Assembly: GCA_018771605.1 (NCBI GenBank) | Contig: CP076324.1 | Coordinates: 558,001 to 622,000 of the forward strand | Length of the DNA stretch: 64,000 nt | Direction: 5' to 3' | Source: Aquificota bacterium | GTDB lineage: Bacteria > Aquificota > Aquificia > Aquificales > Aquificaceae | In this document: positions 1-64,000 of the stretch, one piece after another | Position numbering within the stretch: position 1 is the first letter of the stretch | Layout: the number at the start of each line of letters is the position of its first letter | The notes under the pieces: model-generated | What the model saw: only the letters and a program-made list of their open reading frames with translations | Told to the model about the DNA's origin: nothing | Databases searched by the model: none | Position numbers and translations under genes: made by a program

Positions 1-1275
1 TAGCTTAAAGTAGTTTTGGAAGGTTATACTGGCCAAGGTTTGGTTTTCCCTTTGGATCGGCACTCCTTCCTTTACCTCTATGGCTTGATGAAGCCCATCG
101 CTCCATCTTCTACCGGGCAGGACTCTACCGGTAAATTCATCCACTATCAGCACTTCACCATCCCTTACTATGTAATGCACATCCCTTTTAAATAGGGTGT
201 GGGCCCTAAGGGCTTGGTTTATGGCATGCAAAAGGTCAATATGCCTTATATCGTAAAGGTTTTCTATACCCAGGAGTTCTTCTACTTTTCTTATGCCTTT
301 CTCTGTAAGCTGTACCGTTCTGTTCTTCTCATCAACGGTAAAGTCTTCCTCTATTTTTAACTTTCTTACCACCTCATCCGCTTTGTAATAGACCGATGTA
401 TCCATCTCAGCAGGACCAGAGATTATTAGGGGGGTTCTTGCCTCATCAATGAGTATGGAGTCTACCTCGTCCACTATGGCAAAATTATGGCCCTTTACCT
501 GCACTATCTCCTCAAGGGAAAAGGCCATATTATCCCTTAGATAATCAAAGCCAAACTCGTTGTTTGTCCCGTAGGTTATATGGCATTCATAAGCTTCTCT
601 TCTTGTGCAAGGTGTTAGCTTTGTATAAAAGGCCTTTTTGGCTTGTACGTTTATAAGGTCCGAAGGTAGGGTTTCTTCAAAATATCCCTTAGGCCATACT
701 CTTAGGTCCTCTTCTATGGCCTTTTCCGCAAGATTGGGGTCCGCCCACTCCACCTTGTAGGATGAATAGTCAGAGTTTATAACACCTACCTCCAAGCCAA
801 GGAAGAGATAAAGGGCGCCCATCCATTGGGCATCCCTCCTTGCCAAATAATCGTTTACCGTTACCACATGCACACCTTCATCGGTCATGGCGTTTACCGC
901 AGTGGCAGAAGTAGCCACCAAGGTTTTACCTTCTCCCGTTTTCATCTCCGCAATCTTTCCCTCGTGCAAAACAAGGCCACCTATAAGCTGGACGTCAAAG
1001 AACCTAAGCCCAAGAGTCCTTTTGCCGGCCTCCCTCACAAGGGCAAAAACAAGCTCCACCTCTTCTGTTATTTTCCCTTCAATTATCTTCTGCTTTAACT
1101 CTTCATTTTGTAATATCTTTTGATGAAGGTCAAAGGCCATCTGCCTTAGTTCAAGGTTTGAAAGCTTATCAAGCTCTGCCTCTCTTTGTGTTATCCTTTG
1201 AACAACTTTGCGAAGTCTTTTTACCTCTCTATCGCTCTTGGTCCCAAGAAGCTTTTTAATGAGCCATTCTATCAT
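1..1275 (-). CDS. secA: Preprotein translocase ATPase SecA (C-terminal part beyond window)
   Basis: Motor of Sec-dependent protein export: ATP hydrolysis pushes unfolded preproteins through SecYEG at the inner membrane. The translation from the ATG at 1275 begins [11 protein letters not shown] and runs open through the left edge, giving 425 residues of a protein normally about 900 or more. Visible are the Walker A TGEGKT (about residue 111), the [13 protein letters not shown] Walker B stretch (about 267) and the [14 protein letters not shown] signature. The gap between Walker A and DEVDS is some 50 residues longer than in E. coli SecA; I recall a similar insertion in Aquificales, unverified. 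No neighbour in the window shares its operon. Confidence 0.95.
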
Positions 1276-1656
1276 AGTTATAAAATTATAGACCACACAA
1301 ACACGCTGGGTGAGAAATTCGCCCTTTGTAGTGGCAGGTTTTAAACCTACACCCCCTGCCTTATACCGTGCCTCTACATTGCTTGTCTCATTTATTTTTA
1401 GCAAAAAAATTACTTTATTATCTTCTTAGACCTTGAAAGAGTTCCCTACTCCTTTGAAACCTTACTCCTTATTTCAATAGCCGGCTTGTTATCTACCAGT
1501 TTAACTTGTATGAACTCCACCTTTTGTTTTGTGCTTTCTGTCATACAATCGCAACGGCCAGTCTTACAGTATTCGTGCTTTATTCACAACAGGACTTTTT
1601 CCTTCTCCACCTTTTCCACCAAAGGTAGGAAGGGATTAATACAAGCAAAAGAAGAA
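1276..1656. other. Intergenic region with degenerate repeat copy
   Basis: This 381-base gap between secA and feoB holds no convincing gene. Its first part (1303-1412) is a truncated copy of the repeat also found at 20537-20734. The remaining 1413-1656 is low in coding character: small open frames exist but match nothing I recognise. It may be decayed mobile DNA or untranslated sequence of the two flanking genes: secA starts here on the minus strand and feoB ends here. Confidence 0.5.
1303..1412 (+). repeat. Degenerate copy 1 of an intergenic repeat with one terminal repeat
   Basis: Begins with ACGCTGGGTGAGAAATTC, then a GGCAGGTTTTAAACCT palindrome-like core, then TGTCTCATTTATTTTTAGC. The same blocks occur in the same order on the opposite strand at 20537-20734 (GTGAGAAATTC, CCTTTGTA, GTTTTAAACC, GTGCC-CTACAT, TGTCTCATTTATTTTTA). 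Compared with that copy it lacks about 80 internal bases and the second terminal repeat, so it is a relic. Confidence 0.6.
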
Positions 1657-3732
1657 TTAAGTACTCCATAGCAGGCTACCAAGCCTATAGGCCAAAAAGC
1701 CCAAAAACCAACCTATCAGAAAGCTATAAGCTAAGAATAGTAAGGCAAAGCCTTTTCCTACCTCTCTCCACATGGTTGCCACTGTACCAAGACATGAGGT
1801 ATAAAGGAGCAGAAAGACCATAAAAGCGAGGGCGGAGGCTGGAGATAGGCTTTTTGCTACTATACTTCTTAGACTTTGTGAATCTTCCTCCTTTACTTCA
1901 AAGGCTGTAGGCACAGGTTTAAATATGTTTAAAAGGGCTTCTTTGAAAGCATTCCCTAAGGCATATACTTGTTCCCTTAGGGCTTTGGATAATTCAAACT
2001 CCTCCTTTGTTTCTTGTGGAGCTTCGGCCGTGTATATAGTAGCCATGGAGCTTAAAACTATTTCTCTGGCGAGGAAGGCGGGTATAAGGGATGTGGACAT
2101 CCTCCAATCGTCAAGGCCAAGGGGGGCAAAGATGGGTGATATGGTCTTCCCAATGTATCCTGCTATACTTTCCGAAGGGTTTTTGACTCCTGGAGGTAAA
2201 TTAAGCAACAGCCAAATAACCACAGAAGCTGCGAATATAAGTGTTCCAGCCCTATAGAGGAAATCTTTAACATAAACCCATACCACCCTAAATAGAAGTC
2301 TTAGAGTTGGCAGTCTGTATGGTGGAAGCTCCATGACAAAGTGGTATAGGCCTCCTTTAAAAACTGTCTTCCTTAAGAAAAGGGCCGTTATCAAGGCAAC
2401 CAAAATGCCAAGAAGGTATAGAGAGAAGATAATAAGGGCAGGGTTTTTGAAAAATAGCACTGCAAAGAAGGAAAAAACCACCAGCCTGGCGGGACAGCTC
2501 ATAAAGGGTATCATGGCTATTACCAGAAGCTTGTCCCTTTTGGTTTCAAGAGTTCTGGTGGCTACTATGGCAGGTACATTACATCCAAAGCCCAAAAGCA
2601 GTGGCACAAGGCTTTTACCATGAAGTCCAAGCCTATGCATAAACCTATCCATCAAAAAGGCTATGCGGGGCAAATATCCAGAGAACTCAAGAAGGGATAG
2701 CATAAAGTATATAACTGCAATAAGGGGAACAAAGGTAAGCACAAAGCCCACGCCACCAATTAGGGCTTCTGATACAACCCTTTTTATAAGCTCTCCGGCT
2801 CCTAAGTAGGTAAGCACCTGAGAGACAAACGGTGCAATGAATCCGTTTATAAAGCCTTCTATCCAATCCATAAAAGGACTTGAGAAGTCAAAGGATATTT
2901 TGAAAACCAAGAACATTATAAGAAGGAAAAGAGGCACACCCAAAAAGGGATGAAGAAGCACCTTGTCAATGGAATCTGTTATATCCCTTGAGGTAAATAG
3001 CCTTCTATGGACTACCTCTTTGTATAAGCCGTGGGCCATTGCATACCTTTCATCCTTTATAACTTCATACACATCTTTGCCAAAGATTTTCTTTATGCTT
3101 TCTCTATATTCTTTAAACCTTTCATCCTCAAGAAGCTTTCTTATAAGATCTGCCTTTGTTTCATCTTCTCTTTCTCTGACCTTTTCCAAAAAGTCTTCCA
3201 ATTCTTTACTATACTTAAGTGGCTTAGGCTTTTCTTTTGAGTTGACCACCTCCACTATGTTGGGCAATATTGCCTTTACGCCTTCACCGGTTCTACCGTT
3301 GGTCCTTAGCACTCTAACACCGAGTATTTCAGAGAGCCATTTATCTTTGACATCAATTCCCAACTTTTGAGCCTCATCGCTCATGTTCAAAACAAGCACC
3401 ATGGGTAGTTCGTGTTCCAATAGCTCCACTGTAAGCAAGAGGTCCCTTTCCATATTGGGCGTTTCTATGATATTGAGTATCAAGTCTGGTTTTTCATTCC
3501 GTAGGTAGTTATAGGCTACCCACTCATCATCGGAAATGGGTTCAAGGGTGTATATACCGGGAAGGTCCACAAGGTTTATTTCATAATCCCAAAAGATAAC
3601 TTTTCCTTCTCTTTTCTCTACCGTAACTCCGGGCCAATTACCTACTTTTAGGCTTGTACCAGCAAGATGGTTTAAAATGCTTGTCTTCCCTACATTTGGA
3701 TTGCCCACAAGGGCCACTCTTATACTTTTCAT
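1657..3732 (-). CDS. feoB: Ferrous iron transport protein B
   Basis: Inner-membrane Fe2+ transporter with an N-terminal cytosolic G domain. G1 is visible as GNPNVGKTS (residues 10-18), G3 as DLPGIYT (about 57), and the G4-like NMSD. The membrane part from about residue 265 contains two Gate-type regions, with the conserved LGFGCNVPAI stretch carrying the Cys of the proposed pore. At 691 residues it is a normal short FeoB without a fused FeoC-like tail. Its ATG overlaps the feoA stop by 4 nt, so the pair is translationally coupled. Iron supply suits a metabolism heavy in Fe-S enzymes. Confidence 0.95.
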   Translation of the reverse strand: MKSIRVALVGNPNVGKTSILNHLAGTSLKVGNWPGVTVEKREGKVIFWDYEINLVDLPGIYTLEPISDDEWVAYNYLRNEKPDLILNIIETPNMERDLLLTVELLEHELPMVLVLNMSDEAQKLGIDVKDKWLSEILGVRVLRTNGRTGEGVKAILPNIVEVVNSKEKPKPLKYSKELEDFLEKVREREDETKADLIRKLLEDERFKEYRESIKKIFGKDVYEVIKDERYAMAHGLYKEVVHRRLFTSRDITDSIDKVLLHPFLGVPLFLLIMFLVFKISFDFSSPFMDWIEGFINGFIAPFVSQVLTYLGAGELIKRVVSEALIGGVGFVLTFVPLIAVIYFMLSLLEFSGYLPRIAFLMDRFMHRLGLHGKSLVPLLLGFGCNVPAIVATRTLETKRDKLLVIAMIPFMSCPARLVVFSFFAVLFFKNPALIIFSLYLLGILVALITALFLRKTVFKGGLYHFVMELPPYRLPTLRLLFRVVWVYVKDFLYRAGTLIFAASVVIWLLLNLPPGVKNPSESIAGYIGKTISPIFAPLGLDDWRMSTSLIPAFLAREIVLSSMATIYTAEAPQETKEEFELSKALREQVYALGNAFKEALLNIFKPVPTAFEVKEEDSQSLRSIVAKSLSPASALAFMVFLLLYTSCLGTVATMWREVGKGFALLFLAYSFLIGWFLGFLAYRLGSLLWST

Positions 3733-3941
3733 TGAACCTCAATATTTTTGGCCAACTCCTTGCTTATGACTATTCTTGAGTTATCTACCTTCAAAAGAAG
3801 ATTCCTTCCCAATTTTTGAAGAAGGGCCACTCTCCTACCCTTTCTTAGGCCCATGGCTTGAATTTTCTCTAAAATATCCTCTTTTCCAGAAAAGGATAAA
3901 ATCATAACTTCCTGTCCAGGCTTTACCTCTTCAAGCTTCAT
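3729..3941 (-). CDS. feoA: Ferrous iron transport protein A
   Basis: Small cytosolic SH3-like partner of FeoB, 70 residues, normal for the family. The KPGQEVMILSF start and GLRKGRRVALLQKLGRN middle are typical of FeoA/DtxR-C-like SH3 folds. It is the first gene of a two-gene feoA-feoB operon on the minus strand, with a 4-nt overlap to feoB. The sequence upstream (3942-4110) is AT-rich and shared with the divergent gene at 4111; I see no clear Fur-type palindrome in it. Confidence 0.9.
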   Translation of the reverse strand: MKLEEVKPGQEVMILSFSGKEDILEKIQAMGLRKGRRVALLQKLGRNLLLKVDNSRIVISKELAKNIEVQ

Positions 3942-4110
3942 ACCATACCTCCATGAATTCTGGTATTAATATACAATCCCAAAATTTTTTGTCAAGTTTT
4001 TCAGAAGGGATATCAAAAATCCACTATGGACCTCGCGTAAGCTGGACCAAAAGCTCTTTTTGTATGAATATATAGTTTAGTTTTTGGCTATATAGGCGAT
4101 ATTTAAATTT

Positions 4111-5514
4111 ATGGAGATAAGAAGGATAGAGGGTGTGCTTTTTCAGCATGCTACAGAGCAGTTTCAAACCATTAAGGCACAAAAGGCTGGCGAGGCCCTA
4201 AGGATAAGGGTTCTATCTGTGGTTCCCGATGTGCTTTTGGACCTTTCCTTGGGTAGCACTATAAGGGCAAAAGTTAGTCATTGGGAAGGCTCCATAATTG
4301 GACTTACCCTACCCAACGGTGTTGAAATAAGGGCAGAAAACAAATCTTCCATACCACTTATGGTAGGTGATACGGTGGACCTTATGGTAGAAAGCACAAA
4401 CCCTTTCGTATTTAGAGTAGTGGGCCTTTACAGAAAGGGACAAGGGGAAGAACTTTTAAAGCTTATTTTTGAAAAGGAAGACAACCTCTTGGTATCTATA
4501 AATATGGAGAATTTCAAAGAAAGCGTAGAAAACTCCGGCATCTTTTATGAGAGGAAGCTTTTTGACCTATTTTTGGGAAAAATAAAGGTGGAAGACCTAA
4601 TGAAGGATAGGAAGGCACAGATTACAGGGCAGGTATTATTGCTGGCAAAAGATTTATCGGATATGTTGGGTATAGATTTTGAAGTAAGTTTGGAAAGTAT
4701 TAAAAATCTTTTGCATATTTTTAAAGAAAAGATACAAAATTACGAAAAAATTATTGAAGCCTTTAAGGTTTTGAGCTTTGAAAATATGAGTCATGAGGAA
4801 TATTTGGAGTTTATAAAAGACTTAAGAAATTATAACTCCTTTATTTTAGCCCTTGATAGAGGAGATAAGGCAATTATTCTAAAAGAGCTTTACAGGCTTA
4901 TCAAGTCTGGCAAACTTACAGAATATAAAAGTGTGATTGAAGCTCTTGAAAGCTTGCAAAATTTGGAAGAACCTGTGGTAAAGGAGTTTTTAAAGGCAAT
5001 GGAAGGAGGGTCTGATAAGGATATTAAAAGGGCTTATAGCGCCTTGGAAAACTATTTAAAGGAAGGTCAAAGGTGGATAGAATTCTATAATACAAAGTTG
5101 CCTCAATTGGAAAACCTTCTTTATAGGCTTGAGTTCCTAAATAGTCTTCAATGGACAATGTTAAAGGATGGCAAAGCTTTTTACCTACCTATCTACTATG
5201 AGGGTGGCAAAGGTGGTATTATGTTTAAAGCGGATAAGGATTATACTGTGTTTTTTAAATTGAACTACCATGTGGGTTTTTTGGCAGGACTTTTGAAAAG
5301 ACCAAAAAAACACCAAAGCTTGGATATTAGATTTCTTACCAATATAGCCTCTTTGGCAGAGAGGTTAAGGGAAGGAAGGGATAGACTTCAAGAGATGCTT
5401 TTGGAAGATGGCATAGGGCTAAAAAGCTATCTTGTGGAAGTGGTGGAAGAGGGGCAAGTTTTAGAAAGGGTAAAGGATAGCTTTTCACAGGAAGGTTTTC
5501 TTTTGATTGTGTAA
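4111..5514 (+). CDS. FliK-like hook-length-control family protein (putative)
   Basis: 467 residues, soluble, Lys/Glu-rich. I do not recognise the N-terminal half with certainty. An OB-like stretch (residues about 25-110, VGDTVDLMVESTNPFVFRVVG) is followed by a helical middle rich in Leu and Lys. The C-terminal 120 residues (LNSLQWTMLKDGKAFYLPI..., then an L-x-x-L rich helix) resemble the FliK C-terminal domain. The strongest argument is the neighbour 2 nt downstream, a FlhB C-domain homologue; FliK-type proteins act on that domain to switch secretion specificity. No flagellar or type III structural gene is in the window. Function is therefore inferred, not shown. Confidence 0.55.
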   Translation: MEIRRIEGVLFQHATEQFQTIKAQKAGEALRIRVLSVVPDVLLDLSLGSTIRAKVSHWEGSIIGLTLPNGVEIRAENKSSIPLMVGDTVDLMVESTNPFVFRVVGLYRKGQGEELLKLIFEKEDNLLVSINMENFKESVENSGIFYERKLFDLFLGKIKVEDLMKDRKAQITGQVLLLAKDLSDMLGIDFEVSLESIKNLLHIFKEKIQNYEKIIEAFKVLSFENMSHEEYLEFIKDLRNYNSFILALDRGDKAIILKELYRLIKSGKLTEYKSVIEALESLQNLEEPVVKEFLKAMEGGSDKDIKRAYSALENYLKEGQRWIEFYNTKLPQLENLLYRLEFLNSLQWTMLKDGKAFYLPIYYEGGKGGIMFKADKDYTVFFKLNYHVGFLAGLLKRPKKHQSLDIRFLTNIASLAERLREGRDRLQEMLLEDGIGLKSYLVEVVEEGQVLERVKDSFSQEGFLLIV

Positions 5515-5516
5515 CC

Positions 5517-5777
5517 ATGGAGGAAAAGAAAAAGGCCATAGCCTTAAGGTATGACCAGGAGAAGGACAAGGCACCCGTGGTGGTGGCCAAGGGCGTGGGT
5601 GAAGTTGCGGAAAGGATAATAGAGACTGCGAAGAAGCATGGTGTTCCTGTGCTTGAAGATAAGGCTCTTCTTTCTGCCATGTTAAACCTGGAGGTTTATG
5701 AGGAGATACCACCAGACCTATACAGGGCTGTGGCAAAGGTGCTTGTCTTTGTAGGAGCAATCAAAAAATCAAGCTAA
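5517..5777 (+). CDS. FlhB C-terminal-domain homologue (FlhX type)
   Basis: 86-residue soluble protein matching the cytoplasmic domain of FlhB/YscU export switch proteins: AIALRYDQEKDKAPVVVAKG, then ERIIETAKKHGVPVLEDKALL and IPPDLYRAVAKVLVFVGA. The family NPTH autocleavage motif normally just precedes the AVALRY strand; here the protein starts at MEEKKKAIALRYD, so that motif is absent. Stand-alone FlhB-C domains (FlhX) are known and can substitute for the domain in flagellar export. It follows the FliK-like gene by 2 nt and overlaps the convergent gene at 5769 by 9 nt. Confidence 0.85.
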   Translation: MEEKKKAIALRYDQEKDKAPVVVAKGVGEVAERIIETAKKHGVPVLEDKALLSAMLNLEVYEEIPPDLYRAVAKVLVFVGAIKKSS

Positions 5778-6245
5778 GTTCATGTAGGCCCTTCGGGCGA
5801 GGATGATCTGATACTTTAAGAGGCTGGAAAGGCTATGAAGTTCCTTTGCTACCTTTATAAGATTACGGTGTTCACCCTTGTTATATGATTCTTCAACCAT
5901 TTTTAATATAAGCTTTATCCTATAAAGGGGGTCCCTTTCTTCTTCTGCTATCCCACGCAAGAATATGGGACATGCCTCTTCTATGGCTGGGAGTATAAGG
6001 CCCATCCAGGATAGGGCTTCAAGTACGAGGTTGAAGGTATATTCTCTGCTGTACTCCTCCAAAAATTCTTCTTGGGACCCTATTAACTCCTCTATAAGGT
6101 CAAGCAGTTCTATGTTGTGATAAAGCACATCAAAGGCTGTGTTTACGCTTACCTTAACCTTTTGTGAGCCAGACAAAAGAAGAAGGTTTACAAGCTTCTC
6201 TTGAAGTGATAAAAGCTCCTCAATCCTTTCTAATATCTCCCTCAT
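5769..6245 (-). CDS. Helical protein of unknown function
   Basis: 158 residues, almost entirely predicted alpha-helical (long Leu/Glu heptad-like runs from residue 1 to 70, then [28 protein letters not shown]). No signal peptide and no recognisable catalytic motif. Its ATG overlaps the hslU stop by 4 nt, so it is expressed with hslU as the distal gene of that operon. The fold could be a four-helix bundle (HEPN- or S23-like), but no HEPN R-x4-6-H motif is evident. I do not assign a function. Confidence 0.75.
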
Positions 6246-7588
6246 AGTATATACTTGGAAAGTTCCTCGTCCTTTATAATGCCTTCAAGCTTAGCCCTTA
6301 CAAACCTTGCATCTATTATGATCCTTTGACCAAAAAGCTCCGGTGCATTAAAGGATATATCCTCAAGGAGTTTTTCCATAACCGTATGTAGTCTTCTGGC
6401 ACCTATATTTTCTGTCCGGTTATTGGCCTCTTCCGCAACGCGGGCAATCTCTTCAAGGGCATCATCTGTAAATTCAATGTCCACACCTTCCGTTTTTAAA
6501 AGTTCTATGTATTGGACCGTTAGGGCGTTTTTTGGTTCCTTTAATATCCTTACAAAGTCTTCCCTTGTTAGGGGGCTTAGTTCCACCCTTATAGGAAACC
6601 TGCCCTGAAGCTCGGGCATGAGGTCAGAAGGCTTGGATATATGAAAGGCACCAGCCGCAATAAAGAGTATATGGTCGGTCTTGACAGGACCGTACTTTGT
6701 TTTTACCACTGTACCTTCCACTATTGGCAAAAGGTCCCTCTGCACACCCTCTCTTGATACACCAGGGCCAGCACCTGGAGTTTTTACAGCTATTTTATCT
6801 ATCTCATCTATAAAGATGATCCCAAAGTTCTCAGCCCTATATATGGCCTCACGGGCCACTTCCTCCTGGTCTATTAACTTCTCTGCCTCCTCTGCCTCCA
6901 AAACCTGCATGGCTTCTTTTACCCTAAGCTTTCTCCTTCTCCTGCCTCCACCAAGCCCTCCAAGCATATTCCTTAGCTGTTCTTCAAGCTCCTCAAGGCC
7001 CGGAGGGCCAGCAATGCCTATCAGTGGTATAGCCTTTTCTTGAACATCCACCTCTACTATCTTATCGTCCAGCTCTCCCCTTCTTAGCTTTTCTCTCATC
7101 TCCTCCCTTTTGCCCGCATCTTGCATACCCCTCATACCAAAGCTAAGCTGTTGTGGGACAAGGTAATCCAATAGCCTCTCTTCTGCCAACCTCTTTGCCC
7201 TTTCTCTAACCTCCTGCATCTTCTCCTGTTTTACCATCTGGTAGGAAACTTCCACCAACTCCCTTACCATGGACTCCACATCCCTTCCCACATAACCTAT
7301 CTCCGTATATTTGGTAGCCTCCACCTTTACAAAGGGCGCCTTAATAAGCTGGGCGATCCTCCTTGCTATCTCCGTCTTTCCAACCCCAGTGGGTCCTATC
7401 ATAAGAAGGTTTTTGGGAGCTACTTCATCCCTTATATGCTCGGGCAATCTCTGCCTTCTCCAACGGTTTCTGAGGGCTATGGCTACAGCCTTTTTTGCCT
7501 GGTCCTGCCCCACAATATACTTATCAAGCTCTTCTACTATCCTTTTTGGTGTTAATTCTTCCAGTAGGTCAGAAAGAGATTTCGTCAT
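6242..7588 (-). CDS. hslU: ATP-dependent protease ATPase subunit HslU (ClpY)
   Basis: AAA+ unfoldase that feeds substrates to the HslV peptidase. 448 residues, normal length. Walker [10 protein letters not shown] lies at about residue 69, the pore-loop GYVGRDVE at about 98, an I-domain with a Gly/Arg-rich stretch ([13 protein letters not shown]) at about 210-225, Walker [10 protein letters not shown] at about 258, and the sensor/C-domain [11 protein letters not shown] near 400. hslV is not adjacent, unlike the usual hslV-hslU arrangement. The start lies inside the upstream gene (20-nt overlap at 7569-7588), suggesting translational coupling. Confidence 0.95.
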
Positions 7589-8036
7589 CGTCTATCTTCT
7601 CCCATTCCATGGTTTCTATATCTATGCTTTTAACAAGGTCATCAAGGAACTTGTTTAGGTCCTCTGGGAAGGCCTCATGGGTAAAGTTGAAGGGGAATAC
7701 CCTCTTTAACACATCCAAGGGTGGGCTACCTATGCCAAGGGCTGGTTCAATAACCTTAGGGATGCGCCTTGAGGCCTCAAGGCATGCCAGCCTATAGGCT
7801 TCCGAAAGGGCCAGCTCTATATCGGAGAACCTTGCCACCTCATCCCCATATTCATAAAGCACTATATCATAAGCATTCTTCTTAAACTCTTCCCAGTCAA
7901 GCACCTCTGTTATATACTCCCTTCCTTCCCACTCCTTTGTTTTGACGCACGCCCTATCCCTAAGTTTGAAGGACAAAACATATGAATCTACCAAATATCT
8001 ATCCGCATACACATCCGGGAAAAAGAAAAATTCCAT
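7569..8036 (-). CDS. Conserved hypothetical protein upstream of hslU
   Basis: 155 residues, acidic, cytosolic, no signal peptide or membrane segment. It opens [19 protein letters not shown] and holds an [19 protein letters not shown] helix near the middle. I do not recognise the family. It overlaps the hslU start by 20 nt and is divergent from tsaE with only 21 bases between the two start codons. That spacer holds TATAAT on the tsaE strand and TATTAT on this strand, so its message must have a very short leader. Confidence 0.7.
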
Positions 8037-8042
8037 AGTGTT

Positions 8043-8048
8043 TATAAT
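8043..8048 (+). promoter_or_regulatory. Candidate -10 box for tsaE, short-leader start
   Basis: A perfect TATAAT ends 9 bases before the tsaE ATG. A transcription start about 7 bases after the box would give a leader of only 2-3 nt, and there is no Shine-Dalgarno sequence. The complementary strand (TATTAT) may serve the divergent gene starting at 8036. Confidence 0.5.
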
Positions 8049-8057
8049 ATAGCACCA

Positions 8058-8468
8058 ATGCGTATAATTTCCAGATCGGAGGAAGAAACCTTAAAGCTTG
8101 GAGAGGCCATAGGCAGGCTTATAAAGGGTGGGGAGGTAATATGCCTTGTGGGAGACCTTGGCGCCGGGAAAACCACCCTTGTAAAGGGCATTGCAAAGGG
8201 TATGGGAATTCTTGAAGGTTATCAAGTAAGAAGCCCTACTTTTACTCTTGTGAATGAATACCCCACAAAAAAGGGACCTTTGATACATGTGGACCTATAC
8301 AGGGCAAAAGACATAGACCTTTCAGAATTTTTAGGAAAGGGCCTTTTGGTAATAGAATGGGCCGAGGGCTTAGAAATCTGCCATTGTACCATAAAGATTG
8401 ATTTCTGTGAAGAGGGAAGGGTATTAGAGTTTTTTGGATGTGATTTTATATATCAAATTGATAGCTAA
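8058..8468 (+). CDS. tsaE: tRNA threonylcarbamoyladenosine biosynthesis ATPase TsaE
   Basis: P-loop ATPase of the TsaB-TsaD-TsaE complex that makes t6A at position 37 of ANN-decoding tRNAs. 136 residues, normal. Walker A is GDLGAGKTT (about residue 33), the switch-like SPTFTLVNEY follows at about 60, then HVDLYRAKD and the family's IEWAEGL motif near 100. The last 23 bases overlap the convergent coiled-coil gene. Partner tsaD is elsewhere in the window (51731-52735), and mtaB, which methylthiolates t6A, lies close by at 9737-10975. Confidence 0.93.
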   Translation: MRIISRSEEETLKLGEAIGRLIKGGEVICLVGDLGAGKTTLVKGIAKGMGILEGYQVRSPTFTLVNEYPTKKGPLIHVDLYRAKDIDLSEFLGKGLLVIEWAEGLEICHCTIKIDFCEEGRVLEFFGCDFIYQIDS

Positions 8469-9090
8469 AGTATACGGCCACGCCTTTTTGTTTGGCGTAT
8501 TCTCTTACAGGAGGAAGTCCACCAAGCTGTTCCCTTGTCTTCTTATGCTCTTCTACAAGCCTGCTAAGGTTTTCTTCTGTAAGTTTTTGTGCTTCTGCCA
8601 GTTCTTTTATTTTTTCATCTGTGTGCCTTTGTGCTTCTGCAAGCTCTTTTATCTTTTCTGTTAGCTCTCTCACCTTTTCCTCTGTCTGCTTTTGCGCCTC
8701 TACAAGCTCTTTTATTTTCTCGTCTGTCCGTCTTTGAGCCTCTGTAAGTTCTCTTATTCTTTCCTCCGTCTGTCTTTGAGCTTCTGTAAGCTCTTTTATT
8801 TTCTCATCCGTTCTTTTTTGAGCTTCAGCAAGCTCTCTTACCCTTTCCTCTGTCTGCTTTTGCGCCTCTGCAAGCTCTTTTATTCTTTCATCCGTTCGTT
8901 TTTGGGCTTCTATAAGCTCTTGCACAGCCTTTGTAAGTGCCTTTATCTCTTCCCTTAGCTCAATAAAGTCTTTTCTTGTTACCACCTCCCCAATAGCCTT
9001 TTCAATCTCTCTAAAAAGCTTTATAAAGATGCCCCTTGTGCTGGGGTCCAGCTTTTCAAGGTCCTCCAATATTTCTGCGCTAATTATCAT
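8446..9090 (-). CDS. Coiled-coil protein with 14-residue tandem repeats
   Basis: 214 residues. A head (residues 1-57) is followed by about eight 14-residue units of the form EL-x-EAQ-x-x-T-[DE]-E-[KR]-[IV]-[KR] (two heptads each, one half unit ELTEKIK), ending near residue 185. Because 42-base units repeat in DNA, copy number is probably variable. In proteins of this type I know, the coil precedes a PD-(D/E)XK-like nuclease domain (DUF3782 group). Here only about 25 residues (REYAKQKGVAVYFSYQFDI) follow, so that domain is missing and the gene may be a truncated survivor. It overlaps the tsaE end by 23 nt. Confidence 0.8.
   Translation of the reverse strand: MIISAEILEDLEKLDPSTRGIFIKLFREIEKAIGEVVTRKDFIELREEIKALTKAVQELIEAQKRTDERIKELAEAQKQTEERVRELAEAQKRTDEKIKELTEAQRQTEERIRELTEAQRRTDEKIKELVEAQKQTEEKVRELTEKIKELAEAQRHTDEKIKELAEAQKLTEENLSRLVEEHKKTREQLGGLPPVREYAKQKGVAVYFSYQFDI
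8545..8920 (-). repeat. 42-base tandem repeats encoding coiled-coil units
   Basis: About eight imperfect 42-base units inside the coiled-coil gene, visible as recurring plus-strand blocks such as AGCTCTTTTATTTTCTC and TTTTGCGCCTCTGCAAG. They encode the 14-residue units EL-x-EAQ-x2-T-x-E-x-[IV]-x. One unit is half length, which is what unequal recombination or slippage would leave. Confidence 0.75.
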
Positions 9091-9132
9091 AAGAATTTAG
9101 TATATAACTTCCATAGGCTAAGGCAAGGACTT

Positions 9133-9744
9133 TCAAAGAACTTCTCTATGGCACAGCCTATTGAGGTATTTAAGCTCAAACCTTCCAGAGTTATAGCTTA
9201 AAAGTGTAAAGCCTGTGTTGTCCATGTGGATGTTCCAGAGGTTTTCAAGACCCAAGCCCATGGCAAGGCATACCATGGCATGAAGCGTTCCACCATGTGC
9301 AACCACCAAAATATTTTTGTATGGCCCTTTTACTATATCCTCCAAAAAGCTTTCTACCCTTTTTCTAAAATCTTCCATATTTTCCTGCGTTGGCAGGGGG
9401 TTTTTAACAGGGTTTGAAAGCCAAGCCCTAAAGAGATGTCCTTCTTCTTCCACAAGGTCCAAAAACCTCTTTCCTTCATAGCTTCCAAAGGACATCTCTC
9501 TTATGCGTTCATCTACGATCACCTCAAGGCCCAAAAGGTCCGCAATGGTAAGGGCTGTCTTATAAGCCCTCCTCTGTGGAGAGGAGTATATCACCTCTAT
9601 CTCTTTGTCCAAAAACTCTTGTGCGGAAAGCCTTGCTTGAACAAAGCCAAGAGGAGTGAGGTCGCTATCAAGCCTTCCTTGAAATATGCCCTTCTCGTTA
9701 TACTCACTTTGGGCATGACGCAAAAGGTATATCTTCTTATTCAT
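9133..9744 (-). CDS. Histidine phosphatase superfamily protein (PspB-like candidate)
   Basis: Phosphohistidine-type phosphatase/mutase fold, 203 residues. The catalytic LLRHAQSEYN (RHG-type motif, His9), QGRLDSDLTPLG, the acid region EMSFGSYEG and the second-His motif VVAHGGTLHAM are all present. Hydrogenobacter thermophilus uses metal-independent phosphoserine phosphatases of this superfamily (PspA/PspB), and this sequence resembles my recollection of PspB, so serine biosynthesis is plausible. A cofactor-dependent phosphoglycerate mutase or alpha-ribazole phosphatase role cannot be excluded. It overlaps the mtaB stop by 8 nt and is the second gene of that operon. Confidence 0.85.
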   Translation of the reverse strand: MNKKIYLLRHAQSEYNEKGIFQGRLDSDLTPLGFVQARLSAQEFLDKEIEVIYSSPQRRAYKTALTIADLLGLEVIVDERIREMSFGSYEGKRFLDLVEEEGHLFRAWLSNPVKNPLPTQENMEDFRKRVESFLEDIVKGPYKNILVVAHGGTLHAMVCLAMGLGLENLWNIHMDNTGFTLLSYNSGRFELKYLNRLCHREVL

Positions 9745-10975
9745 CCAATTTTATTTTAACAACTGTGCCTATGCTTCCCTCCACATATCTTTCTAAGTGT
9801 ATATAGTTTTCTGTCAAAAGCCTACCCTTTTCAATTACCGTAGCCCTAAGCTCTTTTCCAAGGTTCTTCTTATAAAACTCCTCTCTTTTTCTCTTATCCA
9901 AATCCTTTAGCATATCCACCCTTTCCTCCTTTATCTTTGATGGCACTTTCTTTTCCATCTTACTTGCCTTTGTAAAAGGCCTATCCGAATAGGGGAATAT
10001 ATGCATGTAGGCTATAGGAAGCTCCTCCAGTAGCTTATAAGTTTGCATAAAGTCTTCCTCATCTTCCGATGGAAAACCAACTATTATGTCCGTGCCTATG
10101 GCAGAAAGGGGCCTCCTATGCACTATATCTTCCACAAGGTTTATGTAGTCTTTTGCTCTATATTCTCTTCTCATAAGCTCCAATATACGGTCCGAACCGC
10201 TTTGAAGGGAAAGATGAAAATGGGGTGCCACCTTTTCCTCCCATGTTATAAGGTCAAAAAGCTTTTGCTCTATCTCTGCAGGATACAGAGAAGAAAGCCT
10301 TACCAACTGTATGCCCTCTATCTTTATTATTTCTCTAAGAAGTTCATAAAGGCTTGTGCCTATGTCCCAGCCATACTGGGTAAGCTGTGTGCCGGTAAGC
10401 ACCACCTCTTGAAAACCCCTTTGGGCCAAAAGCTTTATCTCCTCAAGGACCTTTTCTACAGGCACGCTCCTTACCTTGCCCCTTGCGTAGGGTATAACAC
10501 AAAAGGTGCAAAACCTATTACAACCCTCTTGCACCTTTACAAAGGGCCTTGCCTTCTCAAAGTAGGTGATAAGGTCAAAGCTTTCAACTCTTGACTGTCG
10601 GAAAAGGTTTTCCAAAAAGACCCTCTCACCCTTACCCTGCAAAAACTCTTCCACAATTTCCAAAATTCTGTGCTTGTGAGAGTTTCCAACTACCAAATCC
10701 ACATCTTCCATACTGGCAAGGGCTTGCGGATTAACCTGTGCATAGCAACCGGTAGCCACCACAAGGGCCTTTGGGTTTTTTCTCTTTAACCTATGGATGG
10801 CTTGACGGGAAGACCTGTCAGCCTCTGCAGTAACGGTGCATGTATTTACTATGTATACATCCGCAATATCCTTATAATCCACTATCTCATAGCCTTTTAG
10901 CCTAAAGGCGTTTGCCATAAGCTCCGTATCAAAATAGTTGCTCCTACACCCAAGGGTGAAAAAAGAAACCTTCAT
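9737..10975 (-). CDS. mtaB: tRNA t6A37 methylthiotransferase MtaB
   Basis: Radical SAM enzyme converting t6A37 to ms2t6A37. 412 residues with the three expected domains: an N-terminal MTTase domain with cluster Cys in TLGCRSN (Cys10), NTCTVTAEAD and ATGCYAQ; the radical SAM core with CNRFCTFCVIPYARG (about 153-167); and a C-terminal TRAM domain (about 350-412). The SRSSRQ-like ADRSSRQAI stretch separates MtaB from MiaB and RimO. It is divergent from murG with 33 bases between start codons, and the histidine phosphatase follows in the same operon. Confidence 0.93.
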   Translation of the reverse strand: MKVSFFTLGCRSNYFDTELMANAFRLKGYEIVDYKDIADVYIVNTCTVTAEADRSSRQAIHRLKRKNPKALVVATGCYAQVNPQALASMEDVDLVVGNSHKHRILEIVEEFLQGKGERVFLENLFRQSRVESFDLITYFEKARPFVKVQEGCNRFCTFCVIPYARGKVRSVPVEKVLEEIKLLAQRGFQEVVLTGTQLTQYGWDIGTSLYELLREIIKIEGIQLVRLSSLYPAEIEQKLFDLITWEEKVAPHFHLSLQSGSDRILELMRREYRAKDYINLVEDIVHRRPLSAIGTDIIVGFPSEDEEDFMQTYKLLEELPIAYMHIFPYSDRPFTKASKMEKKVPSKIKEERVDMLKDLDKRKREEFYKKNLGKELRATVIEKGRLLTENYIHLERYVEGSIGTVVKIKLDE

Positions 10976-10994
10976 GGAAATATTAATATAGGCT

Positions 10995-11000
10995 TATAAT
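10995..11000 (+). promoter_or_regulatory. Candidate -10 box for murG, near-leaderless
   Basis: TATAAT ends 8 bases before the murG ATG in the tandem GGCTTATAATGGCTTATAATG. The second near-copy overlaps the ATG itself. No Shine-Dalgarno sequence is present. The opposite strand holds TATATT/TATTAATATT just upstream of mtaB, so the 33-base spacer appears to carry both promoters back to back. Confidence 0.5.
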
Positions 11001-11008
11001 GGCTTATA

Positions 11009-12067
11009 ATGAGGCTTTTTGTCTCTGGTGGCGGGACTGGTGGGCATTTTTTCCCAGCTCTTGCTTTGATAGAATGCTTGCTTGAAAAGGGCTTAAACTC
11101 TATTTTTGTGGGTTCGGAAAGGGGGATAGAATACAAACTAAAGGATAAAATACCTACAGAAAGCCTTTTTGTTCCAGCCCATCCCTTTATGGGAAGGAGT
11201 GTAAAGGATAAGCTTTTGGCTATTTTAAAGAGCTTTAAGGGAGCTTATAGAGTTGCCAAGTTAATAAATAAGAAAGATATAGGAATAGCCTTTGGGGGCT
11301 ATGCAAGTTTGCCTCTGGGCCTTGCTTCTCTTATGAGGGGTGCTTCTCTGTATGTGCATGAGCAGAATTCCATACCCAGCCAAAGCAACAGACTACTTTC
11401 AAGGTTTGCAGAGAAAGTATTTATAACCTTTGAATACTCAAAAAGCTTTTTTCCTTCTCACAAAACCATAAAAACTGGGCTTCCAGTAAGAAAAAGCCTT
11501 ATAAATGGTATGGCTTTAAGCAGGGAGGAGGCTTTAAGAAGACTTGGCCTTGAAGATGAACCTACTCTTTTGGTTATGGGTGGAAGTCAGGGTGCAAACT
11601 TTTTAAATGAGCTGGCAAAGGATATATTTGCAAAGACTGGATGGCAGGGCATACACATATCTGGAGAGAAGGACTATCAAGCCTTAAAAGATTTTTACAA
11701 AGAAAGAGGTCTAAAGGTGCTTCTTTTTAGCTTTAGCCATGATATGCACCTTATATACAGGGCAAGCACAATAGCTTTGAGCAGAAGCGGAGCCAGTTCA
11801 ATTACAGAGCTTTCCCTTTACGGAATCCCTTCCCTCTTTATACCCTTTCCACATGCCATATACGACCACCAGTTTTATAATGCAAAAGAGATAGAAGAAT
11901 TGGGAGGAGGTATTACCATAAGGCAGGAGGAAGCCCATATGGATAAGGTGCTTGCCTCTTTACAAAAACTTATGGAAAACCACTCTTACTATTCAAAAAA
12001 CATATCCTTATTTGCCAATCCTCTTGCCTGTGAAGAAATAATAAAGTATCTTTTATCTAAAAATTAG
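11009..12067 (+). CDS. murG: UDP-GlcNAc:undecaprenyl-PP-MurNAc-pentapeptide GlcNAc transferase MurG
   Basis: Peripheral membrane glycosyltransferase converting lipid I to lipid II. 352 residues, normal. The N-terminal G-loop SGGGTGGHFFPALAL (residues 7-21), a second glycine loop GGYASLP near 95, the VHEQNS motif near 117, and the C-terminal donor-site motif MGGSQGANFLNELA (about 190) followed by SRSGASSITEL are all seen. It precedes galU by 11 nt; both feed envelope polysaccharide synthesis. Its promoter appears to overlap the divergent mtaB control region. Confidence 0.95.
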   Translation: MRLFVSGGGTGGHFFPALALIECLLEKGLNSIFVGSERGIEYKLKDKIPTESLFVPAHPFMGRSVKDKLLAILKSFKGAYRVAKLINKKDIGIAFGGYASLPLGLASLMRGASLYVHEQNSIPSQSNRLLSRFAEKVFITFEYSKSFFPSHKTIKTGLPVRKSLINGMALSREEALRRLGLEDEPTLLVMGGSQGANFLNELAKDIFAKTGWQGIHISGEKDYQALKDFYKERGLKVLLFSFSHDMHLIYRASTIALSRSGASSITELSLYGIPSLFIPFPHAIYDHQFYNAKEIEELGGGITIRQEEAHMDKVLASLQKLMENHSYYSKNISLFANPLACEEIIKYLLSKN

Positions 12068-12078
12068 GAGGTGGAGCC

Positions 12079-12957
12079 ATGGAAGTAAGAAAAGCAGTTT
12101 TACCAGTGGCAGGGTGGGGTACAAGGTTTTTGCCTGCCACAAAGGCCATGCCAAAGGAAATGTTCCCAATAATAGACAAGCCAGTTATCCAATTTATAGT
12201 GGAAGAATGCCTTGATGCTGGCATTGAAAACATCATTTTTGTCACTGGTAGGCACAAAAGACCAATTGAACACCACTTTGACATAAATACAGACCTTGAA
12301 AAACATTTAGAAAGCTGTGGAAAGACAGAACTTTTAAAGAATATAATGGAAATAAGCAGGCTTATAAACCCTATTTATATAAGACAAAAGGAACAGCTCG
12401 GTTTGGGTCATGCAGTGCTTGTGGCAGAACCAGTAGTTGGTTATGAACCCTTTATTGTGTGCTTGGGAGATGTTATTCTCAAAGATGAGGAGAACGTGCT
12501 TAGTAGAATGATGGAAGTATATAAAAGGTTTGGAAAGAGTGTTATAGCGGTTTTTGAAGTGGAAGAAAAGGATGTTTCCAAATATGGCATAATCAATGGA
12601 AGATATATTGAAAAGGATATTTACATAATTGACGACCTCGTGGAAAAGCCAAAGGTGGAGGAAGCACCTTCAAGGCTTGCCATAGTGGGTAGGTACCTTT
12701 TTACGCCAAGAATATTTGAAAAGTTAAAGATAACACCACCAGGAAAGGGTGGTGAAATACAGCTTACAGATGCCATAAAATTACTCCTTGAAGAAGAAGC
12801 TGTGTACGCCATAAAGATAGATTCAAAGGTCTATGATACGGGAACCCCAATGGGTTATATACAAACCATACTTGACTTTGCTCTACAAAGGGAGGACTTA
12901 AGGGATGGTCTCATTAAATACATAAAAAGTCTTATCATAGAAACTTCTGAAGTATAA
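12079..12957 (+). CDS. galU: UTP-glucose-1-phosphate uridylyltransferase
   Basis: Makes UDP-glucose from UTP and glucose-1-phosphate. 292 residues. The nucleotidyltransferase signature GWGTRFLPATKAMPKEMFPI is at residues 13-32, VEECLDAG near 48, QLGLGHAVL near 112, and the late EKPKVEEAPS region near 190 matches GalU. The start has a strong AGGAGG 8 bases upstream of the ATG. galE, which would use UDP-glucose, is at 62605-63585. Follows murG closely and probably shares its transcript. Confidence 0.95.
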   Translation: MEVRKAVLPVAGWGTRFLPATKAMPKEMFPIIDKPVIQFIVEECLDAGIENIIFVTGRHKRPIEHHFDINTDLEKHLESCGKTELLKNIMEISRLINPIYIRQKEQLGLGHAVLVAEPVVGYEPFIVCLGDVILKDEENVLSRMMEVYKRFGKSVIAVFEVEEKDVSKYGIINGRYIEKDIYIIDDLVEKPKVEEAPSRLAIVGRYLFTPRIFEKLKITPPGKGGEIQLTDAIKLLLEEEAVYAIKIDSKVYDTGTPMGYIQTILDFALQREDLRDGLIKYIKSLIIETSEV

Positions 12958-12968
12958 TTTATTCCATT

Positions 12969-13832
12969 ATGCTTAGGCTATCCATAGTGCTTGCCATACT
13001 ATTTACTTATATAGTTATGATATGGGGAGGAGTTGTAAGGTCAACAGATTCAGGCCTTGCCTGTCCAGACTGGCCTCTCTGCTATGGAAACTTCCAACCT
13101 CCAAAGGAAACAGCAGCCAAGCTGGAGATGGGCCACAGAACGGTAAGCGGTCTTGCGGGCATATTTGTCTTCCTTACCTTCTTCCTTGTATGGTTCAAAC
13201 ACAAAACTTCCCCAAGGTCTGCCAAGATAACCTCTCTTATAGCTCTCATATTCACCTTCTCAGCAGCCCTTACGGGTATGAAGATGATAAAAATGGAAAC
13301 ACCGCACTTGAAATATCTATCTCACATGCTCTTGGAGTCCTTCCATATATATGAATCCATGATCATATTGGGTGCCTTGGTCCTAACTTATAGGTTTTTG
13401 TGGAAAGGGGAAGGCGAAGGCGGTGTGCCTTGGTGGGCTTATCTTTTTGCCCTAACTACTATGATAACAGGTGTTCTGGTGAGGTATACTGGCTCTGGTG
13501 AGGCCTGCGGCCATGAGTGGCCCCTTTGCAATGGCAAGCTCATACCAGACTTTAACAATTGGCAGGTAGCACTCCAGTTTGCTCATAGGAATATAGCCTA
13601 CGTAACATGGCTTTCCTTCCTCTTGGCCATGGTGTCCAACTTTAACAGGACTACTTTGACCGCCTTCATCTTTATAAACATCCAATTTGTCTTCGCCATA
13701 TCCATGGTGCTAACAGGATTCTTTTTACCTTTAGTCTTCCTTGATACTGCCATGGGATTTTTCCTCTTTGCATGGCTCACTTACAACTTGCAAATAAAAT
13801 CTCATGAGGCAAGGTTGAAACCTGCATGGTAA
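12969..13832 (+). CDS. ctaA: Heme A synthase CtaA (COX15)
   Basis: Integral membrane enzyme oxidising the C8 methyl of heme O to give heme A. 287 residues with about eight membrane segments in two pseudo-symmetric halves. Each half has a GSG/DSG-x-ACxxWPLC loop (RSTDSGLACPDWPLC at residues 25-39; TGSGEACGHEWPLC near 175) and heme-ligand histidines in MGHRTVSG and FAHRNIA. A TATAAT at 12952-12957, coinciding with the galU stop, is a possible internal promoter. Its end overlaps the ctaB start by 7 nt. Confidence 0.93.
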   Translation: MLRLSIVLAILFTYIVMIWGGVVRSTDSGLACPDWPLCYGNFQPPKETAAKLEMGHRTVSGLAGIFVFLTFFLVWFKHKTSPRSAKITSLIALIFTFSAALTGMKMIKMETPHLKYLSHMLLESFHIYESMIILGALVLTYRFLWKGEGEGGVPWWAYLFALTTMITGVLVRYTGSGEACGHEWPLCNGKLIPDFNNWQVALQFAHRNIAYVTWLSFLLAMVSNFNRTTLTAFIFINIQFVFAISMVLTGFFLPLVFLDTAMGFFLFAWLTYNLQIKSHEARLKPAW

Positions 13833-14704
13833 ATAAAGCTTTGGCATACAGCAATATATTGAGGGACTATTTAGTTCTTACAAAGCCAGGTATAGTACTT
13901 CTTGTTTTGATAACCACACTTACGGGTATGTACTTTGCACAGAGAGGTTTTCCAGACCCATGGCTTGTCTTTTGGACACTCCTTGGCACCGGTTTAGCTT
14001 CTGCGGGTTCTGCAGTTCTAAACCACTTTTTTGACAAAGACATAGACGCTCTTATGAACAGAACCAAAAGCAGGCCCTTACCAAGTGGTAGCATAAACCC
14101 AAGAAACGCCTTTATATTTGGCTTAGTTTTGGTCCTGCTTTCTATTGTAATCCTTTCTCTAAAGGTTAATCTGCTTACTACCTTTTTTGTTTTTTTGGCC
14201 TCCTTCTTTTATGTGGTAGTATATACCCTTGCTCTAAAGAGAAAAAGCCCCCTTGCTACGGAGATAGGTGGCATATCTGGCTCCTTGCCACCAGTAATAG
14301 GCTACGCTGCCGTTAGAGGAGAAGTGGGCTTTGAGGCTCTAATACTCTTCCTCATAATGTTCATGTGGCAGCCTCCACACTTTTGGGTGCTTGCCATAAA
14401 GTATGCTGAGGATTACAAACGTGCCGGCATACCAACCCTTCCTGTAGCAAAGGGCATAAAGCACACAAAAATAAAAACGCTCATTTACACAGCAAGCCTT
14501 TTGCCCCTTAGCCTTCTCCCATCCATATACGGCATTGCAGGCCATATATACTTTGTTTCTGCATTAATACTTAGTTCCCTCTATCTTATACTCACCTTCA
14601 AGTTTGTCTTTTCCAAAAAGCCCAACGGTATGTTCCTCTTTTTCTACTCCGTGCTATACATAGCCTTGCTTTTTTCTGTGATGGTCTTTGATATGAGGAG
14701 GTAA
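13826..14704 (+). CDS. ctaB: Protoheme IX farnesyltransferase (heme O synthase) CtaB
   Basis: UbiA-family prenyltransferase that adds a farnesyl group to heme B, giving heme O for CtaA. 292 residues, about nine membrane segments. The two Asp-rich sites are visible: NHFFDKDIDALMNRT-KSRPLPSG (about residues 68-88) and YAEDYKRAGIPTLPV (about 192). It overlaps ctaA by 7 nt and is followed 1 nt later by the oxidase-like gene. The gene order implies an aa3- or ba3-type terminal oxidase in this organism, though its canonical subunits are not in the window. Confidence 0.94.
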   Translation: MVNKALAYSNILRDYLVLTKPGIVLLVLITTLTGMYFAQRGFPDPWLVFWTLLGTGLASAGSAVLNHFFDKDIDALMNRTKSRPLPSGSINPRNAFIFGLVLVLLSIVILSLKVNLLTTFFVFLASFFYVVVYTLALKRKSPLATEIGGISGSLPPVIGYAAVRGEVGFEALILFLIMFMWQPPHFWVLAIKYAEDYKRAGIPTLPVAKGIKHTKIKTLIYTASLLPLSLLPSIYGIAGHIYFVSALILSSLYLILTFKFVFSKKPNGMFLFFYSVLYIALLFSVMVFDMRR

Positions 14705-14705
14705 A

Positions 14706-16037
14706 ATGGAAAAAAGGTGGCTTTTGCTCTCTGTAGTTTCCCTTGGCCTTGGAGGTTTTCTTGCTCTTGTGGCAGCCATAGCCCGAACACCTGCCATATA
14801 CAAGCTTGTTCCCCCAGGCTACTTTTACCACTCCATAATAGGCCATGTGGACCTTGCCATAGTGGGCTTTTTCCTCACCTTTACCCTACTGCTTTGGCAG
14901 ATAAGCTTTAAAAAAGAGCTAAAAGTTCCCTTTTATCTTTCCCTTGGTGGCATTGTGCTTATAGCCTTAGTTTCCTTGCTTGGTGTGGGACAAGGCGTTT
15001 CCAACAATTATCTACCTACAATTGACCACCCTATATTTTGGCTTGGCGCCCTTCTTTTCTTTTCCGGCTTTTGGCTTGGTGCCTTTAGCCTTCTAAAAAG
15101 TGCAGAAAGAGGCCTTTTTTTGGAGGAGCCAAAGGAACACCTCGCTTCTGTGGCTGTTATCCTTTCTGTTCTCATGTTCTTTGCCCTCCTCACCTCCATA
15201 CCAAAGGCTGGCTCAAGGGAAGAGCTTTACCTCTTCTATGAAAGGCTCTATTGGGCGCCAGGGCATATTCACCAGTTTATAAACGGCACCATGCTACTCT
15301 ATGCGTGGTATTTTCTCCTTGAAAAACATGGCATAAAAGTGCAGATTGGAAGACTAAAATACCTTAGCTTTCTTTTTCTTTCCTTTAGCTTTATGTATGT
15401 GCTTTTGCCCATCATCTTTGGCAACCCTGTATCAGAAGGTGCAAGAAGGTTTACAGATATGGGCTATGCCATAGGCCTTGGCCTCCCCATATTCTTCCAT
15501 CTTTTTAACATTCTCAAAAACTCAAAGCTTGACCTCAAAAACCTTTCTTCCACAGCTCTCCTCATATCCGTAATCCTCTATCTTCTTGGCGTCTTTATAG
15601 CCTATGCAGGAGTCCTCCCCTCCTTGGTCTCTTACGCCCTTAACCCGCAGGGAGAATACATAGGCATGAGGTCAAACCTCAGCATACCAGCCCACTACCA
15701 TGGAGTCATTACAAGTCAAACCCTTGCCTTTATGGCCGTAGCCTACAGCCTCTTTTTGTCCTATGGATATGTTAAAAAGCTAAGCAAAATAGCCTTGCCA
15801 CAGGTTTATCTCTACGGCGTTGGCATGGTCCTCTTTGTCCTTGGGCTATTTTTTGCAGGCCTAAAGGGCGCTCCGCGCAAAACCTACGGCACTGGCTTTA
15901 CCCAAGACCCCATGGTGATCTTTTACCTGTCTCTGATGGGCGTAGGCACCCTTTTGGCCGTTGCGGGCGGTGTGATTTTTGTATTGTATGCTCTAAGGGT
16001 AGTCCTTAAGGGAGGTCAATCTCAAGAAAGCTCTTAA
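14706..16037 (+). CDS. Divergent heme-copper oxidase subunit I-like membrane protein
   Basis: 443 residues, about 12 membrane segments. Resembles subunit I of heme-copper oxidases: a helix-II-like segment with His42/His47 (YHSIIGHVDL), a helix-VI-like WAPGHIHQFING with His187/His189, and a helix-X-like SIPAHYHGVI with His330/His332 matching the H-x-H that binds both hemes. I find no His-His pair for CuB in the segment where helix VII should be; that segment has GNPVSEGARR and a single FFH. It follows ctaB by 1 nt. It may be an unusual oxidase or NO-reductase-like enzyme, or a non-catalytic heme-binding relative. Its end overlaps convergent mtnC by 32 nt. Confidence 0.7.
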   Translation: MEKRWLLLSVVSLGLGGFLALVAAIARTPAIYKLVPPGYFYHSIIGHVDLAIVGFFLTFTLLLWQISFKKELKVPFYLSLGGIVLIALVSLLGVGQGVSNNYLPTIDHPIFWLGALLFFSGFWLGAFSLLKSAERGLFLEEPKEHLASVAVILSVLMFFALLTSIPKAGSREELYLFYERLYWAPGHIHQFINGTMLLYAWYFLLEKHGIKVQIGRLKYLSFLFLSFSFMYVLLPIIFGNPVSEGARRFTDMGYAIGLGLPIFFHLFNILKNSKLDLKNLSSTALLISVILYLLGVFIAYAGVLPSLVSYALNPQGEYIGMRSNLSIPAHYHGVITSQTLAFMAVAYSLFLSYGYVKKLSKIALPQVYLYGVGMVLFVLGLFFAGLKGAPRKTYGTGFTQDPMVIFYLSLMGVGTLLAVAGGVIFVLYALRVVLKGGQSQESS

Positions 16038-16689
16038 CTACCCTATGGGTAGAGGGCTCTTTGCTGTCATACCTGTCAAGCTTTATGGTGTTCATGCCCG
16101 CATCCCTTGCCGCATTTAATTCCTCTTCCACATCGGACAAAAAGAGAAATTCCTTTGGCTCTAAGCCCACCTCCTTTGCTATCCTCTCATAAGACTCTTT
16201 CTCCTTTTTGCTTCCTATGGTTGTATCAAAAAAGCCATCAAAAAGGCCTGTGAGGTCTCCATAATCCGTGTGTCCAAAAAAGAGTTTTTGAGCCTTTACA
16301 GAGCCAGAGGAGAATATGTAGAGTTTATAGCCCTTTTCTTTCCACTCTTTTAACCTTTTGTATGCATCCTCATATATATGCCCCCTTAACTCTCCAGATA
16401 GAAAGCCCTCCTCCCATATGTGCCCTTGAAGCTCTTTAAGCAAAGGCTCCTTTAGGTCCCTGTCTATCCATTCCTCAAAGACCTTTACCGCCTCTTCAAG
16501 GTCAAGCCTTTTCCCCAACCTCTCTTCCAGCCTTTTTATGATAGAGCTTACCCTTTCCTCCTGCCAATGCTTTGAAATAAAGTCTCTTAACCTTTGCTTA
16601 GAGTATGGGAACATAACATCTTTTACATAAGAGAGGGAAGAGGTGGTGCCTTCTATGTCTATGAGCAGGGCTTTTATCTTTGATTCCAT
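16006..16689 (-). CDS. mtnC: Enolase-phosphatase E1 (acireductone synthase) MtnC
   Basis: HAD-superfamily bifunctional enzyme of methionine salvage: enolises and dephosphorylates 2,3-diketo-5-methylthiopentyl-1-phosphate. 227 residues. HAD motif I is ALLIDIEGTTSS (residues 8-19, nucleophile Asp11), motif II IFSSGSVKAQK near 124, and the motif IV area LFLSDVEEEL near 192. TATAAT lies at 16698-16703 on the minus strand, 8 bases from the ATG, so the leader is very short. No other methionine-salvage gene is in the window. Convergent overlap of 32 nt with the oxidase-like gene. Confidence 0.92.
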   Translation of the reverse strand: MESKIKALLIDIEGTTSSLSYVKDVMFPYSKQRLRDFISKHWQEERVSSIIKRLEERLGKRLDLEEAVKVFEEWIDRDLKEPLLKELQGHIWEEGFLSGELRGHIYEDAYKRLKEWKEKGYKLYIFSSGSVKAQKLFFGHTDYGDLTGLFDGFFDTTIGSKKEKESYERIAKEVGLEPKEFLFLSDVEEELNAARDAGMNTIKLDRYDSKEPSTHRVVKSFLEIDLP

Positions 16690-16697
16690 GGCTTTTT

Positions 16698-16703
16698 ATT
16701 ATA
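16698..16703 (-). promoter_or_regulatory. Candidate -10 box for mtnC
   Basis: TATAAT on the minus strand, with 8 bases between it and the mtnC ATG at 16689. There is no Shine-Dalgarno sequence. This is one of several such box-to-start arrangements in the window. Confidence 0.5.
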
Positions 16704-16764
16704 TTGCATAATTGGGACTATGGCATATCTTTAGTATGAATGAAAAAGCATTCAGGAGGATGGC

Positions 16765-16998
16765 ATGTGCCTTTCGGTGCCTTCAAGGGTGGTTGAAATA
16801 AAAGAGAACAACACGGCGGTGGTGGAGGTTTTTGGGGCAAGAAGGCTTGTCTCCCTTGACCTTTTGCAAGAGGATATAAAGGTGGGCGATTGGGTGCTTG
16901 TGCATGTGGGCTTTGCCATACAAAAGCTGGACCCAGACTATGCCCTTGAAAGCCTAAGGCTTTTTGAAGAGCTATTGGAGGAAGAAAATGAGCCTTAA
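16765..16998 (+). CDS. hypC: [NiFe]-hydrogenase maturation chaperone HypC
   Basis: Small OB-fold chaperone that carries the Fe(CN)2CO unit with HypD to the hydrogenase large subunit. 77 residues. It begins MCLSVPSRVVEI, with the essential N-terminal Cys2, and has the family GDWVLVHVGFAIQKLD stretch. A strong AGGAGG precedes the ATG by 6 bases. The hypD ATG lies inside its last codons, giving tight coupling. Divergent from mtnC across a 75-base spacer. Confidence 0.95.
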   Translation: MCLSVPSRVVEIKENNTAVVEVFGARRLVSLDLLQEDIKVGDWVLVHVGFAIQKLDPDYALESLRLFEELLEEENEP

Positions 16999-18109
16999 CA
17001 CGGTCCTTAGGGAAGCGGAGGGCATAAAAAGACTACAGAAGGCCATAAAGAAAACGGTGGAAGAGATAGGAAGGCCTATAAGGGTAATGGAGTTCTGCGG
17101 GGGCCACACGCATACCATAGTAAAATACGGAATAGACCAGCTTTTGGAAGACTATGTCATCTTTGTTCACGGCCCTGGCTGTCCCGTGTGCGTCCTTCCC
17201 ATAAGCAGGGTAGACTTGGCCATTGAACTGGCAAGGAAGGAGAATGTAATACTTTGCACCTATGGGGATGTGCTTAGAGTTCCTGGTTCTCAAAGGAAGA
17301 GCCTTATGGATATAAGGGCTGAAGGTTGGGATGTTAGGATGGTCTATTCCTGCCTTGATACTATTAGCCTTGCTCAAGAAAACCCACATAAAGAGGTGGT
17401 CTTTTTTGCCATAGGCTTTGAGACCACCACTCCACAGACGGCGGTGCTTATAAAGAGGGCAAAGGAGCTTGGCCTAAGGAACCTCTCTGTAGTATGCAAC
17501 CATGTTATAACGCCGGCGGCCATACAACATATACTTAACGCACCAGAGCTAAGGGACTATGGAAAAGTGCATATAGACGCCTTTATAGGGCCGGGCCATG
17601 TGAGCGTAATAATAGGCACAAGGCCTTATGAATACTTTGCGGAGGAGTTTTTAAAACCAGTGGTTATATCGGGCTTTGAGCCATTTGATGTGATGCAGTC
17701 CGTTTATATGATAGCAAGACAGATAAAGGAAAGGAAGGCCTTTGTGGAAAACCAATATAAAAGGGCTGTAAGCAGGGAAGGGAACATAAAGGCACAGAGG
17801 CTTGTGGCAGAGGTCTTTGAACTAAGGAAAGAGTTTGAATGGAGGGGCCTTGGCAAAGTTCCTTACAGCGCCCTCAAAATAAACTCCTTTTATGAGGACT
17901 TTGACGCGGAAAAGAGGTTTGAGGTAAGACTCCCAGAGGCAAAAGAGCATCCGGCCTGCATATGCGGTAAGGTTATAAGAGGGATTGCAAGGCCTACAGA
18001 CTGCAAACTCTTTGGAAGTGTTTGCACACCCTCCAACCCTCTTGGGTCCTGCATGGTTTCCTCAGAAGGTGCTTGCAACGCCTACTTTAAATACAGGGGG
18101 CTAAGATGA
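16988..18109 (+). CDS. hypD: [NiFe]-hydrogenase maturation protein HypD
   Basis: Fe-S scaffold on which the Fe(CN)2CO cofactor is assembled with HypC. 373 residues from the chosen start. I take ATG 16988 (MSLNTVLREAEG) because GGAGGAAG lies just upstream; the ATG at 16964 would add eight residues inside hypC. Family motifs: FCGGHTHTI (about 37), GPGCPVCVLP (about 65), FAIGFETTTPQT (about 140), GPGHVSVIIG, and Cys-rich CICGKVIRG...CKLFGSVCTPSNPLGSCMVS at the end binding the [4Fe-4S] cluster. Overlaps hypC by 11 nt and hypX by 4 nt. Confidence 0.95.
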   Translation: MSLNTVLREAEGIKRLQKAIKKTVEEIGRPIRVMEFCGGHTHTIVKYGIDQLLEDYVIFVHGPGCPVCVLPISRVDLAIELARKENVILCTYGDVLRVPGSQRKSLMDIRAEGWDVRMVYSCLDTISLAQENPHKEVVFFAIGFETTTPQTAVLIKRAKELGLRNLSVVCNHVITPAAIQHILNAPELRDYGKVHIDAFIGPGHVSVIIGTRPYEYFAEEFLKPVVISGFEPFDVMQSVYMIARQIKERKAFVENQYKRAVSREGNIKAQRLVAEVFELRKEFEWRGLGKVPYSALKINSFYEDFDAEKRFEVRLPEAKEHPACICGKVIRGIARPTDCKLFGSVCTPSNPLGSCMVSSEGACNAYFKYRGLR

Positions 18110-19812
18110 GAATCCTTTTGCTTTGTCATCGCTTCAACTCTTTGTCCCAGAGGTTCTACTGTGAACTGTCCGAAAAGGGCCATGAGGTATCGGTGGAGCT
18201 TGACGTTCATCCAGAACTAACCATAGAGGCAGTAGAGCTATACAAGCCAGACCTTATCATAGCACCCTTTTTAAAGAGGAAGATACCAAGAGAGGTTTGG
18301 GAGAGGTATTTGACCCTTGTTGTGCATCCAGGGCCACCGGGGGACAGAGGGCCAAACGCCTTAGATTGGGCCATACTCAAAGGTGAAAAGGAGTGGGGAG
18401 TTTGCATCCTTTCTGCAGCGGAAGACTACGATGCTGGTGATGTATGGGCCCACAGAACCTTTCCCATGAGGAGGGCAAGGAAGGCAAGCCTATACAGAAG
18501 GGAGGCAACGGAAGGAGCCGTGGAGGCCCTTTGGGAGGCTTTGGAGAAGATAGAAAGGGGAGAAAAAAGGGGAAGGCCACAAGAGGATGGTGTGTTTAAC
18601 CCAAAGGTAGATATAAGCTTGAGGAAGATAGACTGGCATAGGGATTCTACGGAGGAAGTCTTAAGGAAGATATACGCAAGCGATAGCCAGCCCGGCGCCT
18701 TGGCCAACGTAGAAGGAGAGGAGTATTACCTTTTTAACGCTTACCCTGAAGGCTTTCTTAAGGGAGAACCCGGCAGGCTTATAGCAAGGAGGGACAATGC
18801 CGTATGCATAGGAACAAAAGATGGTGCCCTTTGGATAGGCCATATGAGAAGGAGAGAAAAACATTCTATAAAGCTTCCTGCCATAAAGGTCCTTCCTCAA
18901 AGGATAGTAGAAAGACTAAGGGAAGAGGCTATAAAGCCTTGGGAGTTTGTGGATTTTCCCACATACAGGGAGATAGTCTACAGAGAAGAAAAGGGCGTGG
19001 CCTTTATAGAGTTTGAGTTTTACAACGGTGCCATGTCCACAGAGGATTGCGAGAGGCTTTTGGAGGTCATAAGGTATGCCAAGCTAAGGCCTGTGAAGGT
19101 TATAGTTTTGCTGGGTGGTGAAGACTTTTTCTCCAATGGCATGAACCTAAACACCATAGAGGCCTCGGACAGCCCTGCCGATGAGTCTTGGAGGAATATA
19201 AACGCCATAGATGATGTTTGTGAAGAGATCCTTACCACCCTTGACAAACTTACAGTAGCTGGCATAAGGGGGAATGCGGGTGCTGGCGGTGTTTTCTTAG
19301 CACTTACTTGCGACATGGTTTTTGCAAGGGAGGGTGTGGTCCTTAACCCTCATTACAAAAACATTGGAAACCTCTATGGTTCTGAATTTTGGACCTATAC
19401 CTTGCCCAAAAGGGTAGGATGGGAAAGGGGAAGGGAGATAATGGAAAACAGGATGCCCATAAGTTCAAAAAGGGCCTTTGAACTTGGCCTTTTGGATGGT
19501 GTTTTTGGCAAAAGCCCTGAGGAGTTTTTAAACAAGCTAAAGGAGTTTGTTCTATCCTTTGTGAATTCAAAAGATTTTGAAAGCTTCATAAAAAGCAAAA
19601 GGGAAGAAAGGCTAAGAGACTGGTCCATAAAGCCCCTTAAGGCCTACAGAGAGGAAGAGCTTGAAAGGATGAGGCTAAACTTTTATGGTTTTGACCCAAG
19701 CTACCACATAGCACGATACTACTTTGTGCGAAGGCACCTACCCTTTAGAACACCACCTTACCTTGCCGTACACAGAAGATTAAGCTTTCAAAGCCCTCCA
19801 AAGGTTCTCTGA
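18106..19812 (+). CDS. hypX: Hydrogenase maturation protein HypX (CO-producing)
   Basis: Two-domain enzyme of 568 residues. The N-terminal formyltransferase-like domain (1 to about 270) has VVHPGPPGDRGPNALDW near 69 and the formyl-THF-site AAEDYDAGDVWA near 107. The C-terminal crotonase-like domain (about 285-568) has FFSNGMNLNTIE, GNAGAGGVFLALTCD and HYKNIGNLYGSEFWTY. Aquifex aeolicus HypX has been structurally characterised; the family is reported to make the active-site CO ligand aerobically from formyl-THF by way of formyl-CoA, fitting O2-tolerant hydrogenases. Last gene of hypC-hypD-hypX; convergent overlap of 33 nt with the TetR gene. Confidence 0.93.
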   Translation: MRILLLCHRFNSLSQRFYCELSEKGHEVSVELDVHPELTIEAVELYKPDLIIAPFLKRKIPREVWERYLTLVVHPGPPGDRGPNALDWAILKGEKEWGVCILSAAEDYDAGDVWAHRTFPMRRARKASLYRREATEGAVEALWEALEKIERGEKRGRPQEDGVFNPKVDISLRKIDWHRDSTEEVLRKIYASDSQPGALANVEGEEYYLFNAYPEGFLKGEPGRLIARRDNAVCIGTKDGALWIGHMRRREKHSIKLPAIKVLPQRIVERLREEAIKPWEFVDFPTYREIVYREEKGVAFIEFEFYNGAMSTEDCERLLEVIRYAKLRPVKVIVLLGGEDFFSNGMNLNTIEASDSPADESWRNINAIDDVCEEILTTLDKLTVAGIRGNAGAGGVFLALTCDMVFAREGVVLNPHYKNIGNLYGSEFWTYTLPKRVGWERGREIMENRMPISSKRAFELGLLDGVFGKSPEEFLNKLKEFVLSFVNSKDFESFIKSKREERLRDWSIKPLKAYREEELERMRLNFYGFDPSYHIARYYFVRRHLPFRTPPYLAVHRRLSFQSPPKVL

Positions 19813-20379
19813 AACCTCATCCACATAGTCCATAAGGGATTTATCAAGAAGGCCCTCGCTGTGTAAAAAGACCATACCACCAAGGGGACCCATTATGGTG
19901 GTAAAGGCGGGATAAAAACTTTGATTTCTAAGCTCTCCCTTTTCTATGCCATTGCTCAAAAAGACCATAACCTCCGTTATAACGCTTGCCACGCAGGCAA
20001 AGTCCTCACAACCTTCGCTAAAGACCTCCCTGTTTACCAAAAAGACCTTTAGAAAGTAGTTTATCAGCTCCGGCTCCTCAACAGCTATTTCAAAAAAGCT
20101 CTTTACAAAAAGCCTTATCTTTTCCCTATAATCCACATCCATCTCTTCTATCTTTCTAAGCCTTTCCCCCACCCAGTTGGAGACTGTTATCATTATCTCC
20201 TTTGCCAAAGCCTCCTTAGACTCAAAGTAGTTGTATATATTTCCAACGCTCATGCCCACGGCATGGGCTATGTGGGGTATGGTTGTGTTGTAGTAGCCTT
20301 TTTCTGCAAAGAGTTTACAAGCCGCCCTGATAATTTCAAGCCTTTTTTGCTCCTTTAATTCCTTCCTTTTTGTGCTCAT
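19780..20379 (-). CDS. TetR/AcrR family transcriptional regulator
   Basis: 199 residues. The N-terminal HTH (residues 8-55: RLEIIRAACKLFAEKGYYNTTIPHIAHAVGMSVGNIYNYFESKEALA) is a textbook TetR DNA-binding domain; the C-terminal ligand domain is helical and not assignable. Target unknown. The gene lies downstream of rsh on the same strand. The base run immediately upstream of its ATG (20378-20400) is an exact copy of the end of rsh, which suggests the two genes were once adjacent and later separated by an insertion. Confidence 0.9.
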   Translation of the reverse strand: MSTKRKELKEQKRLEIIRAACKLFAEKGYYNTTIPHIAHAVGMSVGNIYNYFESKEALAKEIMITVSNWVGERLRKIEEMDVDYREKIRLFVKSFFEIAVEEPELINYFLKVFLVNREVFSEGCEDFACVASVITEVMVFLSNGIEKGELRNQSFYPAFTTIMGPLGGMVFLHSEGLLDKSLMDYVDEVSENLWRALKA

Positions 20380-20400
20380 AAAAGTAATTTTAATTTAAGA
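20378..20400 (+). repeat. Left copy of exact 23-base direct repeat
   Basis: Identical to 20737-20759 base for base; the bases flanking the two copies differ. It starts within the first codon of the TetR gene and lies just upstream of it on the minus strand. Confidence 0.85.
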
Positions 20401-20753
20401 GAAAAGCCTCTGGTGATAAATCTATCCTTTGTCATTACAGCCTGCATGCGCTCCTGGTGTAATAGACTAACACTATCACATTCAAAATTGGGGTTGGCTC
20501 TGGCCCTTCATAATTTGTTTAATTTATTTTAGACTTACGCAGGGTGAGAAATTAATTAAGCAAAGGTGACGCCATTATGCCTTTTGTTAAAAATAAATGA
20601 GACAAAAAAATGTAGTGGCACAGCATGCCGTGCTACTACTGATAAAAAATCTACTGGTCTTGGACCCACCTGATGTTTTATAATCTGGCAGGTTTAAAAC
20701 TGCCTATACAAAGGATGAATTTCTCACTCTACGTGTATAAAAGTAATTTTAAT
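20380..20753. other. Intergenic insertion between rsh and the TetR gene
   Basis: 374 bases without a gene. The segment is bounded by an exact 23-base direct repeat (20378-20400 and 20737-20759), the right copy covering the rsh stop codon and the left copy abutting the TetR ATG. Inside, 20537-20734 is a MITE-like element. The left part, 20401-20536, is unexplained; it contains ATTACA at 20434-20439 and the inverse TGTAAT at 20458-20463, which may be an operator-like dyad. Confidence 0.6.
20537..20734. mobile_element. MITE-like element with terminal inverted repeats (copy 2, best preserved)
   Basis: 198 bases bounded by ACGCAGGGTGAGAAATT (20537-20553) and its imperfect inverse AATTTCTCACTCTACGT (20718-20734), 15 of 17 positions matching. 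Inside are two dyads: GTAGTGGCACAGCATGCCGTGCTACTAC-type near 20613-20640 and GGCAGGTTTAAAACTGCC near 20681-20698. No open reading frame of note. Blocks of it recur at 1303-1412 and 57632-57715, so it behaves as a dispersed non-autonomous element. No transposase gene with such ends is in the window. Confidence 0.6.
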
Positions 20754-20759
20754 TTAAGA
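20737..20759 (+). repeat. Right copy of exact 23-base direct repeat
   Basis: Identical to 20378-20400. It begins 2 bases outside the right terminal repeat of the MITE-like element and includes the rsh stop codon (minus strand). Confidence 0.85.
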
Positions 20760-22847
20760 AAAGAGTCTCCTGCAGTCCTCCACACCCTCTATGGATTGCA
20801 AGGCCTTTACAACTTTTAAAAACTCCTCGTAGTTTTCCACCTGTATGGTAAAGTCCATCAAAGCCTCCCCAGAAGGTAAGCTTTTTGTCCTTGCCTCCGT
20901 TATGTTGGCACCCATCTTTGATATGGTGGAAGTCACTTCGGCCAATATGCCAACCCTGTCCTTTGCTATAATCCTTAGCTTTGTATAATGAAGCCCTTGA
21001 GCCTTGTTCCACTTTACCTTAACAATCTTTTCTGGAGACACCTTTTGTAAATAGGCTATGTTTGGACATTCCTTTGAGTGTATGATAAGGCCCTTTCCTT
21101 TGGAGATCACACCATACACCTCCTCTCCCGGCAAAGGATTACAGCATTCTGCAAGCCCATGAAGCACATTACCCAAGCCATCAATGTATATAACATCCTC
21201 TACCTTTTCTTGTGGCTTTTCCTTCTCTCTTTTTCTAAATAGTGCGTATATGCGTTCCTTTGATAGCCTGCCACTACCCAAAAGAAGTAAAAGCTCTTCC
21301 TCATCCTTTGCCTTGCTTTCTTCAAGTAGCTTCTTTATAAAGCTTTCCCTTTCTATTCCCAGTTTTTGAAGGTATAGCTCAAGCCTTTCTCTACCAAGCT
21401 GTATATACCTTTCTCTTTCAAGTTCTTTCAGCACTGCCTTTATCCTGCTTTTTGCCTTGGAAGTTACTACAAAGTTGAGCCACTCTGCATTGGGCTTTTT
21501 ATTTGGGTTTGTTATTATCTCTACCATATCGCCGTTTTGAAGCCTGTAGTTCAATGGAACTATCCTACCGTTTACCTTTGCACCCGCACAATGATTGCCT
21601 ATATCCGTGTGTATGTGGTAGGCAAAGTCCACGGGCGTGGCGCCCTTGGGAAGCACCACCAAGTCACCCTTTGGAGTAAAGACAAAGACCTCCTCAGAAA
21701 AAAGCTCCAGCTTTAAGTTTTCCAAAAACTCTTCCGGATTTTTGCTTCCCTGCACGCTTTCCACCAAGCTTTTTAGCCAAGAATAAACGCTGTTATCCTT
21801 TACATTCTTACCTTCTTTGTATGCCCAATGGGCAGCAATACCCTTCTCAGCCCTTTCGTGCATCTCCCAAGTCCTTATCTGCACCTCCACCATCCTACCC
21901 TTTGGACCTATCACCGCCGTATGAAGAGACTGGTAAAGGTTTGGTTTAGGTAAGGATATATAATCGTCAAACTTTCCTGGCACAGGCTTAAAGATGCTAT
22001 GCACCAAACCAAGCACAAGGTAGCACTCTTGAACTGTATTCACTATAACCCTTACCCCGAGAATATCATGCACATCTTCAAGCCTTATACCTTTGCGTAA
22101 GGTCTTTTGCCATATTCCATAAAGGTGCTTTGGCCTATAGGTTATGTGGGCCTCAATACCAGCTTTTTTCAGTTCTTCTTTCAGCTTTGGTATAAATAAC
22201 CTTTTTAGGTAGTCCTCCAGGTCCTTCCTGCTTTTTCCTACAAAGTTTTTTACCTCTTCATACTCCTTTGGATATAAATACATAAAACAAAGGTCCTCAA
22301 GCTCCGTTTTTACTTTCCAAAGGCCAAGCCTGTTGGCTATAGGCACATATATTTCAAGTGTTTCCCTTGCTATCCTTACCTGTTTTTCCCTACTAAAACA
22401 TTGAAGGGTTTTCATATTGTGAAGCCTGTCAGCAAGCTTTATAAAGATAACCCTTAGGTCCTTTGAAAAGGCAAGTATTAACTTTCTGTAGTTTTCTGCC
22501 TTTTGTGTTTGAATGTCTTTAAAGTGTATTTTACTAAGCTTTGTAACACCCTCTACCAAATCCGCCACTTCTTTTCCAAACTTTTGTTTTATTTCCTCAT
22601 AGGTGGTTTCTGTATCTTCCAAAGCATCGTGCATCAGACCGGCTATTATGGTGCTTTTATCCATACCAAGCTCTGCGAGTGTTATGGCTACCTCTATGGG
22701 ATGCACCACATAGGGTTCACCAGATTTTCTATACTGTCCTGCATGCTTTTCTTCTATAAACTCAAGTGCCTTTCTTATAGATTCATCCTCACCTCCTACC
22801 GCCTTAAAAAGTCTCTCCTCTTGCTTTTTACTTAAAATAGTCTCCAT
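20754..22847 (-). CDS. (p)ppGpp synthetase/hydrolase, RelA/SpoT homologue (Rsh)
   Basis: Controls the stringent response by making and degrading (p)ppGpp. 697 residues with the long-Rsh domain order: HD hydrolase (HPIEVAITLAELG, MHDALEDTETTYEEI, about residues 47-85; intact HD and ED), synthetase (ITYRPKHLYGIWQKTLRKGI and HDILGVRVI, about 235-270), TGS (VFVFTPKGDLVVLPKGATPVDFAY, about 385-445) and C-terminal ACT (LRIIAKDRVGILAEVTSTISK, about 620-697). The intact HD site argues for a bifunctional enzyme. Its ATG is only 17 bases from that of divergent mreB. Confidence 0.95.
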   Translation of the reverse strand: METILSKKQEERLFKAVGGEDESIRKALEFIEEKHAGQYRKSGEPYVVHPIEVAITLAELGMDKSTIIAGLMHDALEDTETTYEEIKQKFGKEVADLVEGVTKLSKIHFKDIQTQKAENYRKLILAFSKDLRVIFIKLADRLHNMKTLQCFSREKQVRIARETLEIYVPIANRLGLWKVKTELEDLCFMYLYPKEYEEVKNFVGKSRKDLEDYLKRLFIPKLKEELKKAGIEAHITYRPKHLYGIWQKTLRKGIRLEDVHDILGVRVIVNTVQECYLVLGLVHSIFKPVPGKFDDYISLPKPNLYQSLHTAVIGPKGRMVEVQIRTWEMHERAEKGIAAHWAYKEGKNVKDNSVYSWLKSLVESVQGSKNPEEFLENLKLELFSEEVFVFTPKGDLVVLPKGATPVDFAYHIHTDIGNHCAGAKVNGRIVPLNYRLQNGDMVEIITNPNKKPNAEWLNFVVTSKAKSRIKAVLKELERERYIQLGRERLELYLQKLGIERESFIKKLLEESKAKDEEELLLLLGSGRLSKERIYALFRKREKEKPQEKVEDVIYIDGLGNVLHGLAECCNPLPGEEVYGVISKGKGLIIHSKECPNIAYLQKVSPEKIVKVKWNKAQGLHYTKLRIIAKDRVGILAEVTSTISKMGANITEARTKSLPSGEALMDFTIQVENYEEFLKVVKALQSIEGVEDCRRLFS

Positions 22848-22851
22848 AGTT

Positions 22852-22857
22852 TATAAT
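22852..22857 (+). promoter_or_regulatory. Candidate -10 box for leaderless mreB, shared with divergent rsh
   Basis: TATAAT ends 7 bases before the mreB ATG; a start 7 bases past the box would put the first transcribed base at or next to the A of ATG. The near-palindrome TTATAATATTAA also reads TATTAT on the minus strand, 5 bases upstream of rsh. With 17 bases between the two ATGs, both upstream promoter halves must lie inside the opposite gene. Confidence 0.5.
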
Positions 22858-22864
22858 ATTAAGG

Positions 22865-23896
22865 ATGTTAAGCAAATTAGCAAACCTTTTTGGTTTTATT
22901 CCTAACAATGTAGGTATTGACCTTGGCACTGCTAATACGGTTGTTTATGTGCAAGGCAAAGGCATAGTCCTTTATGAGCCTTCCATAGTAGCCATTGATG
23001 TGCGGAGTGGAAAAGTGCTTGCAGTTGGCAAAGAAGCAAAAAACATGCTTGGTAAAACCCCTGAAAGCATACAAACCATAAGACCTTTAAGAGATGGAGT
23101 GATTACAGACTTTGAAGCAACAAAAGTTATGCTTTCTTACTTTATAAACAGGGCTATAGGAGGTAGCATTTTCAAGGCAAAACCTCGTGTGGTTATAGGC
23201 GTGCCTTCTGGCGTCACCCAGGTGGAAAAAAGGGCTGTGATAGATGCTGCTAAGAGTGCTGGCGCAAGGGAGGTTTATCTTATAGCAGAACCTATGGCCG
23301 CAGCCATAGGCGCAGACCTTCCCATAGAAGAACCCATAGGCAATATGGTAGTGGATATTGGTGGAGGCACCACAGAAATAGCCGTTATATCCCTTGCAGG
23401 CATAGTGGTATCTAATTCCATAAGAATAGCTGGAGATGAAATGATAGAATCCATAATACAGCATGTTAAGAAGAAATACCACCTTTTGATAGGTGAACAG
23501 ACGGCAGAAAAGGTGAAGATAGAGCTTGGAAGTGCCATATACGAAGATGAAGAAAGGGTGATGGAGATAAAGGGTAGGGATGTAACTGGATTGCCCAAGG
23601 TTATAAATATAAGCAACAAGGATGTAACAGAGGCCCTTGAAGATGTTATATCTTCCATAGTAAATGCCATAAAGACTACCTTAGAAAGAACCCCACCAGA
23701 GCTGGCTTCTGATATAGCTGAAAGAGGTATTACCTTAGCGGGCGGTGGCTCCCTACTTAGGAACCTCAATGTGAGGATAGAACAAGAGACAAACATAAAA
23801 ACAAGATACTGCGAAGACCCTATAACGGCGGTGGCAAGAGGTGTAGGAAAGGTGCTTGACAACATAGAGCTTATAAGGAAAGTATCCATGGTATGA
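22865..23896 (+). CDS. mreB: Rod shape-determining protein MreB
   Basis: Bacterial actin that organises lateral wall synthesis. 343 residues. Actin-fold phosphate loops: NVGIDLGTANTVVYV (phosphate 1, about residue 15), MVVDIGGGTTEIAVISL (phosphate 2, about 161) and GITLAGGGSLLRNL (adenosine loop, about 290). First gene of mreB-mreC-mreD-mrdA-murD, all joined by overlaps or gaps of 2 nt. No Shine-Dalgarno sequence precedes it; see the -10 box at 22852. Confidence 0.97.
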   Translation: MLSKLANLFGFIPNNVGIDLGTANTVVYVQGKGIVLYEPSIVAIDVRSGKVLAVGKEAKNMLGKTPESIQTIRPLRDGVITDFEATKVMLSYFINRAIGGSIFKAKPRVVIGVPSGVTQVEKRAVIDAAKSAGAREVYLIAEPMAAAIGADLPIEEPIGNMVVDIGGGTTEIAVISLAGIVVSNSIRIAGDEMIESIIQHVKKKYHLLIGEQTAEKVKIELGSAIYEDEERVMEIKGRDVTGLPKVINISNKDVTEALEDVISSIVNAIKTTLERTPPELASDIAERGITLAGGGSLLRNLNVRIEQETNIKTRYCEDPITAVARGVGKVLDNIELIRKVSMV

Positions 23897-24681
23897 AAAG
23901 GTATGGTGTCCAAATCCTTGTGCTTTTTCTTAGTGTGCTTCTTTATTTTACTAATCTTTCAACCTTACCTTTTATAAACCAACTTTATAACTTTTTAAGG
24001 TCTGTTGTCCAACCCCTCTTTGAACTTAAGGGAAACATAGCGGAAAATACAAAAAATCTTATAGACACTTATATACTTCTTAAAAACGCCAACATAGAAA
24101 ACCAAAAACTCAAAAAAGAGCTACAAGCATACTATCTTTACAAAGTACAGCTTTATGCCTGTGAAAAGGAACTTCAAGACCTCAGCAAGGCTATAAACTT
24201 ACCCTTTGAGATTAAAAAAACTTCTTTGGTTTATGCCAATGTGATAGCCTACGACCCTTCGGGTAATGATACCTTTATACTTATAAACAAAGGGCAAGAT
24301 GCGGGACTGTGGGAAGGCATGGTGGTGTTTTATGAGGATAAGCTTGTTGGTATTGTGGATGAGGTGTATGGTGGCTCTTCTCGGGTTAGGACTGTTTTCT
24401 CCAAAGACTTTTCCATAAGCGCCACCTCCAAAGACAAGGCATACATATACAAGGGTGGCTATCCTTATGGCTCTTTGCTTCATGTGAATTTGGAGGACCC
24501 ATTAAAGGTAGGTGATACAGTTTTTTTGAGGTCTCCATCAAAGAACCTCCCCCCCTTTATCATAGGTACAGTAGTCAGCATTTCCGAAGAAGGTAAAAGC
24601 TTTTTCAAAAAGGTAGAGGTCAAACCAGCGGTTGATGTAAGAAGAATTTCCATCTGCACCCTAATAAAGGAAAAGTTATGA
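23893..24681 (+). CDS. mreC: Rod shape-determining protein MreC
   Basis: Bitopic periplasmic partner linking MreB/MreD with PBP2. 262 residues: one N-terminal membrane helix (about residues 5-25, VQILVLFLSVLLYFT), a coiled coil (about 55-95) and beta-rich domains containing VIAYDPSGNDTFILINKGQDAGLWEGMVV, the family signature. Overlaps mreB and mreD by 4 nt each. Confidence 0.93.
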   Translation: MKRYGVQILVLFLSVLLYFTNLSTLPFINQLYNFLRSVVQPLFELKGNIAENTKNLIDTYILLKNANIENQKLKKELQAYYLYKVQLYACEKELQDLSKAINLPFEIKKTSLVYANVIAYDPSGNDTFILINKGQDAGLWEGMVVFYEDKLVGIVDEVYGGSSRVRTVFSKDFSISATSKDKAYIYKGGYPYGSLLHVNLEDPLKVGDTVFLRSPSKNLPPFIIGTVVSISEEGKSFFKKVEVKPAVDVRRISICTLIKEKL

Positions 24682-25130
24682 GATTTTACCTTCTTGCCCT
24701 AATAATCGCCTTCTTCCAAAGTTCGGTGCTGTTGGCCCTTTTTCACAATCTCCTTACAGTGCCAAACCTACTTTTAGCTTATCTTTTTATAAACCTTTTA
24801 AAGGAGGAAGACCATAGTCTTAAAAAGCCTTTAATATCTGGGCTTTTTTTGGACCTGTTCCAAGATTCCTTGGGTTTGCATATCTCAGGTTATACCTTTT
24901 TTTCAATATGGCTAAGCTTTCTAAAAGCACGATTTAATCTCCCAAGTAGGGCAGCTCTACTATTGGCATACATAATTCTTTCTTTAGTTGAAAAGCTATG
25001 GGTGGTCATACTTTTCAGATTAAGATATTATCTGGAAATAAATCCTTTACTTTTCCTTTTGAGCTACGTGATTGAGCTAAGTTTTATTATTTTTATATCA
25101 AGGGGATATTTTAACAAGGTCCATGAGTAG
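24678..25130 (+). CDS. mreD: Rod shape-determining protein MreD
   Basis: Small polytopic membrane protein of the elongasome, 150 residues, five or so membrane helices (LLALIIAFFQSSVLLALF, LLLAYLFINLL, LISGLFLDLFQDSLGLHISGYTFFS and following). The GLFLDLFQDS stretch matches the conserved MreD region. Overlaps mreC by 4 nt and mrdA by 8 nt. Confidence 0.88.
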   Translation: MRFYLLALIIAFFQSSVLLALFHNLLTVPNLLLAYLFINLLKEEDHSLKKPLISGLFLDLFQDSLGLHISGYTFFSIWLSFLKARFNLPSRAALLLAYIILSLVEKLWVVILFRLRYYLEINPLLFLLSYVIELSFIIFISRGYFNKVHE

Positions 25131-26889
25131 AAGGCGTTTTTTGTTTTTGGCTTTTGTTGGCTTGATTGCCTATTTAATAGTTATGGTGCGGCTTTTTTAC
25201 CTTCAGATTATAAGGGGCAAATATTATAAGGAGCTTTCTCAAAAAAACTATGTTAGAAAAAGGATCATATATCCTCAAAGAGGGGATATTTTGGACAGAA
25301 AAGGCGAAAAGATAGCTCAAGATGTGCCAAAATACATGCTTTTCCTTGACCACCAAAAACTACAAGAAGAGGGGAATTTAAAAGAGGTATTAGAAAATCT
25401 AAAAAGTCTCTTTAACGTCCAATTGGACTATGAAAGTTTAAGGAAGAGAAGAAGCATAGAGCCTATCCTTCTAATGGAGCTAAAAACACAGGAAGAGATA
25501 GACAAGTTTTATAACTATAGCTATAAACTACCTGGAGTTTTTATAAACACCATACCATCACGTTTTTATCCTCAAGGTGAGATATGCGCCCATGTGGTTG
25601 GTTATGTGGGCTATCCTACAGAAAAACATCTCCAAAAATATGGAGATAGGATAAGCACTCAAAGCCTTGTGGGTATGTATGGCTTAGAAAGGGCCTTTGA
25701 CCAAGACCTTTTGGGTAAAGTGGGCGCAGAGGAAGTTATGGTAAACGCCGTTGGCAAGGTAATAGGCAACATTGGCTATGTGGAGCCAGAAAAAGGAAAT
25801 ACCTTAGTTTTAAGCATAGATGTTAGAATTCAGAGGATAGCTTACGAGGTTTTTAGAGATTCGGGCCACAAGGCTGGTGCAGTCCTTGTCCTTGATTCAA
25901 GAACGGGCGAAGTTTTGGCCTTGCTTAGCTATCCATCTTTTGACCCAAATAAAATCTCCGACCTATGGCAAGCTTATTCAGGGGACAGTTTAAAACCCCT
26001 CTTTAACAGAGCCTTGTATGCCAAATATCCACCAGCCTCTGTTATAAAGCCTGCCCTTGGCGTGGCACTCCTTGAAAAGGGCGTATCTCCCAAAGAGGGA
26101 ATTGTATGCCATGGAAGCTTTGAGCTTGGAAACAGAGATTTCTTCTGTTGGAACAGGTCTGGGCATGGATGGGTAAATCTGCACAAAGCCATAAAGGACT
26201 CCTGCGACGTTTATTTTTACTATTATGGATATTACAAGCTTGGTCCAAGGGAGATAGAAAGGGTTTTAAGAAGCTTTTCTTACGGAGAAGAAATACCCTT
26301 TGACCTGCCCCTTTCAAAGGGCTTTATACCCACTCCACAGTGGAAAAAGAGTAAGCTTAAAGAGCCTTGGTATGGTGGTGATACGGTCAATATGTCCATA
26401 GGACAGGGCTTTTTGAAGGCTACCCTTTTTGAACAAACCTTAATGATGATGGCCATTGTGAACGATGGTGTTATATATAAGCCCATCTTGGTAAGGGAAA
26501 AAAGGGATGCTAACGGGAATGTGATATGGAAGGCAAAGAAAAGTGTGTATAAAGTGGTGAGGGCAAAGCCAGAATACTTTGCTTTGGTGAGGGAAGCCCT
26601 AAGGGATGTGGTAAGAAGCGGTACTGCCACCTCTGCCTACTCAAGCATAGTGGATATAGCGGGAAAGACAGGAACGGCACAAATATCCGTGCATAGCACA
26701 AGGCGGAAAAACTTACCCTACCATCTTAGGGACCATGCTTGGTTTGTAGGCTTTGCACCCTACAGGGACCCTGTTTTTGTGATCGGTGTGCTTGTGGAAC
26801 ACGGTGGCTCCGGCGGTTCTGCTGCAGCGCCTATAGCGAGGAGAATACTTGAAAGGATTTATATGGAAGGAATACATAAGGAGCTATAG
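25123..26889 (+). CDS. mrdA: Peptidoglycan D,D-transpeptidase MrdA (PBP2)
   Basis: Class B penicillin-binding protein that crosslinks the lateral wall. 588 residues: N-terminal membrane anchor (FLFLAFVGLIAYLIVMVRLFY), pedestal domain (YPQRGDILDRKGEKIA near 50), and transpeptidase with the S-x-x-K motif in PPASVIKP (about residue 307) and KTGTAQ near 514. The SxN position is taken by SCD in KDSCDVYFY near 365, as in many PBP2 proteins. The usual elongation partner rodA is not next to it. 2 nt before murD. Confidence 0.94.
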   Translation: MSRRRFLFLAFVGLIAYLIVMVRLFYLQIIRGKYYKELSQKNYVRKRIIYPQRGDILDRKGEKIAQDVPKYMLFLDHQKLQEEGNLKEVLENLKSLFNVQLDYESLRKRRSIEPILLMELKTQEEIDKFYNYSYKLPGVFINTIPSRFYPQGEICAHVVGYVGYPTEKHLQKYGDRISTQSLVGMYGLERAFDQDLLGKVGAEEVMVNAVGKVIGNIGYVEPEKGNTLVLSIDVRIQRIAYEVFRDSGHKAGAVLVLDSRTGEVLALLSYPSFDPNKISDLWQAYSGDSLKPLFNRALYAKYPPASVIKPALGVALLEKGVSPKEGIVCHGSFELGNRDFFCWNRSGHGWVNLHKAIKDSCDVYFYYYGYYKLGPREIERVLRSFSYGEEIPFDLPLSKGFIPTPQWKKSKLKEPWYGGDTVNMSIGQGFLKATLFEQTLMMMAIVNDGVIYKPILVREKRDANGNVIWKAKKSVYKVVRAKPEYFALVREALRDVVRSGTATSAYSSIVDIAGKTGTAQISVHSTRRKNLPYHLRDHAWFVGFAPYRDPVFVIGVLVEHGGSGGSAAAPIARRILERIYMEGIHKEL

Positions 26890-26891
26890 CC

Positions 26892-28148
26892 ATGAAAAGA
26901 TTCCTTGTTTGGGGCCTTGGTGTTAGCGGAAGGTCTGCGGTGGAGCTTTTGAAGGCAAAGGGCTTTGAGGTCTATAGCGGTGATGATGCAAGGGGTGATG
27001 ACTTTAGAGAGTATTTAGACCTTGTGGACACGGTAGTTTTATCTCCCGGCATCCCACCAAGGCATCCCTTATGGAAGGAAGCAGAAAGGAGAGGGCTTGA
27101 GCTTATAGGAGAGCTGGAGCTTGCTTGGAAGTTCTTCAAAGGCGTAGCCTTGGCCATAACGGGCACCGATGGCAAATCTACCACCACAAGGCTCACCTAC
27201 CTTATGCTAAGGGAGTACTATGCCAATGTGGAAGAAGGCGCCAATGCGGGAGTTCCCCTGTCTCAAATAGTTCTAAAAAACCCCTCTTGCATTGCGGTGC
27301 TTGAGGTCTCTTCCTTTCAAGGCAAGACCCTTAAAAGCTTTAGGCCCCATATAGGTGCCTTTTTGAACTTCTCCGAGGACCACCTTGACTGGCATGAAAG
27401 CCTTGAGGACTATCTGTGGAGCAAAAGAAATATCTTTATGAGACAAGAGGAAGAGGACTTTCTTTTACTAAACGGCCTTGATGAAAGGGTAAGGGCTACA
27501 GAGAACAAGGCTAAGAAGTTTTACCTTTTTAAGGAAGGTGCAGATGGCTACATAAAAGATGGAAGGGCTTACTTCCTTGGTGAGCCTCTCTTTGAGGTGG
27601 AAAGGTTAAAGATAAAAGGAAGGCACAACCATCAGAATGCCCTCTTTGCCAGCGCCATGGCAAGGCTCATGGGCGTGCCTTTGGAGATAATCCAAGAGGT
27701 TCTCTATAGCTTTAAAGGCCTTCCTTACAGGATGGAATACCTTGGAAGCTTTGGGGGTAGAGAGGTCTATAACGATTCTAAATCTACCACCGTAAACGCT
27801 TTGAGGTCTGCCCTTGAGAGCTTTGAGGACGGAAGGGTGGTGCTTATTGCGGGCGGAAGGGACAAGGGGGGAGACTTTGAAAGTATTAGGGACCTTGTAA
27901 AGAGAAAAACAAAGGCCTGTTTGCTTATAGGTGAGGCAAAAGAAAGAATAGCCAAGGCATGGAAGGGCTGTGAGGTCTATCTTCTCCAAAGCTTGGAGGA
28001 GGCCGTAAATAAAGCCTTTGAACTTTCAAGCCCGGGAGATATTATCCTCTTTTCTCCAGCCTGCGCCTCCTTTGATATGTTCAGAGATTACAAAGAAAGG
28101 GGGGAGAGGTTTAAGGCTATTGTTTTCAGCCTATCCTCTCCGCAATAG
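26892..28148 (+). CDS. murD: UDP-N-acetylmuramoylalanine-D-glutamate ligase MurD
   Basis: Cytosolic Mur ligase adding D-Glu to UDP-MurNAc-L-Ala. 418 residues, slightly short. N-terminal Rossmann-like GLGVSGRSAVELL (8-20), ATP-binding AITGTDGKSTTTRL (about 94), FLNFSEDHLDWH (about 156) and the C-terminal DSKSTTVNALRSAL (about 297) and AGGRDKGGDF motifs. Last gene of the mreBCD-mrdA cluster; convergent with icd, overlapping by 23 nt. Confidence 0.95.
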   Translation: MKRFLVWGLGVSGRSAVELLKAKGFEVYSGDDARGDDFREYLDLVDTVVLSPGIPPRHPLWKEAERRGLELIGELELAWKFFKGVALAITGTDGKSTTTRLTYLMLREYYANVEEGANAGVPLSQIVLKNPSCIAVLEVSSFQGKTLKSFRPHIGAFLNFSEDHLDWHESLEDYLWSKRNIFMRQEEEDFLLLNGLDERVRATENKAKKFYLFKEGADGYIKDGRAYFLGEPLFEVERLKIKGRHNHQNALFASAMARLMGVPLEIIQEVLYSFKGLPYRMEYLGSFGGREVYNDSKSTTVNALRSALESFEDGRVVLIAGGRDKGGDFESIRDLVKRKTKACLLIGEAKERIAKAWKGCEVYLLQSLEEAVNKAFELSSPGDIILFSPACASFDMFRDYKERGERFKAIVFSLSSPQ

Positions 28149-29391
28149 CCTTTGCAAAGTCAAAGGTGCTTAGCTCCTTTGCCTCAAGGCCCATTTTTCT
28201 AAAGCCGTTGGCTATGTCTGGAGTTCCAAGCCTGTCGCCTATGGCCCTTCTAACCGCTTGATAGATAAGCTCAGCCGGCTCTTTCCATCCAAGGTATTCA
28301 AGCATCATGGCGCCAGATAAGGTCAAGGATAGTGGGTTTGCCATGCCCTTGCCTGCTATATCGTAGGCCGTTCCGTGAGTGCTTTCAAAGAGGGCATAGC
28401 CATCGCCTATGTTTCCGCTTGGCACAAAGCCCGGTCCACCCACCAAAGCAGAGGCAAGGTCGGATATATAATCACCGTTAAGGTTTTGAGTAATTATCAC
28501 ATCGTAGGCCTCAGGCCTTAGGACCAACTGCATTAACATCTGGTCTGTTATAACCCTTACCATCAAAACCTGTCCTTCCTTTGGCTCACCCTCCGTTATA
28601 ACCCTTCCTTCAAACTCTGGCTCCTTTGCCACCTCAAAGGCCCAGTTCATAAAGGCTCCTTCCGTGGCCTTCATTATGTTCCCTTTTCCTACCACAGCCA
28701 CCACCTTCTTGTTGTTTTCCAAAGCCCACCTTAAGGCCTTCCTCACGTGCCTTTTTGTCTTGTATTCGCTCATAGGCTTTACCGTTATACCGCAATCCTC
28801 GGGAAGAGCATACTCAGAAACGCCCATCTCTTTTATAAAGAACTCCCTCACCTTTTGTGTGTTTTCTGCCCTTGGCATGTATTCTATGCTCATATAAACG
28901 TCGTCAGAGTTTTCCCTAAAGACTGCCACATTGACCCTTTCGGGGTTTGGTATGGGTGCAGGCTGTCCAAGCCAATAGACTGGCCTTATGGCAGAGTAAA
29001 AGTCCATAGATTGGCGAAGGATGGCATTGAGAGACTTTCCACCCTTTCCCACGGGCGTGCCAAGAGGTCCCTTTATGGAGACTATGGCGGTCTTTAACAC
29101 CTCAAGGGTCTCCTCTGGCATACGCTTGCCCGTTTTCTCCTCAGCCTTATCACCCGCAAGGAGTTCAACCCAGTATATTCTTCTCTTTCCTCCATAGGCC
29201 CTCTCTACAGCCGTGTTTACCACATGTATCATGGCAGGTGCGATCTCTGGACCTATGCCATCCCCTTCAATGTAAGGGACTATGGGATTGTCCGGCACCT
29301 CAAGGCTCTTATCCTCTTTAAGTTTTATAAACTGACCTTCCTGTGGTATGTTTGCCTTTCCTTCCCAAAGATACACATTGTCCCACTTCAT
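28126..29391 (-). CDS. icd: Isocitrate dehydrogenase (NADP-type family)
   Basis: Interconverts isocitrate and 2-oxoglutarate. 421 residues from the chosen ATG at 29391 (MKWDNVYLW), preceded by AGAGGTG; an upstream ATG at 29433 would add 14 residues of poor quality. IPYIEGDGIGPEI-type start, substrate-site SLNAILRQSMDFYSAIRP, NGDYISDLASALVGGPG, and HGTAYDIAGKGMANP match the decarboxylating dehydrogenase family. In Hydrogenobacter, a member of this family reduces oxalosuccinate made by 2-oxoglutarate carboxylase in the reverse TCA cycle; the same role is inferred here. It is not in the main reverse-TCA cluster. Confidence 0.93.
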   Translation of the reverse strand: MKWDNVYLWEGKANIPQEGQFIKLKEDKSLEVPDNPIVPYIEGDGIGPEIAPAMIHVVNTAVERAYGGKRRIYWVELLAGDKAEEKTGKRMPEETLEVLKTAIVSIKGPLGTPVGKGGKSLNAILRQSMDFYSAIRPVYWLGQPAPIPNPERVNVAVFRENSDDVYMSIEYMPRAENTQKVREFFIKEMGVSEYALPEDCGITVKPMSEYKTKRHVRKALRWALENNKKVVAVVGKGNIMKATEGAFMNWAFEVAKEPEFEGRVITEGEPKEGQVLMVRVITDQMLMQLVLRPEAYDVIITQNLNGDYISDLASALVGGPGFVPSGNIGDGYALFESTHGTAYDIAGKGMANPLSLTLSGAMMLEYLGWKEPAELIYQAVRRAIGDRLGTPDIANGFRKMGLEAKELSTFDFAKAIAERIG

Positions 29392-29443
29392 ACCTGCACC
29401 TCTTGAGTTTTTTAAGGAAGAAAATTTTACCACAGAAATTATA

Positions 29444-29455
29444 TGATTTATATCA
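29444..29455. promoter_or_regulatory. FNR/Crp-type inverted repeat upstream of icd
   Basis: TGAT-TTAT-ATCA is a perfect 4+4 dyad with the spacing of FNR/CRP-family sites, extended by one outer A/T pair. It lies 52 bases upstream of the icd ATG on the minus strand. Its AT-rich context makes chance possible, and no regulator of that family is in the window. Confidence 0.3.
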
Positions 29456-29559
29456 TGTTGAAATGACGTGAATTTTATGTTATATTATCAATCGGTACGC
29501 CTCCTTCCCTCGTGCGCCTTCATAGCACACTTCTTGGGGCCTTTCCCCTTCCCTTCTTC

Positions 29560-29967
29560 CTACTCTATATAACACCTAAAAGGTCTAACATCTACAGTGC
29601 AATAGGCTCTGTAGCTGTCAGATCCCTCAATGTAAGCTACTATAACACCTTGGGACAAAAGGCCAGAATTACTGCAGACAGGAGTGGTCAATACACTTAT
29701 TTTTACATTCCCACCGGCCACTTGATTGTTTTCTCTACAGTTTGGAAACCTTGAGTCTCCTATTGGATTGTTATAAGTCTCATCCTTTGCTTCTGAACTA
29801 CAATAGGAAGCAATATCATTCATACAAGCCCTTGCCGAGGGAAGAGCATAAGAGGTAACCATAGCTTTTGTTCTGTAGTTTAGGTAGGAAGGAATAGCTA
29901 TGGAGGCAAGCACTGCCAAAATGGCAATCACTACCAAAAGTTCTATAAGAGAAAAACCCCTTTTCAT
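29560..29967 (-). CDS. Type IV pilin-like protein, second of a tandem pair
   Basis: 135 residues from the ATG at 29967 ([13 protein letters not shown]). A short basic leader is followed by the prepilin site G4/F5 and a 24-residue hydrophobic helix with Glu5 of the mature protein, as in PilA/PilE pseudopilins. The C-terminal part has several Cys ([30 protein letters not shown]), suggesting disulfides. The 60 upstream bases in frame encode a terminator hairpin rather than protein, so that start is rejected. Related to the pilin at 30000. Confidence 0.88.
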
Positions 29968-29992
29968 AACAAAAGCCCCCAAGATGGGGGCT
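29968..29992 (-). terminator. Terminator-like hairpin between tandem pilins
   Basis: On the minus strand AGCCCCC-ATCTT-GGGGGCT followed by TTTGTT, starting 8 bases after the first pilin stop codon. The T run ends directly at the ATG of the second pilin, and the 3' arm GGGGG sits at Shine-Dalgarno distance. It therefore looks both like an intrinsic terminator and like part of the second gene's translation start. Confidence 0.75.
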
Positions 29993-29999
29993 GGGATGG

Positions 30000-30479
30000 T
30001 TATTGTTGTCTTGCCTCTACAGTACACCTAACGCTTTCACCACCAGCTTGTTGTTGACCACCTACATAGGAACACCTAGCCTGGTAGTCAGGCACTCCGC
30101 TAAGTGTAGCAATTACGTTTCCATTAGGTGATTGTCCATCCGGTTGGCATTGTTGATTATTAAAAGCACTTGCGTCCAGAGTTACCTGTCCACCTGCAGT
30201 ATTAACTGTTTGGTTTCTGCAGTTGTTAAGATTTGCAGTATTTATATTTGCACCAGGATTCTCAATACAAAATGCTACTATATCCATCATACAACCCCTT
30301 GCTATCGGCTCTGCGTAAGAGCTTACCTTTGCCCTCCTTTGGTAGGCAAGATACTGCGGTATGGCCAAGGATGCCAATATGGCTATGATGGCTATGACTA
30401 CAAGGAGCTCAATGAGGGTAAAACCCTTTGAGCTGTTGAGCCTTACGGCTTTGCTTGTGGCTTGGTAAAGGTTTCTCAT
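30000..30479 (-). CDS. Type IV pilin (major pilin candidate)
   Basis: 159 residues from the ATG at 30479, preceded by AAAGGAGGG 6 bases upstream. Leader [19 protein letters not shown], then [39 protein letters not shown] with the G/F prepilin peptidase site, Glu5 and the N-methylation Phe. The globular part is rich in Asn/Gln with several Cys ([29 protein letters not shown]). It sits next to the pilM-pilQ operon and has its own promoter and a strong Shine-Dalgarno, so it is the likely major pilin. Confidence 0.92.
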
Positions 30480-30489
30480 GGCTAAACCC

Positions 30490-30525
30490 TCCTTTAGAGT
30501 ATTTCCTCCCCTTTTAGAGGAGGAT
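30490..30525 (-). promoter_or_regulatory. Pilin 5' UTR hairpin with anti-Shine-Dalgarno segment
   Basis: The minus strand reads TCCTCCTCTAAAAGGGGAGGA and then AAAGGAGGG before the ATG. The CCTCC segment can pair either with the adjacent GGGGAGG (hairpin, leaving the Shine-Dalgarno free) or with the true AAGGAGG (blocking it). This could be a translational switch; it is inferred from pairing only. Confidence 0.4.
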
Positions 30526-30531
30526 AGGTAT

Positions 30532-30560
30532 ATTTTTATCACTTTTTACACACATGTCAA
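30532..30560 (-). promoter_or_regulatory. Promoter of the major pilin
   Basis: Perfect -35 TTGACA (30555-30560) followed after 16-17 bases by TAAAAA/AAAAAT (30532-30538), on the minus strand, starting just downstream of the membrane-protein gene stop at 30567. It gives the pilins transcription independent of the pilM-pilQ operon. Confidence 0.55.
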
Positions 30561-30566
30561 GCATCT

Positions 30567-31181
30567 TCACGAAAACTTCACGTTTGAATAAACCAATATA
30601 CCCACGCTAAAGGAAAGCATAGCCAAGCCCAAAAGCCTTCCAAAAGGTATTCCGCTGGATATAAGATAAAGGCCTATAAGGGGAAGACTATAGGCAAGGA
30701 TTATCCAGTTTTTGTCTTTTGGGTATCTTATTTCAAGGAACTTGGCAATTGGTGGTGCTTCTTTTGTTGTTATAAAGGCATAGTAGTAGCCAACTATCAA
30801 AAGTAGAGAAAGTATAAGTTGAAAGTAGGCTTGAGCCTTTGAAGAGGAAAATAGGTAGCCAAGCATAATCCTAAAATCCGAAGAGTATATGGAGAGTTTT
30901 AGTATATAGAAAAGCAAAAGGTTATCCAAAAAGAGGGAGACCAAAGAGAGGACAGGAAGGGGAGGGCTTTCTTTGCTTTCCATAAGAATAACTTCACATA
31001 CGCCATTTAGGTCATTCTTAAGCTTCAAAAACTGGTCTTCCTTGCATTCTATTATCACCTGGTCCAAGCCTTCTGAAAGACTTTTATAAAGGGGTGCAGG
31101 GCTTAAAGCAAGGTTTGTAAAACATTCAAAAACCTTATCCACGTTGCCTTCATTTATTCCTTTTATTAAAACTCTCATCAT
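30567..31181 (-). CDS. Membrane protein of unknown function in the pilus operon
   Basis: 204 residues. A cytosolic head of about 75 residues (VIIECKEDQFLKLKNDLNG...) is followed by about four membrane helices: LPVLSLVSLFLDNLLLFYIL, YFQLILSLLLIVGYYYAFI, WIILAYSLPLIGLYLI and LLGLAMLSFSVGILVY. No family recognised. The ATG overlaps the pilQ stop by 4 nt, so it is translated with the pilus operon; a role in pilus assembly or regulation is guesswork. Confidence 0.7.
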   Translation of the reverse strand: MMRVLIKGINEGNVDKVFECFTNLALSPAPLYKSLSEGLDQVIIECKEDQFLKLKNDLNGVCEVILMESKESPPLPVLSLVSLFLDNLLLFYILKLSIYSSDFRIMLGYLFSSSKAQAYFQLILSLLLIVGYYYAFITTKEAPPIAKFLEIRYPKDKNWIILAYSLPLIGLYLISSGIPFGRLLGLAMLSFSVGILVYSNVKFS

Positions 31182-32932
31182 TGGGTTAGCAGAGTGGGCG
31201 TTATAAATATCAAAAGTTCCCTATCAGCTATGTTTATCTTTTCTTGGCCAAAGAGGTATTTGAGAATTGGTACTCTTACAAGGCCCGGCAGGCCTTCATT
31301 GGTTTGACTATCTTGACTATCTATTATGCCACCAAGCACAGCAGTTTGACCGCTTTCTACTACTATTTTTGTTTTTACCTCCCTTGTATTTATAGCAGGT
31401 CCTTGTGGTGTTTGAATACCAACCGTATCTCTCCTCAATGTTAAATCTATTAAAATCCTTCCGTCTGGAGACACTATTGGAGTAACGTCAAGCTCCAAAA
31501 CTACATCTTTAAACTGTACATTTTGAACGGCTGTAGCACCAGGTCCAGGTGATGCTGTCAAATATGGCACTTGTATACCTTGTTTTATAATAGCCTTTTG
31601 CCCGTTTATAGCAACCACCATGGGCTTTGCTATGCTTCTTGCCTTGTTTATCCTTTCAAGGGCAGAAATCCTAAGGTTTAGGGCGTTTAACATACCCTTT
31701 TGATAAGTAAACACAAAAAGACCACCGGGGTTTGGAGAAAGACCAGGCACTAAAAGGGGCGATCCTGCAGTGTTTGGTGGCAGGCCCATATTAGCACTTG
31801 CACCACCTTGCCAAAACTGTGGAACTCTTGCTTGAGATAAAAGAGCATTCCAATTTATACCCAGTTCTCTCAAAGCCTCAGAAGATATCTCCACAATACG
31901 GGCTTCTATGGATATTCTCACAGGCGTATCACTAATATATTCTTTAAAAATCTCTTTTATTCTTTGTATTACATCCGGATAATCTGTTATCATTACAGCG
32001 TTAAATTCCCTTATTACAGGCACAGGGCCGGCAGGCTTTTCTCTTACTTCTTCTCTGGTAGTCTTACCAGCAACTTCTGTTCTTACTTCATCCACTCTTT
32101 CCTTTTCTACCAAAGCTCCACCACTCAAAACTTGCCCAGCCTCGGACCTATAAGGCTCTATCATCTTGATAAACTCTTCCGGGCTTACATACTTAAGGTA
32201 AAAGATCTTTGTGACAGGCCTTCTTTCTGAAGGTGTGGTAGTTAAAAAGGGCTTTAGGATCTTTTCATACTCCTCCAATCTCTTGGGTGTATCCCTTATA
32301 ACCAAGGCGTTAAAGTCGTAGGCTTTTGTTATGAGTGTGTCTTGAGATGTATGAGGTTTTATCCTTTTCTCTGCCTCATCCAAGTCTATAAACTTTAAAT
32401 AAAAAACCTTGGTTTGTATTTCCTCCCTTGGTACTAAGGCTTGCGCCAATCTTCTATAATCCTTTAAAACAGGCTCAAGCTTTTTTATATTTGCTTCCTC
32501 ATCTCTCACATATATGGTTTTTAGAGTTTTATCCCATACTATCTCCGCAGAGGGGCTTACCCTTGCCTTTAAAAAGTTTATAACCTCATTTACTTCTCTT
32601 TCATCCAGTCCAACCACGCTTACACTTATGCTTCCAGCTTTCGTGATACGATAAACCTTCTTATCTACCGGTACGGCTATAAGGTTATTTTCCTTCAAAA
32701 TAATGTTAAAAGCTTCCCCAACAGGCACAGGCTTATATATGGCTACGCTTACCGTTTTCTGAAGGTCTTGTGAAATGGCGGGGTCAAAGACAAGGTTCAT
32801 CTGAGAAACTTCTGATAAAGCCTTTAGCACCGTTTCCAGTTTTACATTTTCAAACTTCATCTCCCTTATAACCTGAGCATGGGAGAAGCTAATAAGTAGC
32901 ACCAGTAAAAAGGCATAGATAAACCTTTTCAT
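31178..32932 (-). CDS. pilQ: Type IV pilus secretin PilQ
   Basis: Outer-membrane secretin forming the pilus exit channel. 584 residues: signal peptide (KRFIYAFLLVLLISFSHA), an STN-like domain (EMKFENVKLETVLKALSEVSQMNLVFDP, about 25-100), two or three N-domains with the FYLKFIDLDEAE / FYLKYVSPEEF repeats, then the secretin core from about residue 360 (VRISIEARIVEISSEALRELGINW) with VESGQTAVLGGIIDSQ and the RVPILKYLFG and ELLIFITP terminal motifs. Overlaps the preceding 73-residue gene by 4 nt. Confidence 0.95.
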   Translation of the reverse strand: MKRFIYAFLLVLLISFSHAQVIREMKFENVKLETVLKALSEVSQMNLVFDPAISQDLQKTVSVAIYKPVPVGEAFNIILKENNLIAVPVDKKVYRITKAGSISVSVVGLDEREVNEVINFLKARVSPSAEIVWDKTLKTIYVRDEEANIKKLEPVLKDYRRLAQALVPREEIQTKVFYLKFIDLDEAEKRIKPHTSQDTLITKAYDFNALVIRDTPKRLEEYEKILKPFLTTTPSERRPVTKIFYLKYVSPEEFIKMIEPYRSEAGQVLSGGALVEKERVDEVRTEVAGKTTREEVREKPAGPVPVIREFNAVMITDYPDVIQRIKEIFKEYISDTPVRISIEARIVEISSEALRELGINWNALLSQARVPQFWQGGASANMGLPPNTAGSPLLVPGLSPNPGGLFVFTYQKGMLNALNLRISALERINKARSIAKPMVVAINGQKAIIKQGIQVPYLTASPGPGATAVQNVQFKDVVLELDVTPIVSPDGRILIDLTLRRDTVGIQTPQGPAINTREVKTKIVVESGQTAVLGGIIDSQDSQTNEGLPGLVRVPILKYLFGQEKINIADRELLIFITPTLLTQ

Positions 32933-33150
32933 TTTTTTCCTCCTTCCTCTACCCTTTTTAGATAATCGGATGGTTTTTTATCCACTTTTATAGTCTTTAC
33001 AGAACCTCCCTTATCTTCTATCACAAGATAGTTTTCTACCTTTCCCTTTTTTTCCACCACTATATAACCCACCACACCTTCAAGGTTCTGAAAGGCATTC
33101 TGCGCATAAGATAGGCTAACAAGTATAAGTGCTACAATATACCTTGTCAT
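32929..33150 (-). CDS. Small exported protein between pilO and pilQ (PilP position)
   Basis: 73 residues: a signal peptide (MTRYIVALILVSLSYAQ) and a short beta-rich part (EGVVGYIVVEKKGKVENYLVIEDKG). PilP, the secretin-linking lipoprotein, normally sits here, but this protein is less than half its usual length and has no lipobox Cys. It might be a reduced PilP analogue. 4-nt overlaps with both neighbours show it belongs to the operon. Confidence 0.75.
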   Translation of the reverse strand: MTRYIVALILVSLSYAQNAFQNLEGVVGYIVVEKKGKVENYLVIEDKGGSVKTIKVDKKPSDYLKRVEEGGKK

Positions 33151-33866
33151 TGCCCTTCCTCCTTCATAATTAAGAATAGCACAACTTCTGCCCTTACTTT
33201 ATTTGCACCTTCCGGCGTCAATGTTATGGAAGAAGGATAGGATATTACCCCTTCTTTTGCAAGCCTTTCTAAAAATTTTCTAACCGACCCATAGGGACCA
33301 GAAAGAGTGATCTTTAATTCGCTCCTTAAGAAGCTTACACCCTTTGGCTGTTGTTGTGCTTGCTTTTGTTGTTGCTGTGTTTTTTGTTGTTGAGCTTGTT
33401 GTTGCCCTTGCTGTTGCTGTTGAACTTCTTTTACTATTTTCTTATCACCTTCCTGTATAAGCTCGTAATTTACCTTTTGTGGGCTTGACACCTGAAGGTT
33501 AAGTATTACTACTCCGCTTTTAGTGGCTATGTTCCCTATATTTCTTATGATCTTTGCAGCATCCTTTTCTGTAGGTATTTCACCTACCATACTGGTAAGT
33601 TCTGCGTATTTTTGTGCATATTCCAGTTCCAATCTTTCCTTTTCTTTCTTTAAGTTATTCAAAATAGTGGGCTTCATACTGCCCTTTATAGTTTCTATTT
33701 CTTTTTCTACTCTATCCTTTTCCAATCTTAATCTGTTGGTTTCTTCTAAAGCTGGCGATATGAGAATAAACCATATATAAAAGATTAGTAAGATAGGTAA
33801 ACCAAGCACCAAAAAATACTTCTGCCAGGGTGGTAGGTTCTTAAACTGCGCTTTTATGTTTTCCAT
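33147..33866 (-). CDS. pilO: Type IV pilus inner-membrane protein PilO
   Basis: 239 residues: cytosolic N-terminus (PPWQKYFLVLG), one membrane helix (about 18-38), coiled coil (about 40-95, KDRVEKEIETIKGS) and a periplasmic ferredoxin-like domain (IIRNIGNIATKSGVVILNL ... SLRSELKITLSGPYGSVRKFLERLAKE). Unusual is a Gln-dominated tract of about 30 residues (about 144-172) inside the domain linker. Part of pilM-pilN-pilO; 3 nt after pilN. Confidence 0.9.
   Translation of the reverse strand: MENIKAQFKNLPPWQKYFLVLGLPILLIFYIWFILISPALEETNRLRLEKDRVEKEIETIKGSMKPTILNNLKKEKERLELEYAQKYAELTSMVGEIPTEKDAAKIIRNIGNIATKSGVVILNLQVSSPQKVNYELIQEGDKKIVKEVQQQQQGQQQAQQQKTQQQQKQAQQQPKGVSFLRSELKITLSGPYGSVRKFLERLAKEGVISYPSSITLTPEGANKVRAEVVLFLIMKEEGQ
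33357..33434 (-). repeat. Gln-codon-rich low-complexity tract in pilO
   Basis: Runs of CAA/CAG codons (plus strand TTG/CTG) encoding a tract of mostly Gln with scattered Ala, Lys, Thr and Gly. The simple triplet repeat probably varies in length between strains. Confidence 0.85.
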
Positions 33867-33869
33867 GAC

Positions 33870-34514
33870 CTATTTCCCCTCCTGAATAGGCTTCTCCATA
33901 GAAAGCTTGGCATTGTAATACTCAAAACCGCTTGGCGTTGCCTTCCTTTCTACAGGGCTTATGGTAATCTTTTTGGACCTATCTCCCACAATTTTACCAT
34001 AGGTGCTAATACTTTGATAATCAAAGGTATTTATATCCAGTTCAGACTTTACTGTTTGCGTATTTATATCCAGACTTTGCTTGTAAGTATTAACCCAAGA
34101 TGTTTTTGGTAAAGATAGAGTATATAAATCAAGGCTGTTGTTAAACGGATTATAGTAAGATTTTAGCCCAACAATAATGTCTTTGCTTTTATCTATATCT
34201 TGTATTTGAGCTTTTAAACGTGCAATCTCTGTTTCCAAAGATTTTTTCTGTTCCAAAAATCTTTTTGATTGAGCTTGAAGCCTGCTTTTTTCTATGTTCA
34301 ATTCTTCTAACTTCTTCCTTAAATCTTCTTTATCTTGGTTCAGTTTGAAATAGTATCCTGCAACGAGTATAACCACTACCCAAAGAAAGGCTCCAGCGTA
34401 ATACAAAGAATTTACTTTTAAAAGGTCCTGCACTTTTAAGTTTTTTAAAGCTGTTAAGTCTATGCTTATACCTCTTTTCTTCTGTTCAGCCTTTAGTAGA
34501 TTTATCTTAATCAT
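33870..34514 (-). CDS. pilN: Type IV pilus assembly protein PilN
   Basis: Inner-membrane bitopic protein bridging PilM and PilO. 214 residues. The N-terminal MIKINLLKAEQKK resembles the INLLPWR motif that binds PilM. A membrane helix spans about residues 38-57 (YYAGAFLWVVVILVAGYYF), then a coiled coil (about 60-115, KLEELNIEKSRLQAQ) and a periplasmic domain. Overlaps pilM by 4 nt. Confidence 0.9.
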   Translation of the reverse strand: MIKINLLKAEQKKRGISIDLTALKNLKVQDLLKVNSLYYAGAFLWVVVILVAGYYFKLNQDKEDLRKKLEELNIEKSRLQAQSKRFLEQKKSLETEIARLKAQIQDIDKSKDIIVGLKSYYNPFNNSLDLYTLSLPKTSWVNTYKQSLDINTQTVKSELDINTFDYQSISTYGKIVGDRSKKITISPVERKATPSGFEYYNAKLSMEKPIQEGK

Positions 34515-35398
34515 TCCTCTAACCCCCTTATACAGAGGCTATATGGTATGAAGAAGCTGGATGGTATGCCTTCTAAATCAAGCAAGCCAAAAATAGGCAC
34601 ATTTTCCATTATACGTGTGGTAATGTCTTCGTATAGCAAAACAGGTCCGGCTATATAGAGGCTTGTTATGTCATTAATAACTACAAAGTTTACTATTCCA
34701 GAAATAAAAGATTCAAAGGTTTCTTCATTTTTATTCTCTAAGTATTCTGCAAGGCTCCATTGGTCTACATAATAACTTATGCTTGATGTGGAATAGTTAA
34801 CCAGTATAGAATAGTCATAATCTACGTGTAAAATAGAAAAGGGCAAAGGAAGCTTATGATATAGGCCATAATTTATTATGGCTACCACTTCATAATCAAG
34901 AACTTTTAATTTTAATCCTGCAGATTCAATCAATTTTTTTACGTTTTCTACTGTTTCTTTGCGAGCAATTACCGCAATCACGCCTACTTTTTTAGGGTCT
35001 GGGAATGAATCAAGCACATAGTAGTCGTAATATGCCTCCTCTTTTAAAGCAAGAAGTTCCCTTTTTATTGTCCACTCTATGGAGTTTTGGAGATCCTTTT
35101 TGCTAAGAGCAGATGGATAAGTATAAAACTTCATAAGTCCTTCATTAACAGATAAGCATGCTATAACCTCTTGACCCTTTATGTTATACCTTTCTACCAT
35201 ATCTCTTAAGGCCTGCGCTTTATCATCCTTATAGGAAGCCTCTAAAGGTTCAAAAAGCAAGCTTTTATCTCTTTTTAGTCCCAATATCCTTATTTTACTA
35301 TTTGTATAGTGTATGGCTATGCTACTTTTCTTTGCTGCATTTCCCAGAGAAAGGTGAGGAAGCTTAAACTGTGGTAGTTTAAGAGTTGGCACTTTCAT
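34511..35398 (-). CDS. pilM: Type IV pilus assembly protein PilM
   Basis: Actin-like cytosolic protein docking on PilN. 295 residues, somewhat shorter than the usual 350. SSIAIHYTNSKIRILGLKRD (about 24) is the phosphate-1-like strand, IEWTIKRELLALKEEAYYDYYVL (about 88-112) and LDYEVVAIINYGLY (about 153) match PilM. First gene of the pilus operon; ATG preceded by AAGGAGAGGG. The rest of the machine (PilB, PilC, PilD, PilT) is not in the window. Confidence 0.88.
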   Translation of the reverse strand: MKVPTLKLPQFKLPHLSLGNAAKKSSIAIHYTNSKIRILGLKRDKSLLFEPLEASYKDDKAQALRDMVERYNIKGQEVIACLSVNEGLMKFYTYPSALSKKDLQNSIEWTIKRELLALKEEAYYDYYVLDSFPDPKKVGVIAVIARKETVENVKKLIESAGLKLKVLDYEVVAIINYGLYHKLPLPFSILHVDYDYSILVNYSTSSISYYVDQWSLAEYLENKNEETFESFISGIVNFVVINDITSLYIAGPVLLYEDITTRIMENVPIFGLLDLEGIPSSFFIPYSLCIRGLEE

Positions 35399-35459
35399 AT
35401 TACCCTCTCCTTTCTATTGATAGTTCGTACTAACATCGTATAACCCCCCTTTCCTTTAA

Positions 35460-35684
35460 TTATAGCACTTCAATCTCAAACAGCTTTAACTTTCCAGATG
35501 CACCCCTTAGGAGCCTTACCTTAGATTTAGAAACCCCAAAATGTTGTGCTAATAGCTCTGCTATTCTGTTGTTTGCTTTCCCGTCCTCCGGTGCTTCCTT
35601 TACCGCCACTTCATAAAGACCTTTTTCTACTTCTTTCACATACTCCACCTTTGATTTTGGCTTGGCCCTTACTTTGATTATCAT
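35460..35684 (-). CDS. DUF167 (YggU family) protein
   Basis: 74 residues: MIIKVRAKPKSKVEYVKEVEKG, then EAPEDGKANNRIAELLAQHFGVSKSKVRLLRGASGKLKLFEI, the family's P-x-x-GKAN motif and GxxSRxK-like segment. Cytosolic, function unknown in bacteria. Overlaps the preceding small gene by 4 nt. Confidence 0.9.
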   Translation of the reverse strand: MIIKVRAKPKSKVEYVKEVEKGLYEVAVKEAPEDGKANNRIAELLAQHFGVSKSKVRLLRGASGKLKLFEIEVL

Positions 35685-35887
35685 TCCTCAGGAACTTCCC
35701 TACTTGCCTCGTACTTTATGGTATAAACAGCCACAAAGCCGTCTATACCATGTTCTCTTAGAAAGCTTGTTTCTACATCAAGCACTCGGCCACCTTCCTC
35801 CTCAATGGTGGAGATTACCTCGTTGAGCTTTTCCGTTATTTCCTTATCGTTGCCTTCAAGGAACACAACCATGCACCTGTATGCCAT
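35681..35887 (-). CDS. Small conserved hypothetical protein
   Basis: 68 residues, probable beta-alpha-beta fold (YRCMVVFLEGNDKEITEKLNEVISTIEEEGGRVLDVET), no signal peptide. I do not recognise it. It lies 1 nt after epmA and overlaps the DUF167 gene by 4 nt, forming epmA-unknown-DUF167. Confidence 0.7.
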   Translation of the reverse strand: MAYRCMVVFLEGNDKEITEKLNEVISTIEEEGGRVLDVETSFLREHGIDGFVAVYTIKYEASREVPEE

Positions 35888-35888
35888 A

Positions 35889-36758
35889 TTAAAAGTATAA
35901 ACCTTCTAAACTTTCCAAGCCCATATAAACCATAAATAGCCTTTCAAGGCCTATAGAACAGCCAGCACAGGGAGGAAAATCTTCATAAACCTTAAGAAGC
36001 TCCTCATCCATAGGTAGGTCCCTTCCTCTTCTGTATTCATCCATCCTACGCCTTATCTCTTCCTTGTTTTCCTCTTCTGTCCAGCCGTTGGCTATCTCCA
36101 CACCTTTTATATAAAGTTCAAACCTCTCTGCGTAGCCATCCCTTACTTTGGCATAAGCGCTTAGCCTTTTTGGAAAGTGTGTTATAAACTCTGGCTTTTC
36201 TTTTCCAAGATATCTTTCTACATCTATGTAAATTCTAAAAAATAGACTCTCCCAGTCTTCCTTGTCATCAAACTCGTAGCCGTAGGCGATAAGATTGTTC
36301 TTAAATATCTCTTCATCCTCGGAAAGTATAACTCCTGCATATTCTTCAAAGGCATGTTCAAGCCTTGTTGTAAGGTAGTCCTGTGAAATACCCAAAAAGG
36401 AAAGAAGTTCTCCTATTTCTTTTATTAGATAGTTGTAATCCACACCTACCTTGTACCACTCAAGCATGGTAAACTCTACCTTATGTAATCTTCCACACTC
36501 GTCGTTCCTAAAGACTTTGGCAATCTGGAAGATGTCTTTTTTGTACTTTGAAAGCATCTTTTTCATGGAAGGCTCTGGAGAAGTCTGAAGCCACATTTTC
36601 TTTTCTCTTCCACACTCTTTTACATTTACCTCTATAGGCTCTACGTTTAGGTCTATGTTTGGAAAGGGGAGGAGTATGGGGGTATAAACTTCAAGATAGC
36701 CTTTTTCTTTGAAAAAATTCCTGACCTTTTGAATAAAACTGGACCATTCTAACAGCAT
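35889..36758 (-). CDS. epmA: Elongation factor P lysine ligase EpmA (GenX/PoxA family)
   Basis: 289-residue stand-alone class II lysyl-tRNA synthetase catalytic core without the anticodon-binding domain. In family members it attaches (beta-)lysine to EF-P. Class II motifs: motif 2 region VFRNDECGRLHKVEFTMLEWYKV (about residues 82-104) and motif 3 CAGCSIGLERLFMVYMG near the C-terminus; ELYIKGVEIANGWTEE near 220 binds the substrate. 16 nt downstream of tRNA-His and probably read through from its promoter. Confidence 0.88.
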   Translation of the reverse strand: MLLEWSSFIQKVRNFFKEKGYLEVYTPILLPFPNIDLNVEPIEVNVKECGREKKMWLQTSPEPSMKKMLSKYKKDIFQIAKVFRNDECGRLHKVEFTMLEWYKVGVDYNYLIKEIGELLSFLGISQDYLTTRLEHAFEEYAGVILSEDEEIFKNNLIAYGYEFDDKEDWESLFFRIYIDVERYLGKEKPEFITHFPKRLSAYAKVRDGYAERFELYIKGVEIANGWTEEENKEEIRRRMDEYRRGRDLPMDEELLKVYEDFPPCAGCSIGLERLFMVYMGLESLEGLYF

Positions 36759-36774
36759 TTAAAGGATTATAACA

Positions 36775-36851
36775 TGGGGAGAGCGACGGGAGTCGAACCC
36801 GCGACCCGTGGATCCACAGTCCACTGCTCTACCAGCTGAGCTACGCTCTCC
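36775..36851 (-). tRNA. tRNA-His (GTG anticodon), with encoded G-1 and CCA
   Basis: Cloverleaf fits fully on the minus strand: acceptor GAGAGCG with CGCTCTC, D arm with AGCTGGTAGA, anticodon stem GTGGA/TCCAC around loop CTGTGGA (anticodon GTG), and T arm with TTCGACT. The extra G-1 of tRNA-His (36851) pairs with C73 (36778), and CCA is encoded at 36777-36775. Confidence 0.97.
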
Positions 36852-36865
36852 TCCACAAGATTTTT

Positions 36866-36894
36866 ATTATAATCCCTTTGGGCTATTTAGGCAA
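36866..36894 (-). promoter_or_regulatory. Promoter of tRNA-His (and probably epmA)
   Basis: Minus-strand TTGCCT (36889-36894), a 17-base spacer, then a perfect TATAAT (36866-36871), about 15 bases upstream of the tRNA 5' end. The -35 box lies inside the left direct repeat next to the TnpB-related element. Confidence 0.65.
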
Positions 36895-36955
36895 GTAAGC
36901 TTGAGGGTGTGTCAAAAATCCACCTTACCTACGGTTATGTTAAAATAACGAAGAG

Positions 36956-38453
36956 ATGATAACCATAAGTGCTAAACTTTTATTCTCAAACTATCAAGAC
37001 AAAGAGAAAGTCTTAAACCTCATGAGAAAATGGTCCTCAGCTATGCGATATGCCTATAAAAGGCTTTTGGAGGGAACGGAAATAAACACTTTAAGAAAGT
37101 TAATCCAAGGTGTATTTGGACTAAATTCTAGATATTCGTATTCAGCCATTGTTAAAGCTCAAGCTTTGATGAAAGTAAGAAAAGAAAAAGGACAAAGCTT
37201 AAAAAAGGTCATCTTTGGTGGAAGGGATATTTTTAGAAAACTGCAAAAAAGACATATAAATGGGAGAGACTACCAAAGACTAAAAACTCAGTTCCAAGAG
37301 AGAAGGAAGGGAAATCTATACTCCATAGGACAAAAACACTCAAAAGGAAATCAAAACACAAGGATAGAGGTAAGAGAGAATGGAACATATCTTAGAATAA
37401 ACACAGGAGAAAGGCAGTATGTATATGCCTTGATAAGTGCAAGAGAGAATAGAAAAGATTAAAGAGATAGCCTTTTCTGGAAGAGCATATACGGTAGAGC
37501 TAAAGCTAAGAGATGGCAACATCTATGCCTACTTCACTATAGAGGAAGAATATCCAGAAGTAGAGATTACAAAGGATTATGGAGTAATAGGCATAGATTT
37601 AAACGCCTATCCAAACCACATAGCTTGGGCAGAGACGGATGAGTGTGGAAACCTTTTAAGCTATGGTGAGGTGCCTATGCCAGAGCTATCAAGTGGCAAT
37701 GGCAATAAGAGAGACTATTACACATGGATATACGCACATAAGGTTATAAGCTTAGCCAAAGAGAAGGGAAAGGCAATAGTGATAGAGAAGCTAAGGATAA
37801 AAGACAAAGGGAAAAGGGGGGATTATTCGGGAAGGCTTTCAAGAAGGATAAGACATAACTTTGCTTATAGGAAATTGTTAGAAAGGATAAAGCTATTGGC
37901 TAAAAGGGACGGCATAGAGGTGATAGAAGTAAATCCAGCCTACACATCCATCATAGGCATGTTAAAGTATGCACCGCAATACATGGTAAGCAAGGATATG
38001 GCAAGTGCCTATGTGATAGCAAGGAGAGGCTTAGGACTAAAAGAAAAAGTGCCAAAGAATTATATGGAGCTTATAAGAAGGCTAAGTGTAGAAGGACTGA
38101 TGGAACTGAAAGAGTATGTGAAAGAAAAGGTAAAGAATGCCTATTTGAAGGCTAAACACATAAAGGAGATAGAAGCTTTGATAAAGACTTTAAGCCTTGG
38201 GAGTGAGCCAAGGAGAGTATTCCAGCCTCTGGATGGAACAAGCGGGGATACTCTTAATCTCTGGCGAGTTCTCAAGGTAGTGGTGCTGACTGCACTCTCT
38301 CCTGAGAAGGTCTTAAGGGACCTCTCTGTCCTGAAGGAGAAACTCTTTCGGGGCTTGTGGGGAGACCCGAGAAGGGCGCAAGTTCCCGTTGCAGGGGACG
38401 GGGGCGTAGCCTACGAATGTGTTAGTAGGCTATTTTGGGAACACCCTGAGTAA
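36956..38453 (+). pseudogene. TnpB-related RuvC-like nuclease, reading frame split by a +1 shift
   Basis: Two overlapping frames (36956-37462 and 37437-38453) together make one TnpB-like protein of about 495 residues; removing one base near 37445-37455 joins them. The N-terminal frame (KLLFSNYQDKEKVLNLMRKWSSAMRYAYKRL) is the usual helical/WED start. The second frame carries the RuvC triad: Asp in GVIGIDLN (residue 54), Glu in IVIEKLRI (117), Asp in SKDMASAY (187). The CxxC...CxxC zinc ribbon expected before the last Asp is absent. Products are RNA-guided nucleases in the canonical family. All catalytic residues survive, so the break is recent, a sequencing error, or recoded. Confidence 0.75.
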
Positions 38454-38458
38454 GCTTG
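38269..38458 (+). ncRNA. Candidate omega-RNA-like structured 3' end of the TnpB-related gene
   Basis: The last 190 bases are far more GC-rich than the rest of the gene and fold by eye into nested hairpins: TTCTCA/TGAGAA (38269-38274, 38303-38308); CTTTCGGG with CCCGAGAAG (38345-38352, 38366-38374, one bulge); GTTCCC/GGGAAC (38382-38387, 38437-38442) enclosing TAGCCTAC/GTAGGCTA (38407-38414, 38425-38432). In studied TnpB loci the guide RNA scaffold is made from exactly this place. Assignment is inference from position and pairing. Confidence 0.5.
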
Positions 38459-38504
38459 GAGTTTGAGTTATCACTGAGCCTTTACAACTATTATACTTTT
38501 CCTT

Positions 38505-39572
38505 ATGTTTGTTGATAGGGTAAAGATACATGTTAAAGCGGGAGATGGCGGAAATGGTGCCGTGGCCTTTTTAAGGGAAAAGTATAGGCCCTTTGGTGGT
38601 CCTGCTGGTGGAGATGGTGGAAAGGGTGGAGATGTTATTTTGGTGGCAACTACTCGTAAGCATACTCTTTACGATTTTAAATTTCAAGCCCACTTCAAGG
38701 CCCAAAGGGGGGAGCATGGAAAGGGAAAAAACCAGCATGGAAAGGATGGAGAGGACCTAATAATATACGTGCCGGTTGGCACTGTGGTTATAGATGCAGA
38801 AAGTGGAAAAGTGTTGTGCGACCTTGTGGAAGATGGTCAAAGGTGTGTGGTGGCAAGGGGTGGAAGAGGTGGAAGAGGCAATGCCCGTTTTGCCACGCCT
38901 ACAAACCAAAGCCCAAGGTATGCGGAGAAGGGAGAAAAGGGAGAGGAAAGATGGCTTATCCTTGAGCTAAAGCTTATAGCGGATGTGGGCCTGATAGGCC
39001 TTCCTAATGCGGGCAAATCCACCCTTATATCCAAGCTAACCAAAGCAAGGCCAAAGATCGCAGACTATCCCTTTACCACCCTTTCTCCAGTGCTGGGTGT
39101 GATGGAAGTGGATGAAGAGACTCAAATTGTCCTCGCAGACATACCGGGACTTATAGAGGGTGCCAGTCAAGGCAAGGGCCTTGGCCATGAATTTTTAAGA
39201 CACATAGAAAGGACAAAGCTCCTTTTACATCTTATAGATATATCCGATACAAGAGACCAAGACCCCATAAAGGCCTTTGAAATAGTAAACAAAGAGATGG
39301 AAAGCTACAGTCAAGACCTTATGAAAAAGCCACAGATAGTTGTTGGCACCAAGCTTGACGCCCTTTCTGACAGGTCCTATATTGAGGTTTTGGAAAAGGA
39401 GTTTGGTAAAAGAGGGTATACCTTTATAGCCATATCTGCCATTACTGGTGAAAACCTTGATAGGCTAAAATACCTTATAGTGGAAAAAGTAAAGGAGATA
39501 AAGGATGAAGCTTTTGGGAAGGTACAGCATATCCCTAAGCCCCCAACAGCCAGTGGAGATAGAGCCGGCTGA
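38505..39572 (+). CDS. obg: GTPase Obg (CgtA)
   Basis: Ribosome-associated GTPase for 50S maturation and stress control. 355 residues: Gly-rich Obg domain (FVDRVKIHVKAGDGGNGAVAFLREKY, residues 2-27, with many GG repeats to about 155), then the G domain with G1 GLPNAGKSTL (about 165), G3 DIPGLIEGA (about 210), G4 GTKLD (about 284) and G5 SAITGE. No long C-terminal tail. A candidate TATACT lies about 10 bases upstream of the ATG. The next gene starts 68 nt before its stop. Confidence 0.95.
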   Translation: MFVDRVKIHVKAGDGGNGAVAFLREKYRPFGGPAGGDGGKGGDVILVATTRKHTLYDFKFQAHFKAQRGEHGKGKNQHGKDGEDLIIYVPVGTVVIDAESGKVLCDLVEDGQRCVVARGGRGGRGNARFATPTNQSPRYAEKGEKGEERWLILELKLIADVGLIGLPNAGKSTLISKLTKARPKIADYPFTTLSPVLGVMEVDEETQIVLADIPGLIEGASQGKGLGHEFLRHIERTKLLLHLIDISDTRDQDPIKAFEIVNKEMESYSQDLMKKPQIVVGTKLDALSDRSYIEVLEKEFGKRGYTFIAISAITGENLDRLKYLIVEKVKEIKDEAFGKVQHIPKPPTASGDRAG

Positions 39573-40446
39573 GGTGGAAGAGTCGGAGCAGTTTTTGGAC
39601 TTTGCCGAAGAGCCAAGGGTGTATGAAGGCTATAGGCCCGAAGAAGGCCTTAACTTAGTCTTTGTGGACGGTGTGAGAAGGACAGAATGCCTTGCATACA
39701 TAAAAGATGAAGAAACGGGTGAAAGCTCGGAAGGTGCTTTTGTATCCTTGGGTGCTGGCGCTCTAAGGGTAGAATATGGAAGGCTAAACCTTATAAAGGA
39801 ATCACTTATTTTTAGTGAAGTAAAAAGAATTATGGCTTTTAAGGGTAGTTTTCTTCTTCAAAGCCTTTTAAACTTCAAAGCCTTCCCCGTAGACGGAGAT
39901 ATTTCTGTGGAAGTTAATAAATATATGAGAGATGAATTGGAGGCCCACATTGCCTTACAGGCTTATAAAAAGTTCCCTAAGGATCTAATAATTTGTGATG
40001 GAACTCTAAGCTATAAACTTAAAAATACGCCAGCCATAGGCTTTGTAAAAAGTATAAAAAGGCTCTACTTTGATAAAAAGTACCTAAACCTTTTGTATTC
40101 TCTTAAGCCCGGCCAAAGAAGCCCCATCATAAAGCTACACTACCAACAAAAGCAGGAAGAGAAAGAAAAGGTGGATAAGTTTACTTGGTATGTAAAACTT
40201 TCCAACCATGAGGGCCTTTATGGCATTGCGAGGGTGGAGGTCTTTCCGAAGAAAGATTTTGAGGAAGTAAAAAGGCTTGCGGACCTATCCGCCGGTCTTT
40301 TGCCCCTTTTTGCCAGCACCTCCTTTCAAGACAGGAGGTCTCCACAGAACCTTCTGCCCATAGGAAGGCTTGAGAAGTTTTTAAGGTCTCACCTTGGCGC
40401 CTATGGCATAATAAGAAGGCAGATAGAAAGCTCCTTATATGCTTGA
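39505..40446 (+). CDS. NurA-domain nuclease family protein
   Basis: 313 residues. NurA-type RNase H-like nuclease: acidic residues in LVFVDGVRRTE (Asp55) and LIICDGTLSYK (about 172), and C-terminal QDRRSPQNLLPIGRLEKFLRSHLGAYGIIRRQI typical of NurA. Family members work with the HerA/HepA-type ATPase in DNA end resection; no HerA gene is in the window. The ATG at 39505 overlaps obg by 68 nt but has AAGGAG 8 bases upstream; a GTG at 39574 would remove most of the overlap but has weaker support. Cytosolic. Confidence 0.8.
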   Translation: MKLLGRYSISLSPQQPVEIEPAEVEESEQFLDFAEEPRVYEGYRPEEGLNLVFVDGVRRTECLAYIKDEETGESSEGAFVSLGAGALRVEYGRLNLIKESLIFSEVKRIMAFKGSFLLQSLLNFKAFPVDGDISVEVNKYMRDELEAHIALQAYKKFPKDLIICDGTLSYKLKNTPAIGFVKSIKRLYFDKKYLNLLYSLKPGQRSPIIKLHYQQKQEEKEKVDKFTWYVKLSNHEGLYGIARVEVFPKKDFEEVKRLADLSAGLLPLFASTSFQDRRSPQNLLPIGRLEKFLRSHLGAYGIIRRQIESSLYA

Positions 40447-41308
40447 GATATTCCTTACTGTAGGCATAGCATACCTATTTAAGAGGTTTGGTCTGTTTTC
40501 TTCCGAACATTCAAAGGTTTTGGTAAACTATGTACTATACTTTGCCCTACCCCAGCTTAGCTTTAAAACAGCTTACAACCTTGGCTTTTCAAAGGAAGTG
40601 GCTTTTGTTAGCCTTGGTGCTTGGATGGTAATAATCTCTTCCATAGCTTGTGCCTACCTAATAGGTAGGCTTATAAAACTGAATAAACAAAACTTGAGGA
40701 GCCTTATGGTGGTTTCTGCCTTTGGCAATACTGCCTTTTTGGGCTATCCTTACACCTTTTCTTACTTTGGTAGTGAGGGCCTAAGGTATGCAGTCATATA
40801 TGATAGCATGGGGTCCTTTCTTGCAGTCTCTTCTCTGGGCTTTCTCATAATAAAGGGAGGGCTAAACTTAAGGTCTGTGCTTTTCTTCCCACCCTTTTTG
40901 GGCCTTGTGTTTGGCTTTCTCTTGAGAGGCTTTAGCCTTCCCGAATATGTGTGGAAGTTTGTAGATTTTTCCGTAGCTTCCTTGTTGCCCGTGGTTCTTT
41001 TTTCCTTGGGCCTTTCCTTTGAGCTTTCTCACGCGGGCAAGGGTCTTAGGCTTTTGATTGTAGCCTTGGGTATAAAGATGTTCCTTTCTCCCCTTCTCGC
41101 CGTAGCTTTGTTTAAGCTCTTGCCCCTTAGCCCCTTGGCCTACAAGGTTTCTGTGCTTGAGTCTGCCATGCCCACCATGATAACGGCAAGCCTTCTGATG
41201 TTAAAGTATGGTCTAAACCACCATTTGGCCTTTGCCAGTGCGGGTGTTGGTATGCTCCTTAGCTTTTTAACCATACCACTGTGGGTTTTTATTATTAAAG
41301 AGCTATAA
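40439..41308 (+). CDS. AEC family transporter (auxin efflux carrier-like permease)
   Basis: 289 residues, about ten membrane helices in two halves. FALPQLSFKTAYN near 33, VVSAFGNTAFLGYP near 93 and ESAMPTMITASLLMLKYGL near 244 match the crossover-type motifs of the family. Substrate unknown: family members carry malate, malonate or amino acids, and the position just upstream of the aconitase-malate dehydrogenase-fumarase genes makes a dicarboxylate possible. Overlaps the NurA-like gene by 8 nt. Confidence 0.85.
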   Translation: MLEIFLTVGIAYLFKRFGLFSSEHSKVLVNYVLYFALPQLSFKTAYNLGFSKEVAFVSLGAWMVIISSIACAYLIGRLIKLNKQNLRSLMVVSAFGNTAFLGYPYTFSYFGSEGLRYAVIYDSMGSFLAVSSLGFLIIKGGLNLRSVLFFPPFLGLVFGFLLRGFSLPEYVWKFVDFSVASLLPVVLFSLGLSFELSHAGKGLRLLIVALGIKMFLSPLLAVALFKLLPLSPLAYKVSVLESAMPTMITASLLMLKYGLNHHLAFASAGVGMLLSFLTIPLWVFIIKEL

Positions 41309-41309
41309 T
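41304..41309 (+). promoter_or_regulatory. Candidate -10 box for the aconitase operon
   Basis: TATAAT overlapping the stop codon of the AEC gene, 31 bases before the aconitase ATG, which has a strong AAAGGAGG. It could give the reverse-TCA genes their own promoter. No convincing -35 was found. Confidence 0.35.
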
Positions 41310-41340
41310 ATAAATCATAACTTTTTGAAAGGAGGCACGC

Positions 41341-43317
41341 ATGGCAAAAGGTACTGTGGCTTACAAAATACTAAAAGACCACCTTGTTAGTGGAAGGCTT
41401 GTGCCAGGAGAGGAGATAGCCATAAAGATAGACCAAACCCTTACACAGGACGCTACCGGAACCATGGCCTATTTGCAGTTTGAGGCCATGGGCGTAGATA
41501 GGGTAAAGACTGAGCTTTCCGTTAGTTATATAGACCATAACATGCTTCAAACGGACTTTAGAAATCCCGATGACCATAAATACCTTATGAGCATTGCCAA
41601 AAGGTATGGTATTTGGCTTTCCAAGCCTGGCAATGGCATATGCCACCAGGTACATGTGGAGAGGTTTGCAAAGCCCGGAAAGACCCTCTTGGGTTCCGAT
41701 TCTCACACTCCCACATCTGGTGGTGTGGGTATGATAGCCATAGGAGCTGGTGGTCTTGATGTGGCCGCCGCCATGGCCGGAGAGCCTTTCTACCTTAAGA
41801 TGCCAAAGATAGTGGGTGTAAAGCTAACAGGTAAGCTTCCACCATGGGTGACTGCAAAGGACATAATCCTTGAGCTTTTAAGAAGGCTAACGGTAAAAGG
41901 TGGTGTAGGGAAGATATTTGAATACTTTGGAGAGGGTATAAAGGAGCTTTCTGTGCCAGAGAGGGCCACCATAACCAACATGGGCGCAGAGCTTGGAGCC
42001 ACCACTTCTATCTTCCCTTCCGACGAGATAACAAGGGCCTATCTAAAAGCACAGGGAAGGGAAGAGGATTGGATAGAGCTACTTCCAGACCCGGATGCAG
42101 AATACGATGAGGTCATTGAAATAAACCTCTCTGAGCTTGAGCCTTTGATAGCCTGCCCCCACTCTCCAGACAACGTGGTGCCTGTGAGAGAAGTGGAAGG
42201 TATAAAGGTGGACCAAGTAGTCATAGGCTCTTGCACCAACTCTTCCTTTGTGGACCTAATACGTGCTGGCACATTGCTAAGAGGCAAAAAGGTGCATCCG
42301 GACGTGGTCTTTGCAGTAGCCCCTGGTTCAAAGCAAGCTTTGGAGCTTATAACACAAAACGGTGTTTTGCTTGACTTTTTGAAGGCTGGAGCCAGAATCC
42401 TTGAAAGCGCCTGTGGGCCTTGCATAGGTATGGGCTATGCACCACCAAGCGGTGGAGTGTCCATACGTAGCTTTAACAGGAACTTTGAAGGAAGGTCTGG
42501 AACGCCAGACGCCAAGGTTTATTTGGCTTCTCCAGAGGTATGTGTGGCTTGCGCCATAGCTGGAGAGATCATAGACCCAAGAAAGCTGGCAGAGAGAGAA
42601 GGAATAAAGTGGATAAAGGTGGAAATGCCAGAAAGGTTCCCTTACGGCGATGAAGCCTTTATACCACCACTACCGGAAGAAGAGGCAAAAGAGGTGGAAA
42701 TATACAGGGGTCCTAACATAAAGCCCCTTCCCGAGTTTGACGAATTGCCAGAAAGCATTTCTGGAGAAGTTAGCCTAATAGTGGGCGATAACATCACCAC
42801 AGACCACATTATGCCAGCGGGAGCCAAAATCCTACCCCTTAGGTCCAACATCTACGCCATAAGCGAGTATGTTTATCACTACGTAGACCCAGAGTTTGTC
42901 CCAAGGGCCAAAAAGATAAGGGATGAGAAGGCAAAGGCAAACATCATCATAGGTGGTGAAAACTATGGACAAGGTTCTTCAAGGGAGCATGCGGCCTTGG
43001 CTCCAAGGTTCCTGGGTGTGCGTGCGGTAATAGCCAAGTCCTTTGCCCGAATCCACCACGCCAACCTTGTAAACTTTGGCATAGTGCCACTTGAATTTGT
43101 GGATAAGGAAGACTACAACAAGTTCTCCTTGGGCGATGAGATAGAGATACCGGATATTATAGAAAGGCTAAAGGCTGGAAAGGAAATAGTGGTGATAAAC
43201 AAAACCACAGGAGAAGAGGTAGTTTGCAAGTATAACCTTACTCCCAAGCAGATATCTGTCCTTTTGGCTGGTGGGCTTTTGAACTGGATAAAGAAGAAGC
43301 AAAAGGTGGAGGTATAA
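41341..43317 (+). CDS. Aconitate hydratase
   Basis: [4Fe-4S] enzyme interconverting citrate and isocitrate; in the reverse TCA cycle it runs towards citrate. 658 residues, the compact bacterial/mitochondrial-like type. Cluster Cys in VIGSCTNSS (about residue 301) and ESACGPCIGMG (about 360). Catalytic-region motifs: DSHTPTSGGVGMIAIGAGGLDVA (about 120), swivel-domain GENYGQGSSREHAALAPRFLG (about 540) with the active-site Ser. First gene of aconitase-mdh-fumA. I leave the symbol open because the acnA/acnB subtype is uncertain. Confidence 0.93.
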   Translation: MAKGTVAYKILKDHLVSGRLVPGEEIAIKIDQTLTQDATGTMAYLQFEAMGVDRVKTELSVSYIDHNMLQTDFRNPDDHKYLMSIAKRYGIWLSKPGNGICHQVHVERFAKPGKTLLGSDSHTPTSGGVGMIAIGAGGLDVAAAMAGEPFYLKMPKIVGVKLTGKLPPWVTAKDIILELLRRLTVKGGVGKIFEYFGEGIKELSVPERATITNMGAELGATTSIFPSDEITRAYLKAQGREEDWIELLPDPDAEYDEVIEINLSELEPLIACPHSPDNVVPVREVEGIKVDQVVIGSCTNSSFVDLIRAGTLLRGKKVHPDVVFAVAPGSKQALELITQNGVLLDFLKAGARILESACGPCIGMGYAPPSGGVSIRSFNRNFEGRSGTPDAKVYLASPEVCVACAIAGEIIDPRKLAEREGIKWIKVEMPERFPYGDEAFIPPLPEEEAKEVEIYRGPNIKPLPEFDELPESISGEVSLIVGDNITTDHIMPAGAKILPLRSNIYAISEYVYHYVDPEFVPRAKKIRDEKAKANIIIGGENYGQGSSREHAALAPRFLGVRAVIAKSFARIHHANLVNFGIVPLEFVDKEDYNKFSLGDEIEIPDIIERLKAGKEIVVINKTTGEEVVCKYNLTPKQISVLLAGGLLNWIKKKQKVEV

Positions 43318-43320
43318 ACT

Positions 43321-44325
43321 ATGAAGATGCGCAAGGTGGTCTCTGTTATAGGTGCGGGTAATGTGGGGGAGCATACGGCAAGCCTTTTGGCCTTGAGGGG
43401 GCTTGTGGATGTGCGCATGTTTGACCTGCCAAAAAAGGATGGCGAAAAACTCATTGAGCCGGTAAAGGGCAAAGCCCTTGACATTCAGCAGATGCTTTCA
43501 GCCCTAAACATTGATGGAAAGGTGGAAGGCTATACGGTTAGCCCGGAGGGAGAAGGCTACGAGGCTCTAAAAGATAGCGATATAGTGGTTATAACGGCAG
43601 GTTTTCCAAGAAGGCCAGGCATGTCCAGAGAGGACCTTTTGGACAAAAACATTTCCATCCTTTCCCTTATAGCAAGCAAGATAAAGGAATATGCGCCAGA
43701 GGCTATAGTGATAGTGGTAACAAACCCTGTGGACCTTATGACCTATGCAGTCTATAGAATTTTGGGCTTTGAAAAGAACAGAGTTATGGGTATGGCTGGA
43801 GTTTTGGACTCAGCCCGTTTTAAGACCTTTATATCAAGGGAGATAAAGATATCACCCATGGATATACACGCCTATGTGATAGGTGGGCATGGTGATGAGA
43901 TGGTCCCGCTCATATCCATTTCTAACGTGGGAGGCATACCTTTAAAGGATATGCTACCAAAGGATAAAATACAGGAGCTTATAAAGAGGACCCAGTTTGG
44001 TGGTGGAGAGATAGTGGACCTTATGGGCACATCGGCCTACCATGCTCCGGCCGCTTCCATAGTGCAGATGGTAGAGGCCATAGTGACAGACAACAAAAGA
44101 ATACTTCCATGCTCGGTTTATTTAGAAGGAGAGGTGGGACAATACTACGAGGCGGAGGGCCTTTGTGTGGGCGTGCCAGTAAAGCTTGGCAACTGCGGAG
44201 TGGAAGAGATAATTAAAATACCCATGATAGAAGAGGAGCGCCAGATGTGGAAGAGGTCTGTAGAGTCTGTAAGAAAAAACATAGCCCTTGTGGAGGAGCT
44301 TTTAAATGCGAGAAATACACTATGA
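43321..44325 (+). CDS. mdh: Malate dehydrogenase (LDH-like type)
   Basis: NAD-dependent interconversion of malate and oxaloacetate. 334 residues. Rossmann SVIGAGNVGEHTA (about residues 8-20); the acidic residue after the second strand (VRMFDL) favours NAD. Substrate arginines in GFPRRPGMSREDLL (about 95-108), VTNPVDLMTY (about 138), and catalytic His in YVIGGHGDEMVPL (about 195). 3 nt after aconitase; overlaps fumA by 20 nt. In the reductive cycle it makes malate. Confidence 0.95.
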   Translation: MKMRKVVSVIGAGNVGEHTASLLALRGLVDVRMFDLPKKDGEKLIEPVKGKALDIQQMLSALNIDGKVEGYTVSPEGEGYEALKDSDIVVITAGFPRRPGMSREDLLDKNISILSLIASKIKEYAPEAIVIVVTNPVDLMTYAVYRILGFEKNRVMGMAGVLDSARFKTFISREIKISPMDIHAYVIGGHGDEMVPLISISNVGGIPLKDMLPKDKIQELIKRTQFGGGEIVDLMGTSAYHAPAASIVQMVEAIVTDNKRILPCSVYLEGEVGQYYEAEGLCVGVPVKLGNCGVEEIIKIPMIEEERQMWKRSVESVRKNIALVEELLNARNTL

Positions 44326-45151
44326 ACAGATAGTAGAGGCAGTAAAAAAGATAGCCATAAAGGCAAACTATGAAATTCCGGAGGATGTAGAACTTGCCTA
44401 TCAGATTGCCTTAAAAAGAGAGGAGTCAGAACTGGGAAAGGAAGTCTTGCAACAGATCCTTTTAAACATAAGGGCAGCAAGGGAAGAGCAGATGGCCTAC
44501 TGTCAGGATACGGGCGTGGCTGTAGTCTTTGTGGATATAGGCCAAGATGTGCATGTGGTAGGTGGTTCCTTAGAAGATGCCATAAACGAAGGTGTTAGAA
44601 GGGCATACACGGAGGGCTACCTTAGGGCTTCTATGGTCTATGACCCAGTCTTTGAGAGGAAGAACACAAAGGACAATACACCCGCCGTTATACACTACAG
44701 GGTTGTGCCGGGAGACAAGCTAAGGCTTATCTTTGCACCAAAGGGTGCTGGGTCAGAAAACACATCACGCCTTGCCATGCTAAAGCCTGCAGACGGCTGG
44801 GAAGGTGTAAAGAGATTTATACTTGAGACGGTAAAACTGGCAGGTCCCAATGCCTGCCCACCTTTCACGGTGGGTGTGGGCATAGGTGGAAACTTTGAAT
44901 ACTGCGCCCTTCTTGCCAAGAGGGCCCTCTTGAGGCCTGTGGGAGAAAGGAGTCAAGACCCAGTGGCAAGGAGGATAGAGGAGGAGCTAATAGAGGAGAT
45001 AAACAAGATAGGTTGGGGTCCCATGGGCTTTGGAGGAACGGTGACCGCTGTGGATGTAAAGGTGGAGCTATACCCCTGCCACATAGCTTCCTTGCCTGTG
45101 GCCGTTAATATTCAGTGCCACGCCAGCAGGCATGCAGAGATAGAACTGTGA
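44306..45151 (+). CDS. Fumarate hydratase class I, alpha subunit
   Basis: Fe-S hydro-lyase subunit, 281 residues, two-subunit type. AYCQDTGVAVVFVDIGQD (about residue 66) with the first cluster Cys, NTKDNTPAVIHY (about 120), KGAGSENTSRLAML (about 150), and ACPPFTVGVGIGGNFEYCALLAKRALLRP (about 185-215). The catalytic beta subunit is not found after it and must be encoded elsewhere. Completes aconitase-mdh-fumarase of the reductive TCA block. Overlaps mdh by 20 nt. Confidence 0.93.
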   Translation: MREIHYEQIVEAVKKIAIKANYEIPEDVELAYQIALKREESELGKEVLQQILLNIRAAREEQMAYCQDTGVAVVFVDIGQDVHVVGGSLEDAINEGVRRAYTEGYLRASMVYDPVFERKNTKDNTPAVIHYRVVPGDKLRLIFAPKGAGSENTSRLAMLKPADGWEGVKRFILETVKLAGPNACPPFTVGVGIGGNFEYCALLAKRALLRPVGERSQDPVARRIEEELIEEINKIGWGPMGFGGTVTAVDVKVELYPCHIASLPVAVNIQCHASRHAEIEL

Positions 45152-45249
45152 AGTATATACTCATATTGGCCTTCATAGGCTTGATAACCGTGGTCTTTTT
45201 GAGTGGGTTGGCTTTTAGGTGGATAAGAAGTAAGATCTTTTACAATTGA
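45148..45249 (+). CDS. Tiny membrane protein coupled to fumarase
   Basis: 33 residues from a GTG that overlaps the fumarase stop by 4 nt (GTGA): an N-terminal KYIL, one hydrophobic helix (ILAFIGLITVVFLSGLAF) and a basic tail RWIRSKIFYN. Looks like a small single-pass membrane protein. Translational coupling and a clean hydrophobic pattern support it; there is no family assignment. Confidence 0.5.
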   Translation: MKYILILAFIGLITVVFLSGLAFRWIRSKIFYN

Positions 45250-45311
45250 GGCTAAATTAATGTTGTCAAATTAACCCAATTATACTAAATTATTCTCCAA
45301 GGAGAATTTAC

Positions 45312-45656
45312 ATGAGGGAAATCCTGCTAAAAACTGTAAAAAAGGTAACCCTTGAGATCGTATACGAAGTTGTTGATGAAAGAACAAAGGCCATCCTTGA
45401 AGAGATTGGAGAGATCAAAAAAAGACAAGAAGAGGATTTCAGGTTTTTAAATCAAAAGATGGATAATACAGCTACACAGCTTAATCAAAAAATAGACACT
45501 CAAATAGCACAGGTTAGGGAGGAGATAGGCCGGCTCAGGCAAGAGATAGGGCAATTAAGGCAGGAGATCTTTCAAGTAAACCAAAGGATAGACCAGCTTA
45601 ACCAAAGGGTAGATACGATTATCCAATTGCTTATAGATTTAAGAAGGGGAGGTTAA
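45312..45656 (+). CDS. Small coiled-coil protein
   Basis: 114 residues. Head of about 35 residues (MREILLKTVKKVTLEIVYEVVDERTKAILEEI) then an uninterrupted coiled coil with 7- and 14-residue periodicity (NQKMDNTATQLNQKID, REEIGRLRQEIGQLRQEI, NQRIDQLNQRVD). Resembles DUF1640-like or tropomyosin-like small proteins. The start is preceded by AAGGAG. It is one of three coiled-coil genes in the window (also 8446 and 50403). Confidence 0.75.
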   Translation: MREILLKTVKKVTLEIVYEVVDERTKAILEEIGEIKKRQEEDFRFLNQKMDNTATQLNQKIDTQIAQVREEIGRLRQEIGQLRQEIFQVNQRIDQLNQRVDTIIQLLIDLRRGG

Positions 45657-45733
45657 GGATTGAGCTTTTTGGCTGCTGATTTAGAGGCTTTGATATAATA
45701 TTTAAGTGAGAAAAATTTTATGGGGTATGTTCC

Positions 45734-46471
45734 ATGAAAAAACTCATCTTAACTTCAGCCGTCCTTTTGCCTACCTTTAGCTTTGCCATCAGTGTGGAGG
45801 GAAGCATTGGAGTGTGGAACCAAGACCCAAGCGGCTACATAAGCTACAAGGGAGACCAGATTGACGTAGACAGCAATTTAAGGTATGGCAAAAAGACAAG
45901 GCCCATGGGCAGGCTAAAGATTGATATGCCTTCCATCTTGCCCAACATATACCTTATGGCAACACCCAGCAGGTTTGAGGCAATAGGCCAAAAGGATGCA
46001 AGCTTTACCTTTGGTGGTAGAACTTATAATGCTAATGTGCCATTCTACTCCAAAACAAGGCTTGACCACTACGATATAGCCCTCTACTATGGAATACCCG
46101 GCCTAAAGAAGCTAACAAATGGAGTACTTTCTGCAGAACTTGGCATAAATGTAAGAATTATGGACCTTTATGCCAAAGTAGAACAGAATGGCACATCAGA
46201 ATCAAAAAGCGTAACCGTTCCAATTCCTATGCTATACACAGGCTTGCAGATAAGACCTGTAAATCTACTCAGCATAGAGGGTGAGCTAAGGGGCGTGGCC
46301 TACAATTCCAACCACTATTATGACCTAATCGGCAGGCTAAAGGTAAAGCCTGTTAAGCATGTCTTTTTGGCTGGTGGCTACAGGTATCAGGAGCTTAAAA
46401 TAGACGTTTCGGATGTAAAATCCAAGGTTAAGCTGCAAGGGCCTTTTGCAGAAGCTGGCTTTGAGTTTTAA
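45734..46471 (+). CDS. Outer-membrane beta-barrel protein (TIGR04219-like)
   Basis: 245 residues: signal peptide (MKKLILTSAVLLPTFSFA), then alternating beta-strands rich in aromatic ends (GSIGVWNQDPSGYISYKGD, LDHYDIALYYGIP, VKHVFLAGGYRYQEL) and a C-terminal Phe (FAEAGFEF), the usual signal for Bam-dependent insertion. Resembles the TIGR04219 family of small outer-membrane proteins; function unknown. Monocistronic, ending at a clear terminator. Confidence 0.8.
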   Translation: MKKLILTSAVLLPTFSFAISVEGSIGVWNQDPSGYISYKGDQIDVDSNLRYGKKTRPMGRLKIDMPSILPNIYLMATPSRFEAIGQKDASFTFGGRTYNANVPFYSKTRLDHYDIALYYGIPGLKKLTNGVLSAELGINVRIMDLYAKVEQNGTSESKSVTVPIPMLYTGLQIRPVNLLSIEGELRGVAYNSNHYYDLIGRLKVKPVKHVFLAGGYRYQELKIDVSDVKSKVKLQGPFAEAGFEF

Positions 46472-46478
46472 AACTTTT

Positions 46479-46508
46479 GGGCTGGGGAAAACCCAGCCCT
46501 TATTTTTT
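46479..46508 (+). terminator. Rho-independent terminator after the outer-membrane protein gene
   Basis: GGGCTGGG-(GAAAA)-CCCAGCCC with a perfect 8-bp stem (46479-46486, 46492-46499) followed by TTATTTTTT, 7 bases after the stop codon. The convergent gene ends at 46510, so the same stem may also stop that transcript. Confidence 0.9.
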
Positions 46509-46509
46509 A

Positions 46510-47544
46510 TTAGCCTTTAAACTGGCAGGTCTCTTCGTCAATGGTAGAGTATAGGGGCTTTACCCTTCCTTCTGGTGTGGTGTCTTCAAAGTCTCTTGGA
46601 ACTCCAAGCTCCTCAATGCAATGCACAAGGTCGTGGTAGAACTCCGCCACTTTTACAAGGCCTGTAATCTTCCCAACTTCGTTAAAAGCCTTTATCTTGT
46701 CTGTAGCCTTTCCTTTACCCCTTTCCACTATGGCACCCGCATGTCCAAAGGACACACCCTCAAGCTTCTCTTGGAACCTTCCGGCCACAAAGGCAGCCAC
46801 TGGCTTGTTCCACTTTCCTTCCTTCCAAAGCCTTAAGATGGTCTCCGCAGCCTTCTCCTCGTAGGACCCGCCCACCTCACCTTGTATTATCACACCCTTT
46901 ACATTTGGGTCATCTGCAATGTTTTCCAAGGCATCAGCAAAGGTGGTGCAAGAGATCACGTCACCGCCCAAGGCAAGGGCCATATAAACACCCCAACCCC
47001 TTCTTTTGAACATCTCCGCAGTGGTAGTTGTAAGACCTCCAGACTTGGAAAGGATTACAAGACCACCCTTTTCGTAGGCTATGGATGGGTTCTTTCCGCC
47101 TATGGCTCCTATCCTTGCTGGCACCCAAGGCATCATGCAACCAAGGGATGTGGGACCTACTATGATAACGCCCCTTTCCTTTGCGTAGTGGTAGAAATAA
47201 ACTGTGTCCCTTATAGGCACATGCTCGGTGATTATGTATATGAGCTTTATACCCGCATCCACAAGCTCAATGACCGCATCTTTCACAGAGGCCGGAGGCA
47301 CATACACTATTCCCGTGTTTATCTCTGGGTGCTTTTCAAGGGCTTCTCTTACCGTGTTATACACTGGCTTTCCTGCCACTTCAGAACCGCCCTTACCGGG
47401 TGTTACACCAGCCACTATAAATCCCGGGTATAGAGCTTCCGACTCAGCCACAACTTGAGAAGCCTCCCTTCCAGTGATACCCATAACAAGTATCCTTGTC
47501 CTATCGTTAAGATATACGGTGCCCACATTCCAATTTTTCTCCAT
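46510..47544 (-). CDS. Citryl-CoA/succinyl-CoA synthetase small (alpha) subunit, CcsB-like
   Basis: ATP-grasp ligase partner subunit with CoA-binding Rossmann domain. 344 residues, longer than the usual 290 of SucD, with an N-terminal extension MEKNWNVGTVYLNDRTR before the RILVMGITGREASQV motif. Phospho-His site is VSFGHAGAIVERG (about residue 275). In Hydrogenobacter thermophilus, citryl-CoA synthetase CcsAB replaces ATP-citrate lyase and its small subunit is an extended SucD homologue; length and context fit CcsB, but SucD is possible. The large subunit is not adjacent. Good AGGAGG-like GGAGG precedes the ATG. Confidence 0.8.
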   Translation of the reverse strand: MEKNWNVGTVYLNDRTRILVMGITGREASQVVAESEALYPGFIVAGVTPGKGGSEVAGKPVYNTVREALEKHPEINTGIVYVPPASVKDAVIELVDAGIKLIYIITEHVPIRDTVYFYHYAKERGVIIVGPTSLGCMMPWVPARIGAIGGKNPSIAYEKGGLVILSKSGGLTTTTAEMFKRRGWGVYMALALGGDVISCTTFADALENIADDPNVKGVIIQGEVGGSYEEKAAETILRLWKEGKWNKPVAAFVAGRFQEKLEGVSFGHAGAIVERGKGKATDKIKAFNEVGKITGLVKVAEFYHDLVHCIEELGVPRDFEDTTPEGRVKPLYSTIDEETCQFKG

Positions 47545-47577
47545 CTTGAACCTCCAAAGAAAAGATATGATTATTAT

Positions 47578-47997
47578 ATGATATTTTTAATCTTACTGCT
47601 TTTGCTTACCTCTCATGCCTTTTCTTTTTATCATTGCTTTTTTGATGCGGGAGAAAGGTACAAGGTTGACCCTGTGCTTCTCATAGCCATCGCCAAAAGC
47701 GAAAGTGGCTTTAACCCAAGGGCCATAAACACAAACAAAAACGGCACAAAGGACTACGGCATTATGCAGATAAACTCCTACTGGCTTGAAAGGTACAAAA
47801 TACCAAAGGAGTGGATCTTTGAACCTTGCTACAACATACATTTTGGGGCCATGGTGTTAAGGAAATGCTTAGACCAAAGCCCAAACATAGCCGTGGCCGT
47901 AGATTGCTATAACAAAGGGAACAAGGCCAAGGGCTATGGTGCCTATGTGGAAAGGGTATTTAGAAATTACAAAAAGTATTACACTATGTTAAAATAA
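47578..47997 (+). CDS. Lytic transglycosylase, SLT/IagB-like
   Basis: 139 residues from the ATG at 47578: signal peptide (MIFLILLLLLTSHAFS), then a single goose-lysozyme-like SLT domain with the catalytic Glu in AIAKSESGFNPRA, the GIMQINSYW motif, and AVDCYNKG for the conserved AYNxG region. Upstream in-frame extension to 47455 crosses the divergent gene's coding region and is rejected. Such short IagB/VirB1-like enzymes open peptidoglycan for pili or secretion systems. No Shine-Dalgarno sequence. Confidence 0.85.
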   Translation: MIFLILLLLLTSHAFSFYHCFFDAGERYKVDPVLLIAIAKSESGFNPRAINTNKNGTKDYGIMQINSYWLERYKIPKEWIFEPCYNIHFGAMVLRKCLDQSPNIAVAVDCYNKGNKAKGYGAYVERVFRNYKKYYTMLK

Positions 47998-48002
47998 ATA
48001 AG

Positions 48003-48914
48003 ATGAAAAGGAACTTTGTGGACCTTTGGGACATAAGCCCAGAGGAAGGGTGGGAAATAATAAGATGGGCGAAGGCTATAAAAGAGGGTATAGATAAGGG
48101 GAAATACCTACAGGGCAAAAATTTAGCACTATACTTTACCAAGCCTTCTACAAGGACAAGAGTATCCTTTGAGGTAGCCATAAACCAGCTTGGAGGCCAT
48201 GCCATCTTTTTACAGGAAGGAAACCTACAGGTGGCAAGAGGAGAGGACCTGAAGGACACTGCCAGAACCCTTTCAAGGTACTTGGACGGCATAATCATAA
48301 GGACAGATTCTCATAAAAAGCTGGAGGAATTTGCCAAGTATGCAGACATTCCTGTTATAAACGCCCTAACCGATATGTCCCATCCCTGCCAGATATTGAG
48401 CGATGTTTTTACCCTTTATGAGGCCTTTGGAGAAGATATAAAAAACATAAAAATAGCCTACGTGGGAGATGGAAACAACGTATGCAACACATGGCTTGTG
48501 GGTGCAGGCCTTTTTGGCCTAAACCTTTTTGTAGCCACACCCGAGGGTTATGAGCCAAGCAGTCTATACTATCAGGCGGGGGAAGACCTTTGTAAGATAA
48601 CTGGCGGAAGCGTATACCTTACAACAAACCCCATTGAGGCAGTGAAAGAAGCCCATGTAGTGTATACAGATGTCTGGGTAAGCATGAACCAAGATAGGAA
48701 TGAGGAAAAGATCCAAGCTTTAATGCCTTATCAGGTAAATTCCAGCCTACTTTCTCATGCAAGGCCAGAGGTAAAAGTCATGCATTGCCTTCCGGCCAAA
48801 AAGGGAGAGGAGATAACAGAGGAAGTTTTTGAAGCTTATGCGGACTTTATATTTACACAGGCCGAGAATAGACTACATGCCCAAAAGGCTTTGTTTAAAT
48901 TTCTATTCTCTTAA
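48003..48914 (+). CDS. argF: Ornithine carbamoyltransferase
   Basis: Makes citrulline from ornithine and carbamoyl phosphate. 303 residues. Carbamoyl-phosphate loop KPSTRTRVSFEVA (about residue 44), DGIIIRTDSHK, HPCQILSD (about 128), and the C-terminal HCLPAKKGEEI (about 262) characteristic of OTCase against ATCase. Cytosolic. Other arg genes are not in the window. Confidence 0.96.
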   Translation: MKRNFVDLWDISPEEGWEIIRWAKAIKEGIDKGKYLQGKNLALYFTKPSTRTRVSFEVAINQLGGHAIFLQEGNLQVARGEDLKDTARTLSRYLDGIIIRTDSHKKLEEFAKYADIPVINALTDMSHPCQILSDVFTLYEAFGEDIKNIKIAYVGDGNNVCNTWLVGAGLFGLNLFVATPEGYEPSSLYYQAGEDLCKITGGSVYLTTNPIEAVKEAHVVYTDVWVSMNQDRNEEKIQALMPYQVNSSLLSHARPEVKVMHCLPAKKGEEITEEVFEAYADFIFTQAENRLHAQKALFKFLFS

Positions 48915-48979
48915 TTAACGTAGAGGACTTTAGCCTTAATATAGAGCTTTTTTATTTAATAAATCACACAAGACATCCT

Positions 48980-49450
48980 TTGCTTGATGAGTTTTTCAGA
49001 TATTTTTATGTACTTGGAAAGGGCTACATACTTATTCCTATTGTCATTTATTTGGCTTTTTTAAAAAGAGAGAAATTAAAGCCCTTTATACTTGCCCTTG
49101 TTTTGGAAAGTGCCTTAGTGCATATTCTCAAGTTCGCCTTTAAGGCTCCAAGGCCTGCAAGCATGCTAAAGGATGTATATCTACTTGAACCTTTATATCA
49201 TAAGTCCTTTCCGTCGGGTGATACTGCCATGGCCTTTCTCCTTGCCTGCTTTTTCTCTCAGGGAGCTTCAACCCCTATAAAAATACTTCTCTTTGTTTAT
49301 GCCTTTTTAATAGCTTACGGGAGGATGTATTTGGGTGTGCATTTTCCCATGGATGTGCTTGTGGGAGCTATTATAGGTGTTTTAAGCTGTAAATTTTTTA
49401 TAAGAAGGCAAATGTTTAAATTTTTTCACAAAAAGGAACAAAGCCCGTAA
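48980..49450 (+). CDS. PAP2-family membrane phosphatase with uncertain start
   Basis: Lipid-phosphate or undecaprenyl-diphosphate phosphatase-like, about five membrane helices. Motif C1 KFAFKAPRP (residue 51), C2 PSGD (78-81), C3 GRMYLGVHFPMD (114-125). C2 normally reads PSGH; Asp replaces His here. The first permissible start is TTG at 48980, but the frame is open back to 48899 and encodes NIELFYLINHTRHPL, which looks like the family's N-terminus. That part has no ATG, GTG or TTG, only ATT codons (48899, 48905, 48914). The true start may be non-canonical. Confidence 0.75.
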   Translation: MLDEFFRYFYVLGKGYILIPIVIYLAFLKREKLKPFILALVLESALVHILKFAFKAPRPASMLKDVYLLEPLYHKSFPSGDTAMAFLLACFFSQGASTPIKILLFVYAFLIAYGRMYLGVHFPMDVLVGAIIGVLSCKFFIRRQMFKFFHKKEQSP

Positions 49451-49488
49451 GGTATTAGTTAATAGATGACCTTTGTATTTTAGATGTA

Positions 49489-50406
49489 TTACTCTTCCAT
49501 ATCAAGCTCGGCATCCACTTTGAAGAGGTTAGCGTTATGAAATGCTTCATACATAACAGCCTTGCTATAAGGATTGTTCTTGAGAATTTCTTTTATTTCG
49601 TCTATGCTCTTGCCCTCCTCTTTTAGCTTCTTTATATTCTCCCTTAAAAACTTTACATAGCCAAGGGTAAAATCTACTGCGGACATATCCATGGGTTCGT
49701 TATGCCCTCCTAAAAGAAGCTTTGCATCCATACTCTTTATCCTTTCAAGGGCTTTTATAAGGCCTTTTGAGCTTGCGCTCCTGTCTCCCATAAAGGGTAT
49801 TCTATTTTGGTAAACAAGGTCTCCGGTAAAAAGCACTTTTTGAGATGGCATATAGACCACAAGGTCGTTGTCCGTGTGAGCAGGAGCCATAGAAAGGATT
49901 TCAAAGGTCTCTCCTCCAACCTTTAGCGTAAGCCTATCTTCCACAACCATATTTGGTGGAACCAAAACAACATTTTCAAAAAGCCCTTTAAACCTTTCCT
50001 TGTTTGCATTAAGAACCGTGTTAGCCTCTCCAGACTGATAGAATTCCAAAAGCCTTTTGTGGGCTATTATCTTTGCACCAAGCTCTTTGTAGGTCCTTGC
50101 ACCATACCAGTGGTCCGGATGGTAATGTGTAATAATGGCATACTTTATAGGTGCCTTTTTTACCCTCATAAGGTTATCTACAAACTCCTTAGAAAGCTCT
50201 GGAGTAGACAGGGCATCTATAACAACCCATCCTTCCTTTGTAAGCACGGCAAAGGCGTTGGACATAAAGCCTCTGTTTTCCACAGAAGGTAGGGCATCCA
50301 CGCCCCTAACCATGTATATATTCCCATGCACCCGCTTTAACTTCATCTCTGGCGCCATAGCAAAGGCTAGGGTTAGAAAAATCAAAAGAACCTTTATCAT
50401 CCTCAT
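49489..50406 (-). CDS. Exported metallo-beta-lactamase-fold hydrolase
   Basis: 305 residues: signal peptide (MRMIKVLLIFLTLAFAMA) and MBL fold with metal motif THYHPDHWYG (H-x-H-x-D-H, about residue 94), further His in MAPAHTDNDLVV (about 179) and Asp in LFTGDLV (about 197), and GGHNEPM (about 242). Similar to SoxH/quinoprotein-relay-type periplasmic MBL proteins; substrate unknown. Its ATG overlaps the upstream coiled-coil gene by 4 nt. Confidence 0.85.
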   Translation of the reverse strand: MRMIKVLLIFLTLAFAMAPEMKLKRVHGNIYMVRGVDALPSVENRGFMSNAFAVLTKEGWVVIDALSTPELSKEFVDNLMRVKKAPIKYAIITHYHPDHWYGARTYKELGAKIIAHKRLLEFYQSGEANTVLNANKERFKGLFENVVLVPPNMVVEDRLTLKVGGETFEILSMAPAHTDNDLVVYMPSQKVLFTGDLVYQNRIPFMGDRSASSKGLIKALERIKSMDAKLLLGGHNEPMDMSAVDFTLGYVKFLRENIKKLKEEGKSIDEIKEILKNNPYSKAVMYEAFHNANLFKVDAELDMEE

Positions 50407-50792
50407 GGCTTTAAAAACCTCCCTACAAGTTGTGCAAAGATGGGGCTATACAGGGCTATAGCTATGAGGAGTAAAACTACCATTATCTTCATATAGGCCT
50501 CAAGCCTTCTTATCTCCGCTTCCACCCTTCTTATCTCAGCCCTTAACGTATCCTCCACTCTCTTTATCTCTGCCTGCAACACTTTTTCAGAGGATTTTAT
50601 GTCCTCCTTAGTGGCTACAGTTTTGAAAAGCTCTTCCTTTGTTTGTATTTTGAGACCCTCCTCTATTCTTTTGCTTTCCTCTTTTGTGTAATCCCTTATA
50701 ACCTCCTCCAGAACTTTGGCAAACTCTCTTGCCTCTTCCTTTCCAAGCTTCTTCTCAAGCAAGTCATATAGCCTTAAAGTGGATTCCATCAT
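50403..50792 (-). CDS. DUF1640-like coiled-coil protein with C-terminal membrane anchor
   Basis: 129 residues: N-terminal helix (LRLYDLLEKKLGKEEAREFAKVLEEVIRDY), a coiled coil (about 50-100, EIKRVEDTLRAEIRRVEAEIRRLEAY) and a membrane helix (IMVVLLLIAIALYSPIFAQLV). This head-coil-anchor layout matches DUF1640/CCDC90-like proteins. Two Met codons at the start; either may be used. First gene of a pair with the MBL hydrolase. Confidence 0.75.
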   Translation of the reverse strand: MMESTLRLYDLLEKKLGKEEAREFAKVLEEVIRDYTKEESKRIEEGLKIQTKEELFKTVATKEDIKSSEKVLQAEIKRVEDTLRAEIRRVEAEIRRLEAYMKIMVVLLLIAIALYSPIFAQLVGRFLKP

Positions 50793-50817
50793 GCTTTAAA
50801 AATTATACCTTTTGGGC

Positions 50818-50823
50818 TATAAT
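50818..50823 (+). promoter_or_regulatory. Candidate -10 box for fmt
   Basis: TATAAT ends 14 bases before the fmt ATG, giving a leader of about 7-8 nt without a Shine-Dalgarno sequence. It lies in the 45-base divergent spacer with the coiled-coil gene at 50792. Confidence 0.45.
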
Positions 50824-50837
50824 TTCTATAACTCTCT

Positions 50838-53947
<3,110 letters not shown>

Positions 53948-53951
<4 letters not shown>

Positions 53952-54331
53952 GGTTTCTTGTCCTCCGTTTTAATAAATATAGCCTTTACATCGCGGAGAT
54001 AAAAACCAGCTTCACCAACATTGGACTTAGCCTTACAATAAGTGTTTGAAGAAAGACTATATTCTTTTGAGCTGCCATTTTTAAGTTGAACTTTTATCTT
54101 TAATTGGTCCCCTTCTTGAGAAAGAATCTCTATACTCTTTACATTAGATGGGTCTACAGAATATTCAAGGCTACCTTCTTTTACCTTTAGATAGGGCTTA
54201 CCCCCACATATAAGACCTTTTAGATGGTGCTTTACACCTTTATTATCTTCTACCTCCACACTTAGACCTTTGTCCTTTATAGGTTCAGCCATGGATAGTA
54301 TAAGTGGTATAAGCATATACAACTTCTTCAT
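53948..54331 (-). CDS. Small exported protein of unknown function
   Basis: 127 residues with a short signal peptide (MKKLYMLIPLILSMA) and a beta-rich body holding two Cys (LICGGKPYL, SNTYCKAK) that could form a disulfide. No family recognised. Its stop overlaps the ctpA start by 4 nt; it may be a substrate or partner of that protease, which is only a guess from position. Confidence 0.7.
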
Positions 54332-54353
54332 ACTTCTAAATTATACTCCTATT

Positions 54354-55754
54354 CTAAAAATCAAGGTCAAGGTCATCCTCCGAAAACTCTTCTTCTATAT
54401 CTGGTTCGTAGCTTTCTACATGGCTCATGCTTGTAGCCATAAGAGGTTTAAAGCTTGCCGTATCTTTTAGGAATGCTACCTTTACTATTCCCGTAGGTCC
54501 CTGTCTTTGCTTTGCTACTATGATTTCCGCTATGCCTTGTTCTTCTGGCGACGGGTTCTTTTTGTAATACTCTGGCCTGTGTATAAAGATTATTAGGTCT
54601 GCATCTTGTTCAATCTGTCCGCTTTCTCTAAGGTCTGCCAGCTGGGGCCTTTTGTCCGACCTGTGTTCCACTTGACGGGAAAGCTGGGCGAGAGCAACCA
54701 CCGGGATAGAAAGCTCTTTGGCAAGGGCTTTGAGGTTTCTGGAGATCTCCGCCACCTCTTCTTGACGGGAAGACCTTCTTGTAGTCGGTCTAAGAAGTTG
54801 AAGATAATCTACAAAAACTACCTCCACACCTCTTTCTTTTTTTAGCTTTCTTGTTTTTATCCTTAGGTCTGTAGTGGAAAGGCTTGGCGTATCATCTATA
54901 AAAATGTCGCATTTTATTAGCTCAAGGGCAGAAGTTTTAAGCCTGTTCATATCTTCATCGCTCAAAAAGCCACGCCTGATATTTTGAAGAGGCACACCGG
55001 AAAGCAAAGATAAGGCTCTCATTACAAGCTGTTCCTTGCTCATCTCCAAAGAATAGATAACTACAGGTATCTTCTCTACCATTGCCATATGGATAGCCAT
55101 AGAAAGCATAAAGCTACTCTTTCCCATTCCGGGCCTTGCAGCCACTATTACAAGGTCCGATGGATGAAGGCCTGTAGTTAAAGTGTCAAGGTCAAGAAAG
55201 CCTGTTGGTATTCCGGTGATTAGCTTTTCTTGCTTTTTATATCTTTCTATAATATCAATTACATCTCTTACTACTTCTCTTATATGCCAATACTGACTAA
55301 TAGTTTGCTTTTCGGATATCTCTATGAGCTTTGTATTCAAGTATTCAAGTAAATTGGTGAAATCCGGTTCCTGTTTAATGCCTTTTAATACATTCAAAGA
55401 AAGCTCCATAAGCTGTCTTAGACCAGATTTTTCCTTTACATTTCTTATTGCTTCTTCCAAAAGACTTCCAGTAGCCGCTTCTTCAACGAGAGAATATATA
55501 AAAGAAAGGTCAATCTTATCCTTTAACCCTCTTTTTTCTATGTATTCTTTTAAGACTATATCATCCCAATCCTTGCCTTTATCTTCCCATAACTTATATA
55601 GAACAGAAAAAAGCAATCGGTGGGTTTCAAGGTAAAAGTCTTCCTCCCGTAGATACTCAAGGACTGTGGGCATATTGTCTGGGTCTGCAATAATTGCACC
55701 AAGTACTGCCCGTTCGGCCAACTCATCATAAGGCGGTTCAAGGTCTGGTATCAT
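54354..55754 (-). CDS. dnaB: Replicative DNA helicase DnaB
   Basis: Hexameric 5'-3' helicase of the replisome. 466 residues: N-terminal domain (PPYDELAERAVLGAIIADP, 5-23), linker, RecA-like ATPase with Walker A VAARPGMGKSSF (about 205), YSLEMSKEQL (about 237), Walker B VVFVDYLQLL (about 309), and SRQVEHRSDKRPQLADLRESGQIEQDAD (about 360). No intein or insertion. Follows ridA by 3 nt. Confidence 0.96.
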   Translation of the reverse strand: MIPDLEPPYDELAERAVLGAIIADPDNMPTVLEYLREEDFYLETHRLLFSVLYKLWEDKGKDWDDIVLKEYIEKRGLKDKIDLSFIYSLVEEAATGSLLEEAIRNVKEKSGLRQLMELSLNVLKGIKQEPDFTNLLEYLNTKLIEISEKQTISQYWHIREVVRDVIDIIERYKKQEKLITGIPTGFLDLDTLTTGLHPSDLVIVAARPGMGKSSFMLSMAIHMAMVEKIPVVIYSLEMSKEQLVMRALSLLSGVPLQNIRRGFLSDEDMNRLKTSALELIKCDIFIDDTPSLSTTDLRIKTRKLKKERGVEVVFVDYLQLLRPTTRRSSRQEEVAEISRNLKALAKELSIPVVALAQLSRQVEHRSDKRPQLADLRESGQIEQDADLIIFIHRPEYYKKNPSPEEQGIAEIIVAKQRQGPTGIVKVAFLKDTASFKPLMATSMSHVESYEPDIEEEFSEDDLDLDF

Positions 55755-55757
55755 AGT

Positions 55758-56153
55758 CTATAAGTTATTCCCCTCTCCTAAAAAGGCAGTAGCTTCTACC
55801 TCAATAAGGGCGCCGAGTGGAAGATGGCTCACCTCTACCGTAGTTCTTACAGGCTTTACCTTTACATCCTTAAAAAACTCTTCGTAAAGCTGGTTAAACT
55901 CACCAAAAAGGCTTAAATCCTTGAGATAAACTACCATCCTTACTATACTCTCTTTCCCTGCGCCTGCGGCCTCAAGTATGGCTTCTATGTTTTTAAAAAC
56001 CTGCTGTGCTTGTTCTTTAAATCCCTCTCTTAACTTTCCCGTCTGTGGGTCCAAGCCTATCTGACCGGAGAGAAAGAGAAAACTACCAGCCACAACTGCC
56101 TGAGAGTATGGACCTACTGGCCTTGGGGCCTTTTCTGTGTATATAGCATGCAT
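55758..56153 (-). CDS. ridA: RidA family enamine/imine deaminase
   Basis: Removes reactive enamine/imine intermediates from PLP enzymes. 131 residues, trimeric family. YTEKAPRPVGPYSQAV (5-20), FLSGQIGLDPQTGKL (about 27), the substrate Arg in KPVRTTVEVSHLPLGALIEVEATAFL (about 101). Between the rhomboid gene (9 nt) and dnaB (3 nt). A TAAAAT 8 bases before its ATG might be a separate -10. Confidence 0.94.
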   Translation of the reverse strand: MHAIYTEKAPRPVGPYSQAVVAGSFLFLSGQIGLDPQTGKLREGFKEQAQQVFKNIEAILEAAGAGKESIVRMVVYLKDLSLFGEFNQLYEEFFKDVKVKPVRTTVEVSHLPLGALIEVEATAFLGEGNNL

Positions 56154-56162
56154 GAAATAATT

Positions 56163-56822
56163 TTACCAGAAGTAAAGATTCCGCCTATAAAACCTCTTTG
56201 CCAAAAAGTAGCCTACAAAAAAGCCACCTATATGGGCAAACCATGCCACACCACCCATGCCCGCAAGGGGTAGTGTGATAAGACCATTTATGATTTGTAT
56301 GAGTATCCACATGCCTATGAAGAAGACCGCAGGAAGTTCCATAAAGGTAAGGAAGAAAAAGACAGGAACAAGGGCCAGTATTCTTGCATGGGGGAACATC
56401 CAAAGATACGCGCCAAGCACACCGCTTATGGCACCGCTGGCACCTACCATAGGGATTTCCTCACCGCCAAAAAGAAGGCTAACAAGGGTTTGAATGATGG
56501 CTGCTCCAAGCCCAGAAAGGATGTAAAAGATAAGATACTTTACTCTGCCTAGCCTGTCTTCTACGTTGTCTCCAAAGACCCACAAAAACCACATGTTGCC
56601 TATTATGTGTAGCCAGCTTCCATGAAGGAACATATGAGTTAATAAAGATTGGGGCCTTTCAAAAAGGTAAGCAGGCACAAGCCCATATTGATAGATAAAG
56701 GCTTGAAGCTCCTCATCCGATAGGCTAACTTCATATAGCCATACCAAAGAACAGATTATTATTATGCTTAGATTAACTATGGGGAAGCTTCTATGAGGAT
56801 TTATATCCTTTATTGGTATCAT
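56163..56822 (-). CDS. Rhomboid family intramembrane serine protease
   Basis: 219 residues, six or seven membrane helices. Catalytic Ser in GASGAISGVLGA (GxSG, about residue 131) and His in WFAHIGGFFVGY (about 197), with the conserved LLTHMFLHGSWLHIIGNMWFLW (about 60-82, HxxxN oxyanion region). A full catalytic dyad implies an active protease; substrate unknown. Divergent from lptB with 20 bases between starts. Confidence 0.94.
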   Translation of the reverse strand: MIPIKDINPHRSFPIVNLSIIIICSLVWLYEVSLSDEELQAFIYQYGLVPAYLFERPQSLLTHMFLHGSWLHIIGNMWFLWVFGDNVEDRLGRVKYLIFYILSGLGAAIIQTLVSLLFGGEEIPMVGASGAISGVLGAYLWMFPHARILALVPVFFFLTFMELPAVFFIGMWILIQIINGLITLPLAGMGGVAWFAHIGGFFVGYFLAKRFYRRNLYFW

Positions 56823-56842
56823 GCCAATAGTTTAAAATCTTT

Positions 56843-57562
56843 ATGGTGCTGATTGCAAGAGGTATAAGGAAGTTTTTTAAAAAGAGGGAAGTGTTAAAGG
56901 GCATTGACTTAGAGCTTAAAAGGGGGGAGATAGTAGGCCTTTTGGGTCCAAACGGTGCGGGTAAAACCACACTCTTTAACTGCCTTGTGGGCTTTTTGCC
57001 GGTGGATGGTGGAAGGATAGAGCTTGACGGTGAGGATATTACCCATATGCCAGCCCATAAAAGGGCGAGAATGGGTATAGCCTTTTTACCACAAGAACAT
57101 ACCCTTTTTGAAGACCTAACCGTGCTGGAAAACCTCCTCATATTCCTTGAGTTTTTTGAAGAAGGCAGGGAGAGCCAATTGGCAAGGGCTGAGGAGCTTT
57201 TGGGAGATTTTGGACTTTTGGAGTTAAAAGACCAAAAGGCTGGAAAACTTTCGGGAGGTCAAAAAAGAAGGCTTGAGGTGGCAAGGGCCCTAATACCCAA
57301 GCCAAAGTACATCTTCTTTGACGAGCCCTTTACAGGTATAGACCCAATAATGATCTCCGATATAAGGTCCATGATACTCAATCTAAAGCATCAGAATATA
57401 GCGGTGCTTATAACAGACCACAACGTAAGGGAAACCATAAGGATGGTGGATAGGGTTTATATAATCAGCGATGGCAGTATTTTGGCAGAGGGAGACCCTC
57501 ATGAGGTAAGCGAGAGGGAAGATGTGAGAGAGGTATATCTTGGAAGGGATTTTAGCTGGTAG
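56843..57562 (+). CDS. lptB: LPS export ABC transporter ATP-binding protein LptB
   Basis: ATPase powering LptFGC extraction of lipopolysaccharide from the inner membrane. 239 residues. Walker A GPNGAGKTTLF (about 34), Q-loop FLPQEHTLF (about 82), signature LSGGQKRRLE (about 137), Walker B KYIFFDEPFTGIDP (about 157) and H-loop TDHNVRET (about 193). The FFDEPFTGIDP wording and RVY-IISDG end are typical of LptB rather than other ABC ATPases. LptA/LptC are not adjacent. Confidence 0.93.
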   Translation: MVLIARGIRKFFKKREVLKGIDLELKRGEIVGLLGPNGAGKTTLFNCLVGFLPVDGGRIELDGEDITHMPAHKRARMGIAFLPQEHTLFEDLTVLENLLIFLEFFEEGRESQLARAEELLGDFGLLELKDQKAGKLSGGQKRRLEVARALIPKPKYIFFDEPFTGIDPIMISDIRSMILNLKHQNIAVLITDHNVRETIRMVDRVYIISDGSILAEGDPHEVSEREDVREVYLGRDFSW

Positions 57563-57631
57563 GATATGTAATAAACACCACATTAAGGGCAAAGCCTATC
57601 CTATTTGTAGGACACCATGCGTAGTGCCCGT

Positions 57632-57715
57632 GGGGGCAGTTCTAAACCTGCCTGTTATATAAGTGAAGGACCTATGGGGATTTTTTTATGGGCATGCATC
57701 AGCGTGCTCTTACGT
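57632..57715 (-). repeat. Degenerate copy 3 of the intergenic repeat
   Basis: GGCAGTTCTAAACCTGCC, then TTATATAA, GATTTTTTTAT and GGCATGCAT occur in the same order as GGCAGTTTTAAACCTGCC, TTATAAAA, GATTTTTTATC and GGCATGCTG on the reverse strand of the 20537-20734 element. Terminal repeats are not seen here, so this is the most decayed copy. The rest of the 217-base gap (57563-57779) holds the promoter of the next gene and nothing else I can name. Confidence 0.5.
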
Positions 57716-57765
57716 TTAGGAAATCAGCAAGTCGCAGGCCTATGGCTTTAATCCCTTACCCGGCT

Positions 57766-57771
57766 TATAAT
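57766..57771 (+). promoter_or_regulatory. Candidate -10 box for the Moco oxidoreductase-like gene
   Basis: TATAAT ends 8 bases before the ATG at 57780, with no Shine-Dalgarno sequence between; same layout as at murG, mreB and mtnC. Confidence 0.5.
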
Positions 57772-57779
57772 CAAAAATT

Positions 57780-58370
57780 ATGAAGAGAATTGTAAGCCCT
57801 ATAAACCTTAGAGAAGACCGCCTGCCACCGGGTCAAAGGTGGATCTCTGCGCCTATAGTCTATGATATAGTGGATGAGGTGCCCCAATGGGACATAAACA
57901 GCTATAGATTTAAGGTTTTTGGCCTTGTGGAAAACCCCATTGAACTAAGCCATGAGGATATTTTAAAGATGCCCTCTGTGGAGCTTGTTGCAGACTTTCA
58001 TTGCGTTACACGCTGGAGTGTAAAGGAAATACTTTGGGAAGGTGTGCAAACCTCCTACATTTTGGACCTTGCCAAGCCAAAGGCCAATGCCAAGTATGCC
58101 CTCATCCACTGCCTTGAAGGCTATACAACTAACCTGCCCCTTGAGTATCTTTACTATGAGGACAGCATACTGGCTTACAAGATGTATGGAAAGCCCATAC
58201 CACTAAGGCATGGCTATCCTCTTAGGCTTGTGGTGCCAAGGCTATACGCATGGAAGAGTGCCAAGTATGTGTGGGGAATAGAGCTGTTAGAAGTAGATGT
58301 TCCCGGCTTTTGGGAACAGAGAGGCTACAACATGAGAGGAGACCCATGGAAGGAGGAAAGGTATTGGTAA
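57780..58370 (+). CDS. Sulfite oxidase-like molybdopterin-binding protein
   Basis: 196 residues, matching the Moco-binding domain of the sulfite oxidase superfamily (YuiH/YedY-type). The Moco-ligating Cys is in VADFHCVTRWSVKEILWEGVQ (about residue 76). RHGYPLRLVVPRLYAWKSAKYVWGIEL (about 142-168) is the family's RPWQ/GY-type region. There is no Tat or Sec signal peptide and no C-terminal dimerisation domain, so it should be cytosolic and small. Substrate unknown. The next gene begins within its end. Confidence 0.9.
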   Translation: MKRIVSPINLREDRLPPGQRWISAPIVYDIVDEVPQWDINSYRFKVFGLVENPIELSHEDILKMPSVELVADFHCVTRWSVKEILWEGVQTSYILDLAKPKANAKYALIHCLEGYTTNLPLEYLYYEDSILAYKMYGKPIPLRHGYPLRLVVPRLYAWKSAKYVWGIELLEVDVPGFWEQRGYNMRGDPWKEERYW

Positions 58371-59101
58371 GACTAAACAGGTACCTTTCTATGTGTGGTG
58401 TGGCCTCAAGAAGAAAGGCAGACGAGCTTATATTGCAGGGAAGGGTAAAGGTAAACGGTCTTGTGGTGAAGGAGTTTGGCTGGAGGGTGGACCCAGAAAG
58501 GGATGTGGTGGAGGTGGATGGAAAGGAGGTAAAGCCACCAAGGTATAGATACATAATCCTTTACAAGCCTTGCTGTTATCTTACTGCTCTGGGTGAGAGC
58601 AAAGATGGTAAAAAGACCATACAGGAGCTTATAAAGGACATACCAGAAAGGGTATATCCTGCAGGTAGGCTTGATTACAATGCGGAGGGCCTTTTGCTTC
58701 TTACCAACGATGGAGAGCTTGCCAACAGGATAATGCATCCAAGGTATAAGCTTCCCAAGACTTACTTGGTGTGGGTTGATGGAAAGGTGAGCGAGGAAGA
58801 GATAAGGGCCATGAAAAAGGGAGCAAAGCTTGAAGACGGCTTTGCCAAGCCAGATAGCGTTAAGCTTGTCAAGCACGAAAAGGACAAAAGCCTGCTTGAG
58901 GTGGTTTTCCATGAGGGAAGAAAGCACATTGTAAAGAGGTTTATGGCCCATTTTGGGCATAAGGTGCTTAGGCTAAAGAGGGTTGCCATTGGACCAATAA
59001 GCTTAGGAAACCTAAGGCCGGGGCAGTGGAGAGACTTAAAAGAGGAGGAGATAAAAAGGCTAAAAAAGCTTCTTGGAATGGAAGGCCTTAAGGGGGTATA
59101 A
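58364..59101 (+). CDS. 23S rRNA pseudouridine synthase, RluB/RsuA family
   Basis: 245 residues from TTG 58364 (VRLNRYLSMCGVASRRKADEL after the initiator). I prefer this TTG over ATG 58346 because AGGAGGA lies 7 bases upstream and the family starts with RLNKYLA. It overlaps the previous stop by 7 nt. Domains: S4 RNA-binding (1-60) and the synthase domain with catalytic Asp in VYPAGRLDYNAEGLLLLTNDGELANR (about residue 101) and HEGRKHIVKRFMAHFGHKVLRLKRVAIGP, the RsuA-type end. Target uridine not assignable by eye. Confidence 0.9.
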   Translation: MVRLNRYLSMCGVASRRKADELILQGRVKVNGLVVKEFGWRVDPERDVVEVDGKEVKPPRYRYIILYKPCCYLTALGESKDGKKTIQELIKDIPERVYPAGRLDYNAEGLLLLTNDGELANRIMHPRYKLPKTYLVWVDGKVSEEEIRAMKKGAKLEDGFAKPDSVKLVKHEKDKSLLEVVFHEGRKHIVKRFMAHFGHKVLRLKRVAIGPISLGNLRPGQWRDLKEEEIKRLKKLLGMEGLKGV

Positions 59102-59102
59102 T

Positions 59103-59471
59103 ATGGAGGGCTTTTTGAAGCTTTTGGCTATCTTACTTACCTTTTTCTTTATCTTTATGTTTTTGCTTGGAATTAACATTAAAAGGAGAGCAAGGAAGAT
59201 GCAAGGAAAGGAGTTTGAGGCAATAAAAGACGGTATAGTCTATTTTTACTCGGAGAGGTGCGGAGCCTGTAAGATGATGAAGCCGGAAATAGAAAAGTTA
59301 AAGGAGAAGGTGAAAGTCTTGGAAATGGATGTGGCAAAGCCAGAGGGCTACAAGATGGCCCAAGAGCTTGGTATCTTGGCAACGCCCACTACTTTGGTAG
59401 TGAGGTATGGTATAATAAGAAAGGTCTTTGTAGGTGTGGTTAAATCTGAAAGAATACTGAAGGAGGTATAA
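59103..59471 (+). CDS. Membrane-anchored thioredoxin-like protein
   Basis: 122 residues from ATG 59103, preceded by AAGGGGG. N-terminal membrane helix (LLAILLTFFFIFMFLLGI), basic linker (KRRARK), then a thioredoxin fold with YFYSERCGACKMMKPEIEKL (CGAC redox pair) and cis-Pro ATPTTLVV. By the positive-inside rule the basic linker suggests the thioredoxin domain is cytosolic, which would be unusual; orientation is uncertain. Between the pseudouridine synthase (1 nt) and transaldolase (3 nt). Confidence 0.85.
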   Translation: MEGFLKLLAILLTFFFIFMFLLGINIKRRARKMQGKEFEAIKDGIVYFYSERCGACKMMKPEIEKLKEKVKVLEMDVAKPEGYKMAQELGILATPTTLVVRYGIIRKVFVGVVKSERILKEV

Positions 59472-59474
59472 GCC

Positions 59475-60131
59475 ATGCGCTTTTTCCTTGATACTGGCAA
59501 CGTGGATGAAATAAAGCAAGCCCTTGAATGGGGCATATTGGACGGAGTTACCACAAACCCAACCCTTATAGCAAAAACAGGAAGGCCATTCCTTGAGGTG
59601 GCTAAGGAAATACTAAGCCTTGTGGATGGGCCTGTGAGCCTTGAGACGGTCTCAAGGGATGCAGAGGGTATGGTGAAAGAAGGAAAGATGCTCGCCGAAC
59701 TGGGGGACAATGTGGTGGTAAAGATACCCATGACGCCAGAAGGTATGAAGGCCGTTCAAATCCTTGAGTCGGAAGGCATACCAACCAACGTAACCCTTGT
59801 CTTTTCACCAGCCCAAGCCCTAATTGCAGCAAAGGCGGGTGCAAGCTTTGTCTCTCCATTTGTAGGTAGGATAGATGATATTTCCGGAGATGGTATGAAG
59901 CTTATAAGGGATATAATGCAGATATTTAACAATTACGGGATAGAGGATACGGAGGTTATAGTGGCCAGCGTAAGGCATCCCATGCATGTGGTAGAGGCGG
60001 CCCTCATAGGCGCAGATATATGCACTATGCCCTTTGAGGTGATGAAAAAACTCTTCCAGCATCCACTTACCGATAAGGGAATAGAACTTTTCCTAAAAGA
60101 TTGGGAAAAGGTGCCGGGAAGGCCCTTTTAA
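59475..60131 (+). CDS. Transaldolase, TalC/fructose-6-phosphate aldolase-like
   Basis: 218 residues, the short class of transaldolases. [36 protein letters not shown] (1-36) has the family's Asp6; Schiff-base Lys is in [16 protein letters not shown] (about 83); [29 protein letters not shown] (about 110-138). This short class includes true transaldolases and fructose-6-phosphate aldolases, not separable here. Its stop overlaps the convergent rseP stop by 4 nt. Confidence 0.94.
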
Positions 60132-61423
60132 AGTTTGCCCCCACTTAAAAGCCTTAAAAGGTCGTTTATCATAACAAAGCTTGCAAGGGCTATTATGATG
60201 GCGTAGCCCGCCTTTATCCATATTTCCTTGAACTTTGGAGACAGAGGCTTTCTTCTTATAGACTCCATAAGGAATAGCAATATAAGGCCACCGTCAAGGA
60301 CAGGTAGAGGGATAAGGTTAAATATGGCCAGCTGAACGGAGATAAAAGCCATCATACCTATGAAAGGAAGGATGTCTTGCTGGGCAGATTCTCCTGCAAG
60401 CTGGGCTATGGCTATGGGCCCTCCAAGGGTCTTTATAGAAAGCCCGCCGGTTATAAGCTGCCATAGGGCTTTGAGGGACAAAAGGCTAAGCGTATAGGTT
60501 TTTTCCACACCTTCAACGAAAGCTTTATGTATGGGTTCTTTCACCTTAACCCTCTCTATGTGTGGTGCGATGCCAAGTATGGGTGTGCCACTCCTCCCAT
60601 CCATTCTCGGAACCACTGTTTTTTCTTCAATAACTCCCTTTCTTTCAATGGTTAAGGTGATGGGGTTTCCCTTTGATTGTCTTATATAACTTACAAGCTC
60701 ATACCACCCCTTTACATCCTTTCCGTTTACTTTGAGAATTTTGTCTCCTTCACGTATACCTACCTGAAAGGCAGGACTATCCTTTGCCACAAAGCCTACA
60801 ACGGCTGGGATTAAAGGCTCTGCACCAAAGCTGGAGACCCCGTTTAATCTTTCCTTCAAATAAAGGCTTATCCTTTTCCCATCCCTTAGCACCTCTACCC
60901 TCCACTCTTTGGCGAGTACGTTATCAAGAACAACCTTTTCCACATCCTTCCAGCTTTCCACCCTTTTTGAGTTTATCTCCAGAATAAGGTCGCCTTCCCT
61001 TATGCCCAGCTTTTGCGCCAAGCTGTTTTCTACCACATAACCCACTACAGGCTTCTCATAAGAATATTTGGGAACCTCCCTTCCAATGGCAAAAATAAAG
61101 GCAAAAAGTAAGATGGCAAGGATAAAGTTAAAAAGAGGTCCTCCAAAGGCTATAAGTATCTTTTGCCACCCTGGCTTGGAAGAAAAGGCCCTTGGGTCCT
61201 TTATCTCTTCCTCCTCACCATAGAGCTTTACATAACCACCCAATGGAAGGGCAGATATTCTGTATTCTGTCTCACCAAGTTTTTTACCAAAAAGCACAGG
61301 ACCAAAGCCTATGGAGAATATCTCCACCTTTACACCAAAGAGCTTTGCCATCAAAAAGTGGCCAAGCTCATGGAACCACACCAAAACACCTATCAAAACC
61401 AAAAAGGCCAAAAGGTATTCCAT
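60128..61423 (-). CDS. rseP: Site-2 metalloprotease RseP
   Basis: Intramembrane zinc protease that cleaves transmembrane anti-sigma factors and signal-peptide remnants. 431 residues. HELGH zinc motif at 19-23 in [17 protein letters not shown], two PDZ domains (about 110-190 and 205-290, each with a [13 protein letters not shown] / [13 protein letters not shown] motif), and the second zinc site in [18 protein letters not shown] (about 375). No bound sigma/anti-sigma pair is in the window. First gene after galE-DUF59-V4R-YjbQ on the same strand. Confidence 0.94.
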
Positions 61424-61822
61424 CTATTCCTCCTTTAATATCTTAACTATCACCTTCCTCTCCCTTGGGCCATCAAAGTCTGCAAGGAATATGGCCTCCC
61501 AAGTGCCAAGCATAAGGTCGCCGTTCTCTATGGGTATTATTCTTGAGTTGCCTATGATGGCACTCCTTATATGGGCAGCGGAGTTGCCCTCCGAGTGGGC
61601 ATAGTTGTCTCTCCAAGGCACAAGCTTTTCAAGGGAGTAGGCTATATCCTTTATCACATCTGGGTCCGCACCCTCGTTTATAAAGATGCAGGCTGTAGTA
61701 TGTGGTGTGTATACAAGACATAGGCCAGACTTTACACCAGAGGCTCTAACTAACTCTCTAACTTGATTGGTTATGTTTACAAAGCTTGTATGCTTGGTAG
61801 TCCTTACCTTAAATACCGCCAT
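61424..61822 (-). CDS. YjbQ family protein (UPF0047)
   Basis: 132 residues. VYTPHTTACIFINEGADPDVIKD (about 38-60), AHSEGNSAAHIRSAIIGNS (about 76-94) and LGTWEAIFLADFDGPRERKV (about 106-125) are the family signature, with the His residues that form a metal-like site. Some members show thiamine-phosphate synthase activity in tests, but the biological role is unsettled. Directly abuts rseP and lies 1 nt after the V4R gene. Confidence 0.93.
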   Translation of the reverse strand: MAVFKVRTTKHTSFVNITNQVRELVRASGVKSGLCLVYTPHTTACIFINEGADPDVIKDIAYSLEKLVPWRDNYAHSEGNSAAHIRSAIIGNSRIIPIENGDLMLGTWEAIFLADFDGPRERKVIVKILKEE

Positions 61823-61823
61823 C

Positions 61824-62309
61824 TTACTTCTGTGATATCTTAAAAATACACCTTTCGTGGCCTTGCGCTCTACATGCTACTTCTTTTATGCTGTACTTCT
61901 TTTCAAGCAGTTCGCTCAAAAAGCCTTCAAAAAAGCCAGCCATAGGCTCGCATACAGGCTTTTTACTTTCACCTACAGCCTCCACCAGTATGGACCCATC
62001 CACCCTTATCTCCATCTTATCCAGGTCATACTCAAAAACGTCCAAAAGCCTTGAGGACTCGGCTATGACTGTAAGCACCTCAAGGGCCTCGTCAAGCCTG
62101 TCTGTGTATATGCCATACCTTTCCTTTAGTATCTTTGCACCTTTCCTCCCACCAAGCTCTGTTGCCTTCTTAATAACCCTGTCTATGCCAAGCCTGCTAA
62201 GCTTGTAAATATCCTTATATCCATCCACAAGGGCTGCACGATGCACCAAAACCGACTCTCTTTCTATAGCTTCCGCAAGGGCCCTAAACTTATCCTTTAA
62301 ATATTCCAT
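61824..62309 (-). CDS. V4R-domain small-molecule sensor-like protein
   Basis: 161 residues. The C-terminal V4R domain is recognised by CEPMAGFFEGFLSELLEKKY and the Cys pair in KEVACRAQGHERCIFKI (about 147 and 155), which resembles V4R proteins that bind hydrocarbon or metal ligands. N-terminal half helical (LGIDRVIKKATELGGRKGAKILKERY). Role unknown. Overlaps the DUF59 gene by 13 nt. Confidence 0.8.
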   Translation of the reverse strand: MEYLKDKFRALAEAIERESVLVHRAALVDGYKDIYKLSRLGIDRVIKKATELGGRKGAKILKERYGIYTDRLDEALEVLTVIAESSRLLDVFEYDLDKMEIRVDGSILVEAVGESKKPVCEPMAGFFEGFLSELLEKKYSIKEVACRAQGHERCIFKISQK

Positions 62310-62608
62310 CCCATACTCCTAAGTTTTTGTATGCCTTCTTGGGATATTTTATCCTTGCTCCACGCAGGTTCAAATACAAAGTTTACCACAACATCCTTAA
62401 GCTCTGGGAAGTTTTTTAGTATATGGTCCCTTATGTGCTGGGCAAAAAAGCCTTTGGCAGGGCAAGAGGGAACGGTTAGAGTCATGTCTATGTGAGCCAC
62501 ACCATCCTTTAAATACACACCATAAACAAGCCCAAGGTTAACAATATCTATGGGTATTTCAGGGTCCCGTATCTCTTTTAACTTTTCTAAAATTTCCAAT
62601 TCCTTCAT
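62297..62608 (-). CDS. DUF59/MIP18-family iron-sulfur assembly factor
   Basis: 103 residues from ATG 62608, which overlaps the galE stop in AAAATGA. The extension to 62635 lies inside galE and is rejected. IRDPEIPIDIVNLGLVYGVYL (about 10-30) and TVPSCPAKGFFAQHIRDHI (about 46-64) with the reactive Cys are the family's marks (PaaD/SufT-like). It should help load or repair Fe-S proteins. In one operon with galE, V4R and YjbQ genes. Confidence 0.9.
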   Translation of the reverse strand: MKELEILEKLKEIRDPEIPIDIVNLGLVYGVYLKDGVAHIDMTLTVPSCPAKGFFAQHIRDHILKNFPELKDVVVNFVFEPAWSKDKISQEGIQKLRSMGWNI

Positions 62609-63585
62609 TTTGAATAAATATAGGCCTTTTCCCAATCCAATGCAGTTTTTATGATAAATCCCAAGTCATCATACCTTGGTTGCCATTTCAATATCTCTTT
62701 GGCCTTTGTGTTATCCGCTATAAGGGCTGGTGGGTCTCCTTCCCTTCTTGGTGCATAGACCACCTTAAAGTCCACACCAGAAACCTCTTTTACTTTTTCT
62801 ATCACCTCAAGCACCGAATAGCCTTTGCCGTAGCCTATGTTGAATACATCACTTTCTCCGCCGCTTATAAGATATTCCAAGGCTTTAAGGTGAGCTTCAC
62901 ATAGGTCCATAACATGTACAAAGTCCCTTATGCAAGTGCCATCGGGTGTGGGATAGTCTGTGCCAAAGACCTCAAGGTAAGGTATCTGGCCCGTGGCTAC
63001 CTTTACAGCTCTAAGGATAAGATGGGTTGGTTTTTTGCTAACTTGGCCTATCCTTACGTCTGGGTCTGCGCCAGCCACATTAAAGTATCGGAGTATAGCA
63101 TACCTTATACCACTAAGGGGAGCAAAATCCTTTATGGCCCTCTCTGCAAATAGCTTGCTCCAGCCGTAGGAGTTTATAGGTATAGTTGGGTCCTCTTCCT
63201 TTACCGGCACGCTTTTGGGAATGCCGTAAACGGCCGCAGTGGAAGAGAAAATAAGGTATTTAACACTGGCCCTCTCCATGGCTTGTAGAAGGTTCACAGT
63301 TCCCATAAAGTTGTTCTCATAGTATAGTAAGGGCTTTTTTACGCTTTCTGGCACCTTTACCTTTGCGGCAAAGTGAATTACGGCCTGTGGCCTAAAGTCC
63401 AAAAGCACCTCCTCAAGGGCCTTGTAGTTGAGAAGGTCCACAACCTTTAGGTCTCCATACAAAACGGCCCAAGAGTTTCCCTCCGATAGGTTATCCACCG
63501 TGAGAACCTCATAGCCCCTTTCTCCAAGAAGCTTTACCATATGGGAACCTATGTAGCCCGCGCCACCAGTTACAAGTATGCGCAT
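62605..63585 (-). CDS. galE: UDP-glucose 4-epimerase
   Basis: Interconverts UDP-glucose and UDP-galactose for envelope sugars. 326 residues. NAD-binding VTGGAGYIGSHMVKLLGERG (5-24), HFAAKVKVPESVKKP (about 72), SSTAAVYG (about 115) and the catalytic YGWSK (about 140) with Tyr and Lys. RYFNVAGADPDVRIGQ (about 166) and GTCIRDFVHVMDL (about 217) are typical GalE. galU, the UDP-glucose source, is at 12079. 9 nt after the CCG-domain gene. Confidence 0.95.
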   Translation of the reverse strand: MRILVTGGAGYIGSHMVKLLGERGYEVLTVDNLSEGNSWAVLYGDLKVVDLLNYKALEEVLLDFRPQAVIHFAAKVKVPESVKKPLLYYENNFMGTVNLLQAMERASVKYLIFSSTAAVYGIPKSVPVKEEDPTIPINSYGWSKLFAERAIKDFAPLSGIRYAILRYFNVAGADPDVRIGQVSKKPTHLILRAVKVATGQIPYLEVFGTDYPTPDGTCIRDFVHVMDLCEAHLKALEYLISGGESDVFNIGYGKGYSVLEVIEKVKEVSGVDFKVVYAPRREGDPPALIADNTKAKEILKWQPRYDDLGFIIKTALDWEKAYIYSK

Positions 63586-63594
63586 GGCTATATT

Positions 63595-64000
63595 TTAACC
63601 TTCTTCCAAGCTTTCCGCTAAATAGTCTGCCAAGTGCATGACCTCTTGGCCTGTTTTGTGCTTTTTAACTCCATCCTTTAAGTTCAAAACACAGCCTGGA
63701 CATGTGGTAAGCACCACATTAGCCTTTGTTTTCTTAAGGTCCTCTATCTTTTCCCTTTGTATCTGGTCTGACATTTTAGGGTTTGTTATGGAAAAGAGAC
63801 CTGCAAAGCCACAGCAAGACTTGTCCTTTTCCGCCTTTTTTACCTCATCGCCTTCAATCCTCTCCATTACTCCATAAAAGACCTTATCGCTTACCTTCAT
63901 GGCGCTGTATGAGTGGCAAGGCACATGGAAGGTTAAGCTATTTCCAGAACCTTTAAACTTTAAAGGGCTTTCAAAGACTATCTGGGCAAAGTCATAGACA
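63595..64000 (-). CDS. CCG-domain Fe-S protein (GlcF/HdrB-like), start beyond window
   Basis: The frame is open through the right edge, giving 134 C-terminal residues: LTFHVPCHSYSAMKV, then DKSCCGFAGLFSITNP and VVLTTCPGCVLNLKDG. This is the CCG (Cys-rich, CX(n)CCGX(n)CXXC) domain that binds Fe-S clusters in HdrB, LldE and GlcF-type oxidoreductase subunits. The partner subunits and the N-terminal part lie outside the window, so substrate (glycolate, lactate, heterodisulfide) cannot be told. Confidence 0.85.
   Translation of the reverse strand, partial: VYDFAQIVFESPLKFKGSGNSLTFHVPCHSYSAMKVSDKVFYGVMERIEGDEVKKAEKDKSCCGFAGLFSITNPKMSDQIQREKIEDLKKTKANVVLTTCPGCVLNLKDGVKKHKTGQEVMHLADYLAESLEEG

Follow-up and report, generated by a model that had tools for sequence, protein, structure and literature searches.

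Descriptions of TnpB usually link it to the TnpA of IS200/IS605 or IS607 elements and, to our knowledge, IS200/IS605 elements have neither terminal inverted repeats nor a target duplication. Guide-RNA loci without an adjacent nuclease gene are familiar from IscB, in the form of the stand-alone omegaRNAs also called HEARO RNAs. IS607 elements encode a serine-recombinase TnpA and are without inverted repeats or target duplications (PMC6188088). As for what the nuclease might do for its carrier, known TnpB proteins are thought to cut the empty donor site, thereby favouring retention of the element (IS605-type elements; PMC10278001 and the discussion in PMC11061315).

The closest relative, outside the genus, of the locus described here is L080 of Caldanaerobacter, an IS607 TnpB/reRNA locus with an IS607 TnpA (NF033518, 1.5e-68), whose TnpB belongs to the same subfamily (62% identity) and whose scaffold is the same by covariance model (E 6e-30). 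Where IS607 elements have TnpA and lack repeats and duplications (PMC6188088), however, the element here has both of these features and no TnpA. In ISFba1, another IS607 element (PMC11061315), the reRNA lies outside the coding sequence, whereas the RNA considered here overlaps tnpB. ISDra2, an IS200/IS605 TnpB-omegaRNA system, resembles our locus in that the scaffold overlaps the 3' end of tnpB and stops at the right end, and in the Cas12f/TnpB fold of the protein; it differs in that our element is without a TnpA Y1 transposase, without hairpin-type ends and without a zinc finger, and has inverted repeats and a 9-bp duplication instead. Fanzor1 of the Spodoptera frugiperda ascovirus (PMC10711439) is also a TnpB relative carried by a non-autonomous inverted-repeat element with duplications, and there too the repeat lies within the guide RNA, but its setting is a eukaryotic virus and insect and its nuclease is of another branch, whereas our element is bacterial, IS607-related and accompanied by ORF-less copies of the scaffold. 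Our system differs from the HEARO RNAs in having TnpB as its nuclease and in that the RNA unit takes the form of a mini-transposon, which has inverted repeats, promoter-like sequence and, in part of the copies, a target duplication.

We consider it very probable that the structured tail of the tnpB gene at this locus is a TnpB guide-RNA (omegaRNA/reRNA) scaffold, situated in a non-autonomous inverted-repeat transposon that would be mobilised in trans. The scaffold RNA itself can be assigned to the TnpB guide-RNA kind; what appears to be new is the carrier, together with its ORF-less mini-elements. In the open-access literature, of which our coverage was partial, we found no report of a bacterial TnpB in inverted-repeat elements.

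A tnpB element with inverted repeats

The window, by which we mean the whole stretch of 64,000 nucleotides that was analysed, corresponds to positions 558001-622000 of genome G000, a single contig of 1.72 Mb. Homology among the genomic copies spans exactly 36903-38448 of the window, and this plus-strand interval of 1546 bp, in agreement with the repeats and duplication found by script, is the whole inverted-repeat element; it contains the frameshifted tnpB and the scaffold only, with no TnpA. The left terminal inverted repeat, GAGGGTGTGTCAAAAAT (36903-36919, plus strand), is common to sister copies and complementary to the right end, where the repeat ATTTTGGGAACACCCTG (38432-38448, plus strand) is also the last part of the scaffold; in sister copies the terminal inverted repeat reads GAGGSTGTKTCAAAAAT. 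The element is flanked by identical copies of a 9-bp target duplication, AGTAAGCTT, at 36894-36902 and 38449-38457, the right copy of which would furnish the first nucleotides of the guide. G000 has seven close tnpB-type copies, namely the window copy (L001) and L002-L007, with L007 being disrupted, as well as the ORF-less L008. A scripted search of the copies detected duplications of 9-10 bp, in combination with such repeats, in eight of them, which come from four genomes (L001, L003, L004, L005, L006, L116, L130 and L131), and the one of L008 was seen on inspection; L090, with only 7 bp and unrelated ends, was discounted as a ninth.

The inverted repeats and the 9-bp duplication rule out an element of the IS200/IS605 class, and the IS607 class is ruled out by these features together with a content of only tnpB and scaffold. 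Terminal inverted repeats and a target duplication of fixed length instead mark the carrier, as judged from its sequence, as a non-autonomous DDE-type transposon. When 13 congeners were searched for the empty site, the tRNA-His and obgE sides were found, never adjacent to one another, and no empty site was seen. At L041:377-643 (G000:C1:433676-433942) there is a derivative of the TnpB element that has been reduced by deletion to 267 bp, with both ends and part of the scaffold kept. Copy L002 is adjoined by an IS607-type pair (L049:3824-5960) consisting of a zinc-finger TnpB and a serine-recombinase-like TnpA; also next to this copy, a membrane glycosyltransferase-like gene has its first half directly duplicated (L049:235-2204).

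In the window copy tnpB is split by a frameshift into an N-terminal part (TIGR01765; 36956-37462, plus strand), the frame of which ends early, and a C-terminal part with the RuvC region (TIGR01766; 37437-38453, plus strand), placed by its ORF and family matches; five sister copies are open. The last ~80 codons of the C-terminal ORF overlap the scaffold, and its stop codon is in flanking DNA. An earlier first-pass annotation of this DNA had noted that the protein encoded by the tail has low family character, and this is borne out by the intact proteins, which have TIGR01765/TIGR01766 domains that end at residue 332 of an intact sister copy of 495 aa, and by a predicted model in which pLDDT is <50 for most residues after about residue 415, the part encoded by the scaffold. 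Structure comparison reveals a Cas12f/TnpB fold across residues 1-372 (Z 17.3 to Cas12f1 and 14.3 to ISDra2 TnpB), and the RuvC triad D215-E278-D348 is invariant in 26 homologues; fold and triad, both taken from intact sister copies, place the modelled protein in the TnpB family. The invariant triad also rules out TldR, the nuclease-dead TnpB repressor in which the RuvC catalytic residues are lost. Many members of the TnpB family, though not all, have zinc-finger CxxC motifs between RuvC II and III, and no cysteine motif was found before the third RuvC residue in the homologues inspected. PADLOC model PDLC01039, which bears the label Csx1, matches the greater part of the TnpB proteins of L003, L080 and L116 (E to 8e-59), and that label may be misassigned.

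Relatives are present in 32 of the 61 genomes searched (G000 included), and also in Caldanaerobacter/Thermoanaerobacter. The protein tree divides the inverted-repeat copies into two groups, which are kept apart by supported branches and united in no bootstrap tree, and these two separate groups would most simply be explained by TnpB having passed twice from IS607-type to inverted-repeat elements; as the tree is midpoint-rooted, we infer the direction of this transfer.

The RNA at the 3' end of tnpB

The first-pass annotation had proposed that a GC-richer tail, starting at 38269 and with at least four stems, is a guide-RNA scaffold. The tail does have a GC content of 0.57 over 38240-38419, compared with 0.32-0.43 in the gene body, and the sequence from 38200 to 38470 folds at -111.6 kcal/mol (z -3.2), with none of 200 shuffles equally stable. 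The proposed start has to be moved, as the structured RNA begins about 70 nt further upstream; the predicted scaffold runs from about 38200 to the right end at 38448. Its 5' domain (38197-38274, plus strand), which includes a conserved box, CTCTGGATGGAACAAG, has an alignment fold of 26 pairs, of which 6 are changed on both sides. It is followed by the core (38275-38448, plus strand), for which 25 scaffolds from three genomes were aligned over 179 columns. The core alignment fold has 48 pairs in nine helices, more than had been claimed, with 97.7% of cells paired, a value that is inflated, as are the covariation counts, by the relatedness of the copies. Compensatory base changes among homologues, on which the annotation had staked its reading, are seen on both sides of 14 of the 48 pairs, as against 7.1±1.4 when shuffled and with none of 500 shuffles reaching this number; when the structure is slid by 1-3 columns only 0-3 such pairs remain, although a structure derived from the same alignment is favoured over its slid versions.

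Within the core, covariation supports a 9-bp helix 7 (GTTCCCGTT/GACGGGGGC; 38382-38405, plus strand) and, together with folding, a terminal hairpin formed by helices 8 and 9 (38406-38433, plus strand). The latter contains the perfect 8-bp stem TAGCCTAC (38407-38414)/GTAGGCTA (38425-38432) that had been picked out from the sequence alone, and whose folding energy in isolation is -13 kcal/mol (z -3.9), a stability reached by none of 200 shuffles. The GTTCCC/GGGAAC stem (38382-38387/38437-38442) thought to enclose it can be formed in this copy but is not conserved: over the 25 copies 59.3% of its cells pair, which does not exceed the shuffled value, and of its six pairs one is present in just one of 25. 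As a conserved helix it is ruled out, the supported partner of GTTCCCGTT being the local GACGGGGGC (38397-38405).

An independent check on a fold derived from its own alignment is provided by searching other genomes with a covariance model, R1, built on the scaffolds of three related genomes. R1 has matches in 12 of the 61 genomes. In the comparison with related TnpB 3' ends that had been suggested, 24 distant tnpB loci were searched and the 3' end of the gene was matched in 18, in 17 of them over the full length. The matches include IS607-type loci as well as a second inverted-repeat lineage, in which they stop at the right repeat or within a base or so of it. A search of Rfam returned no matching family for the scaffold. 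Both the covariation and the presence of the same RNA at the 3' ends of distant tnpB genes support the interpretation of the tail as a TnpB guide-RNA scaffold.

ORF-less copies, mobilisation and insertion sites

Copies of about 0.3 kb that lack the body of tnpB are found once in G000 (L008, which is the same as L250) and eight times in the sister species G002 (L251, L255, L258, L261, L264, L267, L275 and L316), a genome that also has many scaffold copies carrying an internally deleted tnpB. A -35/-10 pair followed by the conserved box and scaffold is kept in eight of these nine mini-elements, the promoter-like pair being TTGCCA-N17-TATAAT in L250 and mostly TTGACG-N16/17-TATAAT in G002; the -10 region is lost in L275, and parts of the scaffold in L316. 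A left repeat cannot be recognised in L261 or L267; 10-bp duplications are clear in L250 and L264 and a near-identical one is present in L255. As the scaffold is kept in elements without an ORF, no protein explains its conservation, and comparison of L250 with the G002 copies reveals compensatory changes, for example CGGGTC/GACCCG versus CAGGC/GCCTG, where no protein is encoded. The mini-elements look like stand-alone guide-RNA genes, most of them placed behind a sigma70-type promoter-like sequence.

In G000 no intact transposase could be found that has these repeats. Similar repeats enclose degraded remnants of a DDE transposase in G019 and G035, and an IS of about 0.8 kb, with similar repeats and a split reading frame, is present in G040; the family matches of the candidate transposase are weak (IS5-like, DDE_Tnp_1). 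If we were to guess, the best candidate for a mobiliser acting in trans would be the DDE transposase of an IS5-like family that shares the repeats. G019 and G035 also contain many mini-elements of 0.14-0.3 kb with the same repeats (L170, L171, L173, L174, L176, L181 and L193), several of which encode decayed fragments of DDE transposase, with no guide-RNA scaffold. An IS982-like transposase was considered and rejected as the mobiliser, since the element to which its 24 genome matches belong has repeats of its own, ACGCCGAGTGAGAAATT, and the IS982-like copy found within an inverted-repeat element, at 1260590, is simply nested there. That IS982-like element has about 22 near-complete copies among the 24 matches in G000:C1, examples being L040:791-1639, L200, L201 and L202.

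The window element is inserted directly upstream of the tRNA-His promoter (TTGCCT-N17-TATAAT; 36866-36894, minus strand), identified by promoter scan, the tRNA gene and site comparison, and the -35 box of this promoter, which on the plus strand reads GGCA, abuts the target duplication. Of 96 left ends, 27 have GTCA at a distance of 9-11 nt on the outer side, where 0.7 would be expected, compared with 2 of 61 scaffold (right) ends (left versus right, Fisher p 4e-5), although the sets of ends, gathered by pattern, contain some hits due to chance. The GTCA/GGCA motif, when read outward, is a -35 box, and at 49 sites with G[TG]CA at 9-12 nt a good -10 box is found 16-18 nt further in 24, compared with 3.4 expected. 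In related elements, too, many insertions are found immediately upstream of sigma70 -35 boxes, as if placed there by a promoter-seeking transposase and, since the motif is a -35 box with a -10 box following, the preference would most simply be that of the transposase.

When an element that bears a scaffold has the motif, it is nearly always found upstream of the guide, which is where a target-adjacent motif (TAM) would have to be. We do not take this as proof of a TAM, because GTCA at this distance is likewise seen in mini-elements that belong to the same repeat family but have no TnpB, on both sides, at 4 of 14 and 3 of 11 ends. It seems somewhat the better bet that the GTCA/GGCA beside the duplication reflects purely a transposase preference for -35-box sites with no role as a TAM, a reading that competes with the motif as TAM and leaves the identity of the scaffold untouched. 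The TnpB-less ends and the frequency of a following -10 box both favour it, but it does not easily accommodate the one-sidedness in scaffold-bearing elements, which is itself weakened by the chance hits and by a weak contrast in motif side with the TnpB-less elements (p 0.04-0.08).

Predicted mechanism and its implications

If the tail is a guide-RNA scaffold, the RNA would extend from about 38200, overlapping the 3' end of a gene for a TnpB that has no zinc finger, through the right end at 38448 and into host DNA, so that the first host nucleotides would serve as the guide. The guide is predicted to be 38449-38468 (plus strand), based on the end of homology and on known TnpB guide RNAs, with a length of about 20 nt being assumed. 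It had been suggested earlier that the guide starts just past 38447-38458, and this is bracketed by the end of copy homology at 38448 and the target duplication at 38449-38457; should the duplication be built into the scaffold, as has been proposed for Fanzor1 (PMC10711439), the effective guide start would be near 38458 rather than 38449. The carrier, with its target duplication of 9-11 bp, would be moved in trans by a DDE transposase. An empty site would present, in order, GTCA/GGCA, the 9-11 bp target and the right flank, to which a guide made up of target and right flank would correspond, whereas in the occupied site the right target copy is preceded by CACCCTG and not by the motif, and the element would be spared. 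In this scheme we infer that the RNA is transcribed and loaded into TnpB and that the empty site is cleaved, as well as the identity of the transposase. Against it stands the broken tnpB of the window copy: because of the frameshift its RNA would have to use TnpB from sister copies, and the window copy itself may be decaying.

Two other explanations of the tail deserve to be weighed. It is very improbable that it is simply structured DNA or mRNA that serves in transposase binding, in termination or in stabilising the mRNA and does not act as a guide. Even if the right end holds an inverted repeat that the transposase must bind, the fold is about 250 nt, far beyond the 17-nt repeat, and covaries as RNA; it is also common to IS607-type TnpB loci with other ends, and a promoter/terminator scan found no terminator-like site. 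A better case can be made, although on balance we doubt it, for an ancestral guide scaffold of which the window copy, perhaps along with all the others in G000, is a dead remnant. The frameshift in the window, the disruption of L007, the failure to find an intact transposase in G000 and the many internally deleted copies in G002 all point this way, but they have to be set against the five sister copies that are open and base pairs that are intact in nearly all copies, mini-elements included.

It is tempting to speculate further that DDE-type transposons have taken over the TnpB guide system at least twice, that they have shed dispersed promoter-driven mini-elements which guide in trans as stand-alone genes, and that the motif of the transposase is the TAM. 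A transposase that inserts beside -35 boxes would, in this proposal, have its target motif serve as the TAM, and guides would in turn match promoter-adjacent sites genome-wide. We regard the combination as tentative and rather unlikely to hold in full.

The same nuclease and RNA are here found in inverted-repeat elements of the cut-and-paste type, apparently twice independently, just as eukaryotic Fanzors are carried by such elements. The idea that the guide start and the TAM follow the target chemistry of the transposase becomes testable in bacteria. Finally, if one looks for guides that work in trans, the mini-elements without an ORF are natural candidates, and they are relevant to the question of how transposon nucleases could have become separated from their guides on the way toward systems such as CRISPR.
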